Shown here piece by piece: positions 1 through 64,000 of a DNA stretch of 64,000 bases. Origin of the DNA: Cerasicoccus arenae (GTDB lineage: Bacteria > Verrucomicrobiota > Verrucomicrobiia > Opitutales > Cerasicoccaceae); the NCBI RefSeq assembly GCF_014651635.1, contig NZ_BMXG01000001.1, forward strand, positions 230,517-294,516. The letters are read 5' to 3'. Position 1 is the stretch's first letter. Every line of letters begins with the position of its first letter. A program made the position numbers and the translations under genes. Under the pieces are notes generated by a model. It saw nothing but the letters and a program-made list of their open reading frames with translations, ran no database searches and was not told where the DNA came from.

Positions 1-497
1 GCCTCATCGGGAATGGCTTCGACCATTTGGCGGTCGTAAGCCAAGCCGATTTTAATCGCCGTGACGCCTTTTAACAGACGGTCGTAATAGCCCTTACCAT
101 AGCCAATACGGTGGCCGCGCAGATCGAAGGCAGCCCCCGGAACGATAACGACCTGAACGCTAACAGGATCGACCTCACGCAGGCCAGCGATGGGCTCCAT
201 TATCCCAAAAGCGCCGGGTTGCAATTCGTCGAGGGTCGTCAGCTCATGCACATGCAGCTCATCACCATTGACCCGCGGAGCCAGGACGGTCTTGCCGCCG
301 AAGCTTCTGTTCATCAAAGCATGGGTATCGACTTCACTGCCATAGGACACATAGAAGAGCACGCGCTGCGCCTGCTGAAAATCAGGCAACGCAAAAAGGC
401 GCTGCATAATCTGTTGGTCGCGCGCTTCGCGCTCCTCAGGATGTAGGGCGCTACGGCGAGCGAGCGCACGGTGGCGGAGAGCGGCTTTAGTCGACAT
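1..497 (-). CDS. 5-formyltetrahydrofolate cyclo-ligase, 3' end outside window
   Basis: This enzyme converts 5-formyl-THF to 5,10-methenyl-THF using ATP, in cytosolic one-carbon metabolism. Reading the minus strand from ATG at 497 gives MSTKAALRHRALARR and an open frame to base 1, so about 165 residues are visible and the C-terminus is cut off. The family signature RGHRIGYGKGYYDR lies at about residues 127-140. An N-terminal Arg-rich helix and the segment VLFYVSYGSEVDTHALM also fit the family. The gene diverges from apt, with 51 bases between the start codons. The family call is secure; the end cannot be checked. Confidence 0.9.
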   Translation of the reverse strand, partial: MSTKAALRHRALARRSALHPEEREARDQQIMQRLFALPDFQQAQRVLFYVSYGSEVDTHALMNRSFGGKTVLAPRVNGDELHVHELTTLDELQPGAFGIMEPIAGLREVDPVSVQVVIVPGAAFDLRGHRIGYGKGYYDRLLKGVTAIKIGLAYDRQMVEAIPDE

Positions 498-548
498 CAG
501 TGTAAAAGAACTTGAGCAGGTGGCAGAATTGAGCGTTGATCCCGTAGT

Positions 549-1088
549 ATGAAAGCTGAACGCATCAAAGCAAGCATTCGCACTATCCGGGGTTGGCCTC
601 ATGAAGGCATTAATTTCCGCGACGTGACCACGCTCTTCGAAGACCCCGCGGCCTTCCGCTCGGTGCTTAACCGCATCGCTGGATGGGCAGAGGAAGAGGA
701 GTTTGACATCGTCGTCGGCATTGACGCTCGGGGCTTCATTCTCGCTGGTGCCCTAGCCTATCAACAGCACCTCCCACTGGTTCTCGTTCGCAAAAAAGGC
801 AAGCTGCCCTTCACCACGATCAGTGAAGACTACGAGCTGGAATACGGCTCGGCTACTGTTGAGACCCACGACTCCCCCATCATCGAAGGCAAACGTGTGC
901 TGATCGTCGACGACCTTCTGGCCACTGGCGGCACCGCCCTAGCCGCGGCCCGCTTAATCCGTCGGCTCGGGGCCCGCGCTGTCTCATTTGCCGCAATCAT
1001 TGATTTAGTCGAGCTACCCGGCCGCGAAGCCCTCACAAAAAGCGGCATCGACGTCTACACCGTGATTGATTTCACGGAAGCAGAATAG
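549..1088 (+). CDS. apt: Adenine phosphoribosyltransferase
   Basis: Purine salvage: adenine plus PRPP gives AMP, in the cytosol. The 179 residues match the usual length of bacterial Apt. The type I PRTase motif VLIVDDLLATGGTA is at about residues 116-129, and the substrate loop region IDARGFILAGALA is near 57-69. The start MKAERIKASIRTI is typical of the family. The gene diverges from the folate cyclo-ligase and is followed 51 bases later by orn. A C12 tract occupies the gap to orn. Confidence 0.95.
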   Translation: MKAERIKASIRTIRGWPHEGINFRDVTTLFEDPAAFRSVLNRIAGWAEEEEFDIVVGIDARGFILAGALAYQQHLPLVLVRKKGKLPFTTISEDYELEYGSATVETHDSPIIEGKRVLIVDDLLATGGTALAAARLIRRLGARAVSFAAIIDLVELPGREALTKSGIDVYTVIDFTEAE

Positions 1089-1091
1089 GCT

Positions 1092-1103
1092 CCCCCCCCC
1101 CCC
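1092..1103 (+). repeat. C12 homopolymer between apt and orn
   Basis: Twelve consecutive C bases begin three bases after the apt stop codon. It is one of thirteen G/C runs of nine or more bases in this window. It lies in the short apt-orn spacer, so a change in length would alter the orn 5' leader but not a protein. Confidence 0.9.
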
Positions 1104-1139
1104 GCTTGTGTATTAACAACGTTCTGAATTTTCTGACTC

Positions 1140-1685
1140 ATGGCTGAATCCAAACAACCTGCCTGGTGCTGGCTTGACCTCGAAATGACCGGACTGGACT
1201 CATTGACGGATCGCATTATTGAGGCCGCGGTTATTGTCACATCGCCCGATTTCAGCGAAACACTGAACGAGTGGGAAACTGCGGTTTTTCAGCCGCCAGA
1301 AGTCCTCGCCAGCATGGATGAGTGGTGCCAGAAAACACATGGTGCCAGCGGTCTCACTGAACGCGTGCCACATGGCATCACAGAAGACGCCTTGGACGAA
1401 AAGCTCGCCGCGACGGTTGATCAATTCTGGAGTGAAAAGCCTGTCATCCTCTGCGGCAACTCAATTGGCCAGGACCGCAAATTCGTTGATCGCTATTTGC
1501 CGCGCTTTGCATCGAAGCTGCACTACCGGATGCTCGACGTGAGCAGCTTCAAGGTTGTCTTTCAGGAACGCTACGACCAAAGCTTTCCCAAACGCGGAAC
1601 GCACCGTGCACTGGACGACATCCGCGAATCCATTGCCGAATTGCAGTTCTATTTGCAGGCAGTGGACGTGACTCGGCTTTCGTAA
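1140..1685 (+). CDS. orn: Oligoribonuclease (DEDDh 3'-5' exonuclease)
   Basis: Degrades 2-5-mer RNAs (nanoRNA, pGpG) at the end of mRNA decay, in the cytosol. The 181 residues are the standard length. The DEDD residues are visible: WLDLEMTGLD near the N-terminus (Asp and Glu), a central Asp in GNSIGQDRKFVDRYLP, and HRALDDIRESI near residue 158 (His and Asp). It lies downstream of apt and converges on the lactonase-like gene, with a 23-base gap. Confidence 0.95.
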   Translation: MAESKQPAWCWLDLEMTGLDSLTDRIIEAAVIVTSPDFSETLNEWETAVFQPPEVLASMDEWCQKTHGASGLTERVPHGITEDALDEKLAATVDQFWSEKPVILCGNSIGQDRKFVDRYLPRFASKLHYRMLDVSSFKVVFQERYDQSFPKRGTHRALDDIRESIAELQFYLQAVDVTRLS

Positions 1686-1708
1686 ACCAGCTCCAGACGA
1701 AGCGTTGC

Positions 1709-2578
1709 CTAACCCCAGGTCGCCGTTGGGAAGCCTACTGCATCAACAGGGCAGACAAACACCTTGCCCGCATGGGGTTGCTCAGCACGTTGTTCGGAAG
1801 TCAAATTATAGCATCCCGTGGTAATATAAAGCTCGTTCATCCCCCCCCCTCCAAAGGCGCAACTCGTGACTTGGGCCGCTGGCACATGGATATGCTCCAT
1901 TTTTTGACCCGTTGCTGGGTTGTAGCGTGCGACCTGCCATCCCCCCCAGTGGGCAATCCATAGATGGTCGTCTTGGTCGATGCACATGCCGTCTGGATGG
2001 CCGTCTTCCGCCGGAATTTCGATGCAGACCTTGCGATTGCTGATAGCGCCGGTTTCGGCCGCATAGTCAAAACGCACAATCTGCCTTGTGGGCGTGTCGA
2101 TGTAGAAAAAATGTTTCTGGTCCTTGCTCCAAGCCAGACCATTTGAACAACCAACCGGAGCCAAAACCTGCTGACAGGACCCGTCCTTACCCAAGGAATA
2201 TAGCGCCGCGCCCTCGTTATCATCCACCAGCGACATCGTGCCGGCCACAAAACGACCGAAAGGGTCGCATTTTCCATCATTGAAGCGATTATCCGTGCGG
2301 CCCGGCTCGGGATCGGTGAGGTAGGTCAGATCATCGCCATCGGCGGAAAGGTGGTAAAAACCCTCCTCGAGTGCACACACAAAGCCCCCCTCCTTCGCTG
2401 GAACCACGGCACCAACGCGGCGTGGAAACTCGTATACAACGACTACGTTTTCACCTTCGAGGCGAAGCAGTTGCTTGCCTTCGATGTCAACGTAATGAAT
2501 TGCCCCATCGTGCCAGAAAGGGCCTTCGCCCAACACGGCGGCATGATCGGTGAGGAGCGTGGCGGTGTAGGTTTTCAT
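1709..2578 (-). CDS. SMP-30/gluconolactonase/LRE family protein
   Basis: A six-bladed beta-propeller hydrolase of sugar lactones; the substrate is not readable from sequence. The 289 residues carry the N-terminal metal-site motif LGEGPFWHDGAIHYVDI (Glu ligand), the central CSNGLAWSKDQ motif (Asn ligand) and PDGMCIDQDDHLWIAHWGG (Asp base) near residues 195-211. All are features of the L-arabinolactonase/gluconolactonase branch. A nine-base C run at 1841-1849 encodes Gly residues (AFGGGGMNEL) in frame. No sugar operon surrounds it. Confidence 0.85.
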   Translation of the reverse strand: MKTYTATLLTDHAAVLGEGPFWHDGAIHYVDIEGKQLLRLEGENVVVVYEFPRRVGAVVPAKEGGFVCALEEGFYHLSADGDDLTYLTDPEPGRTDNRFNDGKCDPFGRFVAGTMSLVDDNEGAALYSLGKDGSCQQVLAPVGCSNGLAWSKDQKHFFYIDTPTRQIVRFDYAAETGAISNRKVCIEIPAEDGHPDGMCIDQDDHLWIAHWGGWQVARYNPATGQKMEHIHVPAAQVTSCAFGGGGMNELYITTGCYNLTSEQRAEQPHAGKVFVCPVDAVGFPTATWG

Positions 2579-2643
2579 ATGATGATCACAGAGGGTCCGC
2601 TTTGGCTTGGCAAGGACAAGTCGAGTCGCTAAACGATTGTGAT

Positions 2644-3117
2644 ATGCTGCTAAAATCTGATGTCATCGCGGCGTTGATCGCCAATCTGGAGGAAGAGCTG
2701 GCGGCGGCGGAACATGCCTCACGCGATGCGGCGTCCTACGCTACTGATGAAGAGTCCCGCGCCGAAAGCAAGTGGGACACCCAAGGGCTAGAGGCCTCTT
2801 ACCTCGCCGCTGGGCAAGCCACCCACGCCAAGGAAGTCTCCAAAGCACTCGGCAATATCATCGGCCAACGCATCGAGCTGGAGCGCGCCTGCACCTCCGT
2901 CCAACGTGGAGCCTTGATCCAATGTCAGCTCGGTAAATCCCGCGAATGGTTCTTCTTCGCCCCTAGCGGCGGCGGCGAAACGCTTGCCATTGACGGAACC
3001 GAAGTCACGGTCATCACGCCAGATTCACCCATTGCACACCTGCTAGTCGGCCACGGCACGGGCGACGACTTTACTCTGCCCAACGGAGCGCCGGGCAAGG
3101 TCTTGGCTGTCTTGTAG
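2644..3117 (+). CDS. GreA/GreB-family elongation factor-like protein
   Basis: Probably an RNA polymerase secondary-channel protein of the GreA/GreB superfamily. The 157 residues have an N-terminal coiled coil (ALIANLEEELAAAEHA to about residue 75) with the conserved stretch SRAESKWDTQGLEASYLAAGQ. The C-terminal domain ends in a Gre-like segment (VITPDSPIAHLLVGHGTGD). An in-frame ATG lies 42 bases upstream, but the Leu/Lys-rich start at 2644 fits the coiled coil better. True Gre function versus a channel competitor cannot be told apart. It converges on the small lipoprotein gene. Confidence 0.75.
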   Translation: MLLKSDVIAALIANLEEELAAAEHASRDAASYATDEESRAESKWDTQGLEASYLAAGQATHAKEVSKALGNIIGQRIELERACTSVQRGALIQCQLGKSREWFFFAPSGGGETLAIDGTEVTVITPDSPIAHLLVGHGTGDDFTLPNGAPGKVLAVL

Positions 3118-3128
3118 ACGCAGACGGA

Positions 3129-3383
3129 TTAATACCGCTCGTTTAGTCCAGCTCGACCCGGCTCTTCGCGCTGGAAGGGAGAAACGTATTGTTGCTCATT
3201 CTGGCGGGCCTTGTTGCCCTCTTCGACTTTTTCAAGGTAGGACTCGGGATCAGTCGTTTTACCGGTCAAGACCGAGCCTACCGGAGTAGCCTCCACGTCG
3301 TTTTCGGGCTGGTCGCCGCACCCCGTGAAGAGGGCGCAGTGAGCGGTGAGGAGCAATAGAGAAACAGTGAGTGACAATCGCAT
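3129..3383 (-). CDS. Small lipoprotein, hypothetical
   Basis: An 84-residue protein with a lipoprotein signal peptide: hydrophobic stretch LTVSLLLLTAHCAL and lipobox LFTGC, so the mature protein starts at Cys22. The remainder is short, polar and charged (YLEKVEEGNKARQNEQQ), without a family I recognise. It is probably anchored to the cell envelope. It lies downstream of the phosphosugar mutase and a possible small secreted ORF on the same strand. Confidence 0.65.
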   Translation of the reverse strand: MRLSLTVSLLLLTAHCALFTGCGDQPENDVEATPVGSVLTGKTTDPESYLEKVEEGNKARQNEQQYVSPFQREEPGRAGLNERY

Positions 3384-3404
3384 AGCGGAGATAATTCTTC
3401 TCCA

Positions 3405-3506
3405 TTACTGCTGAGCGTCAAGCGCGTTGTTGGGGACAAACAAATCGCTTTCCACTGCTGAGTAGCCAGCGATGAGAAAAAGCAGACTGAGCCAGCTTAA
3501 TCTCAT
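3405..3506 (-). CDS. Possible small secreted peptide (33 aa)
   Basis: In the gap between the mutase gene and the lipoprotein gene the minus strand carries a 33-codon frame, beginning MRLSWLSLLFLIAGYSAVES and ending LDAQQ. A GGAAG element precedes the ATG by four bases. An in-frame ATG at 3536 would give 43 residues. The hydrophobic N-terminus is signal-peptide-like and resembles that of the next gene (MRLSLTVSLLLL). Coding status is uncertain, since short hydrophobic frames also arise by chance. Confidence 0.3.
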   Translation of the reverse strand: MRLSWLSLLFLIAGYSAVESDLFVPNNALDAQQ

Positions 3507-3539
3507 CGCGCTTCCAATTTCGAGGTAACGGAACATTTC

Positions 3540-5507
3540 CTAGCCCACGGCCCGCTTGCGGGCCTCGGCTTCGATCGCCACTTCCAGAGCCTTAAGTTTT
3601 TCCTTGGTGGCGGACTGGACGCTAGCCAGCTCATCAGCGGAACCGACGGACTCGCACGCAAAGCAGTAGAACTTAATCTTGGGCTCGGTGCCGGAGCCGC
3701 GGGCTGCAACCTTGTAGCCGTTCTCCAAGGTGAGAAAATAGAAGTCTTCCTTGGGAATATTCTTCCCGTCGGCGTCCTTGAGCTTGTCCTTCCCGAAGTC
3801 GATCATCTCCTTGACCGCAATGCCACCGATTTCCTTGGGGGGATCGCTGCGTAGGCTCGCGATGATGTTCTTGATGGCCTGAGCACCGGTTGCACCTTCG
3901 AAGTAAAGGTTGACCAAAGACTCCAAGTGATAGCCATACTGTAAGTGAATCGCATCAAGGTATTCCTGGAACGTCTGGTCGGTTTTCTTAAGATAGGCCG
4001 CGAGCTCGCAGATCATCAGGCAGGCGGCGTTGGCATCTTTGTCGCGGACACGATCACTGGCGAGATAGCCATAGCTTTCCTCACCGCCGAAGACGTAGAA
4101 TGTGCTGTATTCGAGCAACAGTTGAACGCGAGTGGAGAGGTCAGTGTGATCGTAATCAAGTGCAATGCCCTCTTCTTCAAACATCTTCTCTTCCAGCTCA
4201 CTCTGATAGATGCCGAGTTTTTCGCCGATCCATTTAAAGCCGGTCAGCGTGTTGATGCACTTCAGACCGTTGCCCTTGGCAATGGCTTCTTGAAGCGGCG
4301 TGGTGACGAAGGTCTTGATCAAAGCCGCGCTTTGCGTGCCGCCTTCCGGCAAAATGCCGATTTCCTGTAGGGCTTTTACTCGGTATTCAGCCAGCATGGA
4401 GCCCGTCATATTGCCGGTAAAGAGAGTCCACTCGCCATTACGATCGGGCGCGGCGAGGGCCATTCGGTCGTCATCCGGGTCCGTGGCTAAGACGAGATCA
4501 GCACCAACTTCCTTAGCCTTTGCAACGGCCATGCTGAGGGCCTCGGCGTTTTCTGGATTCGGCGACTTGACTGTTGGGAAACGGGGGTCCATCTCCCATT
4601 GCTCCGGCACAGCGATCACTTCGACGCCAAACTCCTTGAGCAGTGGTACTGAAGCAACCCCGCCCGTACCGTGAATCGGCGTAAAGACAGCCTTCGGGTG
4701 AAATTCTTCTAGCAGGTCGGGGTCGAGGACGTTGTCTTCGAGAACGTCGAGGTAGGCCTCGTCTTGCGACTCTGGCAGCGTGACAACCTTGGAAATATCG
4801 ACTTCGAGGAACTCGGGGAGTTCGGCCCAATCAACTGCACGAACAAGGTCAATGATACCTTCAGCATGCGGCGAAACGACTTGCGCACCGTCGTTAAAAT
4901 AGCACTTGAAGCCGTTGTCGTGCGATGGGTTATGGCTAGCGGTGATGACGACGCCTGCCGTTGCACCCAAGTTCCTTACGGCAAAACTAAGTGACGGCGT
5001 GGAGCGGGGACCGTCGAAGATCATCGCTAGGCCACCCAGCTTTGTCCAAATGCTGGCCGAGAGCTCGCAGAAGTGTCGCGAGAAGTAGCGGACATCGTGC
5101 GCGATAACGAGCTTAGGCGTGTCGTAAATTTCTTCATCGGCCAAGTATTGCGCGCAGTAGCGGTAGAGGCCGATCGTGGCGCGAGCGACGTTGAAGTCAT
5201 TCAAAACATTCGTGCCAATGGCTGCGTGCTCAGGACTATCCTTGGGCCCGAGAGTCCCGGTTTCTGCCTTAGCAGAAATTTTCCCGATAGTACGCCCACG
5301 CATGCCACCAGTGCCAAACTTCATGTGCTGGTAAAAGCGGTCATTGAGTTCTTCCCATTGCGCATCATCAACGAGTTCCTCAATCGAAGCCATCGCCCAG
5401 TTTGGTAGGAAGCCGCCGGAAACGAAGGCTTCTAAATTTTCAACGGAGGAGGCCAGCAGCTTGCCATCAGCGCCGGCTTGTTTGATTTTATCCAACACAG
5501 TAGCCAT
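3540..5507 (-). CDS. Phosphoglucomutase/phosphomannomutase-family phosphosugar mutase
   Basis: Interconverts hexose 1- and 6-phosphates in glycogen and envelope sugar metabolism. The 655 residues contain the phosphoserine loop TASHNPSHDNG, the Mg site DPDDDR, the sugar-specificity loop GGEESYGY and the phosphate-binding loop RGSGTEPKIKFY, in the expected order for the alpha-D-phosphohexomutase superfamily. The length and the KSPNPEN segment match the PGM2-like branch (glucose 1,6-bisphosphate synthase/phosphopentomutase relatives), so substrate preference is open. It diverges from the hybrid kinase gene. Confidence 0.9.
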   Translation of the reverse strand: MATVLDKIKQAGADGKLLASSVENLEAFVSGGFLPNWAMASIEELVDDAQWEELNDRFYQHMKFGTGGMRGRTIGKISAKAETGTLGPKDSPEHAAIGTNVLNDFNVARATIGLYRYCAQYLADEEIYDTPKLVIAHDVRYFSRHFCELSASIWTKLGGLAMIFDGPRSTPSLSFAVRNLGATAGVVITASHNPSHDNGFKCYFNDGAQVVSPHAEGIIDLVRAVDWAELPEFLEVDISKVVTLPESQDEAYLDVLEDNVLDPDLLEEFHPKAVFTPIHGTGGVASVPLLKEFGVEVIAVPEQWEMDPRFPTVKSPNPENAEALSMAVAKAKEVGADLVLATDPDDDRMALAAPDRNGEWTLFTGNMTGSMLAEYRVKALQEIGILPEGGTQSAALIKTFVTTPLQEAIAKGNGLKCINTLTGFKWIGEKLGIYQSELEEKMFEEEGIALDYDHTDLSTRVQLLLEYSTFYVFGGEESYGYLASDRVRDKDANAACLMICELAAYLKKTDQTFQEYLDAIHLQYGYHLESLVNLYFEGATGAQAIKNIIASLRSDPPKEIGGIAVKEMIDFGKDKLKDADGKNIPKEDFYFLTLENGYKVAARGSGTEPKIKFYCFACESVGSADELASVQSATKEKLKALEVAIEAEARKRAVG

Positions 5508-5631
5508 AAAAGAAAGACTAGGCAGGATTCGGGCGGACGATAAACAATAAATTTCGCAAGGTTTGCGTTACAAAATTGTCATTTTTCAGTGTGGTAATCT
5601 GCATACTTGTTCATTTGAATGCTATCCCCCT

Positions 5632-8600
5632 ATGGACGACATCGTATCGTCTGCCTCACCGGAGGCCCCCAAACCAGAATCTTCGAGCGACGAAATCAAA
5701 CGCTTGCGGGATGAGCTTTGTACCAGTCAGAAGCGAATCGCAGAGCTGGAACAAAAAAAGAACATACTTACTGAAGCTCATGAGATTGGTGGCATTGGCA
5801 GTTGGGAGTTAGATCCGCAAAGCGGTGAATTAATTTTATCCGATGAAATACGGAAGCTATTCAACATAGATCCTGATTATAACCCCAGTGTCGAGGACGT
5901 GCTCAATGGCATTGCTCCAGAGCACCAACCTCAGTTTAAGGCAGTGTTGTTTGGAAAGATCGAGGACGGCAAAACAGTGTCTGCTCGCTTGCGACTGCAT
6001 CGGCAAAATGGTGAAATACGCTGGATTCGATTGATAGGACGCATTCGCCAGACAGAAAGCGAACCCATCCGTTACGGTATCGTGCAAGATATTGAAGAAC
6101 TGGCGAAGGCCGAGCGCGTGCTGGCTGAGAGCGAGGAACGGTGGCAATTGGCCCTCGAGGGTAGCGAAGACGGCGTCTGGGATTGGGACTTACGCACGAA
6201 TGACGTTGTCTTTTCTGATCGCTGGAAATCCATGCTCGGATACACCTCGGACGACATTGAGAATGACTACAGCGCGTGGGAGACTCTGCTGCGGCCGGAT
6301 GACTTGCCATTTGCTGTGGCAGCGATCAACGATTATTTGGAGGGCAGGACTAAACAATACTCAGCAGAATTCCGCATGCTCACCAAAGAAGGTGAATGGT
6401 GTTGGATACATTCCCGCGGCAAAGCCGTGTTCGATCACAACGGTAAACCGACCCGAATGCTCGGCACTCACACCGACATCACTGATCGAAAGAAGCAGGA
6501 AGAGGCATTTAAGCGACTCTCCCTTGTCGCCAGCAAAACCACCACCGGCGTCGTCATTACCGATGAAAAAGGCCATCTGACTTGGGTAAACAAAGCCTTT
6601 GAGCGCATGACCGGGTTTTACATGGAGGATGTCTTGGGCAAATCCCCTGGCTCGCTGCTCCAAGGCCCTGCCACCGAAGCAGCCACCAACGAAACCATGA
6701 AGCAGGGCATTCGCATGGGCCAGGGTTTCCATGTCGAGATTCTTAATTACCGTAAATCTGGCGTCCCTTTCTGGGTCGAGGTCGAGGCCACGCCTGTACA
6801 CGACGTAGATGGGCGACTGATCAATTTCATCGCCATCACAACGGACATCACAACGCGCAAGCTCGATCGTGAACGTATTGAGGAAAGCGAACGCCGTTTC
6901 CGGGATATCAGTAATGCGGCCGGAGAATTCATCTGGGAGCACGATATAAACGGGCACTTCACCTATGCATCAGAGCGCGTCAAAGAGGTGACAGGCTTCT
7001 CTCCTGGTGAATTCATTGGGCTACATCCAAAGGACATGATCCACCCGGATGCCATGGAGGAATTTAGGGCGAGATACACCGACATCGTTACGAACCAAAA
7101 GACCTTCAACAACATGGAGGTACTGACGAAGCACAAAAATGGCAGCCCAATTTGGTTAAACATCAGTGGGGTTCCCATGCATAATCGTGACGGAGTCTAT
7201 GTTGGCTACCGAGGCGCTGGCATGGACATCAATCAGCGCAAACAGACCGAAGAAGAATTATCCACCCTTTACCAACGATTTCAGTTAGCAACGAACTCCG
7301 GGCGAATTGGCATTTGGGAATTCGATTTTTCTGAAAAACTTCTCGTTTGGGACGCCATCATGCACGAGATATTCAGGCTCCCAGCTGAGCGCTTCAGCGG
7401 CAGGCTCGACTCGTGGTCCAAAGTCATCGTGCAGGAGGACTACCACAACTTCGAGAGCACGCTGCAAACTGCCATCGAACGTGGCGGCAACTATCGTCTC
7501 AATTTTCGCATCATCTGGCCAGAAGGCGACATTCGCTACATCACCGGTAACGCACTGGTGCTGCTTGATTCCAATCGCCAACCCATGCGCATCATTGGCA
7601 GTAACTGGGACATTACCGAACAAAAGCACGCGGAGGAGGAAGCGATTCTAGCGAAGGAACAAGCCGAGGAGGCCAATCGAGCAAAAAGCGCCTTCCTCGC
7701 AATGATGAGTCACGAAATTCGCACTCCCATGAACGGCGTTCTCGGCATGGTCCAAGCTCTTAGTGAGACTAGGCTCGACGAAGAGCAGAAAGATTTCCTG
7801 AATACAATCGAATCCAGTAGTGGCTCATTGATGACCATCATTGACGACATCCTGGATTACTCAAAGGTAGAGGCAGGGCGCTTAGTCCTCGACCTGCGTC
7901 CCATTAGCATTGCATCCATCGTGCCCGGTGCGCTTTCCCTCTATTCGACTCACGCGGCCGAAAAGCATTTGGAGCTCGTCCAGCGCATCAATGACAGCGT
8001 GCCAAAGGCAATTATTGGGGACGAAACCCGCATCCGCCAAGTCCTCGTCAACCTCATTAATAACGCGATCAAGTTCACTCATCGAGGTCGGGTAACGGTT
8101 AAAGTCTCCGCAACCACGTCAATGAACGACAACAGTTGCCAACTTCATTTCTCAGTCGCGGACACTGGCATCGGCATCAAGAACGATCAATTGGAATCGC
8201 TCTTCGAGCCGTTTGTCCAAGCTGATGCTTCCATCTCTCGTCGATATGGCGGAACAGGACTTGGTTTGGCAATCAGTCGGCGACTGGTAGAGCTGATGGG
8301 CGGAGAAATTTGGTGTGAAAGCTCCCGCCTCCTCGGCACCATTTTTCACTTCACGATCAACGCGACTGTTACCGACCCCAACCAACTCAGTAGCCCGCCG
8401 GGCAGTGTTCATTTCGGTCGTCTTCGCAATCCAGGCAGGATTCTTCTGGCTGAAGATAATCCGATCAACCGCAAGGTCGTGCAATTCATCCTCAATCGAA
8501 TGGGATGCGTTGTCGATAACGCGGCCAATGGGCGCGAAGCATTGGAACTATTTGATGAAGAGCCCTACGACGTCGTTTTGATGGATGTGCAAATGCCGGA

Positions 8601-8826
8601 AATTGATGGCATCACCGCGACCAAAGAGATCCGGAAGCGAACGGACGATGCGGAAACCCCTTGGATCATTGGCCTCTCAGCAGCTGCCACGAAGGAAGAT
8701 GAAGAACGCGCCATCGAAGCTGGTATGAACGACTTCATAACCAAGCCACTTAAGCCCCAAGAGCTGGAAGCCGCGCTTCATCGCGCACCTATGCCACGCG
8801 AAAACACGCATTCGCCCGATGCCTAG
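5632..8826 (+). CDS. Hybrid sensor histidine kinase with five PAS domains and a receiver
   Basis: Two-component signalling protein. From the chosen ATG (MDDIVSSAS) it has 1,064 residues; a TTG at 5563 would add 23 residues. Order: a coiled coil; five PAS-like modules, each ending in a PAC-type DIT/DIN segment, over roughly residues 55-670; HisKA with MSHEIRTPMNGVLGM (His at about 694); HATPase with NLINNAIKF and DTGIGI; and a receiver with VLMDVQMPE (phospho-acceptor Asp at about 985). No membrane segment is seen, so sensing is probably cytosolic. No separate response regulator adjoins it. Its stop codon overlaps that of surE tail to tail. Confidence 0.9.
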   Translation: MDDIVSSASPEAPKPESSSDEIKRLRDELCTSQKRIAELEQKKNILTEAHEIGGIGSWELDPQSGELILSDEIRKLFNIDPDYNPSVEDVLNGIAPEHQPQFKAVLFGKIEDGKTVSARLRLHRQNGEIRWIRLIGRIRQTESEPIRYGIVQDIEELAKAERVLAESEERWQLALEGSEDGVWDWDLRTNDVVFSDRWKSMLGYTSDDIENDYSAWETLLRPDDLPFAVAAINDYLEGRTKQYSAEFRMLTKEGEWCWIHSRGKAVFDHNGKPTRMLGTHTDITDRKKQEEAFKRLSLVASKTTTGVVITDEKGHLTWVNKAFERMTGFYMEDVLGKSPGSLLQGPATEAATNETMKQGIRMGQGFHVEILNYRKSGVPFWVEVEATPVHDVDGRLINFIAITTDITTRKLDRERIEESERRFRDISNAAGEFIWEHDINGHFTYASERVKEVTGFSPGEFIGLHPKDMIHPDAMEEFRARYTDIVTNQKTFNNMEVLTKHKNGSPIWLNISGVPMHNRDGVYVGYRGAGMDINQRKQTEEELSTLYQRFQLATNSGRIGIWEFDFSEKLLVWDAIMHEIFRLPAERFSGRLDSWSKVIVQEDYHNFESTLQTAIERGGNYRLNFRIIWPEGDIRYITGNALVLLDSNRQPMRIIGSNWDITEQKHAEEEAILAKEQAEEANRAKSAFLAMMSHEIRTPMNGVLGMVQALSETRLDEEQKDFLNTIESSSGSLMTIIDDILDYSKVEAGRLVLDLRPISIASIVPGALSLYSTHAAEKHLELVQRINDSVPKAIIGDETRIRQVLVNLINNAIKFTHRGRVTVKVSATTSMNDNSCQLHFSVADTGIGIKNDQLESLFEPFVQADASISRRYGGTGLGLAISRRLVELMGGEIWCESSRLLGTIFHFTINATVTDPNQLSSPPGSVHFGRLRNPGRILLAEDNPINRKVVQFILNRMGCVVDNAANGREALELFDEEPYDVVLMDVQMPEIDGITATKEIRKRTDDAETPWIIGLSAAATKEDEERAIEAGMNDFITKPLKPQELEAALHRAPMPRENTHSPDA

Positions 8827-9599
8827 TCCATCTGCCCTACCCGTCCGAAGTCGAGGCGTGTGTAGCTGATATTGCCGCGAACAAGGCAGGCCCAGTCATA
8901 GGTGCCGGTTTCCGGCGGTTCGCCGTCATTGTATTGGAAGTCAAAGGAGGATGGGCCGGATTTCTTAAACAGCGTCTTGATTTTAAAAGGCGACAGCGAC
9001 GTCTGCTCGATCAGTGCCCCGGCGGTCGTCATCGACGGAAAATTGTAATTGTGCACAATGAGGCCATCCTGCCCCTCGGGCAACCGTTGCGATGCAAAAT
9101 CACGTGCCCAGTCGCTCGCAGCTCTTAAGCTGTCTTCCAGAACGCCTTCTGCCTTGCCGTGGTTCTGCCGCAGCGTCTCGTAGACGGTATCCGGCACTTG
9201 ATGCGAAAACGCCAACGCCGGTAGTCCCCACGCAGCCCCTTCCAACGCGCCTGCCACTGTGCCCGAAGAAAAAATCAACGGTGCCATGCAATTGAAGCCC
9301 AGATTGATGCCCGAGCAAACCGCATCCGGCATGTCGTCCACCAACAAGTGCCCCAACGCAATGTTCACGCAGTCACTCGGCGTGCCATCGAGCGCAAACG
9401 CACGACAAGGAAAATTCTCAGACTCAGCTAAATGAACTTCTCCATTGCGACTCATCGCACGCCCGATCCAGCTTTTCTCGCCCATCGGGGCCGCCACCGT
9501 CACCCGGAAATCTTTGACGAGCGCGTCCACCAGAACGCGCAGGAAATACGAATCGATGCCGTCATCATTGGTGACGAGAATGTGTTTTTGGTCTGCCAT
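8823..9599 (-). CDS. surE: 5'/3'-nucleotidase SurE
   Basis: Dephosphorylates nucleoside monophosphates in the cytosol, with stress or stationary-phase roles in other bacteria. The 258 residues begin MADQKHILVTNDDGIDS with the metal-binding NDDG motif. LDGTPSDCVNIAL and SGINLGFN follow at the family positions, and the length is typical. The last bases overlap the stop of the histidine kinase gene convergently. A degenerate repeat pair lies between surE and ftsY. Confidence 0.93.
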   Translation of the reverse strand: MADQKHILVTNDDGIDSYFLRVLVDALVKDFRVTVAAPMGEKSWIGRAMSRNGEVHLAESENFPCRAFALDGTPSDCVNIALGHLLVDDMPDAVCSGINLGFNCMAPLIFSSGTVAGALEGAAWGLPALAFSHQVPDTVYETLRQNHGKAEGVLEDSLRAASDWARDFASQRLPEGQDGLIVHNYNFPSMTTAGALIEQTSLSPFKIKTLFKKSGPSSFDFQYNDGEPPETGTYDWACLVRGNISYTRLDFGRVGQMD

Positions 9600-9613
9600 A
9601 CAAAGTTAATATC

Positions 9614-9694
9614 TTAAACCACGAAGACCACCAAGCGTTCATACTGGAGTGCTCAATTTACTCCGGACTCAAAGAAGACTTCGTGGAGAATCAC
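9614..9694. repeat. Imperfect inverted pair with CCACGAAG core
   Basis: The surE-ftsY spacer has CCACGAAGACCACCAAG at about 9619-9635. Facing it, at about 9669-9689 on the minus strand, is CCACGAAGTCTTCTTTG. The first eight bases are identical and the rest share a C/G skeleton. The arrangement matches the other facing repeat pairs in the window, but the similarity is weaker. Confidence 0.4.
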
Positions 9695-9708
9695 TTCCTC
9701 CACCCGGC

Positions 9709-10647
9709 TCACTCCCCCAACCCAAAGATCGCGTTCACGTAGTTGTCGACACTGAAGGGTTGCAGGTCTTCCTTCTGCTCACCGAGGCCGACGAAGTAGA
9801 TCGGCAACTTGAGCTCGCGATAGATGCCGACCAGAGCGCCGCCACGGCTAGTGCCGTCAAGTTTCGTGATGATCAGGCCCGTCAGACCGAAAGACTCGTG
9901 GAATTTACGCGCCTGCTCGATAGAGTTGGAGCCGATAGAGCCGTCGACTACCAGCCAGCTATGATGTGGAGCAGTCGGGTCGTTCTTCTGAAGCACACGG
10001 CGAATTTTCTTTAGCTCCTCCATTAGGTTGCCCTTGGTGTGGAGGCGCCCAGCGGTATCGAGGATCAACACTTCGCGGTTGCGGGACTTCGCCGCCTGCC
10101 ATGCATCAAACGCTACGGCGGCAGAGTCGGCACCATGATGACTGGAAATCAAATCGAGATCGAGACGCTCGGCCCAAGCCTTGATTTGCTCGTTGGCGGC
10201 GGCGCGGAAGGTGTCGCAGGCACCGATAGTCACGCCCTTACCGTCATCGGTAAAGCGCCAACCGAGCTTGGCCGTGGTGGTCGTCTTGCCCGAACCGTTG
10301 ACCCCGATCAGGCAAATCACATCCGGATTAACGCCAGTGAGAAAATCTTCGGGCGGCTCCGCACCATCGAGCACACGGCGGAGAACGGCGGCACCGATCA
10401 CGGCGGCATCCTGTCCGCGAAGGGACTTATCCTTTTTGTAGGCAGCCTGAATCTCATCCATGATCTCGGTCGCGGTTTCCACACCAAAGTCCGCGCCATA
10501 AAGCGCTTCCTCAAGATCGTCGAGACTGCCTTGATCAAGCTTCTTGCCGCTGAATACACCACCGACTTTGCCAAAGGCCTTGTAGAAGGTGGGCGTCGTG
10601 CGCTTCAGGCCTTCATTGAAGCGGCTGAGAAAAGATTTCATCGCCAT
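9709..10647 (-). CDS. ftsY: Signal recognition particle receptor FtsY
   Basis: SRP receptor GTPase that docks ribosome-SRP complexes at the inner membrane for co-translational insertion. The 312 residues form the NG domain only, without the long acidic A domain of E. coli. Motifs in order: P-loop GVNGSGKTTTTAKLG, DTFRAAANEQ, DTAGRLHTK, TKLDGTSRGG, and the closing FVGLGEQKEDLQPF. It lies 18 bases downstream of nusB and is the last gene of the ribBX-ribH-nusB-ftsY run. Confidence 0.95.
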   Translation of the reverse strand: MAMKSFLSRFNEGLKRTTPTFYKAFGKVGGVFSGKKLDQGSLDDLEEALYGADFGVETATEIMDEIQAAYKKDKSLRGQDAAVIGAAVLRRVLDGAEPPEDFLTGVNPDVICLIGVNGSGKTTTTAKLGWRFTDDGKGVTIGACDTFRAAANEQIKAWAERLDLDLISSHHGADSAAVAFDAWQAAKSRNREVLILDTAGRLHTKGNLMEELKKIRRVLQKNDPTAPHHSWLVVDGSIGSNSIEQARKFHESFGLTGLIITKLDGTSRGGALVGIYRELKLPIYFVGLGEQKEDLQPFSVDNYVNAIFGLGE

Positions 10648-10665
10648 GACTTTAACTCCCCCAAT

Positions 10666-11127
10666 TTACTCTGTCGCCGCCGAGCGTAGTGGGCGGTGCA
10701 GGGTTTCCTTAAAACGGTCGAGGATACCATTGATGAAGCGGCGGGCGTCGGGGTCGGAGAAATCTTTGGCCAAATCAATGGCTTCGTTGATCGTAACGAT
10801 CGGCGGAATATCCAAGCGGAAGTTCAGCTCATAAATAGCCAGACGCAGGATAGCCAAGTCGACCTTGGCAATGCGGTCGAAGCTCCAGTTACGTGCGTAT
10901 TCACGGATAACCTCATCGACCTTCTCATGTTTTTCCCAAGCTCCGTGGGCGAGTTCTTCACCAAAGGAATAAAAGTCGCGATCCTTCTCCTGATTACCAA
11001 AGAACATACGCAGGGCGTCGCCAATGTCTTGCGGGTCGTTGGACTCGCACATGTAAAGGAACTGCATCGCGGCGATGCGGTTTTGTCGGCGCGCACTGGG
11101 CGGCTTGCTGGGTGGCGTGTCGTCCAT
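10666..11127 (-). CDS. nusB: Transcription antitermination factor NusB
   Basis: Forms part of the rRNA antitermination complex with NusE/S10. The 153 residues from ATG at 11127 (MDDTPPSKPPSARRQNRIAAM) show the NusB helical fold signature: arginine-rich N-terminus, then WSFDRIAKVDLAILRLAIYEL, TINEAIDLAKDFSD and RRFINGILDRF. The frame extends upstream but runs into ribH. It starts four bases after the ribH stop, suggesting translational coupling. The ribH-nusB order is common in bacteria. Confidence 0.93.
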   Translation of the reverse strand: MDDTPPSKPPSARRQNRIAAMQFLYMCESNDPQDIGDALRMFFGNQEKDRDFYSFGEELAHGAWEKHEKVDEVIREYARNWSFDRIAKVDLAILRLAIYELNFRLDIPPIVTINEAIDLAKDFSDPDARRFINGILDRFKETLHRPLRSAATE

Positions 11128-11131
11128 GTTC

Positions 11132-11704
11132 TTAGTTTTTTCGGAAAAGTCGCTTAAGGTCGTTGTCATCATCATCATCGTCGTCGTCGTCGAAATCTTC
11201 CATGAACTCATCCTCTTCCATCTGGTCGAGCGTCTCGATAACTTCCACTTTGTGGCGGGCCATCTCAATGGCGGCGCGGGCAAACTCAGCCCCGCGATCG
11301 AGCTCGCCAAGCACACGCTCTTTGGCCTGCTCTTCTGTGTTAGCAGTAATAATGCCGTTAATAATAGGCGTCTCAGTGCTCATCGCCGCTGTGTGCAGGG
11401 CATTGGCCGTGGAGTGCGCAATGACTTCGTCATGCGCAGTGCCGCCCTTAATAATAATGCCTAGACCGATGATCGCCTCATACTGGCCCGTTAGGCCATG
11501 CATGGCGGCGAGGTAAGGAATTTCATTGGACCCAGGCACCCGGGTGATATCGATATTTTCAATGTTCGCACCATATTCCACCAAGGTGGTGACGGCTCGT
11601 TTGATCAGTACATCGATCAGCTCGCCATTATAGCGGGCTGCAATAATCGAAAAATACAGATCACTCGCGTCGAGATCGTCAAACTGTGCTTGGTGCTGGC
11701 TCAT
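11132..11704 (-). CDS. ribH: 6,7-dimethyl-8-ribityllumazine synthase with poly-Asp tail
   Basis: Penultimate step of riboflavin synthesis: condenses 5-amino-6-ribitylaminouracil with 3,4-dihydroxy-2-butanone 4-phosphate. Family motifs are RVPGSNEIPYLA, GLGIIIKGGTAHDEVIAHSTANAL (catalytic His in the HDEV region) and PIINGIITANTEEQAKER. The enzyme is normally about 155 residues; this one has 190. The extra C-terminus is an acidic tail with a run of nine Asp residues, encoded by GAT/GAC triplets, then a basic end (KRLFRKN). Confidence 0.93.
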   Translation of the reverse strand: MSQHQAQFDDLDASDLYFSIIAARYNGELIDVLIKRAVTTLVEYGANIENIDITRVPGSNEIPYLAAMHGLTGQYEAIIGLGIIIKGGTAHDEVIAHSTANALHTAAMSTETPIINGIITANTEEQAKERVLGELDRGAEFARAAIEMARHKVEVIETLDQMEEDEFMEDFDDDDDDDDDNDLKRLFRKN

Positions 11705-11772
11705 GGTTCGGATTGAGTCGGAGGGAAGAAAGTGGGAATCAAGGTCGCTCTTGGCGATAAGAAAATCGTTCT

Positions 11773-12879
11773 CTATATCGGCGCGACTTCCACAATCTCA
11801 AGGTCATAACCGTCCAGCGCCACCACGCGAGGTTTCCCACTGGAGGACAACAGGCGGATTTGCCGTAGCCCGAGTTCAGATAGTATCTGCGCCCCAATGC
11901 CGTAGTCTCGAAAATCCATACCACGCCGACGAACGGCCAATTTACCTGCGTCTGCCTCGATTTTGACCCCCCCCCCTGGCTGTTCCAGATAAACGACGAC
12001 TCCATGCCCCTCCTTGGCAATACGCTCCAAGGAACAGCTCAATGCGCCGAAACCGCCCATACCTTTGCCCCGGAAAAGGTCACCCAAAAGGTTTTCACTG
12101 TGGACGCGTACCAACGTCGGCTTCGGGCCAAGCTCGCCAAGTGTCAGCGCGATATGCTGGCGATCATCAAGCAGACTACTGAACACATGCAGATCGAAGA
12201 CGCCATATTCACTCTCGAATTTCGTCTGGGCCACACGCTCTACAAGTTTATCTCGCTGGTGTCGGTAATGGATCAGTTGGGCGATGGAAATCAGCTTGAG
12301 GCCGTGCTCTTGCTTGAACTTGATCAAGTCAGGGAGACGCGCCATAGCCCCATCCTCATTCAGAATTTCGCAGATCACACCGCTCGGGTGCAGACCGGCG
12401 AGCTGGGCCAAGTCAACCGCCGCCTCGGTATGCCCAGCGCGCTGCAAAACACCGCCCGGACGAGCCTGAAGCGGGAACACGTGCCCTGGCTGAACCAGCA
12501 TGTCTGACGTCGCCTTGGGGTCCGCCAAAATGCGGATCGTCGCGCTACGGTCGTAGGCGCTGATACCCGTGGTAATGCCCTCGGCGGCGTCAACACTCAC
12601 CGTAAAATCCGTGCCGTGAGACTCACGATTCTCCGCAACCATGCGCTGGATGCCCAAGCGCCGCAACTGCGGCGCAACAGTCGGCACGCAAATCAGACCG
12701 CGAGCATGGCGGATCATCATATTAATGGACTCCGGGGTGGCCTTAGAAGCCGCGAGAACAAGATCACCCTCATTTTCACGGGACTCGTCGTCGGTCACAA
12801 TCACGGGCACGCCCGCCGCGACATCCGCCAGCGCGCTCTCAATTGAATCAAAATGTGCGTCCTCCACCATGTTTTCCAT
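11773..12879 (-). CDS. 3,4-dihydroxy-2-butanone 4-phosphate synthase fused to degenerate GTP cyclohydrolase II domain (RibBX type)
   Basis: The N-terminal RibB half (about residues 5-205) is intact: TDDESRENEGDLV, HARGLICVP, HGTDFTVSVDAAEGITTG and HTEAAVDLAQLAG. The C-terminal RibA-like half keeps RVHSE and ARDYGIGAQ-like segments. It has lost the zinc cysteines: ECLTGD has become ENLLGD and RCDCG has become MGGFG. The RQEGRG motif reads EQPGGG. It therefore probably makes only the butanone phosphate. The ATG at 12879 is chosen for its AAGGTG ribosome-binding site. A G10 run encodes PGGGV in frame. Confidence 0.88.
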   Translation of the reverse strand: MENMVEDAHFDSIESALADVAAGVPVIVTDDESRENEGDLVLAASKATPESINMMIRHARGLICVPTVAPQLRRLGIQRMVAENRESHGTDFTVSVDAAEGITTGISAYDRSATIRILADPKATSDMLVQPGHVFPLQARPGGVLQRAGHTEAAVDLAQLAGLHPSGVICEILNEDGAMARLPDLIKFKQEHGLKLISIAQLIHYRHQRDKLVERVAQTKFESEYGVFDLHVFSSLLDDRQHIALTLGELGPKPTLVRVHSENLLGDLFRGKGMGGFGALSCSLERIAKEGHGVVVYLEQPGGGVKIEADAGKLAVRRRGMDFRDYGIGAQILSELGLRQIRLLSSSGKPRVVALDGYDLEIVEVAPI

Positions 12880-12985
12880 ACCGCACCTTGGCACGGAGAT
12901 TGGCGGCTGTAAAGTCGCGTCGTAAGCTTGGTTTTACTCAGAAAAACCCCTTGGCACCGGGCAAGGTTTCCACCTTCATAGGCTC

Positions 12986-13825
12986 ATGGACGACTATTCC
13001 CTGCTCGACAGTGGCCACGGACGAAAGCTGGAGCGCTTTGGTAAAGTGACGCTCGACCGCCCTTGCGCGCAGGCCGTGTGGAACCCCGCGCACCCAACGC
13101 GCTGGAAGCAGGCCGACGCGTTCTTCACGCGGGAAAACGGCTTAGAGTGGCGCGGTCGTGACCGGCTGCCTGAAAGTTGGCTAGCCAGCATTAACGGGGT
13201 CCAGATGAAACTTTCGACCACTGACTTTGGCCACTTGGGCGTCTTCCCCGAAACCCGCGCAATGTGGGACTGGATTCGCGCTTCGCTGGAAAAAGAAACG
13301 TCCCGTCGCAAAGAACCGCTGAATTTCCTCAATCTCTTTGCCTACTCTGGTGGGGCGACTCTTGCCGCCGCGCAGGGGGGGGGGCATTGCTGCCATGTCG
13401 ATGCTTCCAAGGGCATGGTTGAGTGGGCGCGGGAAAATGCACGGCTCAACGGCCTGCAAGACCACCCGGTCCGCTGGATCGTTGATGACTGCAACAAATT
13501 CCTTCAGCGAGAACAGAGACGTAACCGACGTTACGACGCCATTTTGCTCGATCCACCTTCTTTTGGACGAGGAAAAAGCGGCGAGCTTTACAAGATTGAG
13601 CATGCACTGATGGAGACACTAGATCTAGTGAAAAACGTCCTGAGTGATCGCCCCTGCTTTGTTTACCTCACTAGCCACACACCAGGCTTTACCCCTATTG
13701 TCCTACAGAATTTACTACGACAATTGCTTGCCAAGGGCAAGGTGGAGGCGGGCGAGATGCTCCTAAGTGGCGAACCAGACGCACTTTGCGTACCTAGTGG
13801 GGCCTGGGCAAGGTGGATTATGTAG
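12986..13825 (+). CDS. Class I SAM-dependent methyltransferase, RlmI/RlmK-like
   Basis: Probable rRNA cytosine or guanine methyltransferase of the COG1092 group, acting in the cytosol. The 279 residues include SAM motif I ([16 protein letters not shown]), an acidic end of beta-2 ([20 protein letters not shown]), VDDCNKFL and the catalytic [12 protein letters not shown]. The N-terminal PUA domain of RlmI is absent; instead there is a short [16 protein letters not shown] segment. A G10 tract (13375-13384) encodes QGGGH in frame. It diverges from ribBX. Confidence 0.85.
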
Positions 13826-13968
13826 TGCTATTCAGGGCCATTGGGCCTTGGATTTCGAGTTTTTGTTCCGGTATTTCATTCATACAAATGAAACATACAC
13901 CCTATTGTTAAAAACCCGTCATAGGGCGATAATCACCCTAGCGAAAACCCCTATCCTCGATTCGCGTA

Positions 13969-14766
13969 ATGTCTAATTATCTCTCCATTTGGCGCACTTT
14001 AGCGTCCTGCATATTTATCACCCAAACAGTCATGGCGGCTGATTGGATTGGTGTGGATGATTTTGATTCACACCAAGACGGATCCTCCACCTCCACTAAA
14101 CGTGCGTGGATGGATATTCGCAATTTCGAACCAGCAACGGTTACCACATTGCCAGACGGCAACCAGGTCGCGCAGATCGCGCCAGGGCAAGCTTTGGCCA
14201 GCAGCACGCGAGCCCAGTCACTAATGATCCCTGAAGGGGCGTCGGGCGTAATCTTTCTTAAGTTCCGAACACTCAAGGACTCCCGTTATTGGGGAGGTGT
14301 TTTTGGAATGGCCAGCAAAACCATTGTTTCGGAGAGCGATATCGCCGCCGCTTGGACCCTCGGCAATCCCAAGCAAGGCTCTCGACCAAACGCCACTTTG
14401 GCAGTCCTTAGCCCCGATGATGACCAAGTGCTGGTCAACAACCGTGGCCGTATGAACAAGGCCTATGAAGTCATGCCCGAGATCAAACCTGATGTCTGGT
14501 ACAGCCTGTGGGTCACAGTAGACAACTCTCACGACGAAGTCCGCATGTATATACAAGGCGGCGACTTCGAAAAACGCACCGAACTAACTGATTTTCGAGA
14601 CGATAAAAAAAATGCGTTCCAATTCCAGACCGCCAGCGCGTCTGATCTGACACACTTCGTGGTAATCAACCCCACGGACCCAGAGGACCATAACCCCCGC
14701 ACAATTCAGATTGACGAGATCAATTTTTACGTCGAAGCAATGCCCTCCGCAGTAGCCGGGCGGTAA
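13969..14766 (+). CDS. Secreted protein, LamG/concanavalin-like fold suspected
   Basis: A 265-residue protein with a signal peptide (hydrophobic IWRTLASCIFITQTVMA, cleavage likely before ADWIG). The mature part is rich in beta-strand-like segments (GVIFLKFRTLKDSRYWGGVFGMA, VWYSLWVTVDNSHDEVRMYI, RTIQIDEINFY), which fits a jelly-roll carbohydrate-binding fold. No catalytic motif is seen. It lacks a PEP-CTERM tail and ends convergently with pyrC. The function is unknown. Confidence 0.6.
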   Translation: MSNYLSIWRTLASCIFITQTVMAADWIGVDDFDSHQDGSSTSTKRAWMDIRNFEPATVTTLPDGNQVAQIAPGQALASSTRAQSLMIPEGASGVIFLKFRTLKDSRYWGGVFGMASKTIVSESDIAAAWTLGNPKQGSRPNATLAVLSPDDDQVLVNNRGRMNKAYEVMPEIKPDVWYSLWVTVDNSHDEVRMYIQGGDFEKRTELTDFRDDKKNAFQFQTASASDLTHFVVINPTDPEDHNPRTIQIDEINFYVEAMPSAVAGR

Positions 14767-14787
14767 TTATTCGGGAACGCGACTGAA

Positions 14788-14804
14788 TCGCCGTTGAACG
14801 GCGA
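14788..14804. terminator. Hairpin between convergent genes
   Basis: TCGCCGTT and AACGGCGA form a perfect 8-base inverted repeat with one central base, in the 59-base gap between the secreted-protein gene and pyrC. No T tract follows, so terminator function is only inferred from its position. Confidence 0.35.
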
Positions 14805-14825
14805 AACAGCAACAAGCCAGCGACT

Positions 14826-15824
14826 CTAGCCAACCACGCTCCAGCCAAGCTGCTTCCCAGCCCACATGGGGATAACATCGCCATAAGACGCAGGGATCGT
14901 CATTGCGGTGTCGCGCAAAGTAACGATTTTCTCCGGCGGCGTAACGCCGTAAATTTGTTGCGCATTGCCCGAAACAAAAGCCTGGAGCTTGTCCAGCGCG
15001 TCGTGCTTCGCGAAAAGATCAGCCATAAGCGCCAACGTGATCGGTGCTGTGAAGACTCCTGCCGCGCAGCCGCAACATTCCTTTTTGTGCTGGGGATGCG
15101 GGGCACTGTCTGTGCCCAGACTAAGCTTGGGGTGCGCCCGAAGCGCGGCAGCGAGCAAGGCGTCGCGGTCAGTCGGGCGCTTGGCGATCGGCTTACAGAA
15201 CAGATGCGGATTCAGCATGCCGCCCGCGACGTCGTCCAGAGTGATGATCAAATGATGCGCCGTGACGGTCGCGTGGAGATTTTCAAAGCGGTCCAGCAAA
15301 TCAACCGCATGCGCCGTCGTAATGTGCTCCATGACGATTTTGAGGCGCGGAAACTTCGTCGCAATCTGCTCGTAGACAGAGAGAAATTCACGCTCGCGGT
15401 CCATGACAAATCCATTGGTTTCACCGTGGACGAGGAGCGGGATTCCCAGTTCTTCCATCAGCGCCAGAGTCGCCTCGGCATCAGCCAGTTCTTTCACACC
15501 GCCCTCGCTGTTCGTCGTGATGCCTGCAGGGTAAAGTTTGATCGCCGTAATGTGCTCGCGGGCGGCTTCCAACTCTTCCCGGGTGTAGTTACGGAAAAAC
15601 AGCGTCATATACGGCTCGAAAACTTCTCCGGCGGTCGCGGCGAGGATTTCTTCCCGATAGGCCAACAGGCGTGGCAGATTATCCACTGGTGGGACGAGAT
15701 TCGGCATGATAATCGCGCCGGCAAAGGTCTGAGCGGTCAGCGGAGCGACCAATTTCAGCATTTCTCCTTCGCGGAGGTGCAAGTGCATATCGAGTGGCGA
15801 CTTGAGTTTGATTTTCATCGCCAC
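14826..15824 (-). CDS. pyrC: Dihydroorotase, homodimeric type
   Basis: Third step of pyrimidine synthesis: carbamoyl aspartate to dihydroorotate. The 332 residues carry the binuclear zinc set: [11 protein letters not shown] (HxH) near residue 13, the carboxylated Lys in [13 protein letters not shown] near 97, VHGE, MEHITT, and the catalytic Asp in [13 protein letters not shown]. Length and motifs match the PyrC of E. coli rather than the long multifunctional type. It diverges closely from the serine-hydrolase relative (42 bases). Confidence 0.95.
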
Positions 15825-15866
15825 ACAAGCTACAACCTATCCGTGCTATACGAAAAGATAATTTCC

Positions 15867-17216
15867 ATGAGGTCGGTTTTTTCCCTCCTGACTCCCCTGT
15901 TAGCCGTGTCCAGCCTATCGGCACAAACCTTCGATGCCAAGCGCGTGCAGGACTACATCGACGCCCGGGTCGACCGTGAGCTGAACCAGTCGATCATTGT
16001 CGGCGTCATATCGCTCTCCGGCGAAAAATACTTTACCGCGGGTGAAGTATCAGCGAAAGATCCGCGCCCGCCCAAGCCGGAAGATGTTTTTGAAATTGGC
16101 GCGGTGACGGATATTTTCACGGCCACGGCAGCCGCCAGCCTCGTCGTTGACCGGCAAATCACCTGGATGCAGCCCGTCAACGCCTACCTCCCAGAGTATG
16201 TCGGCACACCGCATTTCGGGCACTTGCCCTTGCAGTTGGTGCATTTGGTCACACACACCAGCGGCCTGCCCCACAACCCGCCAAACCTCCAGCCCAAGGA
16301 CGTCAGCGACCCCTTTGCTGACTTCACCAACGACCACACCTACGTCGCGATCAGCGTGATCGGGCTGACAATCCCCCCCGGCTCGGAATACCGCTTTTCC
16401 ATGCTCGGCTACGGCCTGCTCGGCCACGTGCTGACCCTCCGCACCGGCCAAACCTTTAATGAGCTGATCCAGACGCGCGTCAGCCAGCCTCTAACGCTAC
16501 AAGACACCACTGCCGTTCTCGATCCTGCTAAAATGGTCCCCGGCCATCAGGGCTTGCAGGAAGTCCCCAACTGGCATTGGGACGGCCTCGCGGGCGGCGG
16601 CGGACTCTACTCGTCGGCCCGCGACCTCCTCCGCCTTACCGCCGCCAACATGAGCATGATCAAGCTCGATAAGGACGACGAACGTGCCGTGCGGACCACG
16701 CAAAATGTTTTCACCAAAACCTCGATGCCCAACACCATGATTGGCTACGGCTGGCACGTGACCCGTAAAGCCCTCCAAGCTGTCTATTGGCAAAATGGCA
16801 AGACCGGCGGCTACGCGGCCTTTGTCGGCTTCAATCCTTCAACCAAAACCGGTTGTGTTGTCCTGACTAACTCCGCACAGGGCTTGGACGATGTGGGCTT
16901 CTACATCCTCGACCCGGAACAATATCCGCTGCCCAAACCTCCGCCTAGCGGCCTCCGCCCAGCAAAGCAATTAATGAAATATGAGGGCACTTACCAAGTC
17001 GGGCCTGACGCAAAAATCGACATCACACGCGACGGTGAAAAACTCTATGCGCAAATCCCCGGCCAGCCGCGCTACCGTGTCTACCCTGTCGGTAAGAACG
17101 AATTCGCCTACGCCACCGGCGACGTGCGCATTATCTTCGACGACAGCAAACGCGGCGTAAACGGCATCACCATGCTCATCGGCCTGAAGAAAATCCAGGG
17201 CAAGCGCATCAAGTAG
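15867..17216 (+). CDS. Serine hydrolase (beta-lactamase/penicillin-binding-protein-like) relative, active site lost
   Basis: 449 residues with a signal peptide (SVFSLLTPLLAVSSLSAQ), so periplasmic or secreted. The fold resembles class C beta-lactamase/D-aminopeptidase proteins: FEIGAVTDIFTATAAASLV, LVHLVTHTSGLPH, YGLLGHVLTLRTGQTF, WHWDGLAGGGGLYSSARDLLR and NGKTGGYAAFVGF. The catalytic Ser-x-x-Lys reads Ala79-Val-Thr-Asp82, and the Tyr-x-Asn motif reads Phe177-Ser-Met179. Only the KTGG at 312-315 remains. It is probably a pseudoenzyme, perhaps binding peptidoglycan or peptides. A long open frame upstream is the antisense of pyrC, so the ATG before the signal peptide is taken as start. Confidence 0.85.
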   Translation: MRSVFSLLTPLLAVSSLSAQTFDAKRVQDYIDARVDRELNQSIIVGVISLSGEKYFTAGEVSAKDPRPPKPEDVFEIGAVTDIFTATAAASLVVDRQITWMQPVNAYLPEYVGTPHFGHLPLQLVHLVTHTSGLPHNPPNLQPKDVSDPFADFTNDHTYVAISVIGLTIPPGSEYRFSMLGYGLLGHVLTLRTGQTFNELIQTRVSQPLTLQDTTAVLDPAKMVPGHQGLQEVPNWHWDGLAGGGGLYSSARDLLRLTAANMSMIKLDKDDERAVRTTQNVFTKTSMPNTMIGYGWHVTRKALQAVYWQNGKTGGYAAFVGFNPSTKTGCVVLTNSAQGLDDVGFYILDPEQYPLPKPPPSGLRPAKQLMKYEGTYQVGPDAKIDITRDGEKLYAQIPGQPRYRVYPVGKNEFAYATGDVRIIFDDSKRGVNGITMLIGLKKIQGKRIK

Positions 17217-17217
17217 T

Positions 17218-17586
17218 TCAGCGAATCAGCGCGTGCGCCTGCAGATCTTTCAGATCCACAAACTCCAGCGCTGTATTGTGACAGGCCTCCAAAACAACCA
17301 GCGGGGCACAACCGGCTGCCAACGCTTCCGCCCAACGTGTCACGCACAAGCACCAGCGATCACCCGGCTGTAATCCGGGAAAGCCATACTCCAGCATCGG
17401 CGTGGACAAGTCATTGCCACTCCGACGTGAAAATTCTAAAAACTCCGCCGTCATCTCCGCGCAAACGGTGTGCAGCCCCTGGTCCCCCGCGCCCGTCCGG
17501 CAATAGCCATCGCGATAAAAGCCCGTCATCGGGTCCTGACAGCAGCATTCCAGCTCAGTCCCGAGCACATTGGTTCGTTTAGGCAT
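17218..17586 (-). CDS. DUF2237 family protein
   Basis: A 122-residue cytosolic protein of the DUF2237 family. Hallmarks are NVLGTELECCCQDPMTGFYRDGYC at the N-terminus, HTVCAEMTAEFLEFS in the middle and PGDRWCLCVTRWAEA followed by VVLEACHNTALEFV. The conserved cysteines suggest a metal or redox role, but no function is established. It ends one base from the stop of the serine-hydrolase relative, tail to tail. Confidence 0.85.
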   Translation of the reverse strand: MPKRTNVLGTELECCCQDPMTGFYRDGYCRTGAGDQGLHTVCAEMTAEFLEFSRRSGNDLSTPMLEYGFPGLQPGDRWCLCVTRWAEALAAGCAPLVVLEACHNTALEFVDLKDLQAHALIR

Positions 17587-17708
17587 GGGGCAAAGTTAAC
17601 GCCTATTGATAGTGGGGCAATCCGGTTTTAACTCGTCCAAACAAATGTGTGATTGCCGCTTCGTTGATTCACGTATATACCCTGTAACCTCACTCATCCC
17701 ACCTGCCT

Positions 17709-18191
17709 ATGGACAACAATTCGGCCGATTTCCAAGTGAAACTTTCTCCCATCGCCTCCATCGCGGTGATTCTCATCCTCTTATTGGGGACAGGCGGCCT
17801 CTATCTGGCGAAGCCAGAGCTGTTTGCTAAAATCACGAAACAGGCCACCAATACCAGCATGAAGACTCTCAGCCAAGAGAGCTACTTGCCGCAGATTGAA
17901 AGCAGCCTAAAGACTTTTTTGAAAAGCGCCGTCATTCGTCAGCTAATCGAGAATAAAGCCACCCAAACAGAATTTGATGCGGTGAAAGATATCCAGATCG
18001 AGTCCATTAATGCTGATCCGCGTGGTTATTTTAAAAATGAATTGGCGTTCTGGCATTCGACCGACCTTCGAAACGTCGAATTGAAAATAGGGTTCAAAAC
18101 TGGTGGCAAATCCTATCAGGCTGAAGGTGAATTCACCGTGTCCGGTGCCAGTGATCGCATCAGTATGGACTATGCCAATCTCGTCAAGTGA
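17709..18191 (+). CDS. Membrane-anchored hypothetical protein
   Basis: 160 residues. One N-terminal membrane segment (IASIAVILILLLGTGGLYLA, about residues 16-35) is followed by a mostly polar domain with the helix TLSQESYLPQIESSLKTFLKSAV and beta-like strands (LRNVELKIGFKTGGKSYQAEGEFTV). The topology suggests a periplasmic domain tethered to the inner membrane. I do not recognise a family. It stands alone between divergent and convergent minus-strand genes. Confidence 0.6.
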   Translation: MDNNSADFQVKLSPIASIAVILILLLGTGGLYLAKPELFAKITKQATNTSMKTLSQESYLPQIESSLKTFLKSAVIRQLIENKATQTEFDAVKDIQIESINADPRGYFKNELAFWHSTDLRNVELKIGFKTGGKSYQAEGEFTVSGASDRISMDYANLVK

Positions 18192-18304
18192 CGGGAATGC
18201 CCATCGTTACCGCAACCTTGGCACCTATCGGCGATAACAAGTAAATCAGCAGTCGTGCAGATTCTCCGCACCCTTTTTAACGATGTGCAAATTGCCTCCA
18301 CGCC

Positions 18305-18349
18305 ATTTTCGCAATGCGAAAATCTATCGGTCCAGCGGGACGCTGGCTA
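18305..18349 (-). repeat. Twin-hairpin repeat abutting the purM stop codon (copy 1)
   Basis: Two inverted repeats sit directly behind purM. CCAGCG-GGA-CGCTGG (18332-18346) touches the stop codon. ATTTTCGCA-A-TGCGAAAAT (18305-18323) follows after eight bases. The same arrangement, with small changes, occurs behind the J-domain gene at 20453-20495. No long T tract follows, so it may be a 3' mRNA structure or a repeat family rather than a classical terminator. Confidence 0.65.
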
Positions 18350-19546
18350 GTGAGCGTATTTGAGTGGCTTTTTGCCGTGCATCAGGGTCAGGTGATTGGC
18401 GCTGTCGGACTTTTCGGATTTCACGGTGTGGCCGATTTGCTGGGCATCGAGGCCGAAGCTTTCGATGGCCGCGAGGACCTTCTTTACTTTGCTCTTCGGG
18501 ACGAATACTTCGAGGCGGTGGCCCATGTTGTAGACCTGATACATTTCCTTCCATGTCGACTTGCTCGCCTTCTGGATCGCCTTGAAAACGGGCGGTAGCG
18601 GCATGAGGTTGTCCTTCACGAAATGAACCTTATTGCCGAAGCGCAGGCATTTCGTCTGACCACCTCCAGAGCAGTGGACGAGCCCTCGAATGTCGCCGGG
18701 GAAATCTTTTAAGAGCTTCGCCACAACCGGCGCATAGGTGCGTGTGGGCGAAAGCAGTGCCTGGCCGACGGTCATACCGTCGCCGCCGGGCAACGGATCA
18801 TCGAGCTTATACGGGCCGCAGTAGACGAGCTCCTTGTCGGTCATCGAATCGTAGGTCTCGGGATATTTTTTGCGGTAATAGGGCGCGAGCAGGTCGTGGC
18901 GCGCACTGGTCAAGCCGTTGCTGCCGATGCCGCTGTTGGGCGCGGTTTCGTAATCGCATTGCCCCGCCGAGCTGATGCCGATGATCGCCAAACCGGGACG
19001 AATTTTGTCACCGGTGATGACCGCATCACGGTCGAGGATCGCCGTCGCGCAGGAGTCGACTGTGACCGTGCCAGTGAGGTCGCCGACGTCGGCCGTTTCG
19101 CCGCCGCCGCTCTGGATGCCAAAACCGAAATCCCGCAACGTGCCAAGAAATTCTTCCGTACCCTGAATGAGCTGCGCCAACGCCTCTGCCGGGAAGCGGC
19201 GGGCATTGCGGTTGACGGTGCTGGAGAGCAGCACGCCACCAGTCACACCCACGCACAGGAGGTCGTCGACGTTCATCACAATACTGTCCTGCGCAATGCC
19301 ACGGAAAACGGACACGTCACCCGTTTCGCGATAATGCAGGTAGGCGACGATGGACTTCGTGCCGCTGCCATCGGCGTGGATGACGTTGCACTTCTTCTTG
19401 TTCCCAGTCAGGAAATCCTCGGTCATCTTACAGAAGGCACCGGGAAAGAGTCCGCGATCGAGCTTGTCCACGGTGTCGTGAACTTCTTGTTTGCTACTGG
19501 AAACGCCGCGTGCGGCGTAGCGACCTTGATCAGTTTTCTTGGGCAT
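18347..19546 (-). CDS. purM: Phosphoribosylformylglycinamidine cyclo-ligase (AIR synthase)
   Basis: Fifth step of purine synthesis: FGAM plus ATP gives AIR. The 399 residues are longer than E. coli PurM (about 345). The family features are [36 protein letters not shown] (with the Asp/Lys metal and nucleotide region), [17 protein letters not shown], the signature [20 protein letters not shown], and a Gly-rich [15 protein letters not shown]. This divergent form resembles that of Bacteroidota-type genomes. The C-terminal [11 protein letters not shown] is unremarkable. The stop codon is part of the twin-hairpin repeat. Confidence 0.88.
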
Positions 19547-19571
19547 TAAATTTCGAGTTCAGACGAGGTTG

Positions 19572-19698
19572 TTTCTCACAAAGGCACGAAGGCACAAAGA
19601 TGTCAGCGAATTAAAGCGCGACTGGGTTTTGGCATTCTGTCGATGGATTAAGATAGTTTAAAACAAAAACTTCGCGCCTCTGTGCCTTCGTGAGAAAA
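19572..19698. repeat. Mini-element with facing 26-bp AAGGCAC repeats
   Basis: Upstream of purM, TTTCTCACAAAGGCACGAAG and its continuation GCACAAAG (19572-19599) face TTTCTCACGAAGGCACAGAG with GCGCGAAG on the minus strand (about 19671-19698). Over roughly 26 bases they differ only by A/G changes. About 70 noncoding bases separate them. Internally the arm is a tandem of an AAGGCAC unit. No transposase is nearby, so it is a MITE-like structure by appearance only. Confidence 0.6.
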
Positions 19699-19723
19699 TA
19701 CCCACGTCGGGCGGGCAGCGGCC

Positions 19724-20329
19724 CTACACAGCCAAGTATTTCTCAAGCAGCGCCTTCAGCTCGGCGTGCTCGGTGCAAACGGGAAGGTCGCTATTTTCGG
19801 CGGCAAATTGCTCACTCGGGCAGTAGAGGATGCCCTTGTCGGCGGAGCGGAGCATCGTGAGGTCATTGTAGGAATCACCGGCGGCGATGATTTCAAAGTT
19901 GAGGCTTTGTAGGGCACGGACAGCTTTTTCTTTCTGGTTGTCCTGACGAAGCTGATAGCCCGTAACACGGCCTTCAGGGTCGATGATCAGCTCGTGACAG
20001 AACAGCGTCGGGAAACCGAGCTGGGCCATCAGCGGTTGGGCGAACTGCGCGAAGGTGTCCGAGAGGATGATCACCTGCGAAACGGACATCAGCCATTTCA
20101 TGAATTCCTGTGCGCCTGGCATGGGCGTCAATCCGCCGATGACTTCTTGGATAAGCGGCAGGCGGATGTCGTGCTGGGCCAGCAGATCGATCCGGTAATT
20201 CATGAGCACGTCGTAGTCCGGCTCGTCACGTGTGGTGCGCAAGAGGCCTTCCACCTGCGTACGCTCGGCGACCGCTTTCCAAATTTCGGGAATGAGCACC
20301 CCCTCCAGATCCAAACACACCAACTGCAT
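19724..20329 (-). CDS. thrH: ThrH-type phosphoserine phosphatase/homoserine phosphotransferase
   Basis: HAD-superfamily enzyme that dephosphorylates phosphoserine and can transfer the phosphate to homoserine in Pseudomonas ThrH. From ATG at 20329 there are 201 residues, matching the family. Motif I reads LDLEGVLIPEIW, with the unusual DxE typical of ThrH. Motif II is ILSDTF and motif III includes AAGDSYNDLTML. It may supply serine or threonine synthesis; no other amino-acid gene adjoins it. Confidence 0.88.
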   Translation of the reverse strand: MQLVCLDLEGVLIPEIWKAVAERTQVEGLLRTTRDEPDYDVLMNYRIDLLAQHDIRLPLIQEVIGGLTPMPGAQEFMKWLMSVSQVIILSDTFAQFAQPLMAQLGFPTLFCHELIIDPEGRVTGYQLRQDNQKEKAVRALQSLNFEIIAAGDSYNDLTMLRSADKGILYCPSEQFAAENSDLPVCTEHAELKALLEKYLAV

Positions 20330-20452
20330 GGTGGGCATCTTCGCGCCCGCGCGCGTGGCGTCAAGGGCAACGTGCATCCAGTCGCCCGTTGAACATATTT
20401 ATTTTGCCTTCGCGTAATATCGAATTCGAGCGTCTCTGTCCCCCCTATTTCA

Positions 20453-20495
20453 ATTTCGCATTGCGAAAAATTACGATCCAGCGGGGCGCTGGTTA
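20453..20495 (-). repeat. Twin-hairpin repeat abutting the J-domain gene stop codon (copy 2)
   Basis: CCAGCG-GGG-CGCTGG (20478-20492) touches the stop codon of the J-domain gene. A TTTCGCA/TGCGAAA inverted repeat (about 20453-20472) follows. Spacing and sequence match copy 1 at 18305-18349. The stem is conserved while the loop differs (GGA versus GGG). Confidence 0.65.
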
Positions 20496-20942
20496 CTGGT
20501 CGAAATGTTTACGGGCGGCCTGATAGGCGGCGTTGTATTCGCGAGTTTTGCGCTCGGCCAGAGCAACCAGTTCCTCCCCAAGATCTGCCACACGGTCCGG
20601 GTGGTAGCGTTTGAGGGCGTCACGGTAGGCTACTTTGATAGCAGTAAAATCCGCGTCTTCGCCCAAGCCAAACACCGCCCGAAAATCGTTCACGGCAGGT
20701 GATACGGGAGGTTTTTTTTCAGATTGTGGCGTGGACTGGCGTGTAGCAGGCCCGGCATTCGTCTGAAAGGCGTTATCCCGCTTGTAATGCCGCTTGAGTG
20801 TCAGCCGGGCTTGAGGGTAAATCCGTCGCATTTTTTCCATGGCTTCGCGGATAGTGTCCGCAGGCAAGGACTCCATAAACTCGCTGCCATCGGGCTGGAC
20901 GAGATGAAATTCAAACCACGGCTGTTCGCGCTGAGGAACCAT
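20493..20942 (-). CDS. J-domain protein
   Basis: A DnaJ-type co-chaperone that should stimulate an Hsp70 ATPase. The C-terminal J domain (last 65 residues) has FRAVFGLGEDADFTAIKVAYRD and the essential HPD in RYHPDRVADLGEE, followed by RKTREYNAAYQAARKHF. The N-terminal part (WFEFHLVQPDGSEFMESLPAD) is a small unrecognised domain. No membrane segment or zinc fingers are seen. The ATG at 20942 is chosen; a GTG at 21062 overlapping the upstream gene would add 40 residues. It is probably co-transcribed with the SGNH hydrolase. Confidence 0.75.
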   Translation of the reverse strand: MVPQREQPWFEFHLVQPDGSEFMESLPADTIREAMEKMRRIYPQARLTLKRHYKRDNAFQTNAGPATRQSTPQSEKKPPVSPAVNDFRAVFGLGEDADFTAIKVAYRDALKRYHPDRVADLGEELVALAERKTREYNAAYQAARKHFDQ

Positions 20943-21054
20943 CGCCGCCAGACTGTAGCCAGACCGCAGCGCGTGGCAACTCCAAGGATTCACCAAAAAC
21001 GCCTTAGTTCCGATCACCGGAAAATATTTGCTGGATCGATGCGGAGAGAACCAA

Positions 21055-22062
21055 TTATGCACGCGCAGCCAGTAGGACAGGCAAAATCTTCTCTGCCGCG
21101 CGCTGGCCCATCAGTTGATAGCCTTTGCCATTCGGGTGCAAGTTGTCTGGCAGCAGATCCGCATCGGCCTCCCAAAGGAGGTCGCGCCCTTCAAAAAGGA
21201 ACAGTTTTTCATCGTTAAATGAAGTCAGCACCTCGTGCACCGAACGCAGTTCTTCGCGATAGTCTTCAAGCGTCATGCCCGCAGCATTATTCGTGGTCTC
21301 ACGCTCGGCCGCATAGATTGGTGTAATTAACCCAATTGGCGCATCGGGATGCTGGTCGCGAATCGTCTTCACGAAACCAATGATGTTGTGCCGGAAGGTG
21401 CGCTTGCCCAGCGTGGAGCCACCATAAATATTGATGCCCAGCTTCAGCGTAATAATGTCCATCGGCTGGTTGGCGATGACACGCGCCACCATCGGTTCCA
21501 AATGGCAATTACCGCTGTATCCCAAGCAGGTCAGGTTAAGGTTCAATGCGCGTGCTGCAGTCGCTGGCCAGCTACGAGCCGGGCTCTTACTTCCGCCGCA
21601 ATGCGTGATTGAGCTGCCGTATGTCAGCCAGCGCACGCGCTCATCGGCAACGATTTCCAGAGACGCGTCATCAGCCACACGCAACGCTTTTACATATGAA
21701 TAGGCCTGGACTGGCAGGTAAATTTCGTAGACATGCGAAGACGGTTCGAGACCTGCAAAACGGTAAATATCACTGTCGCCAGATGGGCCTTGCGAAACCA
21801 GGATTTCATTATCGCACACCAAGTCCATAATGGGGAGTGCGCCCATGTTATTAAGGTGCGCTTCCAACTCAATGACCGGGCTATTCGTTTGAAAGCGCAA
21901 ACGCACGCCAGCAGAACGACCAGCCTTATCTGGCAGATCACCGTCCGGTGCATGGAGCGCTAATTCATCGAAGGGCAAACGCCATGGTCGAATGTAGTCT
22001 TCGCCACGTTCGAAGCTGATCGCGCCTTGAAAAAAAGTTTCGTCAGGAATTATAGTTTTCAT
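21055..22062 (-). CDS. SGNH/GDSL hydrolase, two-domain carbohydrate-esterase-like
   Basis: 335 residues with an N-terminal beta-rich domain (to about residue 140: SAGVRLRFQTNSPVIELEAHL, YEIYLPVQAYSYVKALRV). A C-terminal SGNH domain follows: block I WLTYGSSITHCGG with the nucleophile Ser, block III near LKLGINIYGG (GxND-like, Asn kept), and block V NLHPNGKGYQLMGQ with Asp/His. This layout resembles sugar-deacetylating CE2-type esterases. No signal peptide is visible. It starts nine bases after the rhamnosidase gene, so the pair probably acts on acetylated rhamnose-containing glycans. Confidence 0.85.
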   Translation of the reverse strand: MKTIIPDETFFQGAISFERGEDYIRPWRLPFDELALHAPDGDLPDKAGRSAGVRLRFQTNSPVIELEAHLNNMGALPIMDLVCDNEILVSQGPSGDSDIYRFAGLEPSSHVYEIYLPVQAYSYVKALRVADDASLEIVADERVRWLTYGSSITHCGGSKSPARSWPATAARALNLNLTCLGYSGNCHLEPMVARVIANQPMDIITLKLGINIYGGSTLGKRTFRHNIIGFVKTIRDQHPDAPIGLITPIYAAERETTNNAAGMTLEDYREELRSVHEVLTSFNDEKLFLFEGRDLLWEADADLLPDNLHPNGKGYQLMGQRAAEKILPVLLAARA

Positions 22063-22071
22063 GAAATTTGT

Positions 22072-24495
22072 TTAGCAAAGTGTTTCATCGATTTCGTATT
22101 TCACCCCCTCAGGCACGGATACTTTAATGGTCATTTGGCCATCAACGCGTTCCCCGCTAACTGTGATAACGCCCAGTGGATGCGGCATTTCGGCACGGAA
22201 GAAACCCAACGGGCCTGGCATCGGCTTGATCCGGATCTGGCGGAAACCGGGGGCCACAGGGCGGACGCCCGCGACCGAGGCATAAGTGTGAAACATTGGA
22301 TGGGCACCCCAACCATGGCAATCGCTCCGAGCGGGCTCCGGTGCCTCTGGCAATGAAACAAATCCCTGCTCGGGTAATCCACGCCAAAATTTCAAATGCT
22401 CAAAGTAAGCCTCACTCTGACCATAACGCGCAAAGACCTCCAACAAGTAATGCGAAAAATAAATGGTGCAGCGCGCATCCAAGTCAGCATTGAGCAATGC
22501 ATCCAGACAAGCAGCCTCATGTTCCTCGCTCAGCATACAAGTCAACAAGGCAAGCACCTGTGCATGCTCACTGGTGAGTGGCGACATCCGAGAATCAAGC
22601 AGCAAATTTCGCTCACTGTCCCAATATAATCGCAGCGTGGCCTCCATGAGATCCTCGGCAAAGGCCATGTAACGCTTCTGCATAATCGGTTCGCCAACCG
22701 CTGCTTCAATCTCTGCTGCGCAACGCAATGTTAGGACAAGGTGCAGGTTTAAAATCGACGAGTCGCCCTCGCGCGTACCCGGCCCACAACCTGATTTCCA
22801 TCCCTTGACCCAGTCGACAAATTGCCAGCCAGCAATTTGCCCCAGCACGCCCTCATTCGTCATCTGCGGAATAAATTTCTCCAGCAAATTGCGGATGCCA
22901 GATATACGATCACGCACGAAATCGAGGTCGTCGCGCCACATCATAAAATCATGCACCATCCATACCCACATCATTGCATAGCTCGAGCTTTCTTGCCGGA
23001 GGTGACAGGGATAGCGCTCCGAAACCAATTCACCAAGTGATCCGATACGTGACCAGTCAAAGAGGTCAATCGCCCGACGGCTTATACGATCGTCACGATA
23101 GCAGGCATAGTTCGACAAACCATGCAGCCGCGTATCGCCCACGTACATCATTTGTTCGTAGTATGGGCAATCCGTCCAAGTTTCATGTGCGCAGTATTCC
23201 AGCCCTTTCGCCATGAGGGGCATAATGCTGTCCCACTCAGTGTCGCTTGACTCCCACTGCGCATCAAGGTTGAAGGGATAGCCCGTCGTCACCACACCCA
23301 AACGCCGAATCGAAACCGGTTCATTGCCGGATCGAATACGCAGGCGTGCATATCGCCCAGAACGCCACCAAATAATTGGAGCAGTGAGTATTTCAGACGA
23401 TTTTGGCAGATTGAATGCATCACCAAATCCCAACCAAAACTTGCCGGTAATTTCACCCCGATGCCCCTTGGAGCGCGAAGCAGTGAGCAACTGATCGGCC
23501 GCACATTCATAAAGTGATTCCGCCCACTCAAACTCAATATGGCATTCGCCGCCCACGATTTCGATCAACGGATAACCGCAGCGGTATTCTTCAAAATCCC
23601 AAAGCACTTCCACGTTTGTATCTGCCGGAATTTCAACAAGCTTCGCATCGCAGAGTAAAGCCTGCCACCCAGCAATGGATTCCGCTTGCCCGCCTTCACG
23701 CCATGAATCTTCGGAAATAATCCGAACCGCCCTCACCTTTCCACCTGCCAAACGAACCCGTTTTTGCTCAGGCAAATAGGAACGATCAAGCGCCCAGCCC
23801 TGACGCACTACGCCGGTGTGCTGCTTATTCAAAGGTCCACGAAACACAACTGCTTGCTTGCGCTCATCGGAGCCAAACCACTGCGCAACATTTACGGTGA
23901 ACGACGGCCCGATATCGTGGTATCTCAAGTTATCGACTCGTTTCATACTCACCGCATTGGTCAAATCACGGTATGTCCACGGAGCCAAGCCAGTGTTGAG
24001 CAATGCCTCATCGTCAGGCTTTACCGCGCACAATAAAAACCCTCCCCGGTAGGACATCTGTGCCATGGGGGCAATCGGCAGACGATTTCCCTCGGCGTCC
24101 ATTTCCTCTGGTGATGGCTGGGGACCGCTCGCCAGCGGCAGCGTCCACACCAGCGCAGTCAAGGTATGGCGACCAGCCGACACTGGAATGGTGAGCGATG
24201 ACACCGCCCAGTGCCCAAGGTCGCTGCGATCCGGGCCAAAAGCCACATCCTGCCCGTCAAGATACAGTTGAAAACGTTGATCTGCCGTTACATGGAGTTC
24301 AAGCGGACGATTTCCATCAGCCCAATCAAACTCCAGTGAAAATTCCAAAAAAGCTGTTTCTTGCCCACGCTTGTTTTGAGCCCAAATCCAAGATGCCAGC
24401 TCTGCGGGATGCCCCGGAATCAGATTGGCGTCTCCAGGCAGACGATCGATGGGCGCAAGAGTGAAGCGAAAGTCGGGGTGCGTTAGAATGCTCAT
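22072..24495 (-). CDS. Alpha-L-rhamnosidase-like protein (GH78)
   Basis: Predicted to remove terminal alpha-L-rhamnose from polysaccharides or glycosides. The 807 residues have N-terminal beta domains (LELHVTADQRFQLYLDGQDVAFGP; LTALVWTLPL). The central (alpha/alpha)6 barrel has the GH78 hallmark TWTDCPYYEQMMYVGDTRLHGL near residues 440-461 and SERYPCHLRQESSSYAMMWVWM. The C-terminal domain contains RPVAPGFRQIRIKPMPGPL. No clear signal peptide is seen. The start ATG overlaps the TAA of a small upstream ORF (TAATG). Confidence 0.88.
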   Translation of the reverse strand: MSILTHPDFRFTLAPIDRLPGDANLIPGHPAELASWIWAQNKRGQETAFLEFSLEFDWADGNRPLELHVTADQRFQLYLDGQDVAFGPDRSDLGHWAVSSLTIPVSAGRHTLTALVWTLPLASGPQPSPEEMDAEGNRLPIAPMAQMSYRGGFLLCAVKPDDEALLNTGLAPWTYRDLTNAVSMKRVDNLRYHDIGPSFTVNVAQWFGSDERKQAVVFRGPLNKQHTGVVRQGWALDRSYLPEQKRVRLAGGKVRAVRIISEDSWREGGQAESIAGWQALLCDAKLVEIPADTNVEVLWDFEEYRCGYPLIEIVGGECHIEFEWAESLYECAADQLLTASRSKGHRGEITGKFWLGFGDAFNLPKSSEILTAPIIWWRSGRYARLRIRSGNEPVSIRRLGVVTTGYPFNLDAQWESSDTEWDSIMPLMAKGLEYCAHETWTDCPYYEQMMYVGDTRLHGLSNYACYRDDRISRRAIDLFDWSRIGSLGELVSERYPCHLRQESSSYAMMWVWMVHDFMMWRDDLDFVRDRISGIRNLLEKFIPQMTNEGVLGQIAGWQFVDWVKGWKSGCGPGTREGDSSILNLHLVLTLRCAAEIEAAVGEPIMQKRYMAFAEDLMEATLRLYWDSERNLLLDSRMSPLTSEHAQVLALLTCMLSEEHEAACLDALLNADLDARCTIYFSHYLLEVFARYGQSEAYFEHLKFWRGLPEQGFVSLPEAPEPARSDCHGWGAHPMFHTYASVAGVRPVAPGFRQIRIKPMPGPLGFFRAEMPHPLGVITVSGERVDGQMTIKVSVPEGVKYEIDETLC

Positions 24496-24638
24496 TACAA
24501 AATCAGATCAGTGCTCTTAGTTAGATGGCCGAGCACACGCATGGAATCAACGTGCTGTTGTTCAACAAGAAAAACCAGGGCATTTAGGTCTTCGGGGTGG
24601 GTCATTGGTGTGATCTTTGGAGATGCTATAATCGACAT
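24495..24638 (-). CDS. Possible 47-aa leader ORF coupled to the rhamnosidase gene
   Basis: A minus-strand frame from ATG at 24638 gives 47 codons (MSIIASPKITPMTHPEDLNA, then LVFLVEQQHVDSMRVLGHL) and ends TAA. The final A is the first base of the rhamnosidase ATG (TAATG), an overlap typical of translational coupling. AGGATGG precedes the start. It could be a small regulatory ORF or the 3' relic of a regulator gene. I do not recognise the sequence. Confidence 0.4.
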   Translation of the reverse strand: MSIIASPKITPMTHPEDLNALVFLVEQQHVDSMRVLGHLTKSTDLIL

Positions 24639-24707
24639 CCATCCTAAAATCACAGAAACCGCCCGCTAAATGTTAAAAACCTCCTTCACCACACTAGGAG
24701 AAATGAT

Positions 24708-25166
24708 CTAATGTGAATGGCCATGATGATCATCTGAGTGGTATTCACCATCAGCATTAAAGGTCAGTTTAAGACCAGCAGAGAACTCTTCCCGTTGCTC
24801 TAAAGTGAGGCGAGCCTTGGGGTGCATCCAAGTATAGCTGCCCAGCGGCATCCAGCCCTCATGAACGGCTTCATAGGCTTCGTGCGCATCGCCCATATCG
24901 GGTACGGAAATGTTGAAATGCTCGCGCCCTTCCTCCACGTGATGCGCCAGCCACCAGGACGCCGGAGCCACCTTCGCATACCACGGCCAGACAGTTTCGT
25001 TGCTGTGGCAATCGGCGCAAGCACCCATAAAGTATTCCTTGGTCTGGGCGTTAGCCCAATGAACCTCGTGGGTTACGGGGGGATTCACGTCATCAACCGG
25101 CACAAACTGGATGCCGATAAAAATGACAATGAGGACGACGAAGATTTGCAACAAGCGCTTTTTCAT
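24708..25166 (-). CDS. Haem-binding-domain (CxxCH) membrane protein
   Basis: 152 residues with an N-terminal membrane segment (LLQIFVVLIVIFIGIQFV) and a periplasmic domain with one c-type haem motif, CADCHSNETVWPWY. It continues with the conserved APASWWLAHHVEEGREHFN. This arrangement is the small haem_bd family of cytochrome-like proteins found in Bacteroidota and Verrucomicrobiota. The C-terminus is His-rich (YHSDDHHGHSH), possibly metal-binding. Electron-transfer role is inferred; no redox partner lies beside it. Confidence 0.85.
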   Translation of the reverse strand: MKKRLLQIFVVLIVIFIGIQFVPVDDVNPPVTHEVHWANAQTKEYFMGACADCHSNETVWPWYAKVAPASWWLAHHVEEGREHFNISVPDMGDAHEAYEAVHEGWMPLGSYTWMHPKARLTLEQREEFSAGLKLTFNADGEYHSDDHHGHSH

Positions 25167-25205
25167 CTGCGCGAGCTTGGTGATAATTCAGCGAAACGCA
25201 ATGCC

Positions 25206-25778
25206 TCAACGAGGCTTTTCTTTAGCTGTTAGACGACGAGATTCACGAAAGTAATATCGCTCGATATGGCGGGCAATTTCAACCATCGGCTGATGATCGG
25301 TGTAGAAGCACGCGCCGGCTTGCAGGTAGATCGGCTCACGTTCGGCAAGCAGATCAGCAATGCGCTGGGCAGGGTCGGCCACATTGAGCAGTGGGCGGTT
25401 GGCATTGCCCTTCGTCCGGCTCAGAATGGTCTCTGGACTGGCAAAAAGACACGCCACGAGACCGCGGCGCTTGAGTTCCTCAATCATGCCAGGAGCCGTC
25501 ACCAGACCACCGCCACAGGAAACGACGCAGTTGCTTTCCGGATGCCCGGAGTGGACGAAATCATACTCCAGCTTGCGAAAATAGGCCTCTCCTTCTGCCG
25601 CAAAAATGTCTGGAATCGGGCGGCCTTGTGCCTCTTCAATCGCGCGATCAGAGTCTAGATGCTGCATGCCAAGACGACGCGCCAAGGCCCGGCCCACTGT
25701 GCTTTTCCCAGTGCCCATGAAACCAACCAAGTAAAGATTGGGGCGCGCTTTCGCCGCCGTCTGTTTCCTGTCTGCCAT
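25206..25778 (-). CDS. aroK: Shikimate kinase
   Basis: Phosphorylates shikimate in the aromatic amino acid pathway. The 190 residues show the Walker A GFMGTGKSTVGRALA near 18-32, the shikimate-binding DSDRAIEE, YFRKLEYDFV (Arg), the glycine triad SCGGGLVT, and the lid Arg in NANRPLLNV. Length is typical. It may be co-transcribed with the downstream haem-binding protein gene, 39 bases away. Confidence 0.92.
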   Translation of the reverse strand: MADRKQTAAKARPNLYLVGFMGTGKSTVGRALARRLGMQHLDSDRAIEEAQGRPIPDIFAAEGEAYFRKLEYDFVHSGHPESNCVVSCGGGLVTAPGMIEELKRRGLVACLFASPETILSRTKGNANRPLLNVADPAQRIADLLAEREPIYLQAGACFYTDHQPMVEIARHIERYYFRESRRLTAKEKPR

Positions 25779-25822
25779 TGTGCTCAGCTCATTCCCGCTG
25801 GTCCTGAGCTCGATAACAATGT

Positions 25823-25867
25823 GTTCCGCGCATCCTTGGGCGCAAGTTCTAAGCGGAACCGTTTTTT
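25823..25867 (+). terminator. Orphan intrinsic-terminator-like hairpin
   Basis: GTTCCGC (25823-25829) pairs with GCGGAAC (25853-25859), and six T bases follow at 25862-25867. No plus-strand gene ends upstream; aroK points away. It could be an attenuator in the leader of the prenyl synthase gene or the end of a short RNA. Confidence 0.35.
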
Positions 25868-26000
25868 GTACCTACCAACACCAACGTAGTTTTCCAGTAA
25901 AGACTGCACCCTCCCCCATCAACGGCCCAAGAGTTTACGTCATGGCACAAAATCCGCTTGTCGCTTGATATATTAGACATTAGCGTCAATCATACTATCT

Positions 26001-27161
26001 ATGCCATTAAGTGCTACTACTGACGATTGGCCGGAGCCCCAACGGATGGACTCTCCCGTGACCCCAGTCGACCCGCTTGAGATGCTTCTTCCACTCGAAG
26101 AAGACCTACATGCGTGTATCACCATGGAGCTCAAGGAGTTAGAGGATCGCCTATCGCAGCACCCGTCTCTCGAACCCGCTTGGCGATCGCTCAAAGCCTT
26201 TCTCCGCCAACCCGGTAAACGCCTGCGCCCGCTCTTGTTCTTACTCAGCTATCAGCTCTTTGACCGCAAAGATACCCCCCCCCCACGCTCCGCCCTCCGT
26301 GTCGCTGGTGCCCTGGAGCTTTTTCACGCCTTTGCCCTCATCCACGATGACTTGATCGACTGCTCGGAGTCCCGCCGCGGCAAGCCCACGCTCCACCGCG
26401 CCCTGGACAACGATGTAACCAGCGATCGACGCAACGCACAGAGCCTTGCCCTCGTGTTGGGAGACATCCTCTTCGGCTTTGCGATGGAGTGCTTTCTCGA
26501 CCCCGAACTCCCCCCCCCCCGCGCCCAGATGGCCATGCGTTACTTCCTCCGCATCGCCCAAGAAACTGGCATGGGACAGGCCGCGGAGATCGCCCATCTG
26601 GAAATTCCTCTGGCAGACATCAACGAGTCCGAAATCGAGCAAACCTACCATCTCAAGACCACCCGCTACACCATCGAATGCCCACTGGTCCTTGGCGCAT
26701 TGCTCGCTGGCGCAGATCAAAATACCCATCTCGCCCTCAGCGCCTTTGCCCGCCCCCTCGGCTTGGCCTTCCAGATCGAGAATGACTTGCACGAAGTCGA
26801 ACTTCTCCCTGACGCTGCACCAGACCTAGCCTACGACTTTCATTGCGGCGTCAAAACGCTGCTCCTCAAGCGCCTCCACGATTCCCTCCCCCCCACTGAC
26901 CAGAAACTGCTCCACACCGCCTTGGCCCGTTCGGAAAGCCAGGAAGGACTTTCGCAGATCGCACTCTTATTAGCCAAGTCCGGCGTTCCCTTGCAATTGC
27001 GACGCGAAGTACGCCAGCATTTCAACGACGCCCGCCAAGCCCTTCGTGAATCCGCCTTACCGTCAAGCCAAGTTGCCTTTCTCGAAGCCGTGGTAGAGTT
27101 CATCCAAAGCAACCGCCGCCATTCAGAATCCACCGCGGCCACTCGCCCACGTACTGCGTAG
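26001..27161 (+). CDS. Polyprenyl (isoprenoid) diphosphate synthase family protein
   Basis: An all-helical trans-prenyltransferase relative, normally joining IPP to allylic diphosphates. Of 386 residues, the first aspartate-rich motif IHDDLIDCSESRRGKPTLHR (DDxxD) is intact at about residues 113-132, as is FLRQPGKRLRPLLF. The second motif, usually DDxxD, reads FQIENDLHEVE, so two of three Asp are replaced. The C-terminus is about 80 residues longer than usual. Two long C tracts (10 and 11) lie in frame. The product chain length is unknown. It could also be a non-elongating terpene-forming relative. Confidence 0.8.
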   Translation: MPLSATTDDWPEPQRMDSPVTPVDPLEMLLPLEEDLHACITMELKELEDRLSQHPSLEPAWRSLKAFLRQPGKRLRPLLFLLSYQLFDRKDTPPPRSALRVAGALELFHAFALIHDDLIDCSESRRGKPTLHRALDNDVTSDRRNAQSLALVLGDILFGFAMECFLDPELPPPRAQMAMRYFLRIAQETGMGQAAEIAHLEIPLADINESEIEQTYHLKTTRYTIECPLVLGALLAGADQNTHLALSAFARPLGLAFQIENDLHEVELLPDAAPDLAYDFHCGVKTLLLKRLHDSLPPTDQKLLHTALARSESQEGLSQIALLLAKSGVPLQLRREVRQHFNDARQALRESALPSSQVAFLEAVVEFIQSNRRHSESTAATRPRTA

Positions 27162-27243
27162 CGAACCGAGTAACCAATCCACCCCTAGAACTCCCGCGGA
27201 ATCCGCTTGCGGATACCCACATCATGGTGTTCCTTTTACTTAT

Positions 27244-27687
27244 ATGCTGAACGACGTGGTTGAAGTCGATATTAAGGGCGTCATGCCGACGTCCAACGGG
27301 TGTGCGGTTTTCCTTGGAAGCGAGGAAAAGACCTTTGTCATATATGTCGATCAGGGTATCGGTAACGCCATTTCGATGACGATTAACCACGTCAAAAAAG
27401 AGCGCCCGCTCACCCACGATCTCATCGACAGCATGTTCCAAGGCTTTGGCATCGGCGTAGAGCGCGTGGTGATCAACGATGTCGACGATGGCACTTTTTT
27501 TGCCCGTCTGATCCTGAATATGGACAACGAAATCGGCAAAAAAATCGTCGAAATTGACGCCCGGCCAAGCGATTCCATTGTCCTAGCCCTACAAGCTGAA
27601 AAGCCCATCTACGTCGCCCAAAAAGTCATCGATTCCGTCGAGGATATGACAGAAATTCTCGAACGCATTCTGAAACAGTCGGACTGA
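27244..27687 (+). CDS. Bifunctional nuclease (DUF151) family protein
   Basis: 147 residues of the DUF151/bifunctional nuclease family, described from plants and bacteria. Characteristic segments are VVEVDIKGVMPTSNGCAVFLG, RPLTHDLIDSMFQGFGI, VVINDVDDGTFFARLIL and EIDARPSDSIVLALQ. It is cytosolic, and its role in bacteria is unresolved. Starts ATG at 27244. It follows the prenyl synthase on the same strand with an 82-base gap. Confidence 0.9.
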   Translation: MLNDVVEVDIKGVMPTSNGCAVFLGSEEKTFVIYVDQGIGNAISMTINHVKKERPLTHDLIDSMFQGFGIGVERVVINDVDDGTFFARLILNMDNEIGKKIVEIDARPSDSIVLALQAEKPIYVAQKVIDSVEDMTEILERILKQSD

Positions 27688-27689
27688 TT

Positions 27690-27724
27690 CGGAGGTTAAA
27701 GATTAAAAGTGGAAAGGTTAAAGC
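27690..27724 (+). repeat. GGTTAAAG-family intergenic repeat (copy 1)
   Basis: Directly behind the DUF151 gene stop, GGAGGTTAAAGATTAAAAGT is followed by GGAAAGGTTAAAG. Near-identical words occur at 50080-50115 (minus sense), and related ones at 43872-43998 and 57540-57562. No protein frame uses it. Confidence 0.5.
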
Positions 27725-27838
27725 AACGACCACTTTGGCCATGTATACTCACGATGAATAAACTCTTCTGGAAATATTCGTCCAAAGCCAATCGTCCGCT
27801 GAGCCAATAATCACACGGATTTCGCGTTCCTGAAAACC

Positions 27839-28372
27839 ATGAAAACATACGTTAGCCTCTTCATTGCACTGCTGCTAGCCGGTTGCGTGACTGGACCGGA
27901 AATTTTGACGCCACTGCCCTATCAAGGTTACGTGCTCCAGTGCGTGGTATTCAAAACAAGCGAAGCTATAGAATCGCCTACATTCGAAGTGTTGAAACTC
28001 GACTCAAACGCCGAATTGATCGTACTTCCGGGCGTAATTCTGCAAGAAAATCAACCGCAAGACATAAACTTATTCATGCCCAACGGTGATGAATTGGCCA
28101 TTTCGATCGCGGAATTTAACCCCAAATATATCAAGGATAGAGGCACCGCCCTGGTTAGCTTCACCTATGGCCAACGGCTTTTCTCCAATACGCACCCAGC
28201 AGAGGGCAATGCAGACGCCACATTCACACAACGCCGCCAAATTCAAAGTTCCTTGATGCTCCAGCCTGACCAATGGAAGTCGGTAGGCAGCGTGAGAAAC
28301 AAGGATGGCGGGGAATATTACTTCGTGCGCCTGACCTCCCCCATCAAAACGTTGCCGGGAGGCGCAAAATGA
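27839..28372 (+). CDS. Lipoprotein, hypothetical
   Basis: 177 residues with a clear lipoprotein signal (MKTYVSLFIALLLAGC, Cys16). The mature part is mixed beta (YVLQCVVFKTSEAIESPTFEVL; AELIVLPGVILQENQPQDINLF) and ends QPDQWKSVGSVRNKDGGEYYFVRL. The envelope location is firm, but I do not recognise the family. Its TGA overlaps the dus ATG (ATGA), so it probably heads the lipoprotein-dus-hydrolase-DJ-1-Wzy run. Confidence 0.65.
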   Translation: MKTYVSLFIALLLAGCVTGPEILTPLPYQGYVLQCVVFKTSEAIESPTFEVLKLDSNAELIVLPGVILQENQPQDINLFMPNGDELAISIAEFNPKYIKDRGTALVSFTYGQRLFSNTHPAEGNADATFTQRRQIQSSLMLQPDQWKSVGSVRNKDGGEYYFVRLTSPIKTLPGGAK

Positions 28373-29475
28373 CCCCCCCCCTGCCCGACACACTGATCCC
28401 CAGCCAGCCGCCAACGGCCCTAGCGCCAATGCAGGACGTGACCACACGCGCATTCATGGCGATCGTCAATGAATACGGGCCGCCAGACCTATTCTTCACG
28501 GAGTATTTTCGCGTACATGAACATTCGCGACCGGAAGCGCACATCCTTGAGTCCATTGATGACAACCCGAGCGATCGGCCTGTTTTTGCGCAGTTGATCG
28601 GCGAGGATATCGAGCACATGCAGCGCACCGTGCGCCTGCTGCTCGAGCACCCAATCGCAGGCATCGATCTCAATATGGGTTGCCCCGCACCCAAGGTTTA
28701 CAAGAAAAACGTCGGCGGCGGCCTGCTCCGTGATCCGGACAAGATTGACGCCCTGCTGGGCGCACTACGGGAAGTCTGCCCTGGGCGGTTCACCGTCAAG
28801 ATGCGCATTGGCTTTGCCGATACCGAGCATTACGCCCCGATTCTGAAGCTCATCAACAAGCACGATGTCGACCTGCTCAGTGTACACGGACGCACCGTCA
28901 AGGGCATGTATCGGAGCGAAGTCGACTATGATTGTATCAAACAGGCCGTGGACAGCGTGGCCTGCCCGGTGCTCGCCAACGGCGATGTGTCGTCAGTCGC
29001 CAAAGGCCAATGGGTGCTCGCACACACCGGTGCCTCAGGTCTAATGATTGGCCGACATGCGATCCGCAACCCGTGGATTTTCCGCCAATTGAGAGAAACT
29101 TTCGACGGGCAACCAGTCTTTCAACCGACTCTGGGCGATGTACGCGGCTACGTGGATCTACTTTGGAAGGAAACCCGCAAGGGCCGCCACGAAGACGAGC
29201 GCCATGTTGCCTATCTGAAGAAATTCCTGAACTTCGTCGGCCAAAGCGTCGACCCCGAAGGCCATTTTTTACGGACGATGCGCCGAGCGCGTGCGCCAGA
29301 GGACTTTTTTGCAATTTGCGACGAATGCCTAGTTAATGGCGGGCGCGACCAAATTCCCTTCGCTGCTGAGCCCTATCCTGGCCTAATCGCCCGTCCTAGC
29401 CGTGAGGCACCCACCGGGCCGTCAGCTAGCAACGCAGGCGAGCTTCAGGAATGCAATCTGGACAACGTCACTTAG
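28369..29475 (+). CDS. tRNA-dihydrouridine synthase
   Basis: FMN enzyme that reduces uridine to dihydrouridine in tRNA D-loops. 368 residues from the ATG overlapping the lipoprotein stop. Signature parts are APMQDVTTRAFMAIVNEYG, DLNMGCPAPKVYKKNVGGGLLRDP with the catalytic Cys in GCP, LLSVHGRTVKGMYRSEVDYD, PVLANGDVSS and GLMIGRHAIRNPWIF. Which Dus subtype is unclear. A C9 run occupies codons 2-5 immediately after the ATG, so its length would decide the reading frame. Confidence 0.92.
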   Translation: MTPPLPDTLIPSQPPTALAPMQDVTTRAFMAIVNEYGPPDLFFTEYFRVHEHSRPEAHILESIDDNPSDRPVFAQLIGEDIEHMQRTVRLLLEHPIAGIDLNMGCPAPKVYKKNVGGGLLRDPDKIDALLGALREVCPGRFTVKMRIGFADTEHYAPILKLINKHDVDLLSVHGRTVKGMYRSEVDYDCIKQAVDSVACPVLANGDVSSVAKGQWVLAHTGASGLMIGRHAIRNPWIFRQLRETFDGQPVFQPTLGDVRGYVDLLWKETRKGRHEDERHVAYLKKFLNFVGQSVDPEGHFLRTMRRARAPEDFFAICDECLVNGGRDQIPFAAEPYPGLIARPSREAPTGPSASNAGELQECNLDNVT

Positions 29476-29490
29476 ACTCGACTTCCCTCC

Positions 29491-30312
29491 GTGCGCCGCA
29501 AAAAACGACCCATGCTCTGGCAACTAATCAACGGACTGGCAATTGGGCTTGTCCTCGCATATCTCGGTCTCTGCCTGTTCGCCGTATTCTTCTCCGATCG
29601 GATGATTTTTCCAGTGCCGCCTCGCAGCTACAAGGACACCAAGGAAATCATCAGGCTACCGTTACCACGCTCCAACACCGAGATTGCTGCGCTCTACCTG
29701 CCCAACCCAGAAGCGAAGTTCACCATCCTCTACAGTCATGGTAATGCCGAGGACTTGGGCAATATCCGGCCGTTTTTGGGAGACCTGCGAGATCAAGGCT
29801 TCGCTGTAATGGCATACGACTATCCCGGCTACGGAACCAGCGACGGCCGCCCAAGCGAGCAGGGCTGCAATGAAGCTATTTCTGCCGTCTTCAGTTATCT
29901 CGTTGTTTTGCGGGATGTCGACCCCGACAGCATCATCTTATTCGGACGCTCGCTGGGGGGGGGGCCTACGATTGCCCTCGCGTCTAAAAAAGTCGTCGCA
30001 GGCGTCATCACCGACGGCACTTACTCCAGCACATTTCGAGTCGTCACCCGTCGAAAATTGGTGCCTTGGGATAAATTCGACAACCTCGCCCTAATCAACC
30101 AAATCCAGTGCCCACTGCTGATCATACATGGCACACAGGACCGTACGGTCCCCTTCTCCCACGCCCAAGCACTATTTGACAAGGCCAAGGAGCCGAAAAC
30201 CGCATTTTTCGTCGATGACGCTGGGCACAACAATTTGATTGAACGGGCAGGCTCCCGCTATTGGGATGCCATCGACACATTCACCAAATCACTCCCCGAA
30301 CCCCATGAGTAA
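29491..30312 (+). CDS. Membrane-anchored alpha/beta hydrolase (ABHD17/BEM46-like)
   Basis: 273 residues from GTG at 29491; an ATG at 29512 is possible. One N-terminal membrane segment (IGLVLAYLGLCLFAVFFS) precedes an alpha/beta-hydrolase domain with the oxyanion motif LYSHGNAEDLG, YDYPGYGTSDG, nucleophile elbow FGRSLGGGP, Asp in IHGTQDRTVPFSHA and His in DDAGHNNL. The domain probably faces the periplasm. Substrate unknown (acyl-ester or peptide). The nucleophile elbow itself is encoded by a G10 tract, in frame. It overlaps the DJ-1 gene start by eight bases. Confidence 0.85.
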   Translation: MRRKKRPMLWQLINGLAIGLVLAYLGLCLFAVFFSDRMIFPVPPRSYKDTKEIIRLPLPRSNTEIAALYLPNPEAKFTILYSHGNAEDLGNIRPFLGDLRDQGFAVMAYDYPGYGTSDGRPSEQGCNEAISAVFSYLVVLRDVDPDSIILFGRSLGGGPTIALASKKVVAGVITDGTYSSTFRVVTRRKLVPWDKFDNLALINQIQCPLLIIHGTQDRTVPFSHAQALFDKAKEPKTAFFVDDAGHNNLIERAGSRYWDAIDTFTKSLPEPHE

Positions 30313-30862
30313 ATCTGCATTAGTCATCCTGCACGAAGGCTTTGAAGAAATGGAAGCCATCGCCCCCATCGACATCCTTCGAAGGGGGGGGGTCTCGGTC
30401 ACCGTTGCCTCGCTGACCAAGGAGATTCTCATCATAGGCCGCAACAGCATAACGGTGCAGGCTGATGTCGACCTCGATCAAGCGTTGATGCACGACTATG
30501 ACGCCATCGTTCTGCCCGGTGGCCCAGGGGTTAATAAATCCCTCCGCCACGACCCGCGTGTGCGCCTTGCGATTCAGCGACAACTGGAGTTGGGGAAGCT
30601 CGTGGCTGCCATCTGCGCGGCCCCTCTGACCTTACTCGACGCAGGTTTGTTAGAGGGTAAACGTCACACTGCACATTATAGTACAGTCGAGGAATTACCC
30701 GAGATGGAATCCGCCCAAACCGTAATTACCGACGGACTGATTATCACTTCCCAAGGGGCAGGTACAGCAACAGCGTTCGCACTGACGGTGCTCGCGCAAT
30801 TAACCACTGAGATGGTGGCGCGCGAAGTCGCCGAATCCATCTGCCTAAGCACTCCACAATAG
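30305..30862 (+). CDS. DJ-1/PfpI family protein
   Basis: 185 residues of the class I glutamine amidotransferase-like DJ-1 branch. It begins MSKSALVILHEGFEEMEAIAP with the conserved Glu and has DAIVLPGGPGVN plus the nucleophile Cys in VAAICAAPLTLLDAG. Relatives act as glyoxalase/deglycase or stress chaperones; the exact role is unknown. The ATG at 30305 lies inside the previous gene, arguing for coupling. A G9 run at 30384-30392 encodes RRGGV in frame. Confidence 0.9.
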   Translation: MSKSALVILHEGFEEMEAIAPIDILRRGGVSVTVASLTKEILIIGRNSITVQADVDLDQALMHDYDAIVLPGGPGVNKSLRHDPRVRLAIQRQLELGKLVAAICAAPLTLLDAGLLEGKRHTAHYSTVEELPEMESAQTVITDGLIITSQGAGTATAFALTVLAQLTTEMVAREVAESICLSTPQ

Positions 30863-30878
30863 GGGATTTGTTTCTACT

Positions 30879-32387
30879 GTGTGGGAAGAAGAATATCCGC
30901 TGCCCGGTTATAAAACCGCGACTGAAAAGTATGTCACGGCCCAGTTCATCGGCATGGGCTTGCTCACAAGCTGGCTTGTGGGGGGGGATTTTGCGGGCGG
31001 ACCGTCACTGAGCGCCGCCATTGGGGCCCTATCGTTATTTTTCTTCTTTTTCTACCGTCGGGAGGGAGCCATCTCTACGAGCACCAATCGCCGTTATTTT
31101 CGACGCTGGTTGCTTGTGCCTATTGCTATGCTCGTCATCTGGTCGATTGGTCAGTTTTCGCCGACAATCTCATACCTACAAATCGGCGACCGAATTTATC
31201 TACAATTGGCTAACCCGCCCACCATTGGACCGGTCAATAGTTTCTCCGGTGCCAATTGGCAACTGATGGTATACCCCTGCATGATGATGATGAGCGCGGT
31301 TGGGCTTGTGGCCTTCACCCAGAGCCAGCACGCCATGGCCAAGATACTGATCACGCTCACGCGCAGTGCAATGATTCTGGCGGGCATTGGCCTAGTTGGA
31401 GAAGTATTTCGCTGGAAGCGTATCCTCACCTTTCTGACGCCTGCACAAGACAATTTCTATTCAGTATTTCCCCATGGACACCAATGGGCGGCATTTGCCC
31501 TGTTCTGGATGGTTGTTAGTTTCGGCGTGTTATTCTACCTCCATCATCGGCAATCTTGGAAAAGCCTGTTCTCCCATAATAGCATGTGGCTTGTCTTAGG
31601 CTGGGTGGTGCTGGCGTGGTCAGTCTATTGGACGGGCGCACCAGTCCATCATTTCCTGCTTGGATTGGGTATCGGCCTGTTAACACTTAGCACTGGGCTG
31701 ATGATCGCGGCCAATCGCAAAGGGCATATTGGTAGCATGTTGGGCGGTGGCCTACTCGCCCTAATCGGTTGTGCGTTATCTGGCGGCAGCATCTACTATT
31801 TTGCCTCGGAATTCACCTTAGCGCAAAACGATGTCACGCGGGCACCATTTGGGATTCCATGGGAAGTCCAAACCGCTCTCTGGCGCGATGCCTGGGCCTT
31901 GTTTGAACAGCGTCCATACTTTGGCTGGGGCATCGATGCGTTTGCCGATGTCCTCCCCTTTCACCAACAGATAGACCTCGGCCAGGAATACTACGGATCG
32001 CCCCACTCTGACCTGCTGCAAGGCTTAGTCGAATACGGTCTGGTCGGCATGGCGCTCTGGCTGATTTACCCATTGTCGCTGATGTTTGCCTTTGCGCGGA
32101 TGAAAACCCACCGCCGTCTAAGCCATTACCTCTGGGGCGGCGCTACGCTGCTTGCGCTGCTATCTTTGGTCAGTCAACCACTCAGCAGCCCGGCAAATTT
32201 CGTCTGCTTGTGGATTGGCTTGGCAATGGCCTTCAAGTGGTCGCAAGCTGCCGAGCAGGGTCAACGATCCACTCCTGTCGCCCGAAACTCACCTTTACCT
32301 GTGATCAAAGCCAATCCTGAACGGGAAAACGAGGTTGACCGATCTTCAAAGACTCGCCACAAAAACCGCCGCCGCCGTTCCAATTAG
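30879..32387 (+). CDS. O-antigen ligase/polymerase-like membrane protein
   Basis: 502 residues from GTG (MWEEEYPLPGYK). About ten or more hydrophobic segments are visible (FIGMGLLTSWLVGG, AIGALSLFFFFF, LLVPIAMLVIWSIG and others). A periplasmic loop late in the protein has PYFGWGIDAFADVLPFHQQ and SPHSDLLQGLVEYGLVGMALWL, the usual Wzy/WaaL (O-antigen ligase domain) signature. The C-terminus is basic and cytosolic (KTRHKNRRRRSN). It probably acts in surface polysaccharide assembly, though no glycosyltransferase cluster adjoins. A G8 tract lies near codon 35. Confidence 0.8.
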   Translation: MWEEEYPLPGYKTATEKYVTAQFIGMGLLTSWLVGGDFAGGPSLSAAIGALSLFFFFFYRREGAISTSTNRRYFRRWLLVPIAMLVIWSIGQFSPTISYLQIGDRIYLQLANPPTIGPVNSFSGANWQLMVYPCMMMMSAVGLVAFTQSQHAMAKILITLTRSAMILAGIGLVGEVFRWKRILTFLTPAQDNFYSVFPHGHQWAAFALFWMVVSFGVLFYLHHRQSWKSLFSHNSMWLVLGWVVLAWSVYWTGAPVHHFLLGLGIGLLTLSTGLMIAANRKGHIGSMLGGGLLALIGCALSGGSIYYFASEFTLAQNDVTRAPFGIPWEVQTALWRDAWALFEQRPYFGWGIDAFADVLPFHQQIDLGQEYYGSPHSDLLQGLVEYGLVGMALWLIYPLSLMFAFARMKTHRRLSHYLWGGATLLALLSLVSQPLSSPANFVCLWIGLAMAFKWSQAAEQGQRSTPVARNSPLPVIKANPERENEVDRSSKTRHKNRRRRSN

Positions 32388-32501
32388 TAAAGCGGAGGTC
32401 GTATCGTGGTTTCCTGCAACCAAACACAGCGTCTCATTGGCCTTCAGCAAAAAAAATCCCACCATGCATGGAAATTTATCGATGCTGGATGGGATGCAAA
32501 A

Positions 32502-32556
32502 TGACTGTAGGCTTTGACCATTTGTCAGCGACAAACGGCCAAAGCAACTACAGTCA
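32502..32556. terminator. Long imperfect inverted repeat between convergent genes
   Basis: TGACTGTAGGCTTTGACCAT with TTGTC pairs with GACAAACGGCCAAAGCAACT plus ACAGTCA. This gives about 24 paired bases with a few G-U pairs and a two-base bulge. It lies between the Wzy-like gene and the convergent beta-helix gene, a position suited to a two-way terminator, although no strong T run follows on either side. Confidence 0.5.
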
Positions 32557-32606
32557 AATGATCAAGCGTAACTTACTATGTTCGCTGGAATCGCAGTTGG
32601 TGTCGT

Positions 32607-35600
32607 TTATTCCGCTTCGTAGATACGAATATCAGAGAATATCGCATTGAGGCTGGCATCATCATCATCGTCGCCAACAAAGGTCAGGTAGGACATACTT
32701 CCCGTGAAGAATGAGCCAACGGGAATCACAAGGGTTACCGGCCCTGAGCCTGCGACATACAAGGGACTGATCGGCGCGAAGGAGTCGTTAAGCACTTGGC
32801 TACCCGCCAACTTAATGTGCGTCAAACCAGTCAAATAGTCATTGTCAGAGTCGAAACCAATGCAGGTCAGCTCACCGACATCGGAAGCATCGAGTGTCAC
32901 TTCCATCATGGTGTCAGCAGTCACCGTATAGCTGTATGCATACTTCCTCCAGTAGTTGCCTGTTAGTTGAAGCGAGGTATTGCCTGCCCCCAATGTCATA
33001 CCGCCAGAGGCAGATTGCGAAGCGTAGTCTGAGAAACTTCCTGAATCAAAAACAAGCACGCTAGAAGGCGCAGTTGTCGACTCAACTTCCAGCACTGGCC
33101 CTTTGCCTGTATCTTCCCGGCTATTAAATGTAACATACATGGGGGTTGATGAAGGCTGAATCAGGACGAACGAGGCTCCCCCATCATCAATGGCTTCTTG
33201 AGCGATATAGGAAGTCACATCAATCTCATGAACCACTCCAGGTGTTCTGGCGTCAATCGTTGCGATTAACGTTCCAGATGAAGGCTCACGAGTATTCCAA
33301 GTCATAGTCGACTCATCCCACGCGTCGTTCACAAGTTGACGGATTTCGATGTAACGCGCTCCAGAACCTTCACCACCGATTGAGTTTACCCTTAATTTCA
33401 ATGTCGCGTTCGTCACGGTTCCAGTAAGCGAGGACAGCGGGAAACGAACGTACGAAATACGATCGTAATCCGGGGAACCATTTTTGACGGCTAAACCCAA
33501 ATTACTGCCGTAATTTGTGGTTGGGTTCGCATCATGCACATACGCATCCGCCTCGGCATCAATTTCAGAAATCGTTGAGCTTGGGGCCTCGGTTTCAATT
33601 TCAAGAACTGGCTCCTTTCCGGTATTCTCACGACTGCCAAATATAACCAACTTGTTGCCACTACCTGGCTGGATAAGAACAAAGGAAGCGCTTCCATCAC
33701 CGCTCATTTCAGATGAGACGTATGCACTTACATCAATTTCATGAATCACTCCAGGAGTCCGGGCGTCGATGGTTGCAATCAACGTTCCCGTTGATGATTC
33801 GCGGGTGTTCCACGTCATCGTCGACTCATCCCATGAGTCATTCGCAAGCTGACGAATCTCGATGTATCGCGCACCGGATCCCTCTCCACCGATTGACTCC
33901 ACATTCAGCTTAAGCGTCGCCCCCAGAAAACTATTGGTGGTCGATGGCAGAGCAAAACGGAGATAAGCAATACGCTTATACTCCGAGGGGCCTGATTTAG
34001 CCAATAATCTGGTATCGCTGCCAAAATTGGTGGTCGCGTTTCCGTCATTCACGAAGGTATCTGCTTCGGGGATAATTTCGAAGAATTCAGTTTCTCCGCT
34101 GGGAATGCCTGCGTTTAAGGCCAAGCGAATGGAATCTATTGCCAACGTGTATCCGCTGCTCGATCCGTTTTTGCCGGTCACGGTGAATCGGAAAACGGCG
34201 GTGGCATCCGAAGCCAATGTTACCGTTCCTATGGCGACTTCACCATAACCAGCAGTGCTGCTGTATTGATCGACTGGCGCACCAATATCAACGCCATCAA
34301 CACTTAGCTGATAAATGCCCCGATCTGAAGCCGTCTTATCCGTAACAAAAATCCAATAAGTACCGACTGGCAAATTTGGAACCGAGAATTCGATCCAATC
34401 ACCGGTGCTATCTGCATCCAAACGCACGAGCTCGCCACCACTAGAAGATACGTCCGCAACAAGCGTTTCACCCTCACCCGAATTGGAGACGAGTAGTGAC
34501 TCCGCTTCAAAAGGAGTCGATAGAGAATGATACCCAATGGACTGGCCATATTCCTGGCTGTCCAACTCATTACCGATACCGTTCCAAGTGATTGAGGGGC
34601 CGAAGAAATCTGGGTCAGTGCCACTGCCGGGACGATAGGTAACCGTGCCGCTGCCGAGTGTGACAGAGCCAGTTTCATATGAACCCGCTGCTCCGCTGAA
34701 GGCGATTATGCTATCGGTCACGGTAAGGCTACCGCTGCCATCTTCATCTAATCCACGACCAGTATTACCATAGTAGGTATAGTTTGTAACCGTGGAATGC
34801 CCATTTTGGGTCCAGATACCAGAACCATTAGTCGATTCACTCCCAGTTTGGTTCGCGGTTGTGCGACGGAAGGGATAAGCGGCCACGCAGTTGTTCAATG
34901 TTTTGGTATTATGCCAAAGCCTGAAGCCACGATAGTTCTTCACCGAAACACAACCCTCAAAATTTGCGACTGGTTTAATGTCGAAGCCGGCATCCTCGTT
35001 GTTCACCGCAATACAGCGGATGAACTGACTCGTGCCGCCAGTACTTCCCTCAAGAACAAAGCCATCACCATTGTAATAGCCCTGCGGATCGCCATTGGAG
35101 TCAGTCTGGTTATTCCACCGGTTATTCATAGCGATACAGTCTTCAAAGACCAGGTTCGTGTTAGCCGTACCGGAGCCATATCCAACAAAGCCAAATGGCA
35201 AAGATTCGCCATGATCCCACCAACTAACATCGCCTCCGGTCATATCGGCCGTGCAACGCCTAAAGGTTACATTGTCGCAACCACGATCTAAGCGGAAACC
35301 TTGCTTCGTGTATTCCTGAACGACCACATTTTCAAATAGGGTGTCATCAACATAGTAAAGGTATACGCCATGCCGAACGTCATGGATAAGTATATCCCGA
35401 AACGTTAAGCCTACGGACGAATTACCGGACGAATTTTTAATCCCGTGACGCGTGCGACTGATCTCCAAATTTTGCACAATCCAATGGTCGCCCCGCACAA
35501 GCAACACCTGAGATTGTCCAGAATTTGGAGAGGTTCGAGTCCAACCAGGGTCTCCGTTAAAATGTGGAATTCCACCACCAGTATCGACCCCCTTAATCGT

Positions 35601-35897
35601 TTTCGGGAGACTGGCTGTGCCGTCTGAATTGATGAAAATTTGTGTGTCTACGTAATTACCGGAACCGACATAGAGCGTATCACCCGGAACCATCGTCGTA
35701 TTGAGCGTTGTGGACATGGAACTCTTCGACAATGCATTGGCGAAATCCGCGCCGGTTTGAGCTCCCGCACCACTGGATGTCATGTAGTACTCGACAGCTT
35801 GAATATTTGAGGCAGTAACAAACGCGGCTACCATTGGGAGCACGCGGAACAAGGCCGGGCAGGCGAAAGCCCGTCGGCAGGTAAATAAACCTAACAT
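32607..35897 (-). CDS. Secreted right-handed beta-helix protein with two DNRLRE domains
   Basis: 1,096 residues with a signal peptide (ALFRVLPMVAAFVTASNIQA). Residues about 40-430 form a right-handed parallel beta-helix with pectate-lyase-like words (YYNGDGFVLEGSTGGTSQFI; DAGFDIKPVANFEGC), reminiscent of polysaccharide lyase family 9. A CBM-like domain follows (about 480-590: VGTYWIFVTDKTASDRGIYQL). Two near-identical DNRLRE modules (about 602-760 and 776-930) share NYGS/NFGS and GARYIEIRQLAND words. A C-terminal beta domain ends at IRIYEAE. Probably an exported polysaccharide-degrading protein; lyase chemistry is not proven. Confidence 0.8.
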   Translation of the reverse strand: MLGLFTCRRAFACPALFRVLPMVAAFVTASNIQAVEYYMTSSGAGAQTGADFANALSKSSMSTTLNTTMVPGDTLYVGSGNYVDTQIFINSDGTASLPKTIKGVDTGGGIPHFNGDPGWTRTSPNSGQSQVLLVRGDHWIVQNLEISRTRHGIKNSSGNSSVGLTFRDILIHDVRHGVYLYYVDDTLFENVVVQEYTKQGFRLDRGCDNVTFRRCTADMTGGDVSWWDHGESLPFGFVGYGSGTANTNLVFEDCIAMNNRWNNQTDSNGDPQGYYNGDGFVLEGSTGGTSQFIRCIAVNNEDAGFDIKPVANFEGCVSVKNYRGFRLWHNTKTLNNCVAAYPFRRTTANQTGSESTNGSGIWTQNGHSTVTNYTYYGNTGRGLDEDGSGSLTVTDSIIAFSGAAGSYETGSVTLGSGTVTYRPGSGTDPDFFGPSITWNGIGNELDSQEYGQSIGYHSLSTPFEAESLLVSNSGEGETLVADVSSSGGELVRLDADSTGDWIEFSVPNLPVGTYWIFVTDKTASDRGIYQLSVDGVDIGAPVDQYSSTAGYGEVAIGTVTLASDATAVFRFTVTGKNGSSSGYTLAIDSIRLALNAGIPSGETEFFEIIPEADTFVNDGNATTNFGSDTRLLAKSGPSEYKRIAYLRFALPSTTNSFLGATLKLNVESIGGEGSGARYIEIRQLANDSWDESTMTWNTRESSTGTLIATIDARTPGVIHEIDVSAYVSSEMSGDGSASFVLIQPGSGNKLVIFGSRENTGKEPVLEIETEAPSSTISEIDAEADAYVHDANPTTNYGSNLGLAVKNGSPDYDRISYVRFPLSSLTGTVTNATLKLRVNSIGGEGSGARYIEIRQLVNDAWDESTMTWNTREPSSGTLIATIDARTPGVVHEIDVTSYIAQEAIDDGGASFVLIQPSSTPMYVTFNSREDTGKGPVLEVESTTAPSSVLVFDSGSFSDYASQSASGGMTLGAGNTSLQLTGNYWRKYAYSYTVTADTMMEVTLDASDVGELTCIGFDSDNDYLTGLTHIKLAGSQVLNDSFAPISPLYVAGSGPVTLVIPVGSFFTGSMSYLTFVGDDDDDASLNAIFSDIRIYEAE

Positions 35898-36062
35898 TTT
35901 TTAGATTTGAGATTAGGGGTGAGTATACGGGTAGTTTGAAGCAAACAAAAATGCTTCAGGACGACTCTACTCAACAAACTATGGGGAAAACGAATCCTCC
36001 GGTAGTTAAGTTATTCAATAGAAGTATGTCCGCCCCATCATTCTCCCAACCAATCGAGCGAC

Positions 36063-36101
36063 AAAAAATGCCCGGTTGCATGCAAGCGCAAGCAACCGGG
36101 C
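36063..36101 (-). terminator. Intrinsic terminator of the giant esterase gene
   Basis: On the minus strand GCCCGGTTGC and GCAACCGGGC form a perfect 10-bp stem with a 12-base loop (36070-36101), followed after two bases by six T bases. It lies 38 bases past the stop codon of the 1,697-residue protein gene. Confidence 0.85.
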
Positions 36102-36138
36102 ACTGTGTTTAAGCCCTTCGGCAAAGCTTTCTGAAGCG

Positions 36139-39100
36139 TTATTCGATAATCAAGTTGCTGAACTCAGCCGTTGTCAGTGTACCGCCAACTCGACTGTAAA
36201 CACCCAAACCGATCAGAATTTCATCAGGCATATCAACAGTACTCGTTGTCCCAAGCTGCGTCCACGTAGTACCATCCGGCGAGAGGAAGCTGCTGAATGT
36301 ATCGCCGACGCGCTGGAGACGAATCCAGTAAGGAGGAACCGGCCCCCACAGTTTATCCCGAGGCCAATTCCCAACATAATCATCAGTCGGCCGATGTGAA
36401 TTCGTCCCACCATTAACAGCCTCAAGACCGACCGCTGCAAACCGTGAGCCATCGTCCGTCGTTGGGCGCATCATAATCATTGAGGATGATTCGTCGTGCT
36501 CTGCGGTAACTGAGTCGACACGGGTAGTAACAGTGACATCTCCTGTATAGGAAATATAGGCGAAATGCAACAAGTCGGATGATTGCCATGGGCCCATGCC
36601 GCCAGCTCCCTCAATAATAAAGCCGGTCGCTGTAGCCGTCGCGCTGCCCGCGGCAGTCACTGAACCGATGTCTTCCGAAGTCCAGAGCTCAACTGCACCA
36701 TTTTCCTCAATCAGCTCAATGACGCCAAGGTAGCCATAGCCCACCCCATCATCTGTTTCAACATCGAGCCAGATAGAGCCGTCCAGCTCAGGCATCACTT
36801 CGGTAAACTCAATGACCGTGGTGATATTATCCGTCACATCCAATAGCTGAGATTCTACACCAATCGTGTAGAGAGTACCCCGATTACCGGCACCCGCACG
36901 CGAACCAAATAGCCGGATCGTGTACGTCTTGCTGATATCCAAGCCATCCAGCACAACTGTCGCCAATTGAGTATTTTCAACATAGAATGAGTCTCGAGCA
37001 GCGGTGTTCGGATAAATCACTCCGCTGTCCACACCCATACCGTTAGTTGATGTGAAACCGCTGTCGATCGAGAGACTGATACCCGTCAACAACCCGTCGG
37101 AATCAATCGCATCAGTGATAAACGAGCCAGCCCAGCTAGTCGTGAGGTTATTCCAATTACCTGCCGTAGTGTATGCCGCATCTCCGAAGTCGAAGAGCAC
37201 TGGCGCACTAATAGGCGAAGCCTCCGGATTCACTGTAATCGTAACATCGTCCGATGCACTCAGCGCGGTATCGCTCCCGGTCAGGCGCAATACATAGGTG
37301 CCTTCCACGGTGAAAGTCGCTGTTGTCGCCAACAGAGAATCGTCCGCAAAAGTGACCGTTCCGGGGCCACTGAACGTTGTCCATTGCGTCGTCAACGAGC
37401 TGCCTTGTGGCAAACCGTCATCGCTGGCGGAACCACTAATGGCCAAGGCGGCGGTACCACTGCTCAAGGTAACGGAATCGTCGGTGCCGGCATTAACAAC
37501 GGGCGACTGATTCGTCGGTGCAGTAACCGTTATCGTGACGTCGTCCGATGCACTCAGCGCGGTATCGCTCCCGGTCAGGCGCAATACATAGGTGCCTTCC
37601 ACGGTGAAAGTCGCTGTTGTCGCCAACAGAGAATCGTCCGCAAAAGTTACCGTTCCGGGACCACTGAACGTTGTCCATTGCGTCGTCAACGAGCTGCCTT
37701 GTGGCAAACCGTCATCGCTGGCGGAACCACTAATCGCCAAGGCGGCGGTACCACCACTCAAGGCAACGGAATCGTCGGTGCCGGCATTAACAACGGGCGA
37801 CTGATTCGTTGGTGCCGATGATGAAGTGACGGTAATGACATCCGTTCCTACGTTGCTAGCGGCATCCAAAGCAGTAATGGTAATGACATTGTCACCCGTT
37901 TGCAGTGGGATGTCATTCACCTGCCAAGACGTCCCAACCGTGATACTACCACTGCCGCCCTGATTGTTGGCCCAGGAAAGGCTGCTCACGCCCACATTGT
38001 CCGAAGCCGAACCCGCAAGGGTAACCGTGGAGGCTGTTGTTGCGTAAGTGCCATTGCTCGCTGGCGAAGTAATCGAAACAACTGGCAGCGTTACATCACC
38101 ACCACTCAAAGCGTTCACATCAATGAAGTCATTCGTTATCGTTTTTCCATTACCTGGAGCTCCATACGCAATGGTTTCAGCTTCGAGGTAAATCTCGTTG
38201 ATGGTACCTTCGGTCGATAATCGTAGTGGCGTGACTGTGACATTCCAACTGCTCGTTCCATTCACAGCGGGCGTAGGTTCATTAAAGAACTGGCTATTTC
38301 GATACCATATATTCGTGGTATCGGCATCTGCCACCCCACTCAACGGAAGGCTACCACCCGATACCGTCGTGCTACCGCTTGTTGTAGGTGAGGTCACCTT
38401 GATGTAGGGGCCGACCAAGGATGCGGGTTCCTGATTGCGGCGCTGCGACATTACCCAAGCCACCAAAGGTGTCTGCGAGCCGTATGCGCGTGTCCAGGCA
38501 GCAGAATGTCCTCCGGTATCATACCTTGTATAGATGGGCTTGCCTCCTGCCGCACGCATTTGACCTGCAATCTGATCGGAGCCATTGATTCCTATGGTTG
38601 CATCATCGACACAATGAAACGCCCAGAGCGGGATATGTGCATAATTATCGGCATAAGACGATGGAACCGATCCCGCATTGGGGTTGGCTGCAGCATAACG
38701 ACTGGGATAACTGTCGATTTGCTTGACCACGCCTTCTCCTCCCATACCCATTCCCGTGATGTAAATGCGATCGGGGTCGATATGGTAGTTGGCGATCAAG
38801 TCGTCTAACATCCCTTGGATTTGCCCAGGCAAGTAGCTATCACCCCAATTATTCAACTGGCACTGAGGTGCCACCCAGAAGCAGGGAAATGCTTCCCTAT
38901 TGTCAGGATTAGCCGTTGAGATGAAGATCATTGAGCCATTGGCATTATTCACCAGCTGCGAACTATTATCGGTTCCTCGTTCGTCTGCTCGGTGCAGCGA
39001 CAGAACCAGAGGATAGAGTGTTCCGGCATCGTTTGAGTCATAGTTCTCAGGAATCATATACCGGTAATGCAGAGATGTCGCGTTACCATTATCATAGCTG

Positions 39101-41232
39101 CCGGACGGAAAGTTCGTCGAATTGACAGTCGGATAAGTAATTGGAGGGGGCGTACCTTCTGGGTTCACCGTTATCGTAACGTCGTCCGAGGCACTCAGCT
39201 CAGTATCGCTTCCAGTCAGGCGCAATACATAGGTGCCTGACACAGTGAAAGTCGCCGTGGTTGCCAACAACGAATCATCCGCAAAGGTTGCCGTTCCGGG
39301 GCCACTGAAGGTTGTCCATTGCGTCGTCAACGAGCTACCTTGTGGCAAACCGTCATCACTGGCAGAACCACTAATGGCCAAAGCGGCCGTGCCACTAACC
39401 AAAGTAATATAATCGTCGGTACCGGCATTGACGACCGGTGATTGATTCGTTGGTACAGAAACCGTTATCGTAACGTCATCCGATGCACTCAGCTCGGTAT
39501 CACTTCCAGTCAGGCGCAATACATAAGTGCCTTCCACGGTGAAAGTCGCCGTGGTTGCCAACTGGGAATCGTCCGCAAAAGTGACCGTTCCGGGGCCACT
39601 GAACTTTGTCCACTGCGTCGTCAACGAGCTGCCCTGCGGCAAACCGTCATCACTGGCAGAACCACTCAGAGCCAACGCGCCCGTACCACTAATCAAAGTA
39701 ACCGAATCATCCGTACCAGCATTAACTGTCGGTGATTGATTCGCCGGCGTCGGTGATGAAGTCACGGTGATGACGTCCGTTCCAACGTTGTTGGCGGCAT
39801 CCAGCGCAGTAATGGTAATGACATTGGCACCCGATTGCAGTGGAATGTTGTTGTACTGCCAAGTAGCTCCAATAGTTATGCTACCGCTACCGCCCAGATT
39901 ATTGGACCAGGACAAACTGGTAACGCCAACATTATCCGAAACAGTTCCGCCGATGTCTACTGTGGTGGCAGCGGTCGCGTAGGTAGCACTGCTCGTGGGC
40001 GAAGTAATCGTAACGACTGGCTGAGTCGAATCACCCGTCACATGATTAATGATGACATGGGCATTGGTTGTCGTTTTTCCACCATAATTCGCTGACACTG
40101 GTGTAGCAATGGTTTCCGCCTCTAAATATATTGGGTTAACTGAGTCTCCCCGAAGCGGGCTGGCGGTGACACTCCAGCTGGTCGTTCCACTGACAGTTGG
40201 AGGTGTTTCGTTGAAGAACTGATTATTACGATACCAAATATGTGTGGTATCCGCATCGGCCACACCGCTCAAGACAACGCTGCTATCCGAAGTCGATATA
40301 TTTCCGGAACTCGTGGGAGAGGTCACCTTGAGATGTGGCCCGACTATGGATACGGGCTCCTGGCCACGACGTTGAGACATCATCCACGGAACCAAAGGTG
40401 TGTCCGGACTATATGCACCAAGCCAACCAGCATGATGACCGCCTGTATTATAGCGAGTATAAATGGGAGTGCCACCGGCTGCACGCATACCACTGATGAT
40501 TACATCTGAGCCATTAACGCCCTGAACCCCATCATCGGCAGCGTGAAATGCCCAAAGTGGGACGTGGGCATATACGCTCTCCATCCCACTGGCAGTTCCA
40601 CAGTTCGGATTGGCAGCTGCGTAGCGATTCGGATAAAGGCTAAGCTGAGTGGTTAGACCGTTAGCCCCCAGAGAGAGACCAGTAATGTATATACGGTCAG
40701 GATCAATATGGTAGTTGGCGATCAAGTCATCCAGCAGTCCTTGGATTTGAGCGGGTAAATAATCATCGCCCCAGTCATCTAACTGGCATTGCGGAGCAAC
40801 CCAAAAGCAGGGAAAATCGGTCTGATTGTCAGGATTAGCGCTGGAGACGAATATCATCGAACTGTTGGCATTAGAACCCAATTGCTTATTGTTATCATCA
40901 CCTTTTTCAGTTGATCCGTGTAGAAACAAAACGAGCGGATAAAGCGTCTGGCTATCATTCGCATCATAGTTCACCGGAACGAAGTACCGGTATTCGAGTT
41001 CTGTTGCGTTTCCATCGTTATAGCTACCTTCCGGGAAATTCGTGTAATTAGTGGCCGGATACGTAACCGCACGTGCACTCGGCACGGAGAATATTAGGGC
41101 TGAAAAAGCCATAAAAGCCAGCAACTGGCGCCGACTGCATGACCTGCAGAAGGAGAGTAAACGCGGAGGTATTTTCATTTTATCAATGGGGTTTGTCATT
41201 CGAGAATGAGACGAGAGATTAACGAACACCAA
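36139..41232 (-). CDS. Giant secreted multi-domain esterase with duplicated esterase-Ig-PKD units
   Basis: 1,697 residues with a signal peptide (LLAFMAFSALIFSVPSARA; the start may be a later Met). Unit 1 holds an alpha/beta-hydrolase of the CE1/PHB-depolymerase-like type (LVLFLHGSTEKGDDN; nucleophile elbow YITGLSLGANG, Ser187; HAADDG; TGGHHAG). An Ig-like domain and two PKD-like repeats (NQSPVVNAGTDD...) follow. Unit 2, from about residue 698, repeats this order, but its elbow is GMGMGGEG with Gly829 in place of Ser. The C-terminus has a malectin-like domain (VLFDFGDAAYTTAGNW) and a DUF1349/LamG-like domain (ISYTGDVTVTTRVDSV). It likely acts outside the cell on esterified polysaccharides. Confidence 0.85.
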   Translation of the reverse strand: MVFVNLSSHSRMTNPIDKMKIPPRLLSFCRSCSRRQLLAFMAFSALIFSVPSARAVTYPATNYTNFPEGSYNDGNATELEYRYFVPVNYDANDSQTLYPLVLFLHGSTEKGDDNNKQLGSNANSSMIFVSSANPDNQTDFPCFWVAPQCQLDDWGDDYLPAQIQGLLDDLIANYHIDPDRIYITGLSLGANGLTTQLSLYPNRYAAANPNCGTASGMESVYAHVPLWAFHAADDGVQGVNGSDVIISGMRAAGGTPIYTRYNTGGHHAGWLGAYSPDTPLVPWMMSQRRGQEPVSIVGPHLKVTSPTSSGNISTSDSSVVLSGVADADTTHIWYRNNQFFNETPPTVSGTTSWSVTASPLRGDSVNPIYLEAETIATPVSANYGGKTTTNAHVIINHVTGDSTQPVVTITSPTSSATYATAATTVDIGGTVSDNVGVTSLSWSNNLGGSGSITIGATWQYNNIPLQSGANVITITALDAANNVGTDVITVTSSPTPANQSPTVNAGTDDSVTLISGTGALALSGSASDDGLPQGSSLTTQWTKFSGPGTVTFADDSQLATTATFTVEGTYVLRLTGSDTELSASDDVTITVSVPTNQSPVVNAGTDDYITLVSGTAALAISGSASDDGLPQGSSLTTQWTTFSGPGTATFADDSLLATTATFTVSGTYVLRLTGSDTELSASDDVTITVNPEGTPPPITYPTVNSTNFPSGSYDNGNATSLHYRYMIPENYDSNDAGTLYPLVLSLHRADERGTDNSSQLVNNANGSMIFISTANPDNREAFPCFWVAPQCQLNNWGDSYLPGQIQGMLDDLIANYHIDPDRIYITGMGMGGEGVVKQIDSYPSRYAAANPNAGSVPSSYADNYAHIPLWAFHCVDDATIGINGSDQIAGQMRAAGGKPIYTRYDTGGHSAAWTRAYGSQTPLVAWVMSQRRNQEPASLVGPYIKVTSPTTSGSTTVSGGSLPLSGVADADTTNIWYRNSQFFNEPTPAVNGTSSWNVTVTPLRLSTEGTINEIYLEAETIAYGAPGNGKTITNDFIDVNALSGGDVTLPVVSITSPASNGTYATTASTVTLAGSASDNVGVSSLSWANNQGGSGSITVGTSWQVNDIPLQTGDNVITITALDAASNVGTDVITVTSSSAPTNQSPVVNAGTDDSVALSGGTAALAISGSASDDGLPQGSSLTTQWTTFSGPGTVTFADDSLLATTATFTVEGTYVLRLTGSDTALSASDDVTITVTAPTNQSPVVNAGTDDSVTLSSGTAALAISGSASDDGLPQGSSLTTQWTTFSGPGTVTFADDSLLATTATFTVEGTYVLRLTGSDTALSASDDVTITVNPEASPISAPVLFDFGDAAYTTAGNWNNLTTSWAGSFITDAIDSDGLLTGISLSIDSGFTSTNGMGVDSGVIYPNTAARDSFYVENTQLATVVLDGLDISKTYTIRLFGSRAGAGNRGTLYTIGVESQLLDVTDNITTVIEFTEVMPELDGSIWLDVETDDGVGYGYLGVIELIEENGAVELWTSEDIGSVTAAGSATATATGFIIEGAGGMGPWQSSDLLHFAYISYTGDVTVTTRVDSVTAEHDESSSMIMMRPTTDDGSRFAAVGLEAVNGGTNSHRPTDDYVGNWPRDKLWGPVPPYWIRLQRVGDTFSSFLSPDGTTWTQLGTTSTVDMPDEILIGLGVYSRVGGTLTTAEFSNLIIE
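37233..37805 (-). repeat. Two near-identical PKD-encoding repeats (second unit)
   Basis: Adjacent copies of about 290 bases (37233-37510 and 37530-37805) share long exact words, for example CGCGGTATCGCTCCCGGTCA near 37267 and 37559. They encode the PKD-like modules of esterase unit 2 and are much more alike than needed for protein similarity alone. Confidence 0.8.
39170..39735 (-). repeat. Two PKD-encoding repeats (first unit)
   Basis: Two further copies of the same ~290-base module (39170-39440 and 39460-39735) end esterase unit 1. They resemble the pair at 37233-37805 but have more substitutions, showing the pairs diverged after the large duplication or were homogenised within each unit. 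Confidence 0.75.
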
Positions 41233-41640
41233 TAAGGTGATAAGTTATCGATTATATCATTATAAAATCCAATACAAGCTCCATTTTAATATTCTGGCAA
41301 AAACAAATCTCATAGCTTCAAGTCGGACCATACATGAGTTTCAGTCATTCGACTGGCATTCAATGGCTTATAAAAAACGCCTAAAATACCCCAAGTCATC
41401 GATATTTACTGCAATATGAGGCAAAAACCAATCGTTTGATTATGCCCACGCCACTATGCAAACACCTTACACCCTGCTAATATAAGTGCACGTTTCGTAA
41501 ACCCGTAACCCCCACAATCTTAGACTCGATTCGGCAACTGAATAGATGATAAATCATCAGCTATATACCCTATGGCAGTTTTTGACTAATCGATAATCGT
41601 GCGCAATAATCCGCACAGCCCGATTCCCCCCCCCCCCCCC
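41233..41640. other. Non-coding gap between giant esterase gene and priA
   Basis: About 400 A/T-rich bases without a convincing gene. It is the 5' region of the giant esterase, so a promoter is expected here, but I cannot point to a convincing one. A small palindrome GATGAT-AA-ATCATC sits at 41545-41558. The right end is the C16 tract that touches the priA stop codon. Confidence 0.6.
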
Positions 41641-41641
41641 C
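41626..41641 (+). repeat. C16 homopolymer at the priA stop codon
   Basis: Sixteen consecutive C bases, the longest homopolymer in the window. The last one is the third position of the priA TAG on the minus strand. Length changes would lie in the 3' untranslated region. Confidence 0.9.
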
Positions 41642-43871
41642 TAAGTCATATCGACAGGATCAACGTCAAAAACATCGATAACGTCTTCGTCCATGGGAAA
41701 GGTCTTACGGAGAGCGAGAATGTCTGGGAGGACCTTGCTCACGTTGTTGAGGAAATACCAAATATGGAAACGGTAGGTATCCTTCATCTTCTCCAAGGGA
41801 GCAGGCGCAGGGCCACGAATTTCGACCGCATGCTCGAGCTTCTCCTCAATGAGCTCGGCCCATTTTTCCGCGTAGAAAATGACCTTGTCTGGGTTACGCC
41901 CCCGAAAGAGATGGCGAACGATGTGGCGGAACGGTGGATAGTGAAACTCGCGGCGCTGCTCTAACTCGACCTCCAGATAACCATCAAAATCACCGCGGCG
42001 TGCAAACTGGATCGGCTCGTGGTGCGGCATGAAGGTCTGCACGATGACCTCCCCCGCCTTATCCCCCCGCCCTGCTCGACCTGAGACCTGCACAAGTAGC
42101 TGGAAACAGCGCTCACCAGCGCGGAAATCGGGAATGTGGAGCGAAATATCTGCATCAATCATCCCGACCAGCGTGACATTGGGAAAGTCGAGGCCCTTCG
42201 CGATCATTTGAGTGCCGACCAGGATATCGATTTTTCCCTTCCGGAAATCACCAAGTATCTGACGGAAGAGGTTCTTCTTCGTCATCGTATCGGTGTCCAT
42301 CCGTACGATTTTGGCGCGGGGGACAATCTTCTGGACAACCTCCTCAATGCGCTGGGTACCAGAGCCGCGTTTGCGAATTTCCACCGAACCGCACTTACCA
42401 CAGCGCTGTGGAGCGCGCTCAAAATAACCGCAGATATGGCAACGGATGCGCTCGTCTGTCTTGTGGTAAGTCAGCGTGACGGCGCAATGCGGGCACTCGG
42501 GCGTGAAACCGCAATCAGGGCACAGAATACTATTGGAGTAGCCCCGACGGTTCAGGAAAAGAATGGCCTGCTCTCTTTTCTCGAAGCGGTCGACAAGTTT
42601 CTCCGCCAACGTTTGTGAGATCGATGAAAGGCCATCGGCGCGGAGTTTTTCGCGGCGCATGTCGACAATATGCACCGTTGGCAACTGGCGGTCATCAACG
42701 CGTTTATTCAGGCGATTGAGCTGATAGCGCTTCTGCTGGACGTTGTAAAGCGACTCCAGAGACGGCGTCGCCGAGCCTAGGATACACGTTGCCCGGGCCA
42801 GCATTGCACGATAAACAGCGACATCACGGCCATGATAGCGCGGCGTCTCCCCCTGCTTATAGGCCGGCTCGTGCTCTTCGTCGACCACGACGAGGCGCAA
42901 GTTTCGCACCGGCGCAAAAATTGCTGATCGCGCCCCAACGACCACCTGAGCTGCGCCTTTGGCCAACTCAAACCAAGCATCGAACCGCTCTCCCACCGAA
43001 AGGTGGCTGTGCCAAACTACGATCTTCGCACCATCCCGCTCTAATCGCGCACGCAGCCGCCCTACCGTCTGCGGGGTCAGCGCGACCTCGGGCACGAGAA
43101 AAATCACCCCCCCCCCACCGCAAGCGTGGCCCGCATAGTATCGAGGTAAACCTCAGTCTTCCCAGAGCCAGTGACTCCGTGCAAGAGATGCGGACGAAAC
43201 TCATTGGACGCTAAACTCACTCGAAAATCGTCCGCCGCCGCCTGTTGCTCATCATTAAGGACGACATCATGCGCCGCGACAGTTTCCGCCCCAGCGAGGT
43301 CGTCGGTATATACAGTTCGCTCCTCCCGCTCAGCGAACTCACGCACCAAGCCTTTTTTGACAAGCGTGGTGCAACTGGCAGCGTTAACCTTGAGGCGTTG
43401 AAGCACCATTCCCTTCGGCAGTGGCTTGATTTGCTGCTGGAGAAACCGGTACAGTTCCGCCTGCTTGGGAGCACGTTTTTCGAGGGCGGCCATCTCCTCA
43501 TCGGGTAGGATTTGGCCGATTTCAATCAACGAACGAAGCTTCGGCGCAGTCTGCTGACGCACCGCACCAGGAATCATCGTTTCAAAGACAGCATCCAGTG
43601 TCGCAGCATAATAACGCTGCATCCATCGCCCGAGCTGGATCAGCTGACCGTCAAGGACCGGCGTATTATAAAGGACCTCGAAGATGAACTTTAATTTACC
43701 TGCCGGAACCTCTTCCTTAGAATCCATTTGCGCGACGACACCCAATTCCGTTCGGTTGAGCAGCGGGATGCGCACAAGTGAGCCAACGAAGACCTGGCCC
43801 TGCATCACCTCGGGCACAGCGTAGGCCAAGGAACGATCAAGGCCGGTCAGTGGCAGGACGTCGATGAGCAT
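41641..43871 (-). pseudogene. priA: Primosomal helicase PriA, frame interrupted at a G10 tract
   Basis: Replication-restart helicase. From ATG at 43871 the first frame gives MLIDVLPLTGLDRSLAYAVP, the N-terminal DNA-binding part and Walker [15 protein letters not shown], then stops at TGA right after LAVGGG. The rest continues in another frame: [19 protein letters not shown] box, the zinc cysteines ([31 protein letters not shown]), and helicase motifs to residue 488 of that frame. The break is at G10 (43107-43116); 11 or 8 G would restore one frame. Everything else looks intact. A sequencing error, slippage or variation is likelier than true loss of this important gene. Confidence 0.85.
43107..43116 (-). 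repeat. G10 tract at the priA frame break
   Basis: Ten G bases on the coding strand separate GCGGT from TGATTTTTCTC. With ten G the reading is GTG GGG GGG GGG TGA. One more G, or two fewer, gives GTG ATT TTT and the expected helicase sequence. Confidence 0.9.
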
Positions 43872-43998
43872 GGAAAAGATTAAAGAGAAAGAATCAAAGA
43901 TTAACGGGCGCGAAACTGGGTGACAACCAACACGTCTATGGAACGATGAGCACCGCCCGCACACCACTTTAATCTTCAATTTTTTCCTCTAATCTCCC
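43872..43998. repeat. GGTTAAAG-family facing pair upstream of priA (copy 2)
   Basis: GGAAAAGATTAAAGAGAAAG with AATCAAAGATTAACGGG (43872-43904) faces, on the minus strand, GGGAGATTAGAGGAAAAAAT with TGAAGATTAAAG (43967-43998). The arms are imperfect and A/G-rich. About 60 bases lie between, covering the start region upstream of priA. Confidence 0.45.
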
Positions 43999-44002
43999 AA
44001 AC

Positions 44003-44032
44003 AAAAAAAAGCCCGCGGTAATTACCGCGGGC
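44003..44032 (-). terminator. Strong intrinsic terminator of the OmcB-like gene
   Basis: GCCCGCGGTAA and TTACCGCGGGC form a perfect 22-base palindrome (44011-44032). On the minus strand it is followed by eight T bases. It lies 30 bases beyond the OmcB-like stop codon, fitting a strongly expressed gene. Confidence 0.92.
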
Positions 44033-44061
44033 TCTCGAAAGTTTAACTTAACCGATTTAGC

Positions 44062-45681
44062 TTAGTAAATCGTGGTGGATTCTTGGTCCACGATTGGCAC
44101 CGTGCGGAAGTTGGTCATCGTTTCCATCGGAATGGTAACTGTGCCGCCGCTTACACCAGTTGCAGTAACTGTGCGGGTAACTTCCTTACCAGGAGCCAGA
44201 TCAACCGCACCGAAGGTAACTACTTGACCAGAAACCGTGCCACCAGCGCTGACGCTGTTGATCTTCAGATTAGCTGGGAAGGTAAGAACCTGCGAAGTAA
44301 TCGTGATGCCTTCATAAGGCGACTGATTAAGTGCACGGATGGTGTAGACCGTCTGCTGACCGATTTGAATTGGGTCAATCGAGTCTGCCAATGTGGTGTG
44401 AACACCAGGAACAGCCTTCCAGAGGGTCTTAGCCGAAGCGCTTTCACTCAGGCCACGGTCAGTGCTGACAGTAGCAACGTTGGTGAGGGTGCCGGGCTTA
44501 GCCGAAGTGTAGGTGAGTGTCCAAGTGTGGGACTCGCCAGCAGCCAAGGAAGGTAGCTTCCAAACCACTTGGTCGGCAGTGTCGTCGACTTGTGGATTCG
44601 GGTGACCAGGCAGCCAGTAACCGTAGATGTTACGGCGAGGATCATGCATTGGCTGAAGGAAGATTGTCTGACCAGAGGACTTCACGTCATAGACTTCGCC
44701 GCCCTTTTCAACCTTACCATGCAGCACTGCGCCGTCTGGAATGTTGTCAGTGACAACGAGGTTGGTGAGAGTGGTGCTACCCTTGTTGGTAATCGTGATT
44801 TTGTAGTCAGCTGGAACGAAGATGTATTGCTCAGCAGGACCTGTCTTGGTGATAGAGACTGCGGAGTTGACGACTTCGATTGGAGCGGTAGCCGAAACTG
44901 GTGTGCCGCCGTCGAAGTTGGCGGTCGCTTCGTTAACAAACTTACCAACCTTGGTGGACTTACCAGCAACCTGGAAGGTCGCGGTGTCACCCGGCATAAG
45001 CGTACCAGCGTTCTTGCTGAGTGCACCTGCTGGCGTGAATTCCTTAGGCATTGTGTCCGTGATCGTGGTCATGTCAGCGGCAGCATTGCCAACGTTCTTG
45101 ACTGCGATGTTCCAAGTGGCGGATTCACCCAACTCGACCATTGCTGGACCAGTCTTGGTGATGGAGAGCTTAGGCTCGCCAACGAAGAGCGGGAGGCAAA
45201 CGAGCGGATCTGCGCGAATAACCGAACAAACGTCAAAGGTGCCAGTGGTGCTAGGGATAACCATGACCTTGATGTTCTTGGTTTCACCTGCCTTGATGGC
45301 TTCCAGATCCCAGCTTGGCATACCAAACTGATTCATTGCAGCCTTCGGGTCAGAATCCTTGAACTTAACGGAGCTCGGCAGGAACTCGTCAATCTCGACG
45401 TTGGTGACGGCCTGCTTGGCAGTCACATCGATGTCATAAGTATAGGTTTGGCCAACGGTCGAACCGGAGCCATAACGCTTTACTACTTTGACCAGATGAT
45501 CTTCGTATACAACGTATCCATCGCCAGATTGACGTTGGACGGTTGGAACGGATGCGGGAGCCGCAGTCTGTGGTTGTGGGGCAGGAGCCTTACCGCCTGT
45601 CGTGCCACAGCCCGAAAGCAGTGCGGCAATCGCCAGACCCGGAACCAAGACGGTTTTAATGAGGGACTTAGTGCGCTTCAT
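44062..45681 (-). CDS. OmcB-like DUF11-repeat lipoprotein
   Basis: 539 residues from ATG at 45681, with lipobox ALLSGCGTTGG (Cys24) and a Pro/Ala linker. Several DUF11 beta-domains follow: LSITKTGPAMVELGESATW, VSITKTGPAEQYIFVPADYKI and VTDNIPDGAVLHG. The C-terminus (NSVSAGGTVSGQVVTFGAVD to DQESTTIY) parallels the end of chlamydial OmcB, which finishes ENTHIY. Unlike OmcB it has few cysteines (an FDVCSVI and LVCLP pair), so disulfide cross-linking would be limited. Probably an abundant outer-envelope structural protein. It faces a Fur-like regulator across a 194-base gap. Confidence 0.85.
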   Translation of the reverse strand: MKRTKSLIKTVLVPGLAIAALLSGCGTTGGKAPAPQPQTAAPASVPTVQRQSGDGYVVYEDHLVKVVKRYGSGSTVGQTYTYDIDVTAKQAVTNVEIDEFLPSSVKFKDSDPKAAMNQFGMPSWDLEAIKAGETKNIKVMVIPSTTGTFDVCSVIRADPLVCLPLFVGEPKLSITKTGPAMVELGESATWNIAVKNVGNAAADMTTITDTMPKEFTPAGALSKNAGTLMPGDTATFQVAGKSTKVGKFVNEATANFDGGTPVSATAPIEVVNSAVSITKTGPAEQYIFVPADYKITITNKGSTTLTNLVVTDNIPDGAVLHGKVEKGGEVYDVKSSGQTIFLQPMHDPRRNIYGYWLPGHPNPQVDDTADQVVWKLPSLAAGESHTWTLTYTSAKPGTLTNVATVSTDRGLSESASAKTLWKAVPGVHTTLADSIDPIQIGQQTVYTIRALNQSPYEGITITSQVLTFPANLKINSVSAGGTVSGQVVTFGAVDLAPGKEVTRTVTATGVSGGTVTIPMETMTNFRTVPIVDQESTTIY

Positions 45682-45875
45682 AGTGTTAGATGAGTGTTCA
45701 AGTATTTGCATAACATCGGCTACAACCGATCTGTAATGTAGCATCTTGTCAGTTAAATATGCTCCGTCAACCTTCAAACGCATTTCACTGATGGTTGAAT
45801 AGCCCCCATTTTTTAAGTGATTCCGGATTGACCTGAAGCCCAGAAGTCTCAAATTAGTCTCAATAAAAATAAGCC

Positions 45876-46346
45876 ATGACCGAAAACGAGACGACCGAAA
45901 TTGACCTGGAAAATCCACGCGAGACTTTCCAGCAGTTCCTGACCAGCAAGGGTTTACGCGTCACCAATCAACGTATTGCCATCTTTGATGCCGCTTACGG
46001 CGCGGATGACCATTACACGGCTGAAGATCTGCTGGATCGTTCCCGCCGCATTGATGCATCCGTCTCACGCGCTACGGTTTATCGCTCACTACCTATACTA
46101 GTAGAAAGTAGCTTGATACGAGAAGTCGATGTAGGCTTGGATAACAAATATTATTTGGCTAATCGCGAAAGCCGCACCTTTCAGGCACAGGTTATTGACG
46201 CCGATAATGACAAAATTTATGAGGTCGATGCGCCGTTCATGGAATGGTATGGTAAGACCGTGTGCGAACGTCTTGGCATGGAACCCATTGCCATGCGCCT
46301 ACAAGTGACTGCCCGTAAGAGCATCGCCAAGAGCGAAAAAGTATAG
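45876..46346 (+). CDS. Fur-family-like transcriptional regulator lacking metal ligands
   Basis: 156 residues. The N-terminal winged helix is clearly Fur-like: [55 protein letters not shown]. In the dimerisation half, the usual HHxHxxC..C metal block is replaced by [19 protein letters not shown], and the closing SHRLEIYG-like segment reads AMRLQVTA, so the His and Cys ligands are absent. It may sense something else or bind DNA constitutively. A TPR gene follows 13 bases later; the OmcB-like gene is divergent. Confidence 0.82.
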
Positions 46347-46359
46347 CCCCCCTGCCGCC

Positions 46360-46731
46360 ATGGCCCAAGACGATCATCGTTTCGAGATAGAATTTTTCGA
46401 AGGCGTCCATCGGAGAGACCCGAACGACCCAGAAGTCATCGAAATCCTCGGCGGCCTCTACTCAGATCTTGGTCAAGTAGACAACAGTCTGCGTATGGAC
46501 ACCTGCCTCGTTGATCTACAGCCGAAAAATCCCACTGCGCATTACAATCTTGCCTGCTCCCTCGCCCTTAAACGCCGAAACGAAGAAGCGCTGCACTCAC
46601 TGCGTCAAGCCGTGGAATTAGGTTATCGCGATGTGAGCTGGCTTCTCGACGACCCCGACCTCAAGGAATTGCGCGAGCATCCGTCTTTCCGCACCATTGT
46701 GGCTGAGCTTGAAAACATGCCACAGGGCTAA
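46360..46731 (+). CDS. TPR-repeat protein
   Basis: A 123-residue helical protein with two or three tetratricopeptide repeats. PEVIEILGGLYSDLGQVDNSL and PTAHYNLACSLALKRRNEEA show the spaced Leu/Gly/Ala/Tyr pattern. The third, HSLRQAVELGYRDVSWLLDDPDL, ends in the DDPDLKELREHPSF motif common at the end of such proteins. No signal peptide; probably a scaffold. It is likely co-transcribed with the Fur-like gene. Confidence 0.8.
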   Translation: MAQDDHRFEIEFFEGVHRRDPNDPEVIEILGGLYSDLGQVDNSLRMDTCLVDLQPKNPTAHYNLACSLALKRRNEEALHSLRQAVELGYRDVSWLLDDPDLKELREHPSFRTIVAELENMPQG

Positions 46732-46744
46732 TTGCGAAAGGCTA

Positions 46745-48229
46745 TTATTTTTTCCGGCTACGGCGCATGGGCCTGCGAGGCGTTCCCTTGCCGTGTTTGT
46801 TGAGCGCGTTGTTGCCTTTATTTTGGGACGTGTTTGGCGTGTAATAAGGATTCTCCGCAGACTTGCCGCGCAGGTCAAATTTCACCGGGCAACCATCCAA
46901 ACGGAAATTCTTGTGAAAGCCGTTTTCGAGGTAGCGCAAGTAACTATCTTCCAGCTTCTCCTCACGGTTACAAAATAGTCGAATCTTGAACGGGCGCTGC
47001 GCTACTTGCAGGCCGTAGTAGACCTTGAACCGGCGACCGCCAACGATCTTTGGCTTCTGACGCTCCAGCATATCGCCCAAGACTTTGTTGACCTGCGCAG
47101 TCGGTAGCTCCATTCCAAGCGTCGTATCGACCATCACTGCCGACTTCAGGATTTCATCGACCTGAAAGCCCGTTAGGGCAGACGTGAAAATGATTGGCGA
47201 GTTCGGCAGGAAAAACAGCTCTTCGCGGATGGCATCGATGAAAGCTTTACGGAACTCTTTTTCGCTCGTAAATCCATCCACCTTGGATTGGCGGAAACTG
47301 TCCAACGCGAGGTCCCATTTGTTAACCACGACAACGAGACCAACGCCAGCATCGGCGATTTCGCCCGCAATTTTCTTATCGTGTTTAGCCACGCCCGACA
47401 ACGCGTCCAAAATGAGAAAAGCGACGTCGGCCCGCTCAATCGCGCCCGAGGAACGTAGATTGGAAAAGTAATCCAGTGATGAACCCAGCTTGCGGTTAGG
47501 CTTCATACCAGCAGTGTCGATCAGGCGAAATTTCCATTCCTCGCCCGTCTTGGCCGTATAGTCCAGTTCATGCTCAATGGCGTCGCGGGTCGTTCCCGCA
47601 ATGTCACTCACGATCAGGCGTGGAGCCCGAATCAGCGCGTTCCCCAAAGAGGACTTGCCCACATTCGGACGGCCACACAGGCAGATATTGATCCGGCGAT
47701 CCTCGTCAACCTCCGGTGCCTCTGGCTTGGGGCCGAGAAATTCCGTGATCGCGTCAAAGAGCTCACGCGAGCCTTGCCCATGCTCAGCAGAAACAGCCAG
47801 CACATCGCGAAAGCCCATTCGATGGAATTCAGCGAGGTTGAGCGCGCCGCTTTGGCGGTCGATTTTGTTGACGACTGTCAGCACTTCTTTGCCGGAGCGG
47901 CGAAGCATGTCGGCAACGTCAAGGTCCACTGGAGTCACTCCCTCAGGTCCCTCCACGACAAAGAGCACGAGATTCGCAGCCTGGATCGCCAATTCAACCT
48001 GTTCCTCGGTGGCTTCGTGGATCGCAGCGGGGGTCATCTCGGGCTTAATGCCGATGCCGCCAGTGTCCATGATCAGAAAATCTTCGTCGACGACCGCCAT
48101 GGCCAAGTCACGTGTGACTCCGGGCATATCGTGAACGATGGCCACGCGCTTACCGAGCAGACGGTTAAATAACCGGCTCTTGCCGACGTTAGGCCGGCCT
48201 ACGAGGGCCACGGTGCGGTTGGAAATCAT
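46745..48229 (-). CDS. der: Ribosome biogenesis GTPase Der (EngA)
   Basis: Double GTPase needed for 50S subunit maturation. The 494 residues have two G domains: VGRPNVGKSRLFNRLLGKR with DTGGIG and NKID, and CGRPNVGKSSLGNALIR with DTAGM and NKWD. A C-terminal KH-like domain (VYYGLQVAQRPFKIRLFCN) ends in a very basic tail (PRRPMRRSRKK) that suits rRNA binding. It converges on the TPR gene. The GxxExxY cassette lies directly upstream. Confidence 0.95.
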   Translation of the reverse strand: MISNRTVALVGRPNVGKSRLFNRLLGKRVAIVHDMPGVTRDLAMAVVDEDFLIMDTGGIGIKPEMTPAAIHEATEEQVELAIQAANLVLFVVEGPEGVTPVDLDVADMLRRSGKEVLTVVNKIDRQSGALNLAEFHRMGFRDVLAVSAEHGQGSRELFDAITEFLGPKPEAPEVDEDRRINICLCGRPNVGKSSLGNALIRAPRLIVSDIAGTTRDAIEHELDYTAKTGEEWKFRLIDTAGMKPNRKLGSSLDYFSNLRSSGAIERADVAFLILDALSGVAKHDKKIAGEIADAGVGLVVVVNKWDLALDSFRQSKVDGFTSEKEFRKAFIDAIREELFFLPNSPIIFTSALTGFQVDEILKSAVMVDTTLGMELPTAQVNKVLGDMLERQKPKIVGGRRFKVYYGLQVAQRPFKIRLFCNREEKLEDSYLRYLENGFHKNFRLDGCPVKFDLRGKSAENPYYTPNTSQNKGNNALNKHGKGTPRRPMRRSRKK

Positions 48230-48249
48230 GATGAAAGTGTTTGATTGAA

Positions 48250-48292
48250 TTTTTTAGCCACGGATTGGCGCGGATGAAACGCGGATGCCAGC
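48250..48292 (+). repeat. 43-bp inverted repeat, left arm
   Basis: TTTTTTAGCCACGGATTGGC followed by GCGGATGAAACGCGGATGCC and AGC. It differs from the right arm at one base (A versus G in AGCC[A/G]CGG). Confidence 0.9.
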
Positions 48293-48323
48293 GGGATGTG
48301 AATATGTCGAAAATGCGAATGAG

Positions 48324-48707
48324 TTAGGAGCTTTTCTCTGAGCGGACGAAGCGCTTGAACTCGACCTTAGTCTTCCCAAAATTAACTAAAAGGCCAACAC
48401 GAATGCCAGTAGCTTTCATTTCATTGAGTAATTGAGCTTCATCATTAGGATTATAATTCAAGGCGACCTTGAGTTCGACAACGACTTTTGATTCGACGAG
48501 GAGGTCGGCGAAATAATCTCCGACTATTTGATTCTTGTAAATGACTTGGATCCCTTTTTCAGACTCTGCTGCAATGCCCCGAGAGTCCAGTTCAACGACC
48601 ATCGCCCGCTGATAAACCTTTTCTAAGAATCCATAACCCAGCTCAGTGTGAACATCGAACGCGGCACCAATGACCTCTTTTGTTATCTCCTCAAATTCCA
48701 GTCCCAT
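48324..48707 (-). CDS. GxxExxY protein
   Basis: 127 residues of the GxxExxY family, named for the motif seen here as GYGFLEKVYQRAM (about residues 23-35). The second half shows a PD-(D/E)xK-nuclease-like pattern, DYFADLLVESKVVVELKV (Asp, then Glu-x-Lys), followed by QLLNEMKATGIRVGLLVNFG. Nuclease activity is a structural inference; the biological role is unknown. The gene sits alone inside a 43-bp inverted repeat pair between der and an aminotransferase gene. This fits the scattered, multi-copy distribution of the family. Confidence 0.9.
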   Translation of the reverse strand: MGLEFEEITKEVIGAAFDVHTELGYGFLEKVYQRAMVVELDSRGIAAESEKGIQVIYKNQIVGDYFADLLVESKVVVELKVALNYNPNDEAQLLNEMKATGIRVGLLVNFGKTKVEFKRFVRSEKSS

Positions 48708-48743
48708 TTCATGCTTTTAAAATTATAACATCCGAACGCATCT

Positions 48744-48786
48744 GCTGGCATCCGCGTTTCATCCGCGCCAATCCGCGGCTAAAAAA
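48744..48786 (-). repeat. 43-bp inverted repeat, right arm
   Basis: On the minus strand TTTTTTAGCCGCGGATTGGC followed by GCGGATGAAACGCGGATGCC and AGC. It ends 17 bases before the aminotransferase stop codon. Confidence 0.9.
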
Positions 48787-48802
48787 ACGAATCCAACATT
48801 AT

Positions 48803-49990
48803 CTACTTCGCCACTGGCTCCTTCACCAGTGTATCCACAAATCGCTCGATGGCGTCGGTGGCGCGCATCAGTTGGTCGTAGCTGTTCGAGAAACTGGCGC
48901 GGAAGAAGCCTTCCCCGCTTGGGCCAAACGCAGTGCCCGGCACGACGGCGACCTTCTCAGCTTGCAGGACGCGTTGGCAGAATTCCATCGACGTCAGACC
49001 AGTGTCTCTGATCGACGGGAATGCGTAAAACGTAGCGGCGGGCACGTGACACTTGAGGCCGATTTCGTTGAAGCGGCGGCAGATGAAGTCGCGTCGCTGC
49101 TGATACTTATCTTTCATGTCCAGCACGGCTTCTTCGCCGTTGCGGAGAGCCTCGATCGCGGCTTCCTGCGAGAGGATCGGCGCGCACATCATGGCATATT
49201 GATGGACCTTCATCATGGCCTCGACCAACTCTGGCGTAGAGCAGGCGTAGCCGATGCGGAAACCCGTCATCGCAAATGCCTTAGAGAAACCGTGCAGGAA
49301 AATAGTCCGCTCCTTCATCCCAGGGAAGCTGGCAATGGAGACGTGTTCACCGTCAAAGGTCAGCTCGGCGTAAATTTCGTCTGCAAGGACGACGATGTCC
49401 TTCTCCTTGGCAAACTTGGCAATGCGCTCCAGCTTGGAGCGCTCGGTGACGCCGCCCGTAGGGTTCGTCGGAAAATTGAGCAAGATCGCTTTAACGCCTG
49501 GCTCCCAAGCTGCAATGAGCTTGTCCGGATCGATGGCGAAATCGTCCTCTGCACTAGTGGCCACGGGGATCGCCGTCGCGTGGCAAAGCGTGATGCTCGG
49601 GCTGTAGCTCACGTAGCAAGGCTCGTGATAGATGACTTTGTCACCGGGGTTCAAGATCGCGCGCAGAGCAATATCCAGCGCTTCACTGACGCCCACCGAG
49701 ACGAGCACTTCGTTGTCTGGATTGTAATTAACGTGGAAGAACCGCTCGACGTATTTCGAGATTTCGCGGCGAAGCGTGATGAGCCCTTTGTTGTCGGTAT
49801 AGCTCGTTTTACCCTTTTCCAACGCGTAAATTGCCGCCTCCCGGATATGCCAGGGGGTCACAAAATCCGGCTCGCCAATCCCAAGGGAAATGGCGTCCTT
49901 CATCTGTGACACAATCGCAAAAAAGTCACGGATGCCAGACTTCGGAAGCCCGGCGACGTGATCGGCGACGAATCGTTGAGAGGAGGACAT
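48803..49990 (-). CDS. PLP-dependent aminotransferase class I/II
   Basis: 395 residues of the fold-type I aspartate-aminotransferase family. Visible: LGIGEPDFVTPWHIREAA (substrate glycine loop), NFPTNPTGGVTERSKLE (Asn), VLADEIYAELTFDG (Asp and Tyr contacts) and the PLP lysine in FLHGFSKAFAMTGFRIGY near residue 235, with Arg in FRASFSNSYD. Substrate specificity cannot be fixed. An Lrp/AsnC-type regulator gene lies just upstream on the same strand, suggesting amino-acid-responsive control. Confidence 0.9.
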   Translation of the reverse strand: MSSSQRFVADHVAGLPKSGIRDFFAIVSQMKDAISLGIGEPDFVTPWHIREAAIYALEKGKTSYTDNKGLITLRREISKYVERFFHVNYNPDNEVLVSVGVSEALDIALRAILNPGDKVIYHEPCYVSYSPSITLCHATAIPVATSAEDDFAIDPDKLIAAWEPGVKAILLNFPTNPTGGVTERSKLERIAKFAKEKDIVVLADEIYAELTFDGEHVSIASFPGMKERTIFLHGFSKAFAMTGFRIGYACSTPELVEAMMKVHQYAMMCAPILSQEAAIEALRNGEEAVLDMKDKYQQRRDFICRRFNEIGLKCHVPAATFYAFPSIRDTGLTSMEFCQRVLQAEKVAVVPGTAFGPSGEGFFRASFSNSYDQLMRATDAIERFVDTLVKEPVAK

Positions 49991-49996
49991 GATAGT

Positions 49997-50115
49997 ATTA
50001 CGTTAAAGACAGTTGGTATTAAAGAGGGTGAAAATGCTAAGATGAAAAAACAGATGCCATCGGAGGTGAAAGCATCCAGGAACTTTAATCTTTAACCTTT
50101 CAACTTTAACCTCCC
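49997..50115. repeat. GGTTAAAG-family facing pair (copy 3)
   Basis: In the gap between the aminotransferase and Lrp genes, ACGTTAAAGACAGTTGGTAT with TAAAGAGGG (about 50000-50029) faces, on the minus strand, GGGAGGTTAAAGTTGAAAGG with TTAAAGATTAAAG (50080-50115). The second arm is close to the single copy at 27690-27724. Confidence 0.45.
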
Positions 50116-50120
50116 AGTGG

Positions 50121-50603
50121 TCAGGGACTGACCGCTGGCTTCGCGTCGACTTCTTCGGGGCGGGCGATGTAGTGGCCCTGCTCCTTATAGGCGCGCAGCA
50201 TGAAGTGCGTCGCAGTTGAGTTGACGCCCGCTACAGTGGCCAACTTTTCGAATACAAAAGACGCCACACGCTGCAAATTCTGGGCCTTGATGACGACCAA
50301 TAGGTCGTAGGCACCGGACATCAAGTAACAGCTTTCCACGCGGTCAAACTTGCTAATACGCTCGGCAATGCGGTCAAAGCCGCCTTCGCGCTCGGGGCTG
50401 ATTTTCACTTCGATCACGGCGCGCACTTCGTCTGGCCCGGAGTAGTCCGGGTTGAGGATCGGGCGCCAGCCCAGCAGGATACCTTCGGCGCGGAGCTTTT
50501 CCAGCTCGGCGTCGATTTGCTCTCGGGACATGTCCAGCACTTTGCCCATCTGTGCGGTGGTCAGCGGCTCGCCATCGAGGATCAATTTGAGTACGGGATT
50601 CAT
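50121..50603 (-). CDS. Lrp/AsnC family transcriptional regulator
   Basis: 160 residues from ATG at 50603. The N-terminal helix-turn-helix (LTTAQMGKVLDMSREQIDAELEKLRAEGIL) is followed by an AsnC/RAM ligand-binding domain (EVRAVIEVKISPEREGGFDRIA, ESCYLMSGAYDLLVVIKA, VNSTATHFMLRAYKEQG). The GxYD ligand-loop word reads SGAYDLLV, as in the family. It probably controls the neighbouring aminotransferase gene in response to an amino acid; the ligand is unknown. Confidence 0.88.
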   Translation of the reverse strand: MNPVLKLILDGEPLTTAQMGKVLDMSREQIDAELEKLRAEGILLGWRPILNPDYSGPDEVRAVIEVKISPEREGGFDRIAERISKFDRVESCYLMSGAYDLLVVIKAQNLQRVASFVFEKLATVAGVNSTATHFMLRAYKEQGHYIARPEEVDAKPAVSP

Positions 50604-50727
50604 GGAAAACAAAGCACGGTAGCAGCCGCGCAGCTAATGTCCATCGCAATTATGGCCAATGAATAGCGTGCATTTGCCCCCGCAAGATTCCATTGCCAGC
50701 CGATAAAATCCTACCTAGCGTCACGAC

Positions 50728-51318
50728 ATGAAACGACATTTCCGCTACTTGTGTGCATTAACCGGTGCCACACTCTGCCTCGCCAACCCGCTTTTTGCCG
50801 ATAAACCCGCCAACAACGGCAAGCCCGAAAACCCGGGTAATTCAGCCAATGCCGGCCAGTCTTCAAGTGAGGCGTCCAGCTATCAGGCCATCGAGGCCTC
50901 GATTGCCAAGGATCAGAAAAACCTTCAGGCCGAAGCCATGGATGAAAAGGCCAAACTCAACGCCAGCCTACTCGCGGAAGTACGCCAACGCGACGGCTTT
51001 AATGCACAATCCCGCCAAGCGCTCGACAAATATCTCAAGGCCAACGGCAACAGCTGGAAGAACGTAGCCCCCCTCCCCCCTGGCCTCCAGCGTAAGGCCG
51101 AGAGCGGCGCAGCCCTCCCCTCCGGTTGGCAAAAAAAACTGGTCTTGGGCTCCGTCATCCCGAACGACATTTACGACCACGCCCGCAAGCTTCCAAAGGA
51201 TGTCTATGACAGTATTCAGCACCCCGAGGGCACCGAAGACGTCCTGATCGAAGACCAGCTCTACCGCATTGCTAAAAAGAATCGCGAAATCATCGACATT
51301 TTCAACCATGCACCCTAG
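50728..51318 (+). CDS. Exported hypothetical protein, CigR/RcnB-like C-terminus
   Basis: 196 residues with a signal peptide (YLCALTGATLCLANPLFA). A low-complexity Asn/Gly/Pro linker (NNGKPENPGNSANAGQ) and a charged helical part follow. The C-terminal segment, PPGLQRKAESGAALPSGWQKKL and IYDHARKLPKDVYDSI, resembles the repeated LPPG words of CigR/RcnB-type periplasmic proteins. Function unknown; periplasmic location likely. Confidence 0.65.
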   Translation: MKRHFRYLCALTGATLCLANPLFADKPANNGKPENPGNSANAGQSSSEASSYQAIEASIAKDQKNLQAEAMDEKAKLNASLLAEVRQRDGFNAQSRQALDKYLKANGNSWKNVAPLPPGLQRKAESGAALPSGWQKKLVLGSVIPNDIYDHARKLPKDVYDSIQHPEGTEDVLIEDQLYRIAKKNREIIDIFNHAP

Positions 51319-51363
51319 CACAGCCTTTCACTACGAGACCCGTCTTCCGGAGCGCCTAAGGCC

Positions 51364-52269
51364 TCAGCCCGCCATTTCGCTGACGCGCTCGTAGTGACGT
51401 TGGAAGTCGAGATGATCAAGGCGCAAGTTTGCGCAAATCTGCATAATTTCGTCGACCTCACTGTCCAGTAATTCACCATCAATGATGGCTATCTCGAACA
51501 ATAGTTCCAAGAAACGCCGCCGTTCGCGGAGATTGGTCTCCTCAAAGAGCCAGCGACTAACCCTCAGAACGTCTAGCTCATTGAATGCGTCCGACAGCGA
51601 AACGATCATGATGAATTCCGCTTGCTCGCGCTCGAGCTTCCAGTTGGACATGAGAAAATCAATCGCAACGGCTAACTCACGCTCGTCAATATAGTCGTCG
51701 GCGTGGATGACGCGGGCTAGGAGTATGCCCGCCAAGCAGAGACGACGCAGTTCCGTCTTCGTCCGGTCTTCCAGACCAAATTCACCCTGCATCCAATCGT
51801 CAATACGCTCAGCAATGACTTCGTCCACTGGCGCAAATTCGCGCTCCGTGCGATTAGCAGCCTTTATCCGACGCTCCATTGGCTGTTCAAGGACCTGAAG
51901 TAGAAGGTTAAGCGCATCCAGAGGAAAAGCGCCGACTTTATCGATAAACTCGGCGATCATTCCCCGCTCACTGTCGGCAATAACACCATCAGCTTCCACC
52001 ATTCGCTCCAAGGCGTACAAGGCGAAAATCTTGGCATTATCGTCTTTGACCTGCTCCACAAGCTGTTTCATGTAACGTGAACGAGAAGCGGGGCTAACTG
52101 GGCGATCCAATAATTTTTGCACTCTGCGCCAGTCCTTCAGGCTCAACCCTGGCAGTTGATAAAGCAAATCCATCAGACAATCTCGCTCTTCGGGAGCGAC
52201 TTCGCCGTCGGCCCAAGCTGCTACGGCAACCACTTTTGCCAAAGCCAAGGATAGAGATGAATCTTGCAT
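51364..52269 (-). CDS. TerB-like protein with two helical domains
   Basis: 301 residues with no signal peptide. Two TerB/tellurite-resistance-type domains are suggested: AKVVAVAAWADGEVAPEERDCLMDLL plus MVEADGVIADSERGMIAEFID, and LARVIHADDYIDERELAVAIDFL plus EIAIIDGELLDSEVDEIMQI. Each has the recurring xADGxxxxxE acidic word that may bind metal. The family is not limited to tellurite; general stress or metal sensing is possible. It stands alone. Confidence 0.75.
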   Translation of the reverse strand: MQDSSLSLALAKVVAVAAWADGEVAPEERDCLMDLLYQLPGLSLKDWRRVQKLLDRPVSPASRSRYMKQLVEQVKDDNAKIFALYALERMVEADGVIADSERGMIAEFIDKVGAFPLDALNLLLQVLEQPMERRIKAANRTEREFAPVDEVIAERIDDWMQGEFGLEDRTKTELRRLCLAGILLARVIHADDYIDERELAVAIDFLMSNWKLEREQAEFIMIVSLSDAFNELDVLRVSRWLFEETNLRERRRFLELLFEIAIIDGELLDSEVDEIMQICANLRLDHLDFQRHYERVSEMAG

Positions 52270-52577
52270 GAACAGGGGTGGTGGAGGTGAATCCAGACCC
52301 TCATCCTAAGAAGCCCTGCGACAAGGTGAAGGAAAAAACGTCACCTATGCGATGAACCCTAGATTTTCACAGTGACCAATGACCTTCCCTAAATGGATTG
52401 CCCCATCAGGATAAGTGCACAAGCCCTGTAGCTTCCTGTTCATAAATGGCTCCCTTGTTGAAGCCTCGCAGAAATTAAGACTAAGCTCGCCGAAGTAACG
52501 GTTAGGAAAAACCGTTCCCCGATCGCTAAGCGGGGGGGGGGGAGATGTCATTACTATGATCTCTCTGCTCAGAAAAA
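52270..52577. other. Non-coding gap between the TerB-like gene and tRNA-Lys
   Basis: About 308 bases without a convincing gene. A minus-strand frame of about 68 codons (MTSPPPPLSDRGTVFPNRYF..., stop at 52345) is possible but has no recognisable features. The region contains a G11 tract at 52532-52542. Confidence 0.5.
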
Positions 52578-52653
52578 TGGTGGGTCGAGTGGGACTTGAA
52601 CCCACAACCAATTGCTTAAAAGGCAACTGCTCTACCGATTGAGCTATCGACCC
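52578..52653 (-). tRNA. tRNA-Lys (anticodon UUU)
   Basis: The minus strand folds as a 76-nt tRNA: acceptor GGGTCGA/TCGACCC, D arm with AGCTCAATCGGTAGAGC, anticodon stem GTTGC/GCAAT with loop CTTTTAA (anticodon TTT), and T arm TGTGGGTTCAAGTCCCAC. The discriminator is A and CCA is encoded. It reads AAA/AAG lysine codons. No integrase or duplicated 3' end is seen nearby, so it does not look like an occupied attachment site. Confidence 0.96.
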
Positions 52654-52673
52654 ATTTTATTGATTATCAATAA

Positions 52674-52702
52674 CTTATAACACTGACTCCATTCAATCTT
52701 AA
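52674..52702 (-). promoter_or_regulatory. Possible promoter of tRNA-Lys
   Basis: On the minus strand TTAAGA (52697-52702) and TATAAG (52674-52679) are separated by 17 bases, a sigma-70-like arrangement ending 20 bases before the tRNA. A palindrome TTATTGAT-T-ATCAATAA lies between this and the tRNA. Confidence 0.4.
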
Positions 52703-52893
52703 CCGAACCGCATCACATTAATACAATGCAGTCATCATTTTTCAAAAATGAGCGCACCTAGCGTGAAGTGTCAAACAGCTAAAACCGCCTAAAATCTATA
52801 TAAGAACAAGAGAAGCGGGCGATACTACGCCAGGCTTTACTTCAGTCAAGAGGGAAAAGCCCAAATTGGCTTTCAAAATGCCGAGGCCTGATT

Positions 52894-53949
52894 CTACCGC
52901 ACATTCATCGCGTTCAGTTCGTAGTCCTGATTGCGTAAATGGTAGTCTAGGGTGAGCTTTAGTGCGGTGCGGAGGTCGGTCTTGGGCTCCCAGCCAAGGT
53001 GGATTTTCGCTTCTTCGACCTTGGGTACGCGGTGGACAACGTCCTGGTAAGCTTCCCCGTAATAGGCACCGCTGGAGACTTCCTCGATCACAACCTTTTT
53101 GACGAGGTCGGCATATTCTGGATATTCGCCGATGAGTTCCACAAGCATGTAAGCCAGCTCTTTGATCGAAAATTCCTCGCCAGGGTTGCCAACGTTGAAA
53201 ATTCGGCCCGAGGCGCAACCGTTCTCATTGCGGATAATGCGCATGATGCAGTCCACACCATCGTCGATGAACGTGAAACAGCGCTTTTGCTGCCCACCGT
53301 CAACCAGCTTGATTGGCTTGCCCGTAATGATGTTGTGGATGAATTGCGTGACTACGCGCGAGGAGCCTTCCTTCGGGTCGTTGACATCGTCAAGCTTGGG
53401 GCCGACGAAATTGAACGGGCGGAAAAGCGAAAAATCGAGCCCCTCGGTTTCGCCGTAGGCCCAAATGACACGGTCGAGGAGTTGCTTGATCGTGGCGTAA
53501 ATCCAGCGCTGTTTGGGGATCGGGCCATAGACCATGTTCGTCGTGTATTCGTCGAACTCATTGTCCTGCACTAGGCCGTAAACTTCACTCGTGGACGGAA
53601 ACACCAGGCGTTTCTTGTATTGCACGGCCTTCTTGACCACGGAGACGTTGGCCTCGAAATCCAGCTCATAGACGCGGATTGGGTCTTTCACATAAAGGGC
53701 TGGTGTGGCAATGGCGACCAGTGGGACGACGACGTCGCATTTCTTCACGTGATATTCGATCCATTCCTTGTTGATGGTCATGTCCCCCTCAAAGAAGTGA
53801 AAACGTGGGTTGCTGATGGACGCGCCGAGCTTGTTGTCGGCCATGTCCATGCCCCAGACTTCCCAGTCCGTTTCGGTGAGAATCTTCCAGACCAAACTGC
53901 TGCCAATGAATCCATTGACGCCAAGGATCAAAACTTTCATGGGCGGCAT
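52894..53949 (-). CDS. UDP-glucuronate dehydrogenase (decarboxylating), ArnA C-domain-like
   Basis: 351-residue short-chain dehydrogenase closely matching the dehydrogenase half of ArnA, which converts UDP-glucuronate to UDP-4-keto-pentose. Shared: VLILGVNGFIGSSL (NAD loop), [30 protein letters not shown] (Ser/Glu), PKQRWIYATIKQLLDRVIWAYG (Tyr-x3-Lys) and YQDVVHRVP, whose Arg matches the catalytic Arg619 of ArnA. There is no formyltransferase domain. The product may go to UDP-xylose or an aminopentose for surface glycans. No arn partners adjoin. Confidence 0.9.
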   Translation of the reverse strand: MPPMKVLILGVNGFIGSSLVWKILTETDWEVWGMDMADNKLGASISNPRFHFFEGDMTINKEWIEYHVKKCDVVVPLVAIATPALYVKDPIRVYELDFEANVSVVKKAVQYKKRLVFPSTSEVYGLVQDNEFDEYTTNMVYGPIPKQRWIYATIKQLLDRVIWAYGETEGLDFSLFRPFNFVGPKLDDVNDPKEGSSRVVTQFIHNIITGKPIKLVDGGQQKRCFTFIDDGVDCIMRIIRNENGCASGRIFNVGNPGEEFSIKELAYMLVELIGEYPEYADLVKKVVIEEVSSGAYYGEAYQDVVHRVPKVEEAKIHLGWEPKTDLRTALKLTLDYHLRNQDYELNAMNVR

Positions 53950-54117
53950 TTAAACGGCCCAGTGCGCTTAGGGAAACAACGAAAAGCACCGACACGGCAT
54001 TTCAATCATCAAAGAAAATCGACGATGCGGCATACTGAAATTTGAAGGAAGGAGCGAACCATTGACTCAGCCCTCCTCCTGAACCACCGTCGGGTCCCTC
54101 AACATGACACCAAAGAA

Positions 54118-54840
54118 ATGACCACACTTGTAGTAGGCGCAAGCGGAGCAACTGGTCGACTACTCGTCGGGCAATTACTGAAACGAGGGCAGCAAGTGAA
54201 GGCGATCGTGCGATCATCAGAGAGCTTGCCTAAACAAATGAAGGACAACCCGCGGTTGTCTGTGATCCAAGCCAGCCTACTCGACCTCAGTGATTCAGAA
54301 ATAGCTGCGCATGTCCGCGGCTGCAATGCAATCGCTTCATGCCTTGGCCATAATCTGACTTTTAAAGGACTTTTCAGCCACCCCCGCAGGCTCGTAACCG
54401 ATGCCACCCGCCGAATATGCAACGCCATTGAATCAACCGGCGCAACAGATTCGATCAAATTTGTGCTCATGAACACAACTGGGAACCAAAATCGCGACCT
54501 CAATGAGCCAATCTCCTCTCCCCAAAAGTGTGTGATCGGGCTGCTCCGCTTATTACTCCCTCCCCATGTCGACAACGAGGAGGCGGCAGACTACTTGCGG
54601 GCCGAAATTGGGCAGGACAATAGCGTCATCCAATGGGTCACCGTTCGCCCAGACGGCCTGATCGACCAAGACGAGGTTACACCGTACACGCTGCACGCAT
54701 CGCCAACGCGGAGTGCAATCTTCAACGCGGGCAAGACGAGCCGAATCAACGTTGCCCACTTTATGGCTGATCTCATCACCAACCCCAAACTCTGGAACCA
54801 GTGGCAGGGGCAAATGCCCGTTATTTATAACGAGGAATGA
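54118..54840 (+). CDS. NAD(P)-binding SDR-like protein
   Basis: 240 residues of the atypical, extended SDR type (NAD(P)H-binding, NmrA-like). TTLVVGASGATGRLLVGQLL at the N-terminus holds the GxxGxxG nucleotide loop. KAIVRSSESLPKQ provides a basic residue that suits NADP. No catalytic Tyr-x3-Lys is evident, so it may be a sensor or a reductase of unknown substrate. It is followed on the same strand by a carbohydrate-binding-like ORF. Confidence 0.8.
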   Translation: MTTLVVGASGATGRLLVGQLLKRGQQVKAIVRSSESLPKQMKDNPRLSVIQASLLDLSDSEIAAHVRGCNAIASCLGHNLTFKGLFSHPRRLVTDATRRICNAIESTGATDSIKFVLMNTTGNQNRDLNEPISSPQKCVIGLLRLLLPPHVDNEEAADYLRAEIGQDNSVIQWVTVRPDGLIDQDEVTPYTLHASPTRSAIFNAGKTSRINVAHFMADLITNPKLWNQWQGQMPVIYNEE

Positions 54841-54874
54841 TCCTAAGAATAGGCTAAAAACTTCCCCAAAACCA

Positions 54875-55327
54875 ATGAACGAAGTCATCACCGACCCGCA
54901 ATTCGGCACTCTGGACACAGTTGACTCCCTGTGGCAGATCATCTGTCACGAGGGCATCACTATAACACCTTCTGTGCTGGATTCCGTTTTAAAGCTCGAT
55001 GTGTTGAATACCAAAGGCGCGAACTGGCATGGCGAGCTGCGTTATGCGCCGTTTGAGGTCAACCCGCCCCAGACCTATATAGTAACCTTTTCTGCCAAAG
55101 CAAAAGTCTCGTTTTTGTTCAGCGTGTGGTTGGGGCAAATGAATCACCCGTGGGCATCGCTAACGCCAGATAGCAATCACTTCGGAGAACAAATGATGAC
55201 ACCTGAGTGGCAGACGTTCACGCACACCTGGACTCCAAATAAGCAAGAAACACAGGCCCGCTTGAACTTCGTATTAGGACCAATAGATAACACGATCGAA
55301 ATCAAGAACGTGAGCCTCAAACATTAG
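54875..55327 (+). CDS. Hypothetical protein, CBM-like beta-sandwich
   Basis: 150 residues without a signal peptide. The strand pattern TYIVTFSAKAKVSFLFSVWLGQ, with SVLKLDVLNTKGANWHGELRY and closing TIEIKNVSL, is like carbohydrate-binding modules of the CBM4/9 type, which end in an IDNISL-type word. Being cytosolic and standalone is odd for a CBM. It lies 34 bases after the SDR gene. Confidence 0.6.
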   Translation: MNEVITDPQFGTLDTVDSLWQIICHEGITITPSVLDSVLKLDVLNTKGANWHGELRYAPFEVNPPQTYIVTFSAKAKVSFLFSVWLGQMNHPWASLTPDSNHFGEQMMTPEWQTFTHTWTPNKQETQARLNFVLGPIDNTIEIKNVSLKH

Positions 55328-55436
55328 CCGACTGCGTCAAAAACGAAGCCGATTATCGCAACACGATGAAACTGCGCCCAGGGACGCGCCTTGCGCTACC
55401 CCTAGGAATGCTGATCGGTCTTAACCGACCGTAAAA

Positions 55437-55955
55437 TCACTCCATTAGACCGATCTCAGGCTTGATATTTTCGCTGGAACCACCGCCGCTAGAACCGCCA
55501 CCACTGGAGTTTTCGGGAATTTCTTCGCTCGGTCCACGATAGTAAGGCGTAGCTTGTTGGCTGCTGCCACCGCCACCACTCGAACCGCCACCATACTGAC
55601 TGCCACCGCCACTCGAGCCGCCACCATATTGGCTACCGCCTCCGCCAGTATTTGGATGACGATTGGGCTTCATGGGATTGCTCCCGCCGCCAATTTGGCT
55701 ACCGCCACCGCCTGTCCGTTGATTGGGGTTGTAATACGGATCGTTGTAAGGTGTGCCTTGGACCGTGTCGCCGCCGCTTGAGCCACCGCCATCAATCTGG
55801 CTGCCGCCACCGCCGCTCGGATGACTCGGGTCGTAATACGGGTCGTTATAGGGGGTCCCCATCACGGTACCGCCAGTATTTCCGGGGTAATTTTCCTCTT
55901 CAACAGTGCAGCCTGAAAAGACCGCAATAACAGATAAAATCAGTAGATACTTCAT
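55437..55955 (-). CDS. Gly/Ser-rich lipoprotein with GTPYNDPYY repeats
   Basis: 172 residues from ATG at 55955. A lipoprotein signal (MKYLLILSVIAVFSGC) is followed by a disordered region: the word GTPYNDPYY occurs twice, and SGGGGSQ/GGGSQYGGGSS blocks repeat several times. The C-terminus is acidic (NIKPEIGLME). Low complexity suggests a flexible surface or spacer protein. No family is recognised. Confidence 0.65.
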   Translation of the reverse strand: MKYLLILSVIAVFSGCTVEEENYPGNTGGTVMGTPYNDPYYDPSHPSGGGGSQIDGGGSSGGDTVQGTPYNDPYYNPNQRTGGGGSQIGGGSNPMKPNRHPNTGGGGSQYGGGSSGGGSQYGGGSSGGGGSSQQATPYYRGPSEEIPENSSGGGSSGGGSSENIKPEIGLME

Positions 55956-56058
55956 TGGTAATAGTAGATTGACGCAAATGCTTCGAGTGGTGTCAGTTAA
56001 TTCTCCTGTGATAATCAAGGCAATTCCGAATGATAACTAATTGTGGCCATTTCTGCCG

Positions 56059-56086
56059 TTGACGCCATCTGGTCAGGCGCTCTAAT
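56059..56086 (+). promoter_or_regulatory. Sigma-70-type promoter upstream of leuC
   Basis: TTGACG (56059-56064) and TCTAAT (56081-56086) are separated by 16 bases, and the leuC ATG is 27 bases downstream of the -10 box. This is five of six matches at each box. No attenuator structure is visible in the short leader. Confidence 0.5.
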
Positions 56087-56112
56087 TTGGAATGCTTCTA
56101 AATTTAACGATC

Positions 56113-57540
56113 ATGGGCAAAACGCTATTTCATAAAGTCTGGGAAGACCACGCCGTTCGGAAGTTGCCGAACGGGCAAACGCAGCTGTTTATTGGCACAC
56201 ACCTCATCCACGAGGTGACCTCACCACAGGCTTTCGGCATGCTCGGTGACCTCGGCCTCTCCGTTAAATACCCACAGCGCACATTTGCGACCGTGGACCA
56301 CATTGTGCCGACCAATGAAACCCTTGAGCCATACAGCGACCCTCTCGCCCAGGCCATGATCGAGGAATTGCGCAAAAATTGCGCGGACAACGACATCACA
56401 TTTTTTGACACCAACACCGGCATGCAGGGCGTCGTCCACATCGTTGGCCCCGAGCAGGGGATCACCCAACCAGGCACTACGATTGCTTGTGGAGACAGCC
56501 ATACCGCCACACACGGCGCATTCGGCGCGATTGCCTTTGGCATCGGCACCAGCCAAGTCCGTGACGTGCTGGCCACCCAGAGTCTTGCTTTAAGCGAACT
56601 GAAGGTACGCCGCATCAACGTGAGCGGCAAGCTCGGACCAGGTGTCTATGCCAAGGACGTCATCCTGCACATTATTCGCGTACTCGGCGTCAACGGCGGA
56701 CTCGGCTACGCCTATGAATACGGCGGCGAAGTCTTTGATCGTTTCACGATGGAAGAGCGTATGACGGTGTGCAATATGTCCATCGAGGGCGGTGCTCGCT
56801 GTGGTTACGTCAACCCCGACCAGACCACCTTCGATTATCTCAAAGGCCGCCCATACTCACCGAAAGGCGCGGAGTGGGACACTGCCGTTGAGCGCTGGGC
56901 TTCCTTTGCCAGTGATGCAGACGCCCAGTATGACGACGTTTACAACATTGATGCCGCGGACATCAAGCCGACCGTCACTTGGGGCATCAATCCAGCCCAG
57001 GCAATTTTCATCGACGAAAAAATGCCGCTACTGGACGAGCTGGACTCACATGACCGCGCCACCGCTCAGGAAGCCTACGAATACATGAGCCTCACCGAGG
57101 GTGCTCCGATTCGTGGCCAAAAAATCGATGTCGCCTTCATTGGCTCCTGCACCAACGGCCGTCTGAGCGATCTGGAAGAAGTCGCCCAATATGTGAAGGG
57201 CAAAAAAGTTTCTGCCCACGTCAAGGCAATCGTCGTTCCCGGTTCACAAGTCGTTGCCAAAATCGCCATCGAAAAGGGCCTCGATAAAATATTCTCCGAA
57301 GCTGGCTTTGAATGGCGCGCCGCCGGTTGCTCCATGTGTCTGGCCATGAACCCGGACAAGCTAATCGGCAACCAACTCTGTGCCAGCTCATCGAATCGCA
57401 ATTTCAAGGGCCGCCAAGGCAGCCCCACTGGTCGCACGCTCCTTATGAGTCCAGTCATGGTCGCCGCCGCCGCAATCACCGGCGAAGTCACCGACGCTCG
57501 CGAGCTGTTCAACCAAACCGCCACCATAGCAGCGGTTTGA
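56113..57540 (+). CDS. leuC: 3-isopropylmalate dehydratase large subunit
   Basis: Leucine synthesis: isomerises 2- to 3-isopropylmalate, with LeuD as partner. 475 residues from [15 protein letters not shown]. Aconitase-family parts: [12 protein letters not shown] region, [24 protein letters not shown], and the three Fe-S cysteines in GSCTNGR and [10 protein letters not shown]. The C-terminal [22 protein letters not shown] is standard. leuD does not follow; a terminator does, so the small subunit must be elsewhere. Confidence 0.95.
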
Positions 57541-57562
57541 GGATTAAAGTTTAACGATTAAA
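57540..57562 (+). repeat. GGTTAAAG-family-like repeat after leuC (copy 4)
   Basis: AGGATTAAAGTTTAACGATT with AAAG follows the leuC stop. It is a looser member of the GGTTAAAG word family, just before the terminator hairpin. Confidence 0.35.
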
Positions 57563-57566
57563 GTAG

Positions 57567-57598
57567 GCGTCGGCGCGTAATGTGCCGGCGCTTTTTTT
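57567..57598 (+). terminator. Intrinsic terminator of leuC
   Basis: GCGTCGGCGC and GTGCCGGCGC pair over 10 positions with two G-U pairs, loop GTAAT. Seven T bases follow (57592-57598). Confidence 0.88.
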
Positions 57599-57694
57599 GG
57601 GATTACTCGCGAGCAACGGTTTGTTACTGCCAAGACAGACATCAGCGGCAATTCAGACGATTCCGCTGCTCTGCGCAGTCGACAACGATCAGAC

Positions 57695-58447
57695 TTAGCT
57701 CAAACGGCGGCGAAGCAAAACCGAGCCAGCCATCAGCCCTGCCATAATCATCGCATAGGTGCTCGGTTCGGGAACGACACGGACATCGCCAGATATAACC
57801 AAGTCCTGCCCAATTCGATTAATTGCGTTGGTATTATTGGCGTTCGAACCTGTATCACCAAAGTAGATACTAAATTCGATATCGGTGCCGTTTGTGAGAC
57901 CGGTGAATGCCGTGCCAGCAACAGAATTAGACGAGGTCAAATCGATCACCTGTGCTGTATCAAGCGTACTGCCGCTTAAAGTCTGAGTGCCCAAGCGATC
58001 AGGATCAGCAAACCCAACTGCATCCGAGAAAAAGCTCATGGTAAATGTAGTGCTCGAAGTCGATCCAGTCGCATAATAGCGGAAACTGACACTGGTAAGG
58101 TCGAGCACTTCGTCAACGGCTAGCCCAGCGATTGATATGGCAAAAGTGTGATAGGCATTCGTTCCAGAACTTGGCAAGCTGCTTACGGTTGTTCCGGTGG
58201 CCCTCATATAAGTGTTGGTGCTCTGGGTCGAAAACCCGCTAATAGTGCTACCGCTACCATCCGTGCCAAGTGCAGAAGTCCGCGGGTCATATTCACCAGC
58301 AGAAACAACACTGGAAAAGCTAGGAGCAACGATCCCATTGCCATTATCAGCTAACTTGTACGTGACAATTGTCGACGCGGGTAACGAGGAACAGAACGAA
58401 ATAAAGAGGGCTCCGATTACAAGACGAAAGGGCTGAAGCTTAATCAT
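57695..58447 (-). CDS. PEP-CTERM exported protein
   Basis: 250 residues from MIKLQPFRLVIGALFISF (signal peptide ending near SSLPAS). The mature part is a beta-rich domain (LTSVSFRYYATGSTSSTTF, DIEFSIYFGDTGSNANNTN). The C-terminus is a PEP-CTERM anchor: VPEPSTYAMIMAGLMAGSVL, then RRRLS. Such proteins are sorted and cleaved by exosortase and often belong to the extracellular matrix. Exosortase itself is not in this window. Confidence 0.88.
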   Translation of the reverse strand: MIKLQPFRLVIGALFISFCSSLPASTIVTYKLADNGNGIVAPSFSSVVSAGEYDPRTSALGTDGSGSTISGFSTQSTNTYMRATGTTVSSLPSSGTNAYHTFAISIAGLAVDEVLDLTSVSFRYYATGSTSSTTFTMSFFSDAVGFADPDRLGTQTLSGSTLDTAQVIDLTSSNSVAGTAFTGLTNGTDIEFSIYFGDTGSNANNTNAINRIGQDLVISGDVRVVPEPSTYAMIMAGLMAGSVLLRRRLS

Positions 58448-58539
58448 TAATCGTTTGATACAAAATTTTGTGATTTTGTCAATCTCCCACGCCTTTTGCC
58501 GCATAGAGACCCAGCATTCTAAAGCCAATCCGGCACCGA

Positions 58540-58995
58540 CTATAAATCTCGCTGGCGGGTGTCGATGACCAGCGTGACGGGGCCGTCGTTGTGCGCCTCT
58601 ATCTGCATATCCGCCGCAAAGACGCCGCTGGGGACCGCGTGGCCAAGTAGCGTTGCGAGCTGTTGCTTGAAATGTTCGTACAAAGCCGTCGCTTCCGCGG
58701 GCGGAGCCGAGCGATTGAACGACGGACGGGCACCCTTCTTGACGTTACCATAGAGCGTGAACTGACTGATAACAAGCACGCCGCCCCCAGAGTCCACAAG
58801 CGAACGATTCATTCGGCCCTCGTCATCCTCGAAAATACGGAGTGCGGCAATTTTGCGCACGAGCCAACCCGCATCGTCGGCGTCATCACCCTGCCCTACA
58901 CCGAGGAAGACCAGCATGCCAGCGCCGATTTCTCCCGTTATTTCACCATCTACACGACAAATCGCGCTCGTCACGCGTTGAACCACGGCCCGCAT
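58540..58995 (-). CDS. dtd: D-aminoacyl-tRNA deacylase
   Basis: Hydrolyses D-aminoacyl-tRNAs, a chiral proofreading step. 151 residues, the usual length. Motifs: MRAVVQRVTSAICRVDGE at the N-terminus, the active-site VISQFTLYGNVKKGARPSF and NDGPVTLVIDT (the Gly-Pro motif). It begins two bases after the coaC stop, so the two are probably co-transcribed. Confidence 0.94.
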   Translation of the reverse strand: MRAVVQRVTSAICRVDGEITGEIGAGMLVFLGVGQGDDADDAGWLVRKIAALRIFEDDEGRMNRSLVDSGGGVLVISQFTLYGNVKKGARPSFNRSAPPAEATALYEHFKQQLATLLGHAVPSGVFAADMQIEAHNDGPVTLVIDTRQRDL

Positions 58996-58997
58996 GC

Positions 58998-59546
58998 TCA
59001 GCCAAAGAAGGTGTCGACGCGGGCGACAATGTCATCAACTGGCGCAAGTTTGCCCGCACCTTCGTAACCACAAGCGAGCATGCCGTTTTCCTGAGGTTCG
59101 ATGAAATGATGACCACGGGCACGCAGGGTTTCGATGTTGGTCTGGGTGGCAGGATGCATCAGCATTTTACCGTTCATCGCGGGAGCAATCATGACCGGAG
59201 CCGGAGTTGCCAAATAAATACTGGTCAACAAATCAGGGGCAAGGCCATGGGCAAAGCATGCCAAGATGTTGGCCGTGGCCGGAGCGACGAGTAGAAGGTC
59301 TGCTTTGTCGGCCAACTCAATATGCCCAGGCTGCCAGCCCTCACCCTCTTTCCACAAATCGACGCCAACGGGGTTCCGCGAGAGTGTCTGTAGCGTGATT
59401 GGCCCGATGATACGCGCGGCCTCAGCCGTCATCACCGCAAAAACCTGCGCCCCGCCCTGCGTCAACTGCGAGGTGATGTCGGCCGCTTTATAAGCTGCAA
59501 TGGAGCCCGTAACACCGAGGATGATCGTTTTGCCGGAAAAGGACAT
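58998..59546 (-). CDS. Phosphopantothenoylcysteine decarboxylase (CoaC only)
   Basis: FMN flavoprotein of coenzyme A synthesis that decarboxylates phosphopantothenoylcysteine. 182 residues cover only the CoaC domain: ILGVTGSIAAYKAAD (His-equivalent region), VAPATANILACFAHGLAPDL, IAPAMNGKMLMHPAT, and the Cys flap GMLACGYEGAGKL. The usual CoaB synthetase half of CoaBC is missing and must be encoded elsewhere. It is coupled to dtd. Confidence 0.88.
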   Translation of the reverse strand: MSFSGKTIILGVTGSIAAYKAADITSQLTQGGAQVFAVMTAEAARIIGPITLQTLSRNPVGVDLWKEGEGWQPGHIELADKADLLLVAPATANILACFAHGLAPDLLTSIYLATPAPVMIAPAMNGKMLMHPATQTNIETLRARGHHFIEPQENGMLACGYEGAGKLAPVDDIVARVDTFFG

Positions 59547-59735
59547 GCAAGAACCATAATTTTTGCGGTTAATGATTACACGCCAAAAATGAAGGCCCGG
59601 AACTTGCTAAACCGAGGATGGTTGCACAAATGCAATAATCCGGGGGAAATCGTTACCTTTTGGGCGCTTCCAAATGTTGCGATTGGATTATCATGTCTTT
59701 GAATACAGCTTTTTAAACAGAAAACTAAGGTATCT

Positions 59736-61310
59736 TTGAATTTTTCGCGAGGACTGCACCGTCTTACTCCCACCATGCTTGGCGTGGTGGCGGGGTCACT
59801 GGCATTTATCGTCGTAGCGCTTTGCATCGGCCTGTTCTACTTCATGGCGGCGACGACATGCGAAGAGCGCATACGCAATCAAGTACTTGATCTGGCAACC
59901 CTCGCGTCAACCGTCGTTGACGCTGAGGAGCATCATCAGCTCCAAAACGCTGATCTTCAAGGAAGCCCCCAACACTTACAGGCCCTGAAACCCCTAGTGG
60001 CGATTCACAAGAAAATCCCCGAAGTCCACTACATCTACACAATGGTCTATAATGGGGATCGACAGTTCTTTGTCCTCGATACCGCGCAGAACCCCATCAT
60101 TGCACAGCGCAAGGACACCGAACCTTCCTCGGTCATGTCGGAGTATTTCCCGGAGAATCCGTATGAGGCGCTAGCCAAGACTCAACTAGTGGATGGTCAG
60201 CCTTATATCTTTCCAGAAATCTACGAAGATTCCTACGGTCGCTTCATTTCGGCGGTTGCTCCGCTAATGGACGATAATGGCCGTTTAGAGGGTTTTTTGG
60301 GCGTCGATTACCGGGTGAGCGTTTACGAAAACGAAATCGCACAAATTCGCAACATGGCCATCTTCGCCCTGATGGTGGGTGCGTTTGGCTCCATCCTGCT
60401 TGGTATGCTTTCCAGTAACCAAAGAGCGCAGAGCCTCATTCAGGTGCAGGAACGCATCCGGGCCGAAAACGAAATGCGAGCAGCCAAGGAACGCGCTGAA
60501 AGCGCTTTGGACACCAAGCAGGAACTGCTTACCATTGCTGCCCACGACCTAAAAAACCCCCTCGCGGCCATCATCGGCGTGGCTGATATGATGGCGATCT
60601 ATCTCAGAGATGTCCCCCCCCGTTACCTGCCAGAAGGCACCCGCAACCTCTTCTTCAAAATCCCCAAATACGCTAACAACATGCTGCGCATCATCGAAGA
60701 TGTGCTCAAGGCCGAGACCGCGGAGCGAATTGGAATCCAGTTGGCCGATAAGCCATTCAGTGTGACCGAGGCCGCCAACGAAGTGGTCGAATTCAACCGC
60801 TTTGCCTCGAAGAAAAAGAAGATCACCATCCACTACGTCTGCGAGCGTGCGTTTTATATGATCGGCGACCGTGACCGCATGATGGAGGCACTGGATAACC
60901 TCGTAAGCAACGCAGTAAAATACTCTCCGCCCAACTCCCGAGTCGATGTTGCTCTTGGCTGTGATCTAGCCAGAACCATGTTACGCTTTTCCGTGACCGA
61001 CGAAGGCCCCGGACTTAACGAGAAAGACCAACAACGCTTGTTTCAAAAATTCCAAAAACTCAGTGCTAAACCAACAGCAGGCGAGAGTTCCTCCGGCCTT
61101 GGCCTGTCAATCGTTAAGCACGTCGTCGAAGCGCATGGTGGCCAAGTCTTCTGCGAAAGTGAAAAGGGATTCGGCGCGACATTTATCATCGAAATGCCCA
61201 TTGTCGAAGCCAGGTCACTTTATGAGGAATACAATGAAAATGAAACACCTGCCGAGGTGCCCGTTTCTCATCTTTCATCGCAGCGAATTGCCGCCTTCCA
61301 CAAACGATGA
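59736..61310 (+). CDS. Membrane sensor histidine kinase
   Basis: 524 residues from TTG preceded by AAGG. Two membrane segments (LGVVAGSLAFIVVALCIGLFYF and MAIFALMVGAFGSILLGMLS, near 205-225) enclose a periplasmic sensor domain of about 170 residues (VHYIYTMVYNGDRQFFVLD; YGRFISAVAPLMDDNGRLEGFLGVDY, a Cache/PAS-like closing word). HisKA has AAHDLKNPLAAIIG (His270). The ATPase has DNLVSNAVKYSPP, DEGPGL and SSGLGLSIVKHVVEAHGG. No response regulator adjoins; a partner elsewhere is expected. Confidence 0.9.
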   Translation: MNFSRGLHRLTPTMLGVVAGSLAFIVVALCIGLFYFMAATTCEERIRNQVLDLATLASTVVDAEEHHQLQNADLQGSPQHLQALKPLVAIHKKIPEVHYIYTMVYNGDRQFFVLDTAQNPIIAQRKDTEPSSVMSEYFPENPYEALAKTQLVDGQPYIFPEIYEDSYGRFISAVAPLMDDNGRLEGFLGVDYRVSVYENEIAQIRNMAIFALMVGAFGSILLGMLSSNQRAQSLIQVQERIRAENEMRAAKERAESALDTKQELLTIAAHDLKNPLAAIIGVADMMAIYLRDVPPRYLPEGTRNLFFKIPKYANNMLRIIEDVLKAETAERIGIQLADKPFSVTEAANEVVEFNRFASKKKKITIHYVCERAFYMIGDRDRMMEALDNLVSNAVKYSPPNSRVDVALGCDLARTMLRFSVTDEGPGLNEKDQQRLFQKFQKLSAKPTAGESSSGLGLSIVKHVVEAHGGQVFCESEKGFGATFIIEMPIVEARSLYEEYNENETPAEVPVSHLSSQRIAAFHKR

Positions 61311-61370
61311 TGTCATTGGAGGCCGCTGGCACTGCAGCGCACCCGAAGCATTAGTAATGCAACCAGAAAA

Positions 61371-61404
61371 CAGGGCATGCCGAAACACGATTCGGTATAC
61401 CCTG
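61371..61404 (-). terminator. Terminator between convergent kinase and PEP-CTERM genes
   Basis: CAGGGCATGCCGAA and TTCGGTATACCCTG form a 14-base stem with two G-U-type pairs and a six-base loop. On the minus strand TTTTCTGG follows, so it best serves the PEP-CTERM gene ending at 61432, while it may also stop kinase transcripts. Confidence 0.75.
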
Positions 61405-61431
61405 CAAAAATGGCTCTATAGATATGTTTGG

Positions 61432-62328
61432 CTACTTGGTCACAGAGCGACGACGACGCGCGAACACCATCAAGAGCACACCCAATCCGGAGAGCATCGC
61501 GGTCGTGCCCGGCTCTGGAATAACAGCGCTCGAACGAACGACTTCCAACTGCGCAAGGCTCAGAGCGCCAGATGCGTCGTTTAGGCCGCCATCAGTGTAG
61601 GTCCTGATATCATCAAGTAGACCATCGAACGGACGATTGAAGCTGCTACTATTACCGATAACGATCGATTCAGAATTGGTAAATACAGTATTAACCCCAA
61701 CATTATCCGTCGCTAAAAGACTTACTGAAGTGGAAGTATTACCACCGTATATACTCGTGGCACCCGTTGTGCCATCGTAAGTCAATGCAATGAAAACCCA
61801 TTCAGTTGTTGCATCGAGCATCGCGTTAGTGGCGGCGTAGCTCTGCGTTCCTGAAGAACCGTCACCTACCCGAAATGCACCGGTCAAGGCATCAGCCCCC
61901 GAAAAATATATCGTATCATAGGAACCGATTTGAAAGACTCGAGCAAAGCCACCTATAGCGGTATCCGCCTTGTACCATCCCGTGAACGTGAAAGATGTCG
62001 ATCCATTAAATCCACTGGCTCCACTGGCGGATGAAGCACTGCCCGCAATGTCAATATTGGTCGTTGAGTTGTTACCCATACCATCGGTGGCGCTCAAATC
62101 GAATGCATAGTCGCCGGTAAGACCAGAAACACCAGAACCATCCGAACCACGTGTGGCTGCACCATTGAATAAGGCTGGAGTAGTATTACTGCCAGTAGAC
62201 ACTGCACTGGTGGCATTCGCCACATCGTTAAAGTCATAATTATAAAGCAGACTTTGGGCGCTGAGTCCACTGCCACAAAGACCAGCTGAGAGAATTATTA
62301 AATGTCCTTTAATAATATATTTTATCAT
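61432..62328 (-). CDS. PEP-CTERM LamG-domain protein
   Basis: 298 residues with a signal peptide (GHLIILSAGLCGSGLSAQ). A LamG/concanavalin-like domain shows STSFTFTGWYKADTAIGGFARV, WVFIALTYDGTTGATSIYGG and FNRPFDGLLDDIRTYTDG, as in polysaccharide-binding modules. The C-terminus has the PEP anchor VIPEPGTTAMLSGLGVLLMVFA and RRRR. Probably exported and processed by an exosortase. It starts five bases after the upstream beta-helix gene stop, suggesting an operon. Confidence 0.9.
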   Translation of the reverse strand: MIKYIIKGHLIILSAGLCGSGLSAQSLLYNYDFNDVANATSAVSTGSNTTPALFNGAATRGSDGSGVSGLTGDYAFDLSATDGMGNNSTTNIDIAGSASSASGASGFNGSTSFTFTGWYKADTAIGGFARVFQIGSYDTIYFSGADALTGAFRVGDGSSGTQSYAATNAMLDATTEWVFIALTYDGTTGATSIYGGNTSTSVSLLATDNVGVNTVFTNSESIVIGNSSSFNRPFDGLLDDIRTYTDGGLNDASGALSLAQLEVVRSSAVIPEPGTTAMLSGLGVLLMVFARRRRSVTK

Positions 62329-62333
62329 ATCAA

Positions 62334-64000
62334 TTACTTTTGTTTTGTATATTTTTGGGTTCCGAGGTAAATTGAATCACGGGCTTGTGGTCCGTAATGT
62401 ACCGCTTTCAGCATCGCTCCTGAAATCTCGTGCAGGGGCACGCAGTCAGGAATCGCTTTGCTAAAGCTATTAGTATGGGAATTATTATCTTGGTGCCAGC
62501 CAGCTTCGCTTGATGCCAAACCCTGAAACACTTCAGCAATGCCAGCAGGCGATCCTCGACGAGCAGTAAGCATTGAAAAATCGGCACCATGCACTATCGA
62601 CTCCGCTTGAGCGTCGCCTTGGACAAACGATACAGCATTGCCATAATAAACGATGCCCTCTGGCCCACTCGGGAGGCGGCTCTGAGCGAACTCCCACGTC
62701 ATGATGATATTGTTTATGAAGTAGAAATTCTCAAACTTTCTACCTGCTGGGTTCAGCGAGGTAAACATGCGCTTGTATGGCGAAATCAACGTGTTATTCA
62801 CGACCCAGAAGCCACCCGGAGCCGGCGTCCGATCACGGGGAACGTCAGCCATCTTGCCAGAATCCCAAAAGCGATCATGCTTTATACCGATTTTAAAGAC
62901 CCCCCCCCGGCTGTAGCCCAGTTTCCATAATTCGATATCTGCTGCGGTCTGTTCAAAAATATTGTCGTAAATATAGATTGGCCCCGGCAAAGGCGCTCCA
63001 TTGAGAGGCTGCCAGGTGAATGGCTCAAACACATCGATCACCAGATTACCGCGAATGGTTAATGCTTTAGCGTGTTCTTCGGTTTCAAAGGCATTGTCAC
63101 ATATTCGTTCGATCCGATTATTCTCAATGATGGAATCATTACTATTGGAAACGGAACCGCTCGAAAATGCCTCGAAAGCCTCGAAAATCCAGTTTGCCCT
63201 CACAGTCCATTCACGCCCAATACGGCGAATAAGCCCAGTTTCATAACTATATGGTGCCTGTAGCCCACCAGTAACTGGTAGGAAGCCAGCTTTCCGCTGC
63301 CAATGGATCGGCATACGCATGTTAACGCTGGTGGTCGACTTCGCGTACTCGGCCCGAATAACCTCTTCGATATCCGTGTAGGCTGGGAACTGTGTGTAAA
63401 AACAATTTTCCACCACTACCCGAGCAGTATCCCCATCTTCCCGCCCAGCCACACCATACCGACAGCCAAAGAACCAACTGTTCCGGACAGTGAGGTCGTC
63501 GGGATTGGAAAAGACACCCGCCATGCCAGGTGTCTCAAAAGTGAATCCATCGATAACGACATGTGCTTCACCGGAAAAATTTAACGCGATGAGAAAGTTA
63601 TCCGTGCGATTGGGCGTAGCCCCCCAACGGCCACCGGCAGTGCGGGGGCCAACCGCCATGACTGCCTGGTTAGGATCCGTCACGCCATATTTTCCGTCTG
63701 CACGCAAGCGGACGTAGAGCGACTTGGTGTCTGCATCCCAAGCAAATCCATGCGAATTGCCAGGGTATTCATCTGCCAACCGACGAAAAGCGATGAGGTC
63801 ATCCAGTTGCTCATATGGAAGGAGGTCCACTCGATCCGCCAAAACTCGAACCGGTCGATACTCAAATGGGATGCGATATAGTCCTCTTGTTTGGTCCACT
63901 AATTCCCATTCCAGATCACCGCTTCGTACGGAAGGCACCGCACCTGAAAGCACTGTTTGATAGCAACCTCCGTCTAGCGCAATGATCTCCAGCGGCTCAT
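62334..64000 (-). CDS. Right-handed beta-helix protein, 5' end outside window
   Basis: The frame is open to the last base of the window (EPLEIIALDGGCYQTVLSG...), so about 555 residues are visible and the true start lies beyond. Beta-helix signs are repeated: VVIDGFTFETPGMAGVFSNP, LTVRNSWFFGCRYGV, NSNDSIIENNRIERI and AKALTIRGNLVIDVFEPF. This resembles pectate-lyase-like or 'right-handed parallel beta-helix' proteins. A GTG at 63953 is possible but has upstream coding sequence. It is followed closely by the LamG PEP-CTERM gene. Confidence 0.8.
   Translation of the reverse strand, partial: EPLEIIALDGGCYQTVLSGAVPSVRSGDLEWELVDQTRGLYRIPFEYRPVRVLADRVDLLPYEQLDDLIAFRRLADEYPGNSHGFAWDADTKSLYVRLRADGKYGVTDPNQAVMAVGPRTAGGRWGATPNRTDNFLIALNFSGEAHVVIDGFTFETPGMAGVFSNPDDLTVRNSWFFGCRYGVAGREDGDTARVVVENCFYTQFPAYTDIEEVIRAEYAKSTTSVNMRMPIHWQRKAGFLPVTGGLQAPYSYETGLIRRIGREWTVRANWIFEAFEAFSSGSVSNSNDSIIENNRIERICDNAFETEEHAKALTIRGNLVIDVFEPFTWQPLNGAPLPGPIYIYDNIFEQTAADIELWKLGYSRGGVFKIGIKHDRFWDSGKMADVPRDRTPAPGGFWVVNNTLISPYKRMFTSLNPAGRKFENFYFINNIIMTWEFAQSRLPSGPEGIVYYGNAVSFVQGDAQAESIVHGADFSMLTARRGSPAGIAEVFQGLASSEAGWHQDNNSHTNSFSKAIPDCVPLHEISGAMLKAVHYGPQARDSIYLGTQKYTKQK

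Follow-up and report, generated by a model that had tools for sequence, protein, structure and literature searches.

A GxxExxY gene within inverted unit-array arms in Cerasicoccus arenae: a candidate REPIN/RAYT-like system with a predicted PD-(D/E)XK nuclease

The GxxExxY locus between der and an aminotransferase gene

The window analysed here, a stretch of 64,000 nucleotides of the Cerasicoccus arenae genome, contains a der/EngA-type GTPase gene (46745..48229, minus strand) and an aminotransferase gene (48803..49990, minus strand), both of which are syntenic in the genus. Between these host genes, which lie outside it, we found an element bounded by arms at 48250-48292 (plus strand) and 48744-48786 (minus strand) that, on direct reading, are identical as an inverted repeat at 42 of 43 positions. 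The sole gene between the arms (48324..48707, minus strand) encodes a GxxExxY protein of 127 aa with conserved E29, D68, E78 and K80, confirming the near-perfect 43-bp arms and single enclosed gene reported in a preliminary description of this DNA. Read inwards, the window arm consists of TTTTTTAGC followed by the units CACGGAT, CGCGGAT and CGCGGAT, at spacings of 10 and 11 nt that correspond to about one helical turn each. In the left arm, six T residues and AGC precede these three units (48259-48265, 48269-48275 and 48280-48286). The right arm, the reverse complement of the left except at one position, carries CGCGGAT in all three units (48771-48777, 48761-48767 and 48750-48756, minus strand). 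An inverted-repeat search stretched the arms to 48233-48292 and 48744-48803 (60 nt at 88%). The repeat scored 85 with 400-bp flanks, against a maximum of 28 for 1000 random 351-bp stretches of the window outside the element, each scored by its best inverted repeat in the 350-bp flanks on either side.

The window protein matches the TIGR04256 model over its full length (positions 1-116 of 116; 138.3 bits, cut-off 35) and also matches PF13366 (135.8 bits, cut-off 22). Across 58 sequences, E29 and D68 are invariant and E78 and K80 are conserved in at least 90%. A structure model of the protein reached a pLDDT of 94.2, and structure comparison matched the predicted fold to lambda exonuclease, LHK-Exo and 4ic1 (SSO0001), which we take to be a Cas4 protein. 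Taken together, the active-site residues, the confident model and the fold matches indicate that the GxxExxY protein is likely to be a PD-(D/E)XK nuclease, with a predicted fold like that of Cas4 and lambda exonuclease and an intact active site. In a second structure comparison, many PD-(D/E)XK enzymes scored moderately (best Z 9.9), and the structural matches therefore do not point to a particular function. The likeness to Cas4, lambda exonuclease and archaeal Hjc lies in the predicted fold and the catalytic residues; the GxxExxY protein differs from them in being a form of about 125 aa that found no match at E<=1 when solved structures were searched by sequence. With the PD-(D/E)XK gene alone between the arms, the earlier picture of a compact, repeat-bounded, transposase-free unit with its own candidate nuclease holds.

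GxxExxY genes were present in all 10 genomes of the family, with 55 matches in total and eight in one genus genome (G003), in line with the multi-copy occurrence that had been described. More widely, 161 of 286 genomes of the class have a match to the window protein (E<=1e-15). Matches occurred in none of 50,697 phage records, in 6 of 72,556 plasmid records and in three viral contigs. The phage and plasmid counts indicate that ordinary vehicles are not the main carriers, and on this basis plasmid or phage cargo was rejected as an explanation. Four of the six plasmid-borne genes have no arms that reach the threshold. Among 5.39 million papers searched, only two mention the name GxxExxY, in passages that do not concern repeats, and the Pfam, TIGR and InterPro numbers of the family led to one more.

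The der-aminotransferase site holds the element in all four genus genomes examined (G000, the window genome, to G003) and in Cerasicoccus frondis, indicating that the window copy was inherited rather than recently moved. In unsaturated comparisons, the dN/dS of the GxxExxY gene is about 0.1-0.2, which indicates purifying selection; the gene has been kept, and kept at the der site. Synonymous sites are near saturation between G000 and G001 (pS 0.92), and the arms nonetheless align readily. The window element is an old resident of its site, as RAYT genes are. This revises the preliminary view of a mobile cassette, which would have been contradicted by a shared locus combined with no copies elsewhere: the copy occupies the der site in all four genomes, but each of them carries further arms at other places.

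Arm dialects and their relation to the protein

To place the window arms in context, we compared flanking repeats across GxxExxY genes. Arms flank 48 of 54 genes (two gene fragments included) in the 10 related genomes and none of 1000 random positions, at a threshold score of 34 that no control reached. Two of the six genes without arms (L015 and L178) fall barely below this threshold. The count of 54 leaves out the der-site orthologue G002:C4:116357, one of the 55 matches, whose site was viewed separately. Further locus sets gave arms at 40/50, 44/68 and 17/18 genes, where the 50-locus set holds one gene twice (G162:C12:13184) and its L228 and L238 repeat L078 and L093 of the 68-locus set. 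Each arm is made up of about three tandem units of about 9-11 nt, and most genes have their own unit dialect. Other arms in the family genomes follow the same plan, with CACAGAG, CGCAAAG, CACGAAG, CGGGAAG and CGCGAAT types, typically at 9-11 nt spacing. By our own reading, the eight matches of G003 have arms in eight different dialects. One truncated GxxExxY gene in the window genome (L035, G000:C2:104977) lies inside arms of another dialect (GAACAGAAGGAAGCAAAG). A literature search with long arm strings gave no occurrence among the matches listed, the 20 listed of 267 containing only the 9-mer ccacggatg.

A search of one genome per species found relatives of the window protein at 65 loci, spread over many phyla. 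At protein identities of at least 55%, 23 of 30 loci have, by eye, arms close to AGCCACGGATGAACACGGATGAAACACGGAT, of the CAC(G/A)GA(T/A) type, and these span Planctomycetes, Nitrosomonadales, KSB1, Lentisphaerae and Verrucomicrobia. The remaining seven comprise five without an arm at the display threshold and two that are mixed. Several more distant GxxExxY proteins have AAG/GAG-type arm units. In a comparison of 101 elements, the arms tend to be more alike the closer the proteins are (Mantel Spearman 0.44; largest of 300 permutations 0.085), and the corresponding value for the outer flanks is 0.04. Of 174 loci, 133 had a reading frame containing the motif; removing identical proteins left 129, and arm filters left the 101. 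Between proteins that are 60-70% identical, the similarity is 0.58 for the arms and 0.18, the background level, for the outer flanks. Some of this covariation can be put down to gene and arms having descended together, but shared descent alone leaves the arms' resistance to decay unaccounted for.

Two single-contig genomes, G094 and G232, represent sister species of one genus whose dialects differ, at the GxxExxY gene as well as among the dispersed copies. In G094, 84 of the 100 listed arm copies are exactly CACGGAT in both units, and in G232, 29 of 45 copies are CACAGAT in both units; the search pattern was written for CACGGAT, so the G232 copies are undercounted. The GxxExxY gene of each genome lies in that genome's main arm type, the exception being one CACCGAT unit in G232. 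We judged the two genes, which adjoin the same host gene, to be orthologous. At this same site, the gene of a third species (G293) lies in CACGAAT arms. Another site (L285) carries a CACAGAT hairpin in G232 and a CACGGAT hairpin in G094. In another genome, G307 (L435-L450), most hairpins are of the CACGGAT type, but the arms of the single GxxExxY gene inspected are CACAGAT; the genome may have a second such gene.

Dispersed hairpins, nesting and empty sites

The window genome contains the same arm as one more inward-facing pair (C4:57462-57989) and as five single arms. Of 24 further arm regions inspected in the three other genus genomes, 14 hold inward pairs 71-509 bp apart. Arms with and without the gene, as had been proposed for searching, are thus both present in the genus. 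The C4 pair (L190), in the window dialect, holds a 73-codon ORF and no GxxExxY gene; this ORF was not seen in the other loci examined, and a tblastn search against 15 interiors from the genus found only the ORF itself. The same interiors gave no match to GxxExxY proteins, and we rejected the idea that the gene-less pairs are deletion derivatives. GxxExxY fragments do occur between arms elsewhere (L035, G270 and G105:C24).

In the class, a two-unit pattern (CCRCGGATNNNCRCGGAT) was found in 87 of 286 genomes (586 copies), and a reversed control pattern in three of 286, all of one genus. At least two arm copies were present in 53 genomes, 49 of which have a match to the window protein, with the reservation that the Fisher test applied to these counts ignores relatedness. 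Most arms observed do not lie beside a GxxExxY gene. An arm mostly unrelated to such genes had been named as a finding that would count against the element, and this holds for the position of individual arms but not for the genomes with at least two copies. Among 25 genomes reached through other loci, 22 have CCACRGAT-type arms, and the control pattern was absent from all 25. The highest count, 155 arms (74+81), was in the L077 record, from Sideroxydans sp. In nine of 12 arm-rich genomes (G061, G093, G094, G105, G179, G193, G194, G223 and G270), a GxxExxY gene or fragment lies in CACGGAT-unit arms, with the exact search pattern matching in seven; G270, with 11 arms, has a fragment only. G121 (24 arms) and G162 (20 arms) have five GxxExxY matches each, all of which were inspected and none of which lies in CACGGAT arms, and G290 (13 arm copies) has no GxxExxY match. 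Gene loss, an assembly gap or another spreading route are alternative explanations for these three genomes.

Neighbouring arms within 600 bp are overwhelmingly in inward orientation. Counts of inward, outward and same-direction pairs, gene-bearing pairs included, were 30/1/1 in G094 (from 100 listed of 133 arms), 10/0/1 in G232, 16/0/0 in G307 and 21/0/0 in G312. The G094 units are near-palindromes, and five of the six that were folded pair nearly throughout, end to end. The inward pair without a gene, a hairpin, seems to be the more mobile entity, rather than a gene cassette. In several G094 hairpins (L292-L297), a further mirrored stretch like CGGAGAGGCAGGACTG lies outside the T-run, perhaps a remnant of a surrounding hairpin of another dialect. 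The first spacer is equal between partner arms in 16 of 16 pairs in G307 (8.5 expected) and in 17 of 23 in G094 (10.7 expected; the 23 of 30 inward pairs in which both arms are exact). In G312, concordance was 1/20 against 1.5 expected, at compared positions past the third unit. Spacer concordance in two of the three genomes indicates that left and right arms tend to change together, as would follow from one arm serving as template for the other in a hairpin.

The arrangement of the arms also bears on whether they are regulatory or structural repeats, acting as operators or mRNA stem-loops, with GxxExxY as a DNA-binding regulator or repair nuclease that has dispersed sites. The arms at both gene ends, the several proteins that start or end inside an arm, and the resemblance of the unit array to a multimeric binding site would all suit such a role. 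An operator has no need of a downstream mirror copy, however, and dispersed inward pairs about 50-250 bp apart that vary between species and are sometimes nested form a pattern of insertion. We therefore consider a regulatory role unlikely.

Nesting was sought as inner inverted repeats in loops of at least 50 nt. In G312, a second inverted repeat above shuffled controls was found in eight of 12 testable loops (19 gene-less pairs), and in the window genus in four of 12 (15 gene-less pairs); none of the 15 pairs of G307 was eligible, so this genome is silent on nesting. In 11 of 12 cases, the centres of inner and outer repeat lie no more than 14 nt apart, a coincidence that short loops partly force, and this suggests that hairpin loops may be favoured insertion targets. 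By eye, all inner repeats except L143 are unit arrays of another dialect. The inner arms of L164 (G003), GAACAGAAGGCTGCAAAGGGAGCAAAG, resemble the arms of a GxxExxY gene in the same genome (L181), GAGCAGAAGGCAGCAAAGAGAGCAAAG. The GxxExxY gene occupies the same central position in its arms as these inner repeats.

We searched for empty sites by joining the flanks of 17 sites and comparing them with eight genomes of the G094/G232 genus; two of 32 comparisons (L303 and L312) could not be placed. At the site of the GxxExxY gene, G296 is empty, its flanks lying 9 bp apart; G294 has a 59-bp stretch that lacks arms of GxxExxY type, and G295 and G297 carry hairpins in a different dialect. Other sites are empty as well: L285 in three species (5-12 bp), L282:720515 in four, L296 in three, plus a fourth that could not be placed, and L287 in one (14 bp). 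These empty sites indicate that whole units were gained or lost between genes, and the empty sites in relatives that had been called for were thus seen for a related element in this genus. Target-site duplication was not above mismatched controls (mean best direct repeat 3.59/3.46, 2.0/2.15 and 2.88/3.0), with inexact element ends; as the joined-flank comparison is between species and the insertion points are inexact, a short or degenerate duplication is possible. MITEs and insertion sequences are similar in being short units with terminal inverted repeats, with and without a gene. The GxxExxY unit differs from them in having no transposase and no detected target-site duplication.

A candidate two-part system and its relation to known repeats

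One alternative is that the arms are terminal repeats moved in trans by a RAYT/TIRYT HUH or DDE transposase, with GxxExxY riding along as a passenger. Y1_Tnp genes are present in 10 of 12 genomes tested, and RAYT relatives flanked by terminal inverted repeats ('TIRtrons'), with dispersed families of these repeats, have been described (PMC3733652). Other cargo between arms, such as the 73-codon ORF of the window genome, and the arm-rich genomes without a matching GxxExxY gene would also suit a passenger. The likeness to TIRtrons and TIRYTs extends to a small gene between terminal inverted repeats; their enzyme, however, is an HUH transposase, and none of 29 Y1 loci (of 30, one being too short) carries GxxExxY-type arms. 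The arm regular expression was found near 0/29 Y1 loci against 27/54, 25/50 and 44/68 GxxExxY loci; it recovers half to two thirds of the GxxExxY arms, so that a miss at a single locus is weak evidence. The window genome and the arm-bearing G243 have no Y1_Tnp match, and Y1 genes with inverted flanks have others, of REP-like type. A passenger would not be expected to covary with the arm dialect, and a target-site duplication was not detected. On these grounds a RAYT was rejected as the mover, given no Y1_Tnp in the window genome, no arms near the Y1 loci and REP-like Y1 flanks, and the passenger explanation, for which Y1_Tnp was the transposase sought, appears unlikely. At 14 of the 29 Y1/RAYT-type loci (L329-L356), the flanks are classical REP-like palindromes distinct from GxxExxY arms, indicating that both kinds of system coexist in these genomes.

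A second kind of small gene in these genomes also lies often in inverted arms. These are S23/four-helix-bundle genes (TIGR02436; L359-L388), of which 15 of 29 (one of 30 being too short) score at least 34. Many of their arms are tandem units of about 7 nt with a dialect per element, and one (L363) is in the window genome at G000:C9:26138. The 23S rRNA intervening sequence described for Coxiella has heptamers and terminal repeats like those of the S23-gene arms (PMC4990558). Intervening sequences with an S23p ORF resemble the GxxExxY element in size (about 430 nt), in their terminal inverted repeats and in having short tandem units next to a small ORF (PMC4990558); they differ in their four-helix-bundle protein, heptamer units and location in rRNA genes. 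This parallel architecture, together with the small ORF, terminal inverted repeats and tandem units of intervening sequences, would suit an RNA-level element, one that is cut out of the transcript once its arms have paired and that spreads via an RNA or cDNA intermediate. The window element lies not within a 23S rRNA gene but between two protein genes, and the predicted nuclease fold is of the DNA-exonuclease type. An RNA-level origin for the GxxExxY element is very improbable.

The closest parallel is with REPINs and RAYTs (REPtrons), in which dispersed inverted doublets of a short repeat form hairpins, and that repeat also flanks a cognate gene to which its type is matched (PMC3116915; PMC8266576). 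GxxExxY arms are likewise inverted doublets dispersed through genomes. RAYTs are HUH tyrosine transposases (Y1_Tnp), whereas the protein here is a PF13366 protein with a predicted PD-(D/E)XK fold, so that it is not a RAYT. REPIN/RAYT systems are further marked by a GTAG/CGTC tag and a single palindromic REP; the arms here, read by eye, are arrays of units of about 9-11 nt, and hairpins occur inside hairpins. We propose, with a probability of about 0.6, a two-part system like REPIN/RAYT in which the cognate enzyme is a PD-(D/E)XK nuclease and the window copy is a 'founder'. One part would be an inherited small PD-(D/E)XK gene (GxxExxY) in the loop of a long palindrome, and the other a set of palindromes dispersed through the genome that have arms of this kind but lack the gene. 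The GxxExxY protein, perhaps as an oligomer with one subunit per unit, would recognise units arrayed in its own dialect, probably on an extruded or single-stranded palindrome, and would nick or trim it. Copying or repair would then install or rewrite palindromes, both between genes elsewhere and within the loops of hairpins already present, and would keep the arms and their dialect homogeneous. That GxxExxY recognises the units and drives their spread is our best inference from the sequence comparisons, and the spread of short palindromes without an ordinary transposase looks like an undescribed route.

A broader and more tentative reading, which we hold at somewhat less than even odds, is that small proteins other than transposases have more than once taken on the role of cognate engine for palindromes that spread themselves, namely GxxExxY with units of about 9-11 nt and S23/IVS proteins with heptamers. 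Paralogue-specific dialects, insertion at hairpin tips with stacked elements, and rRNA intervening sequences as an outlying branch of the S23 class would then belong to one picture. If the two-part system is as proposed, it would give a function to the GxxExxY family and explain a repeat class in Planctomycetes, Verrucomicrobia and other bacteria. It would also provide dozens of natural pairs of protein and unit dialect in which to study recognition by a nuclease of 125 aa.
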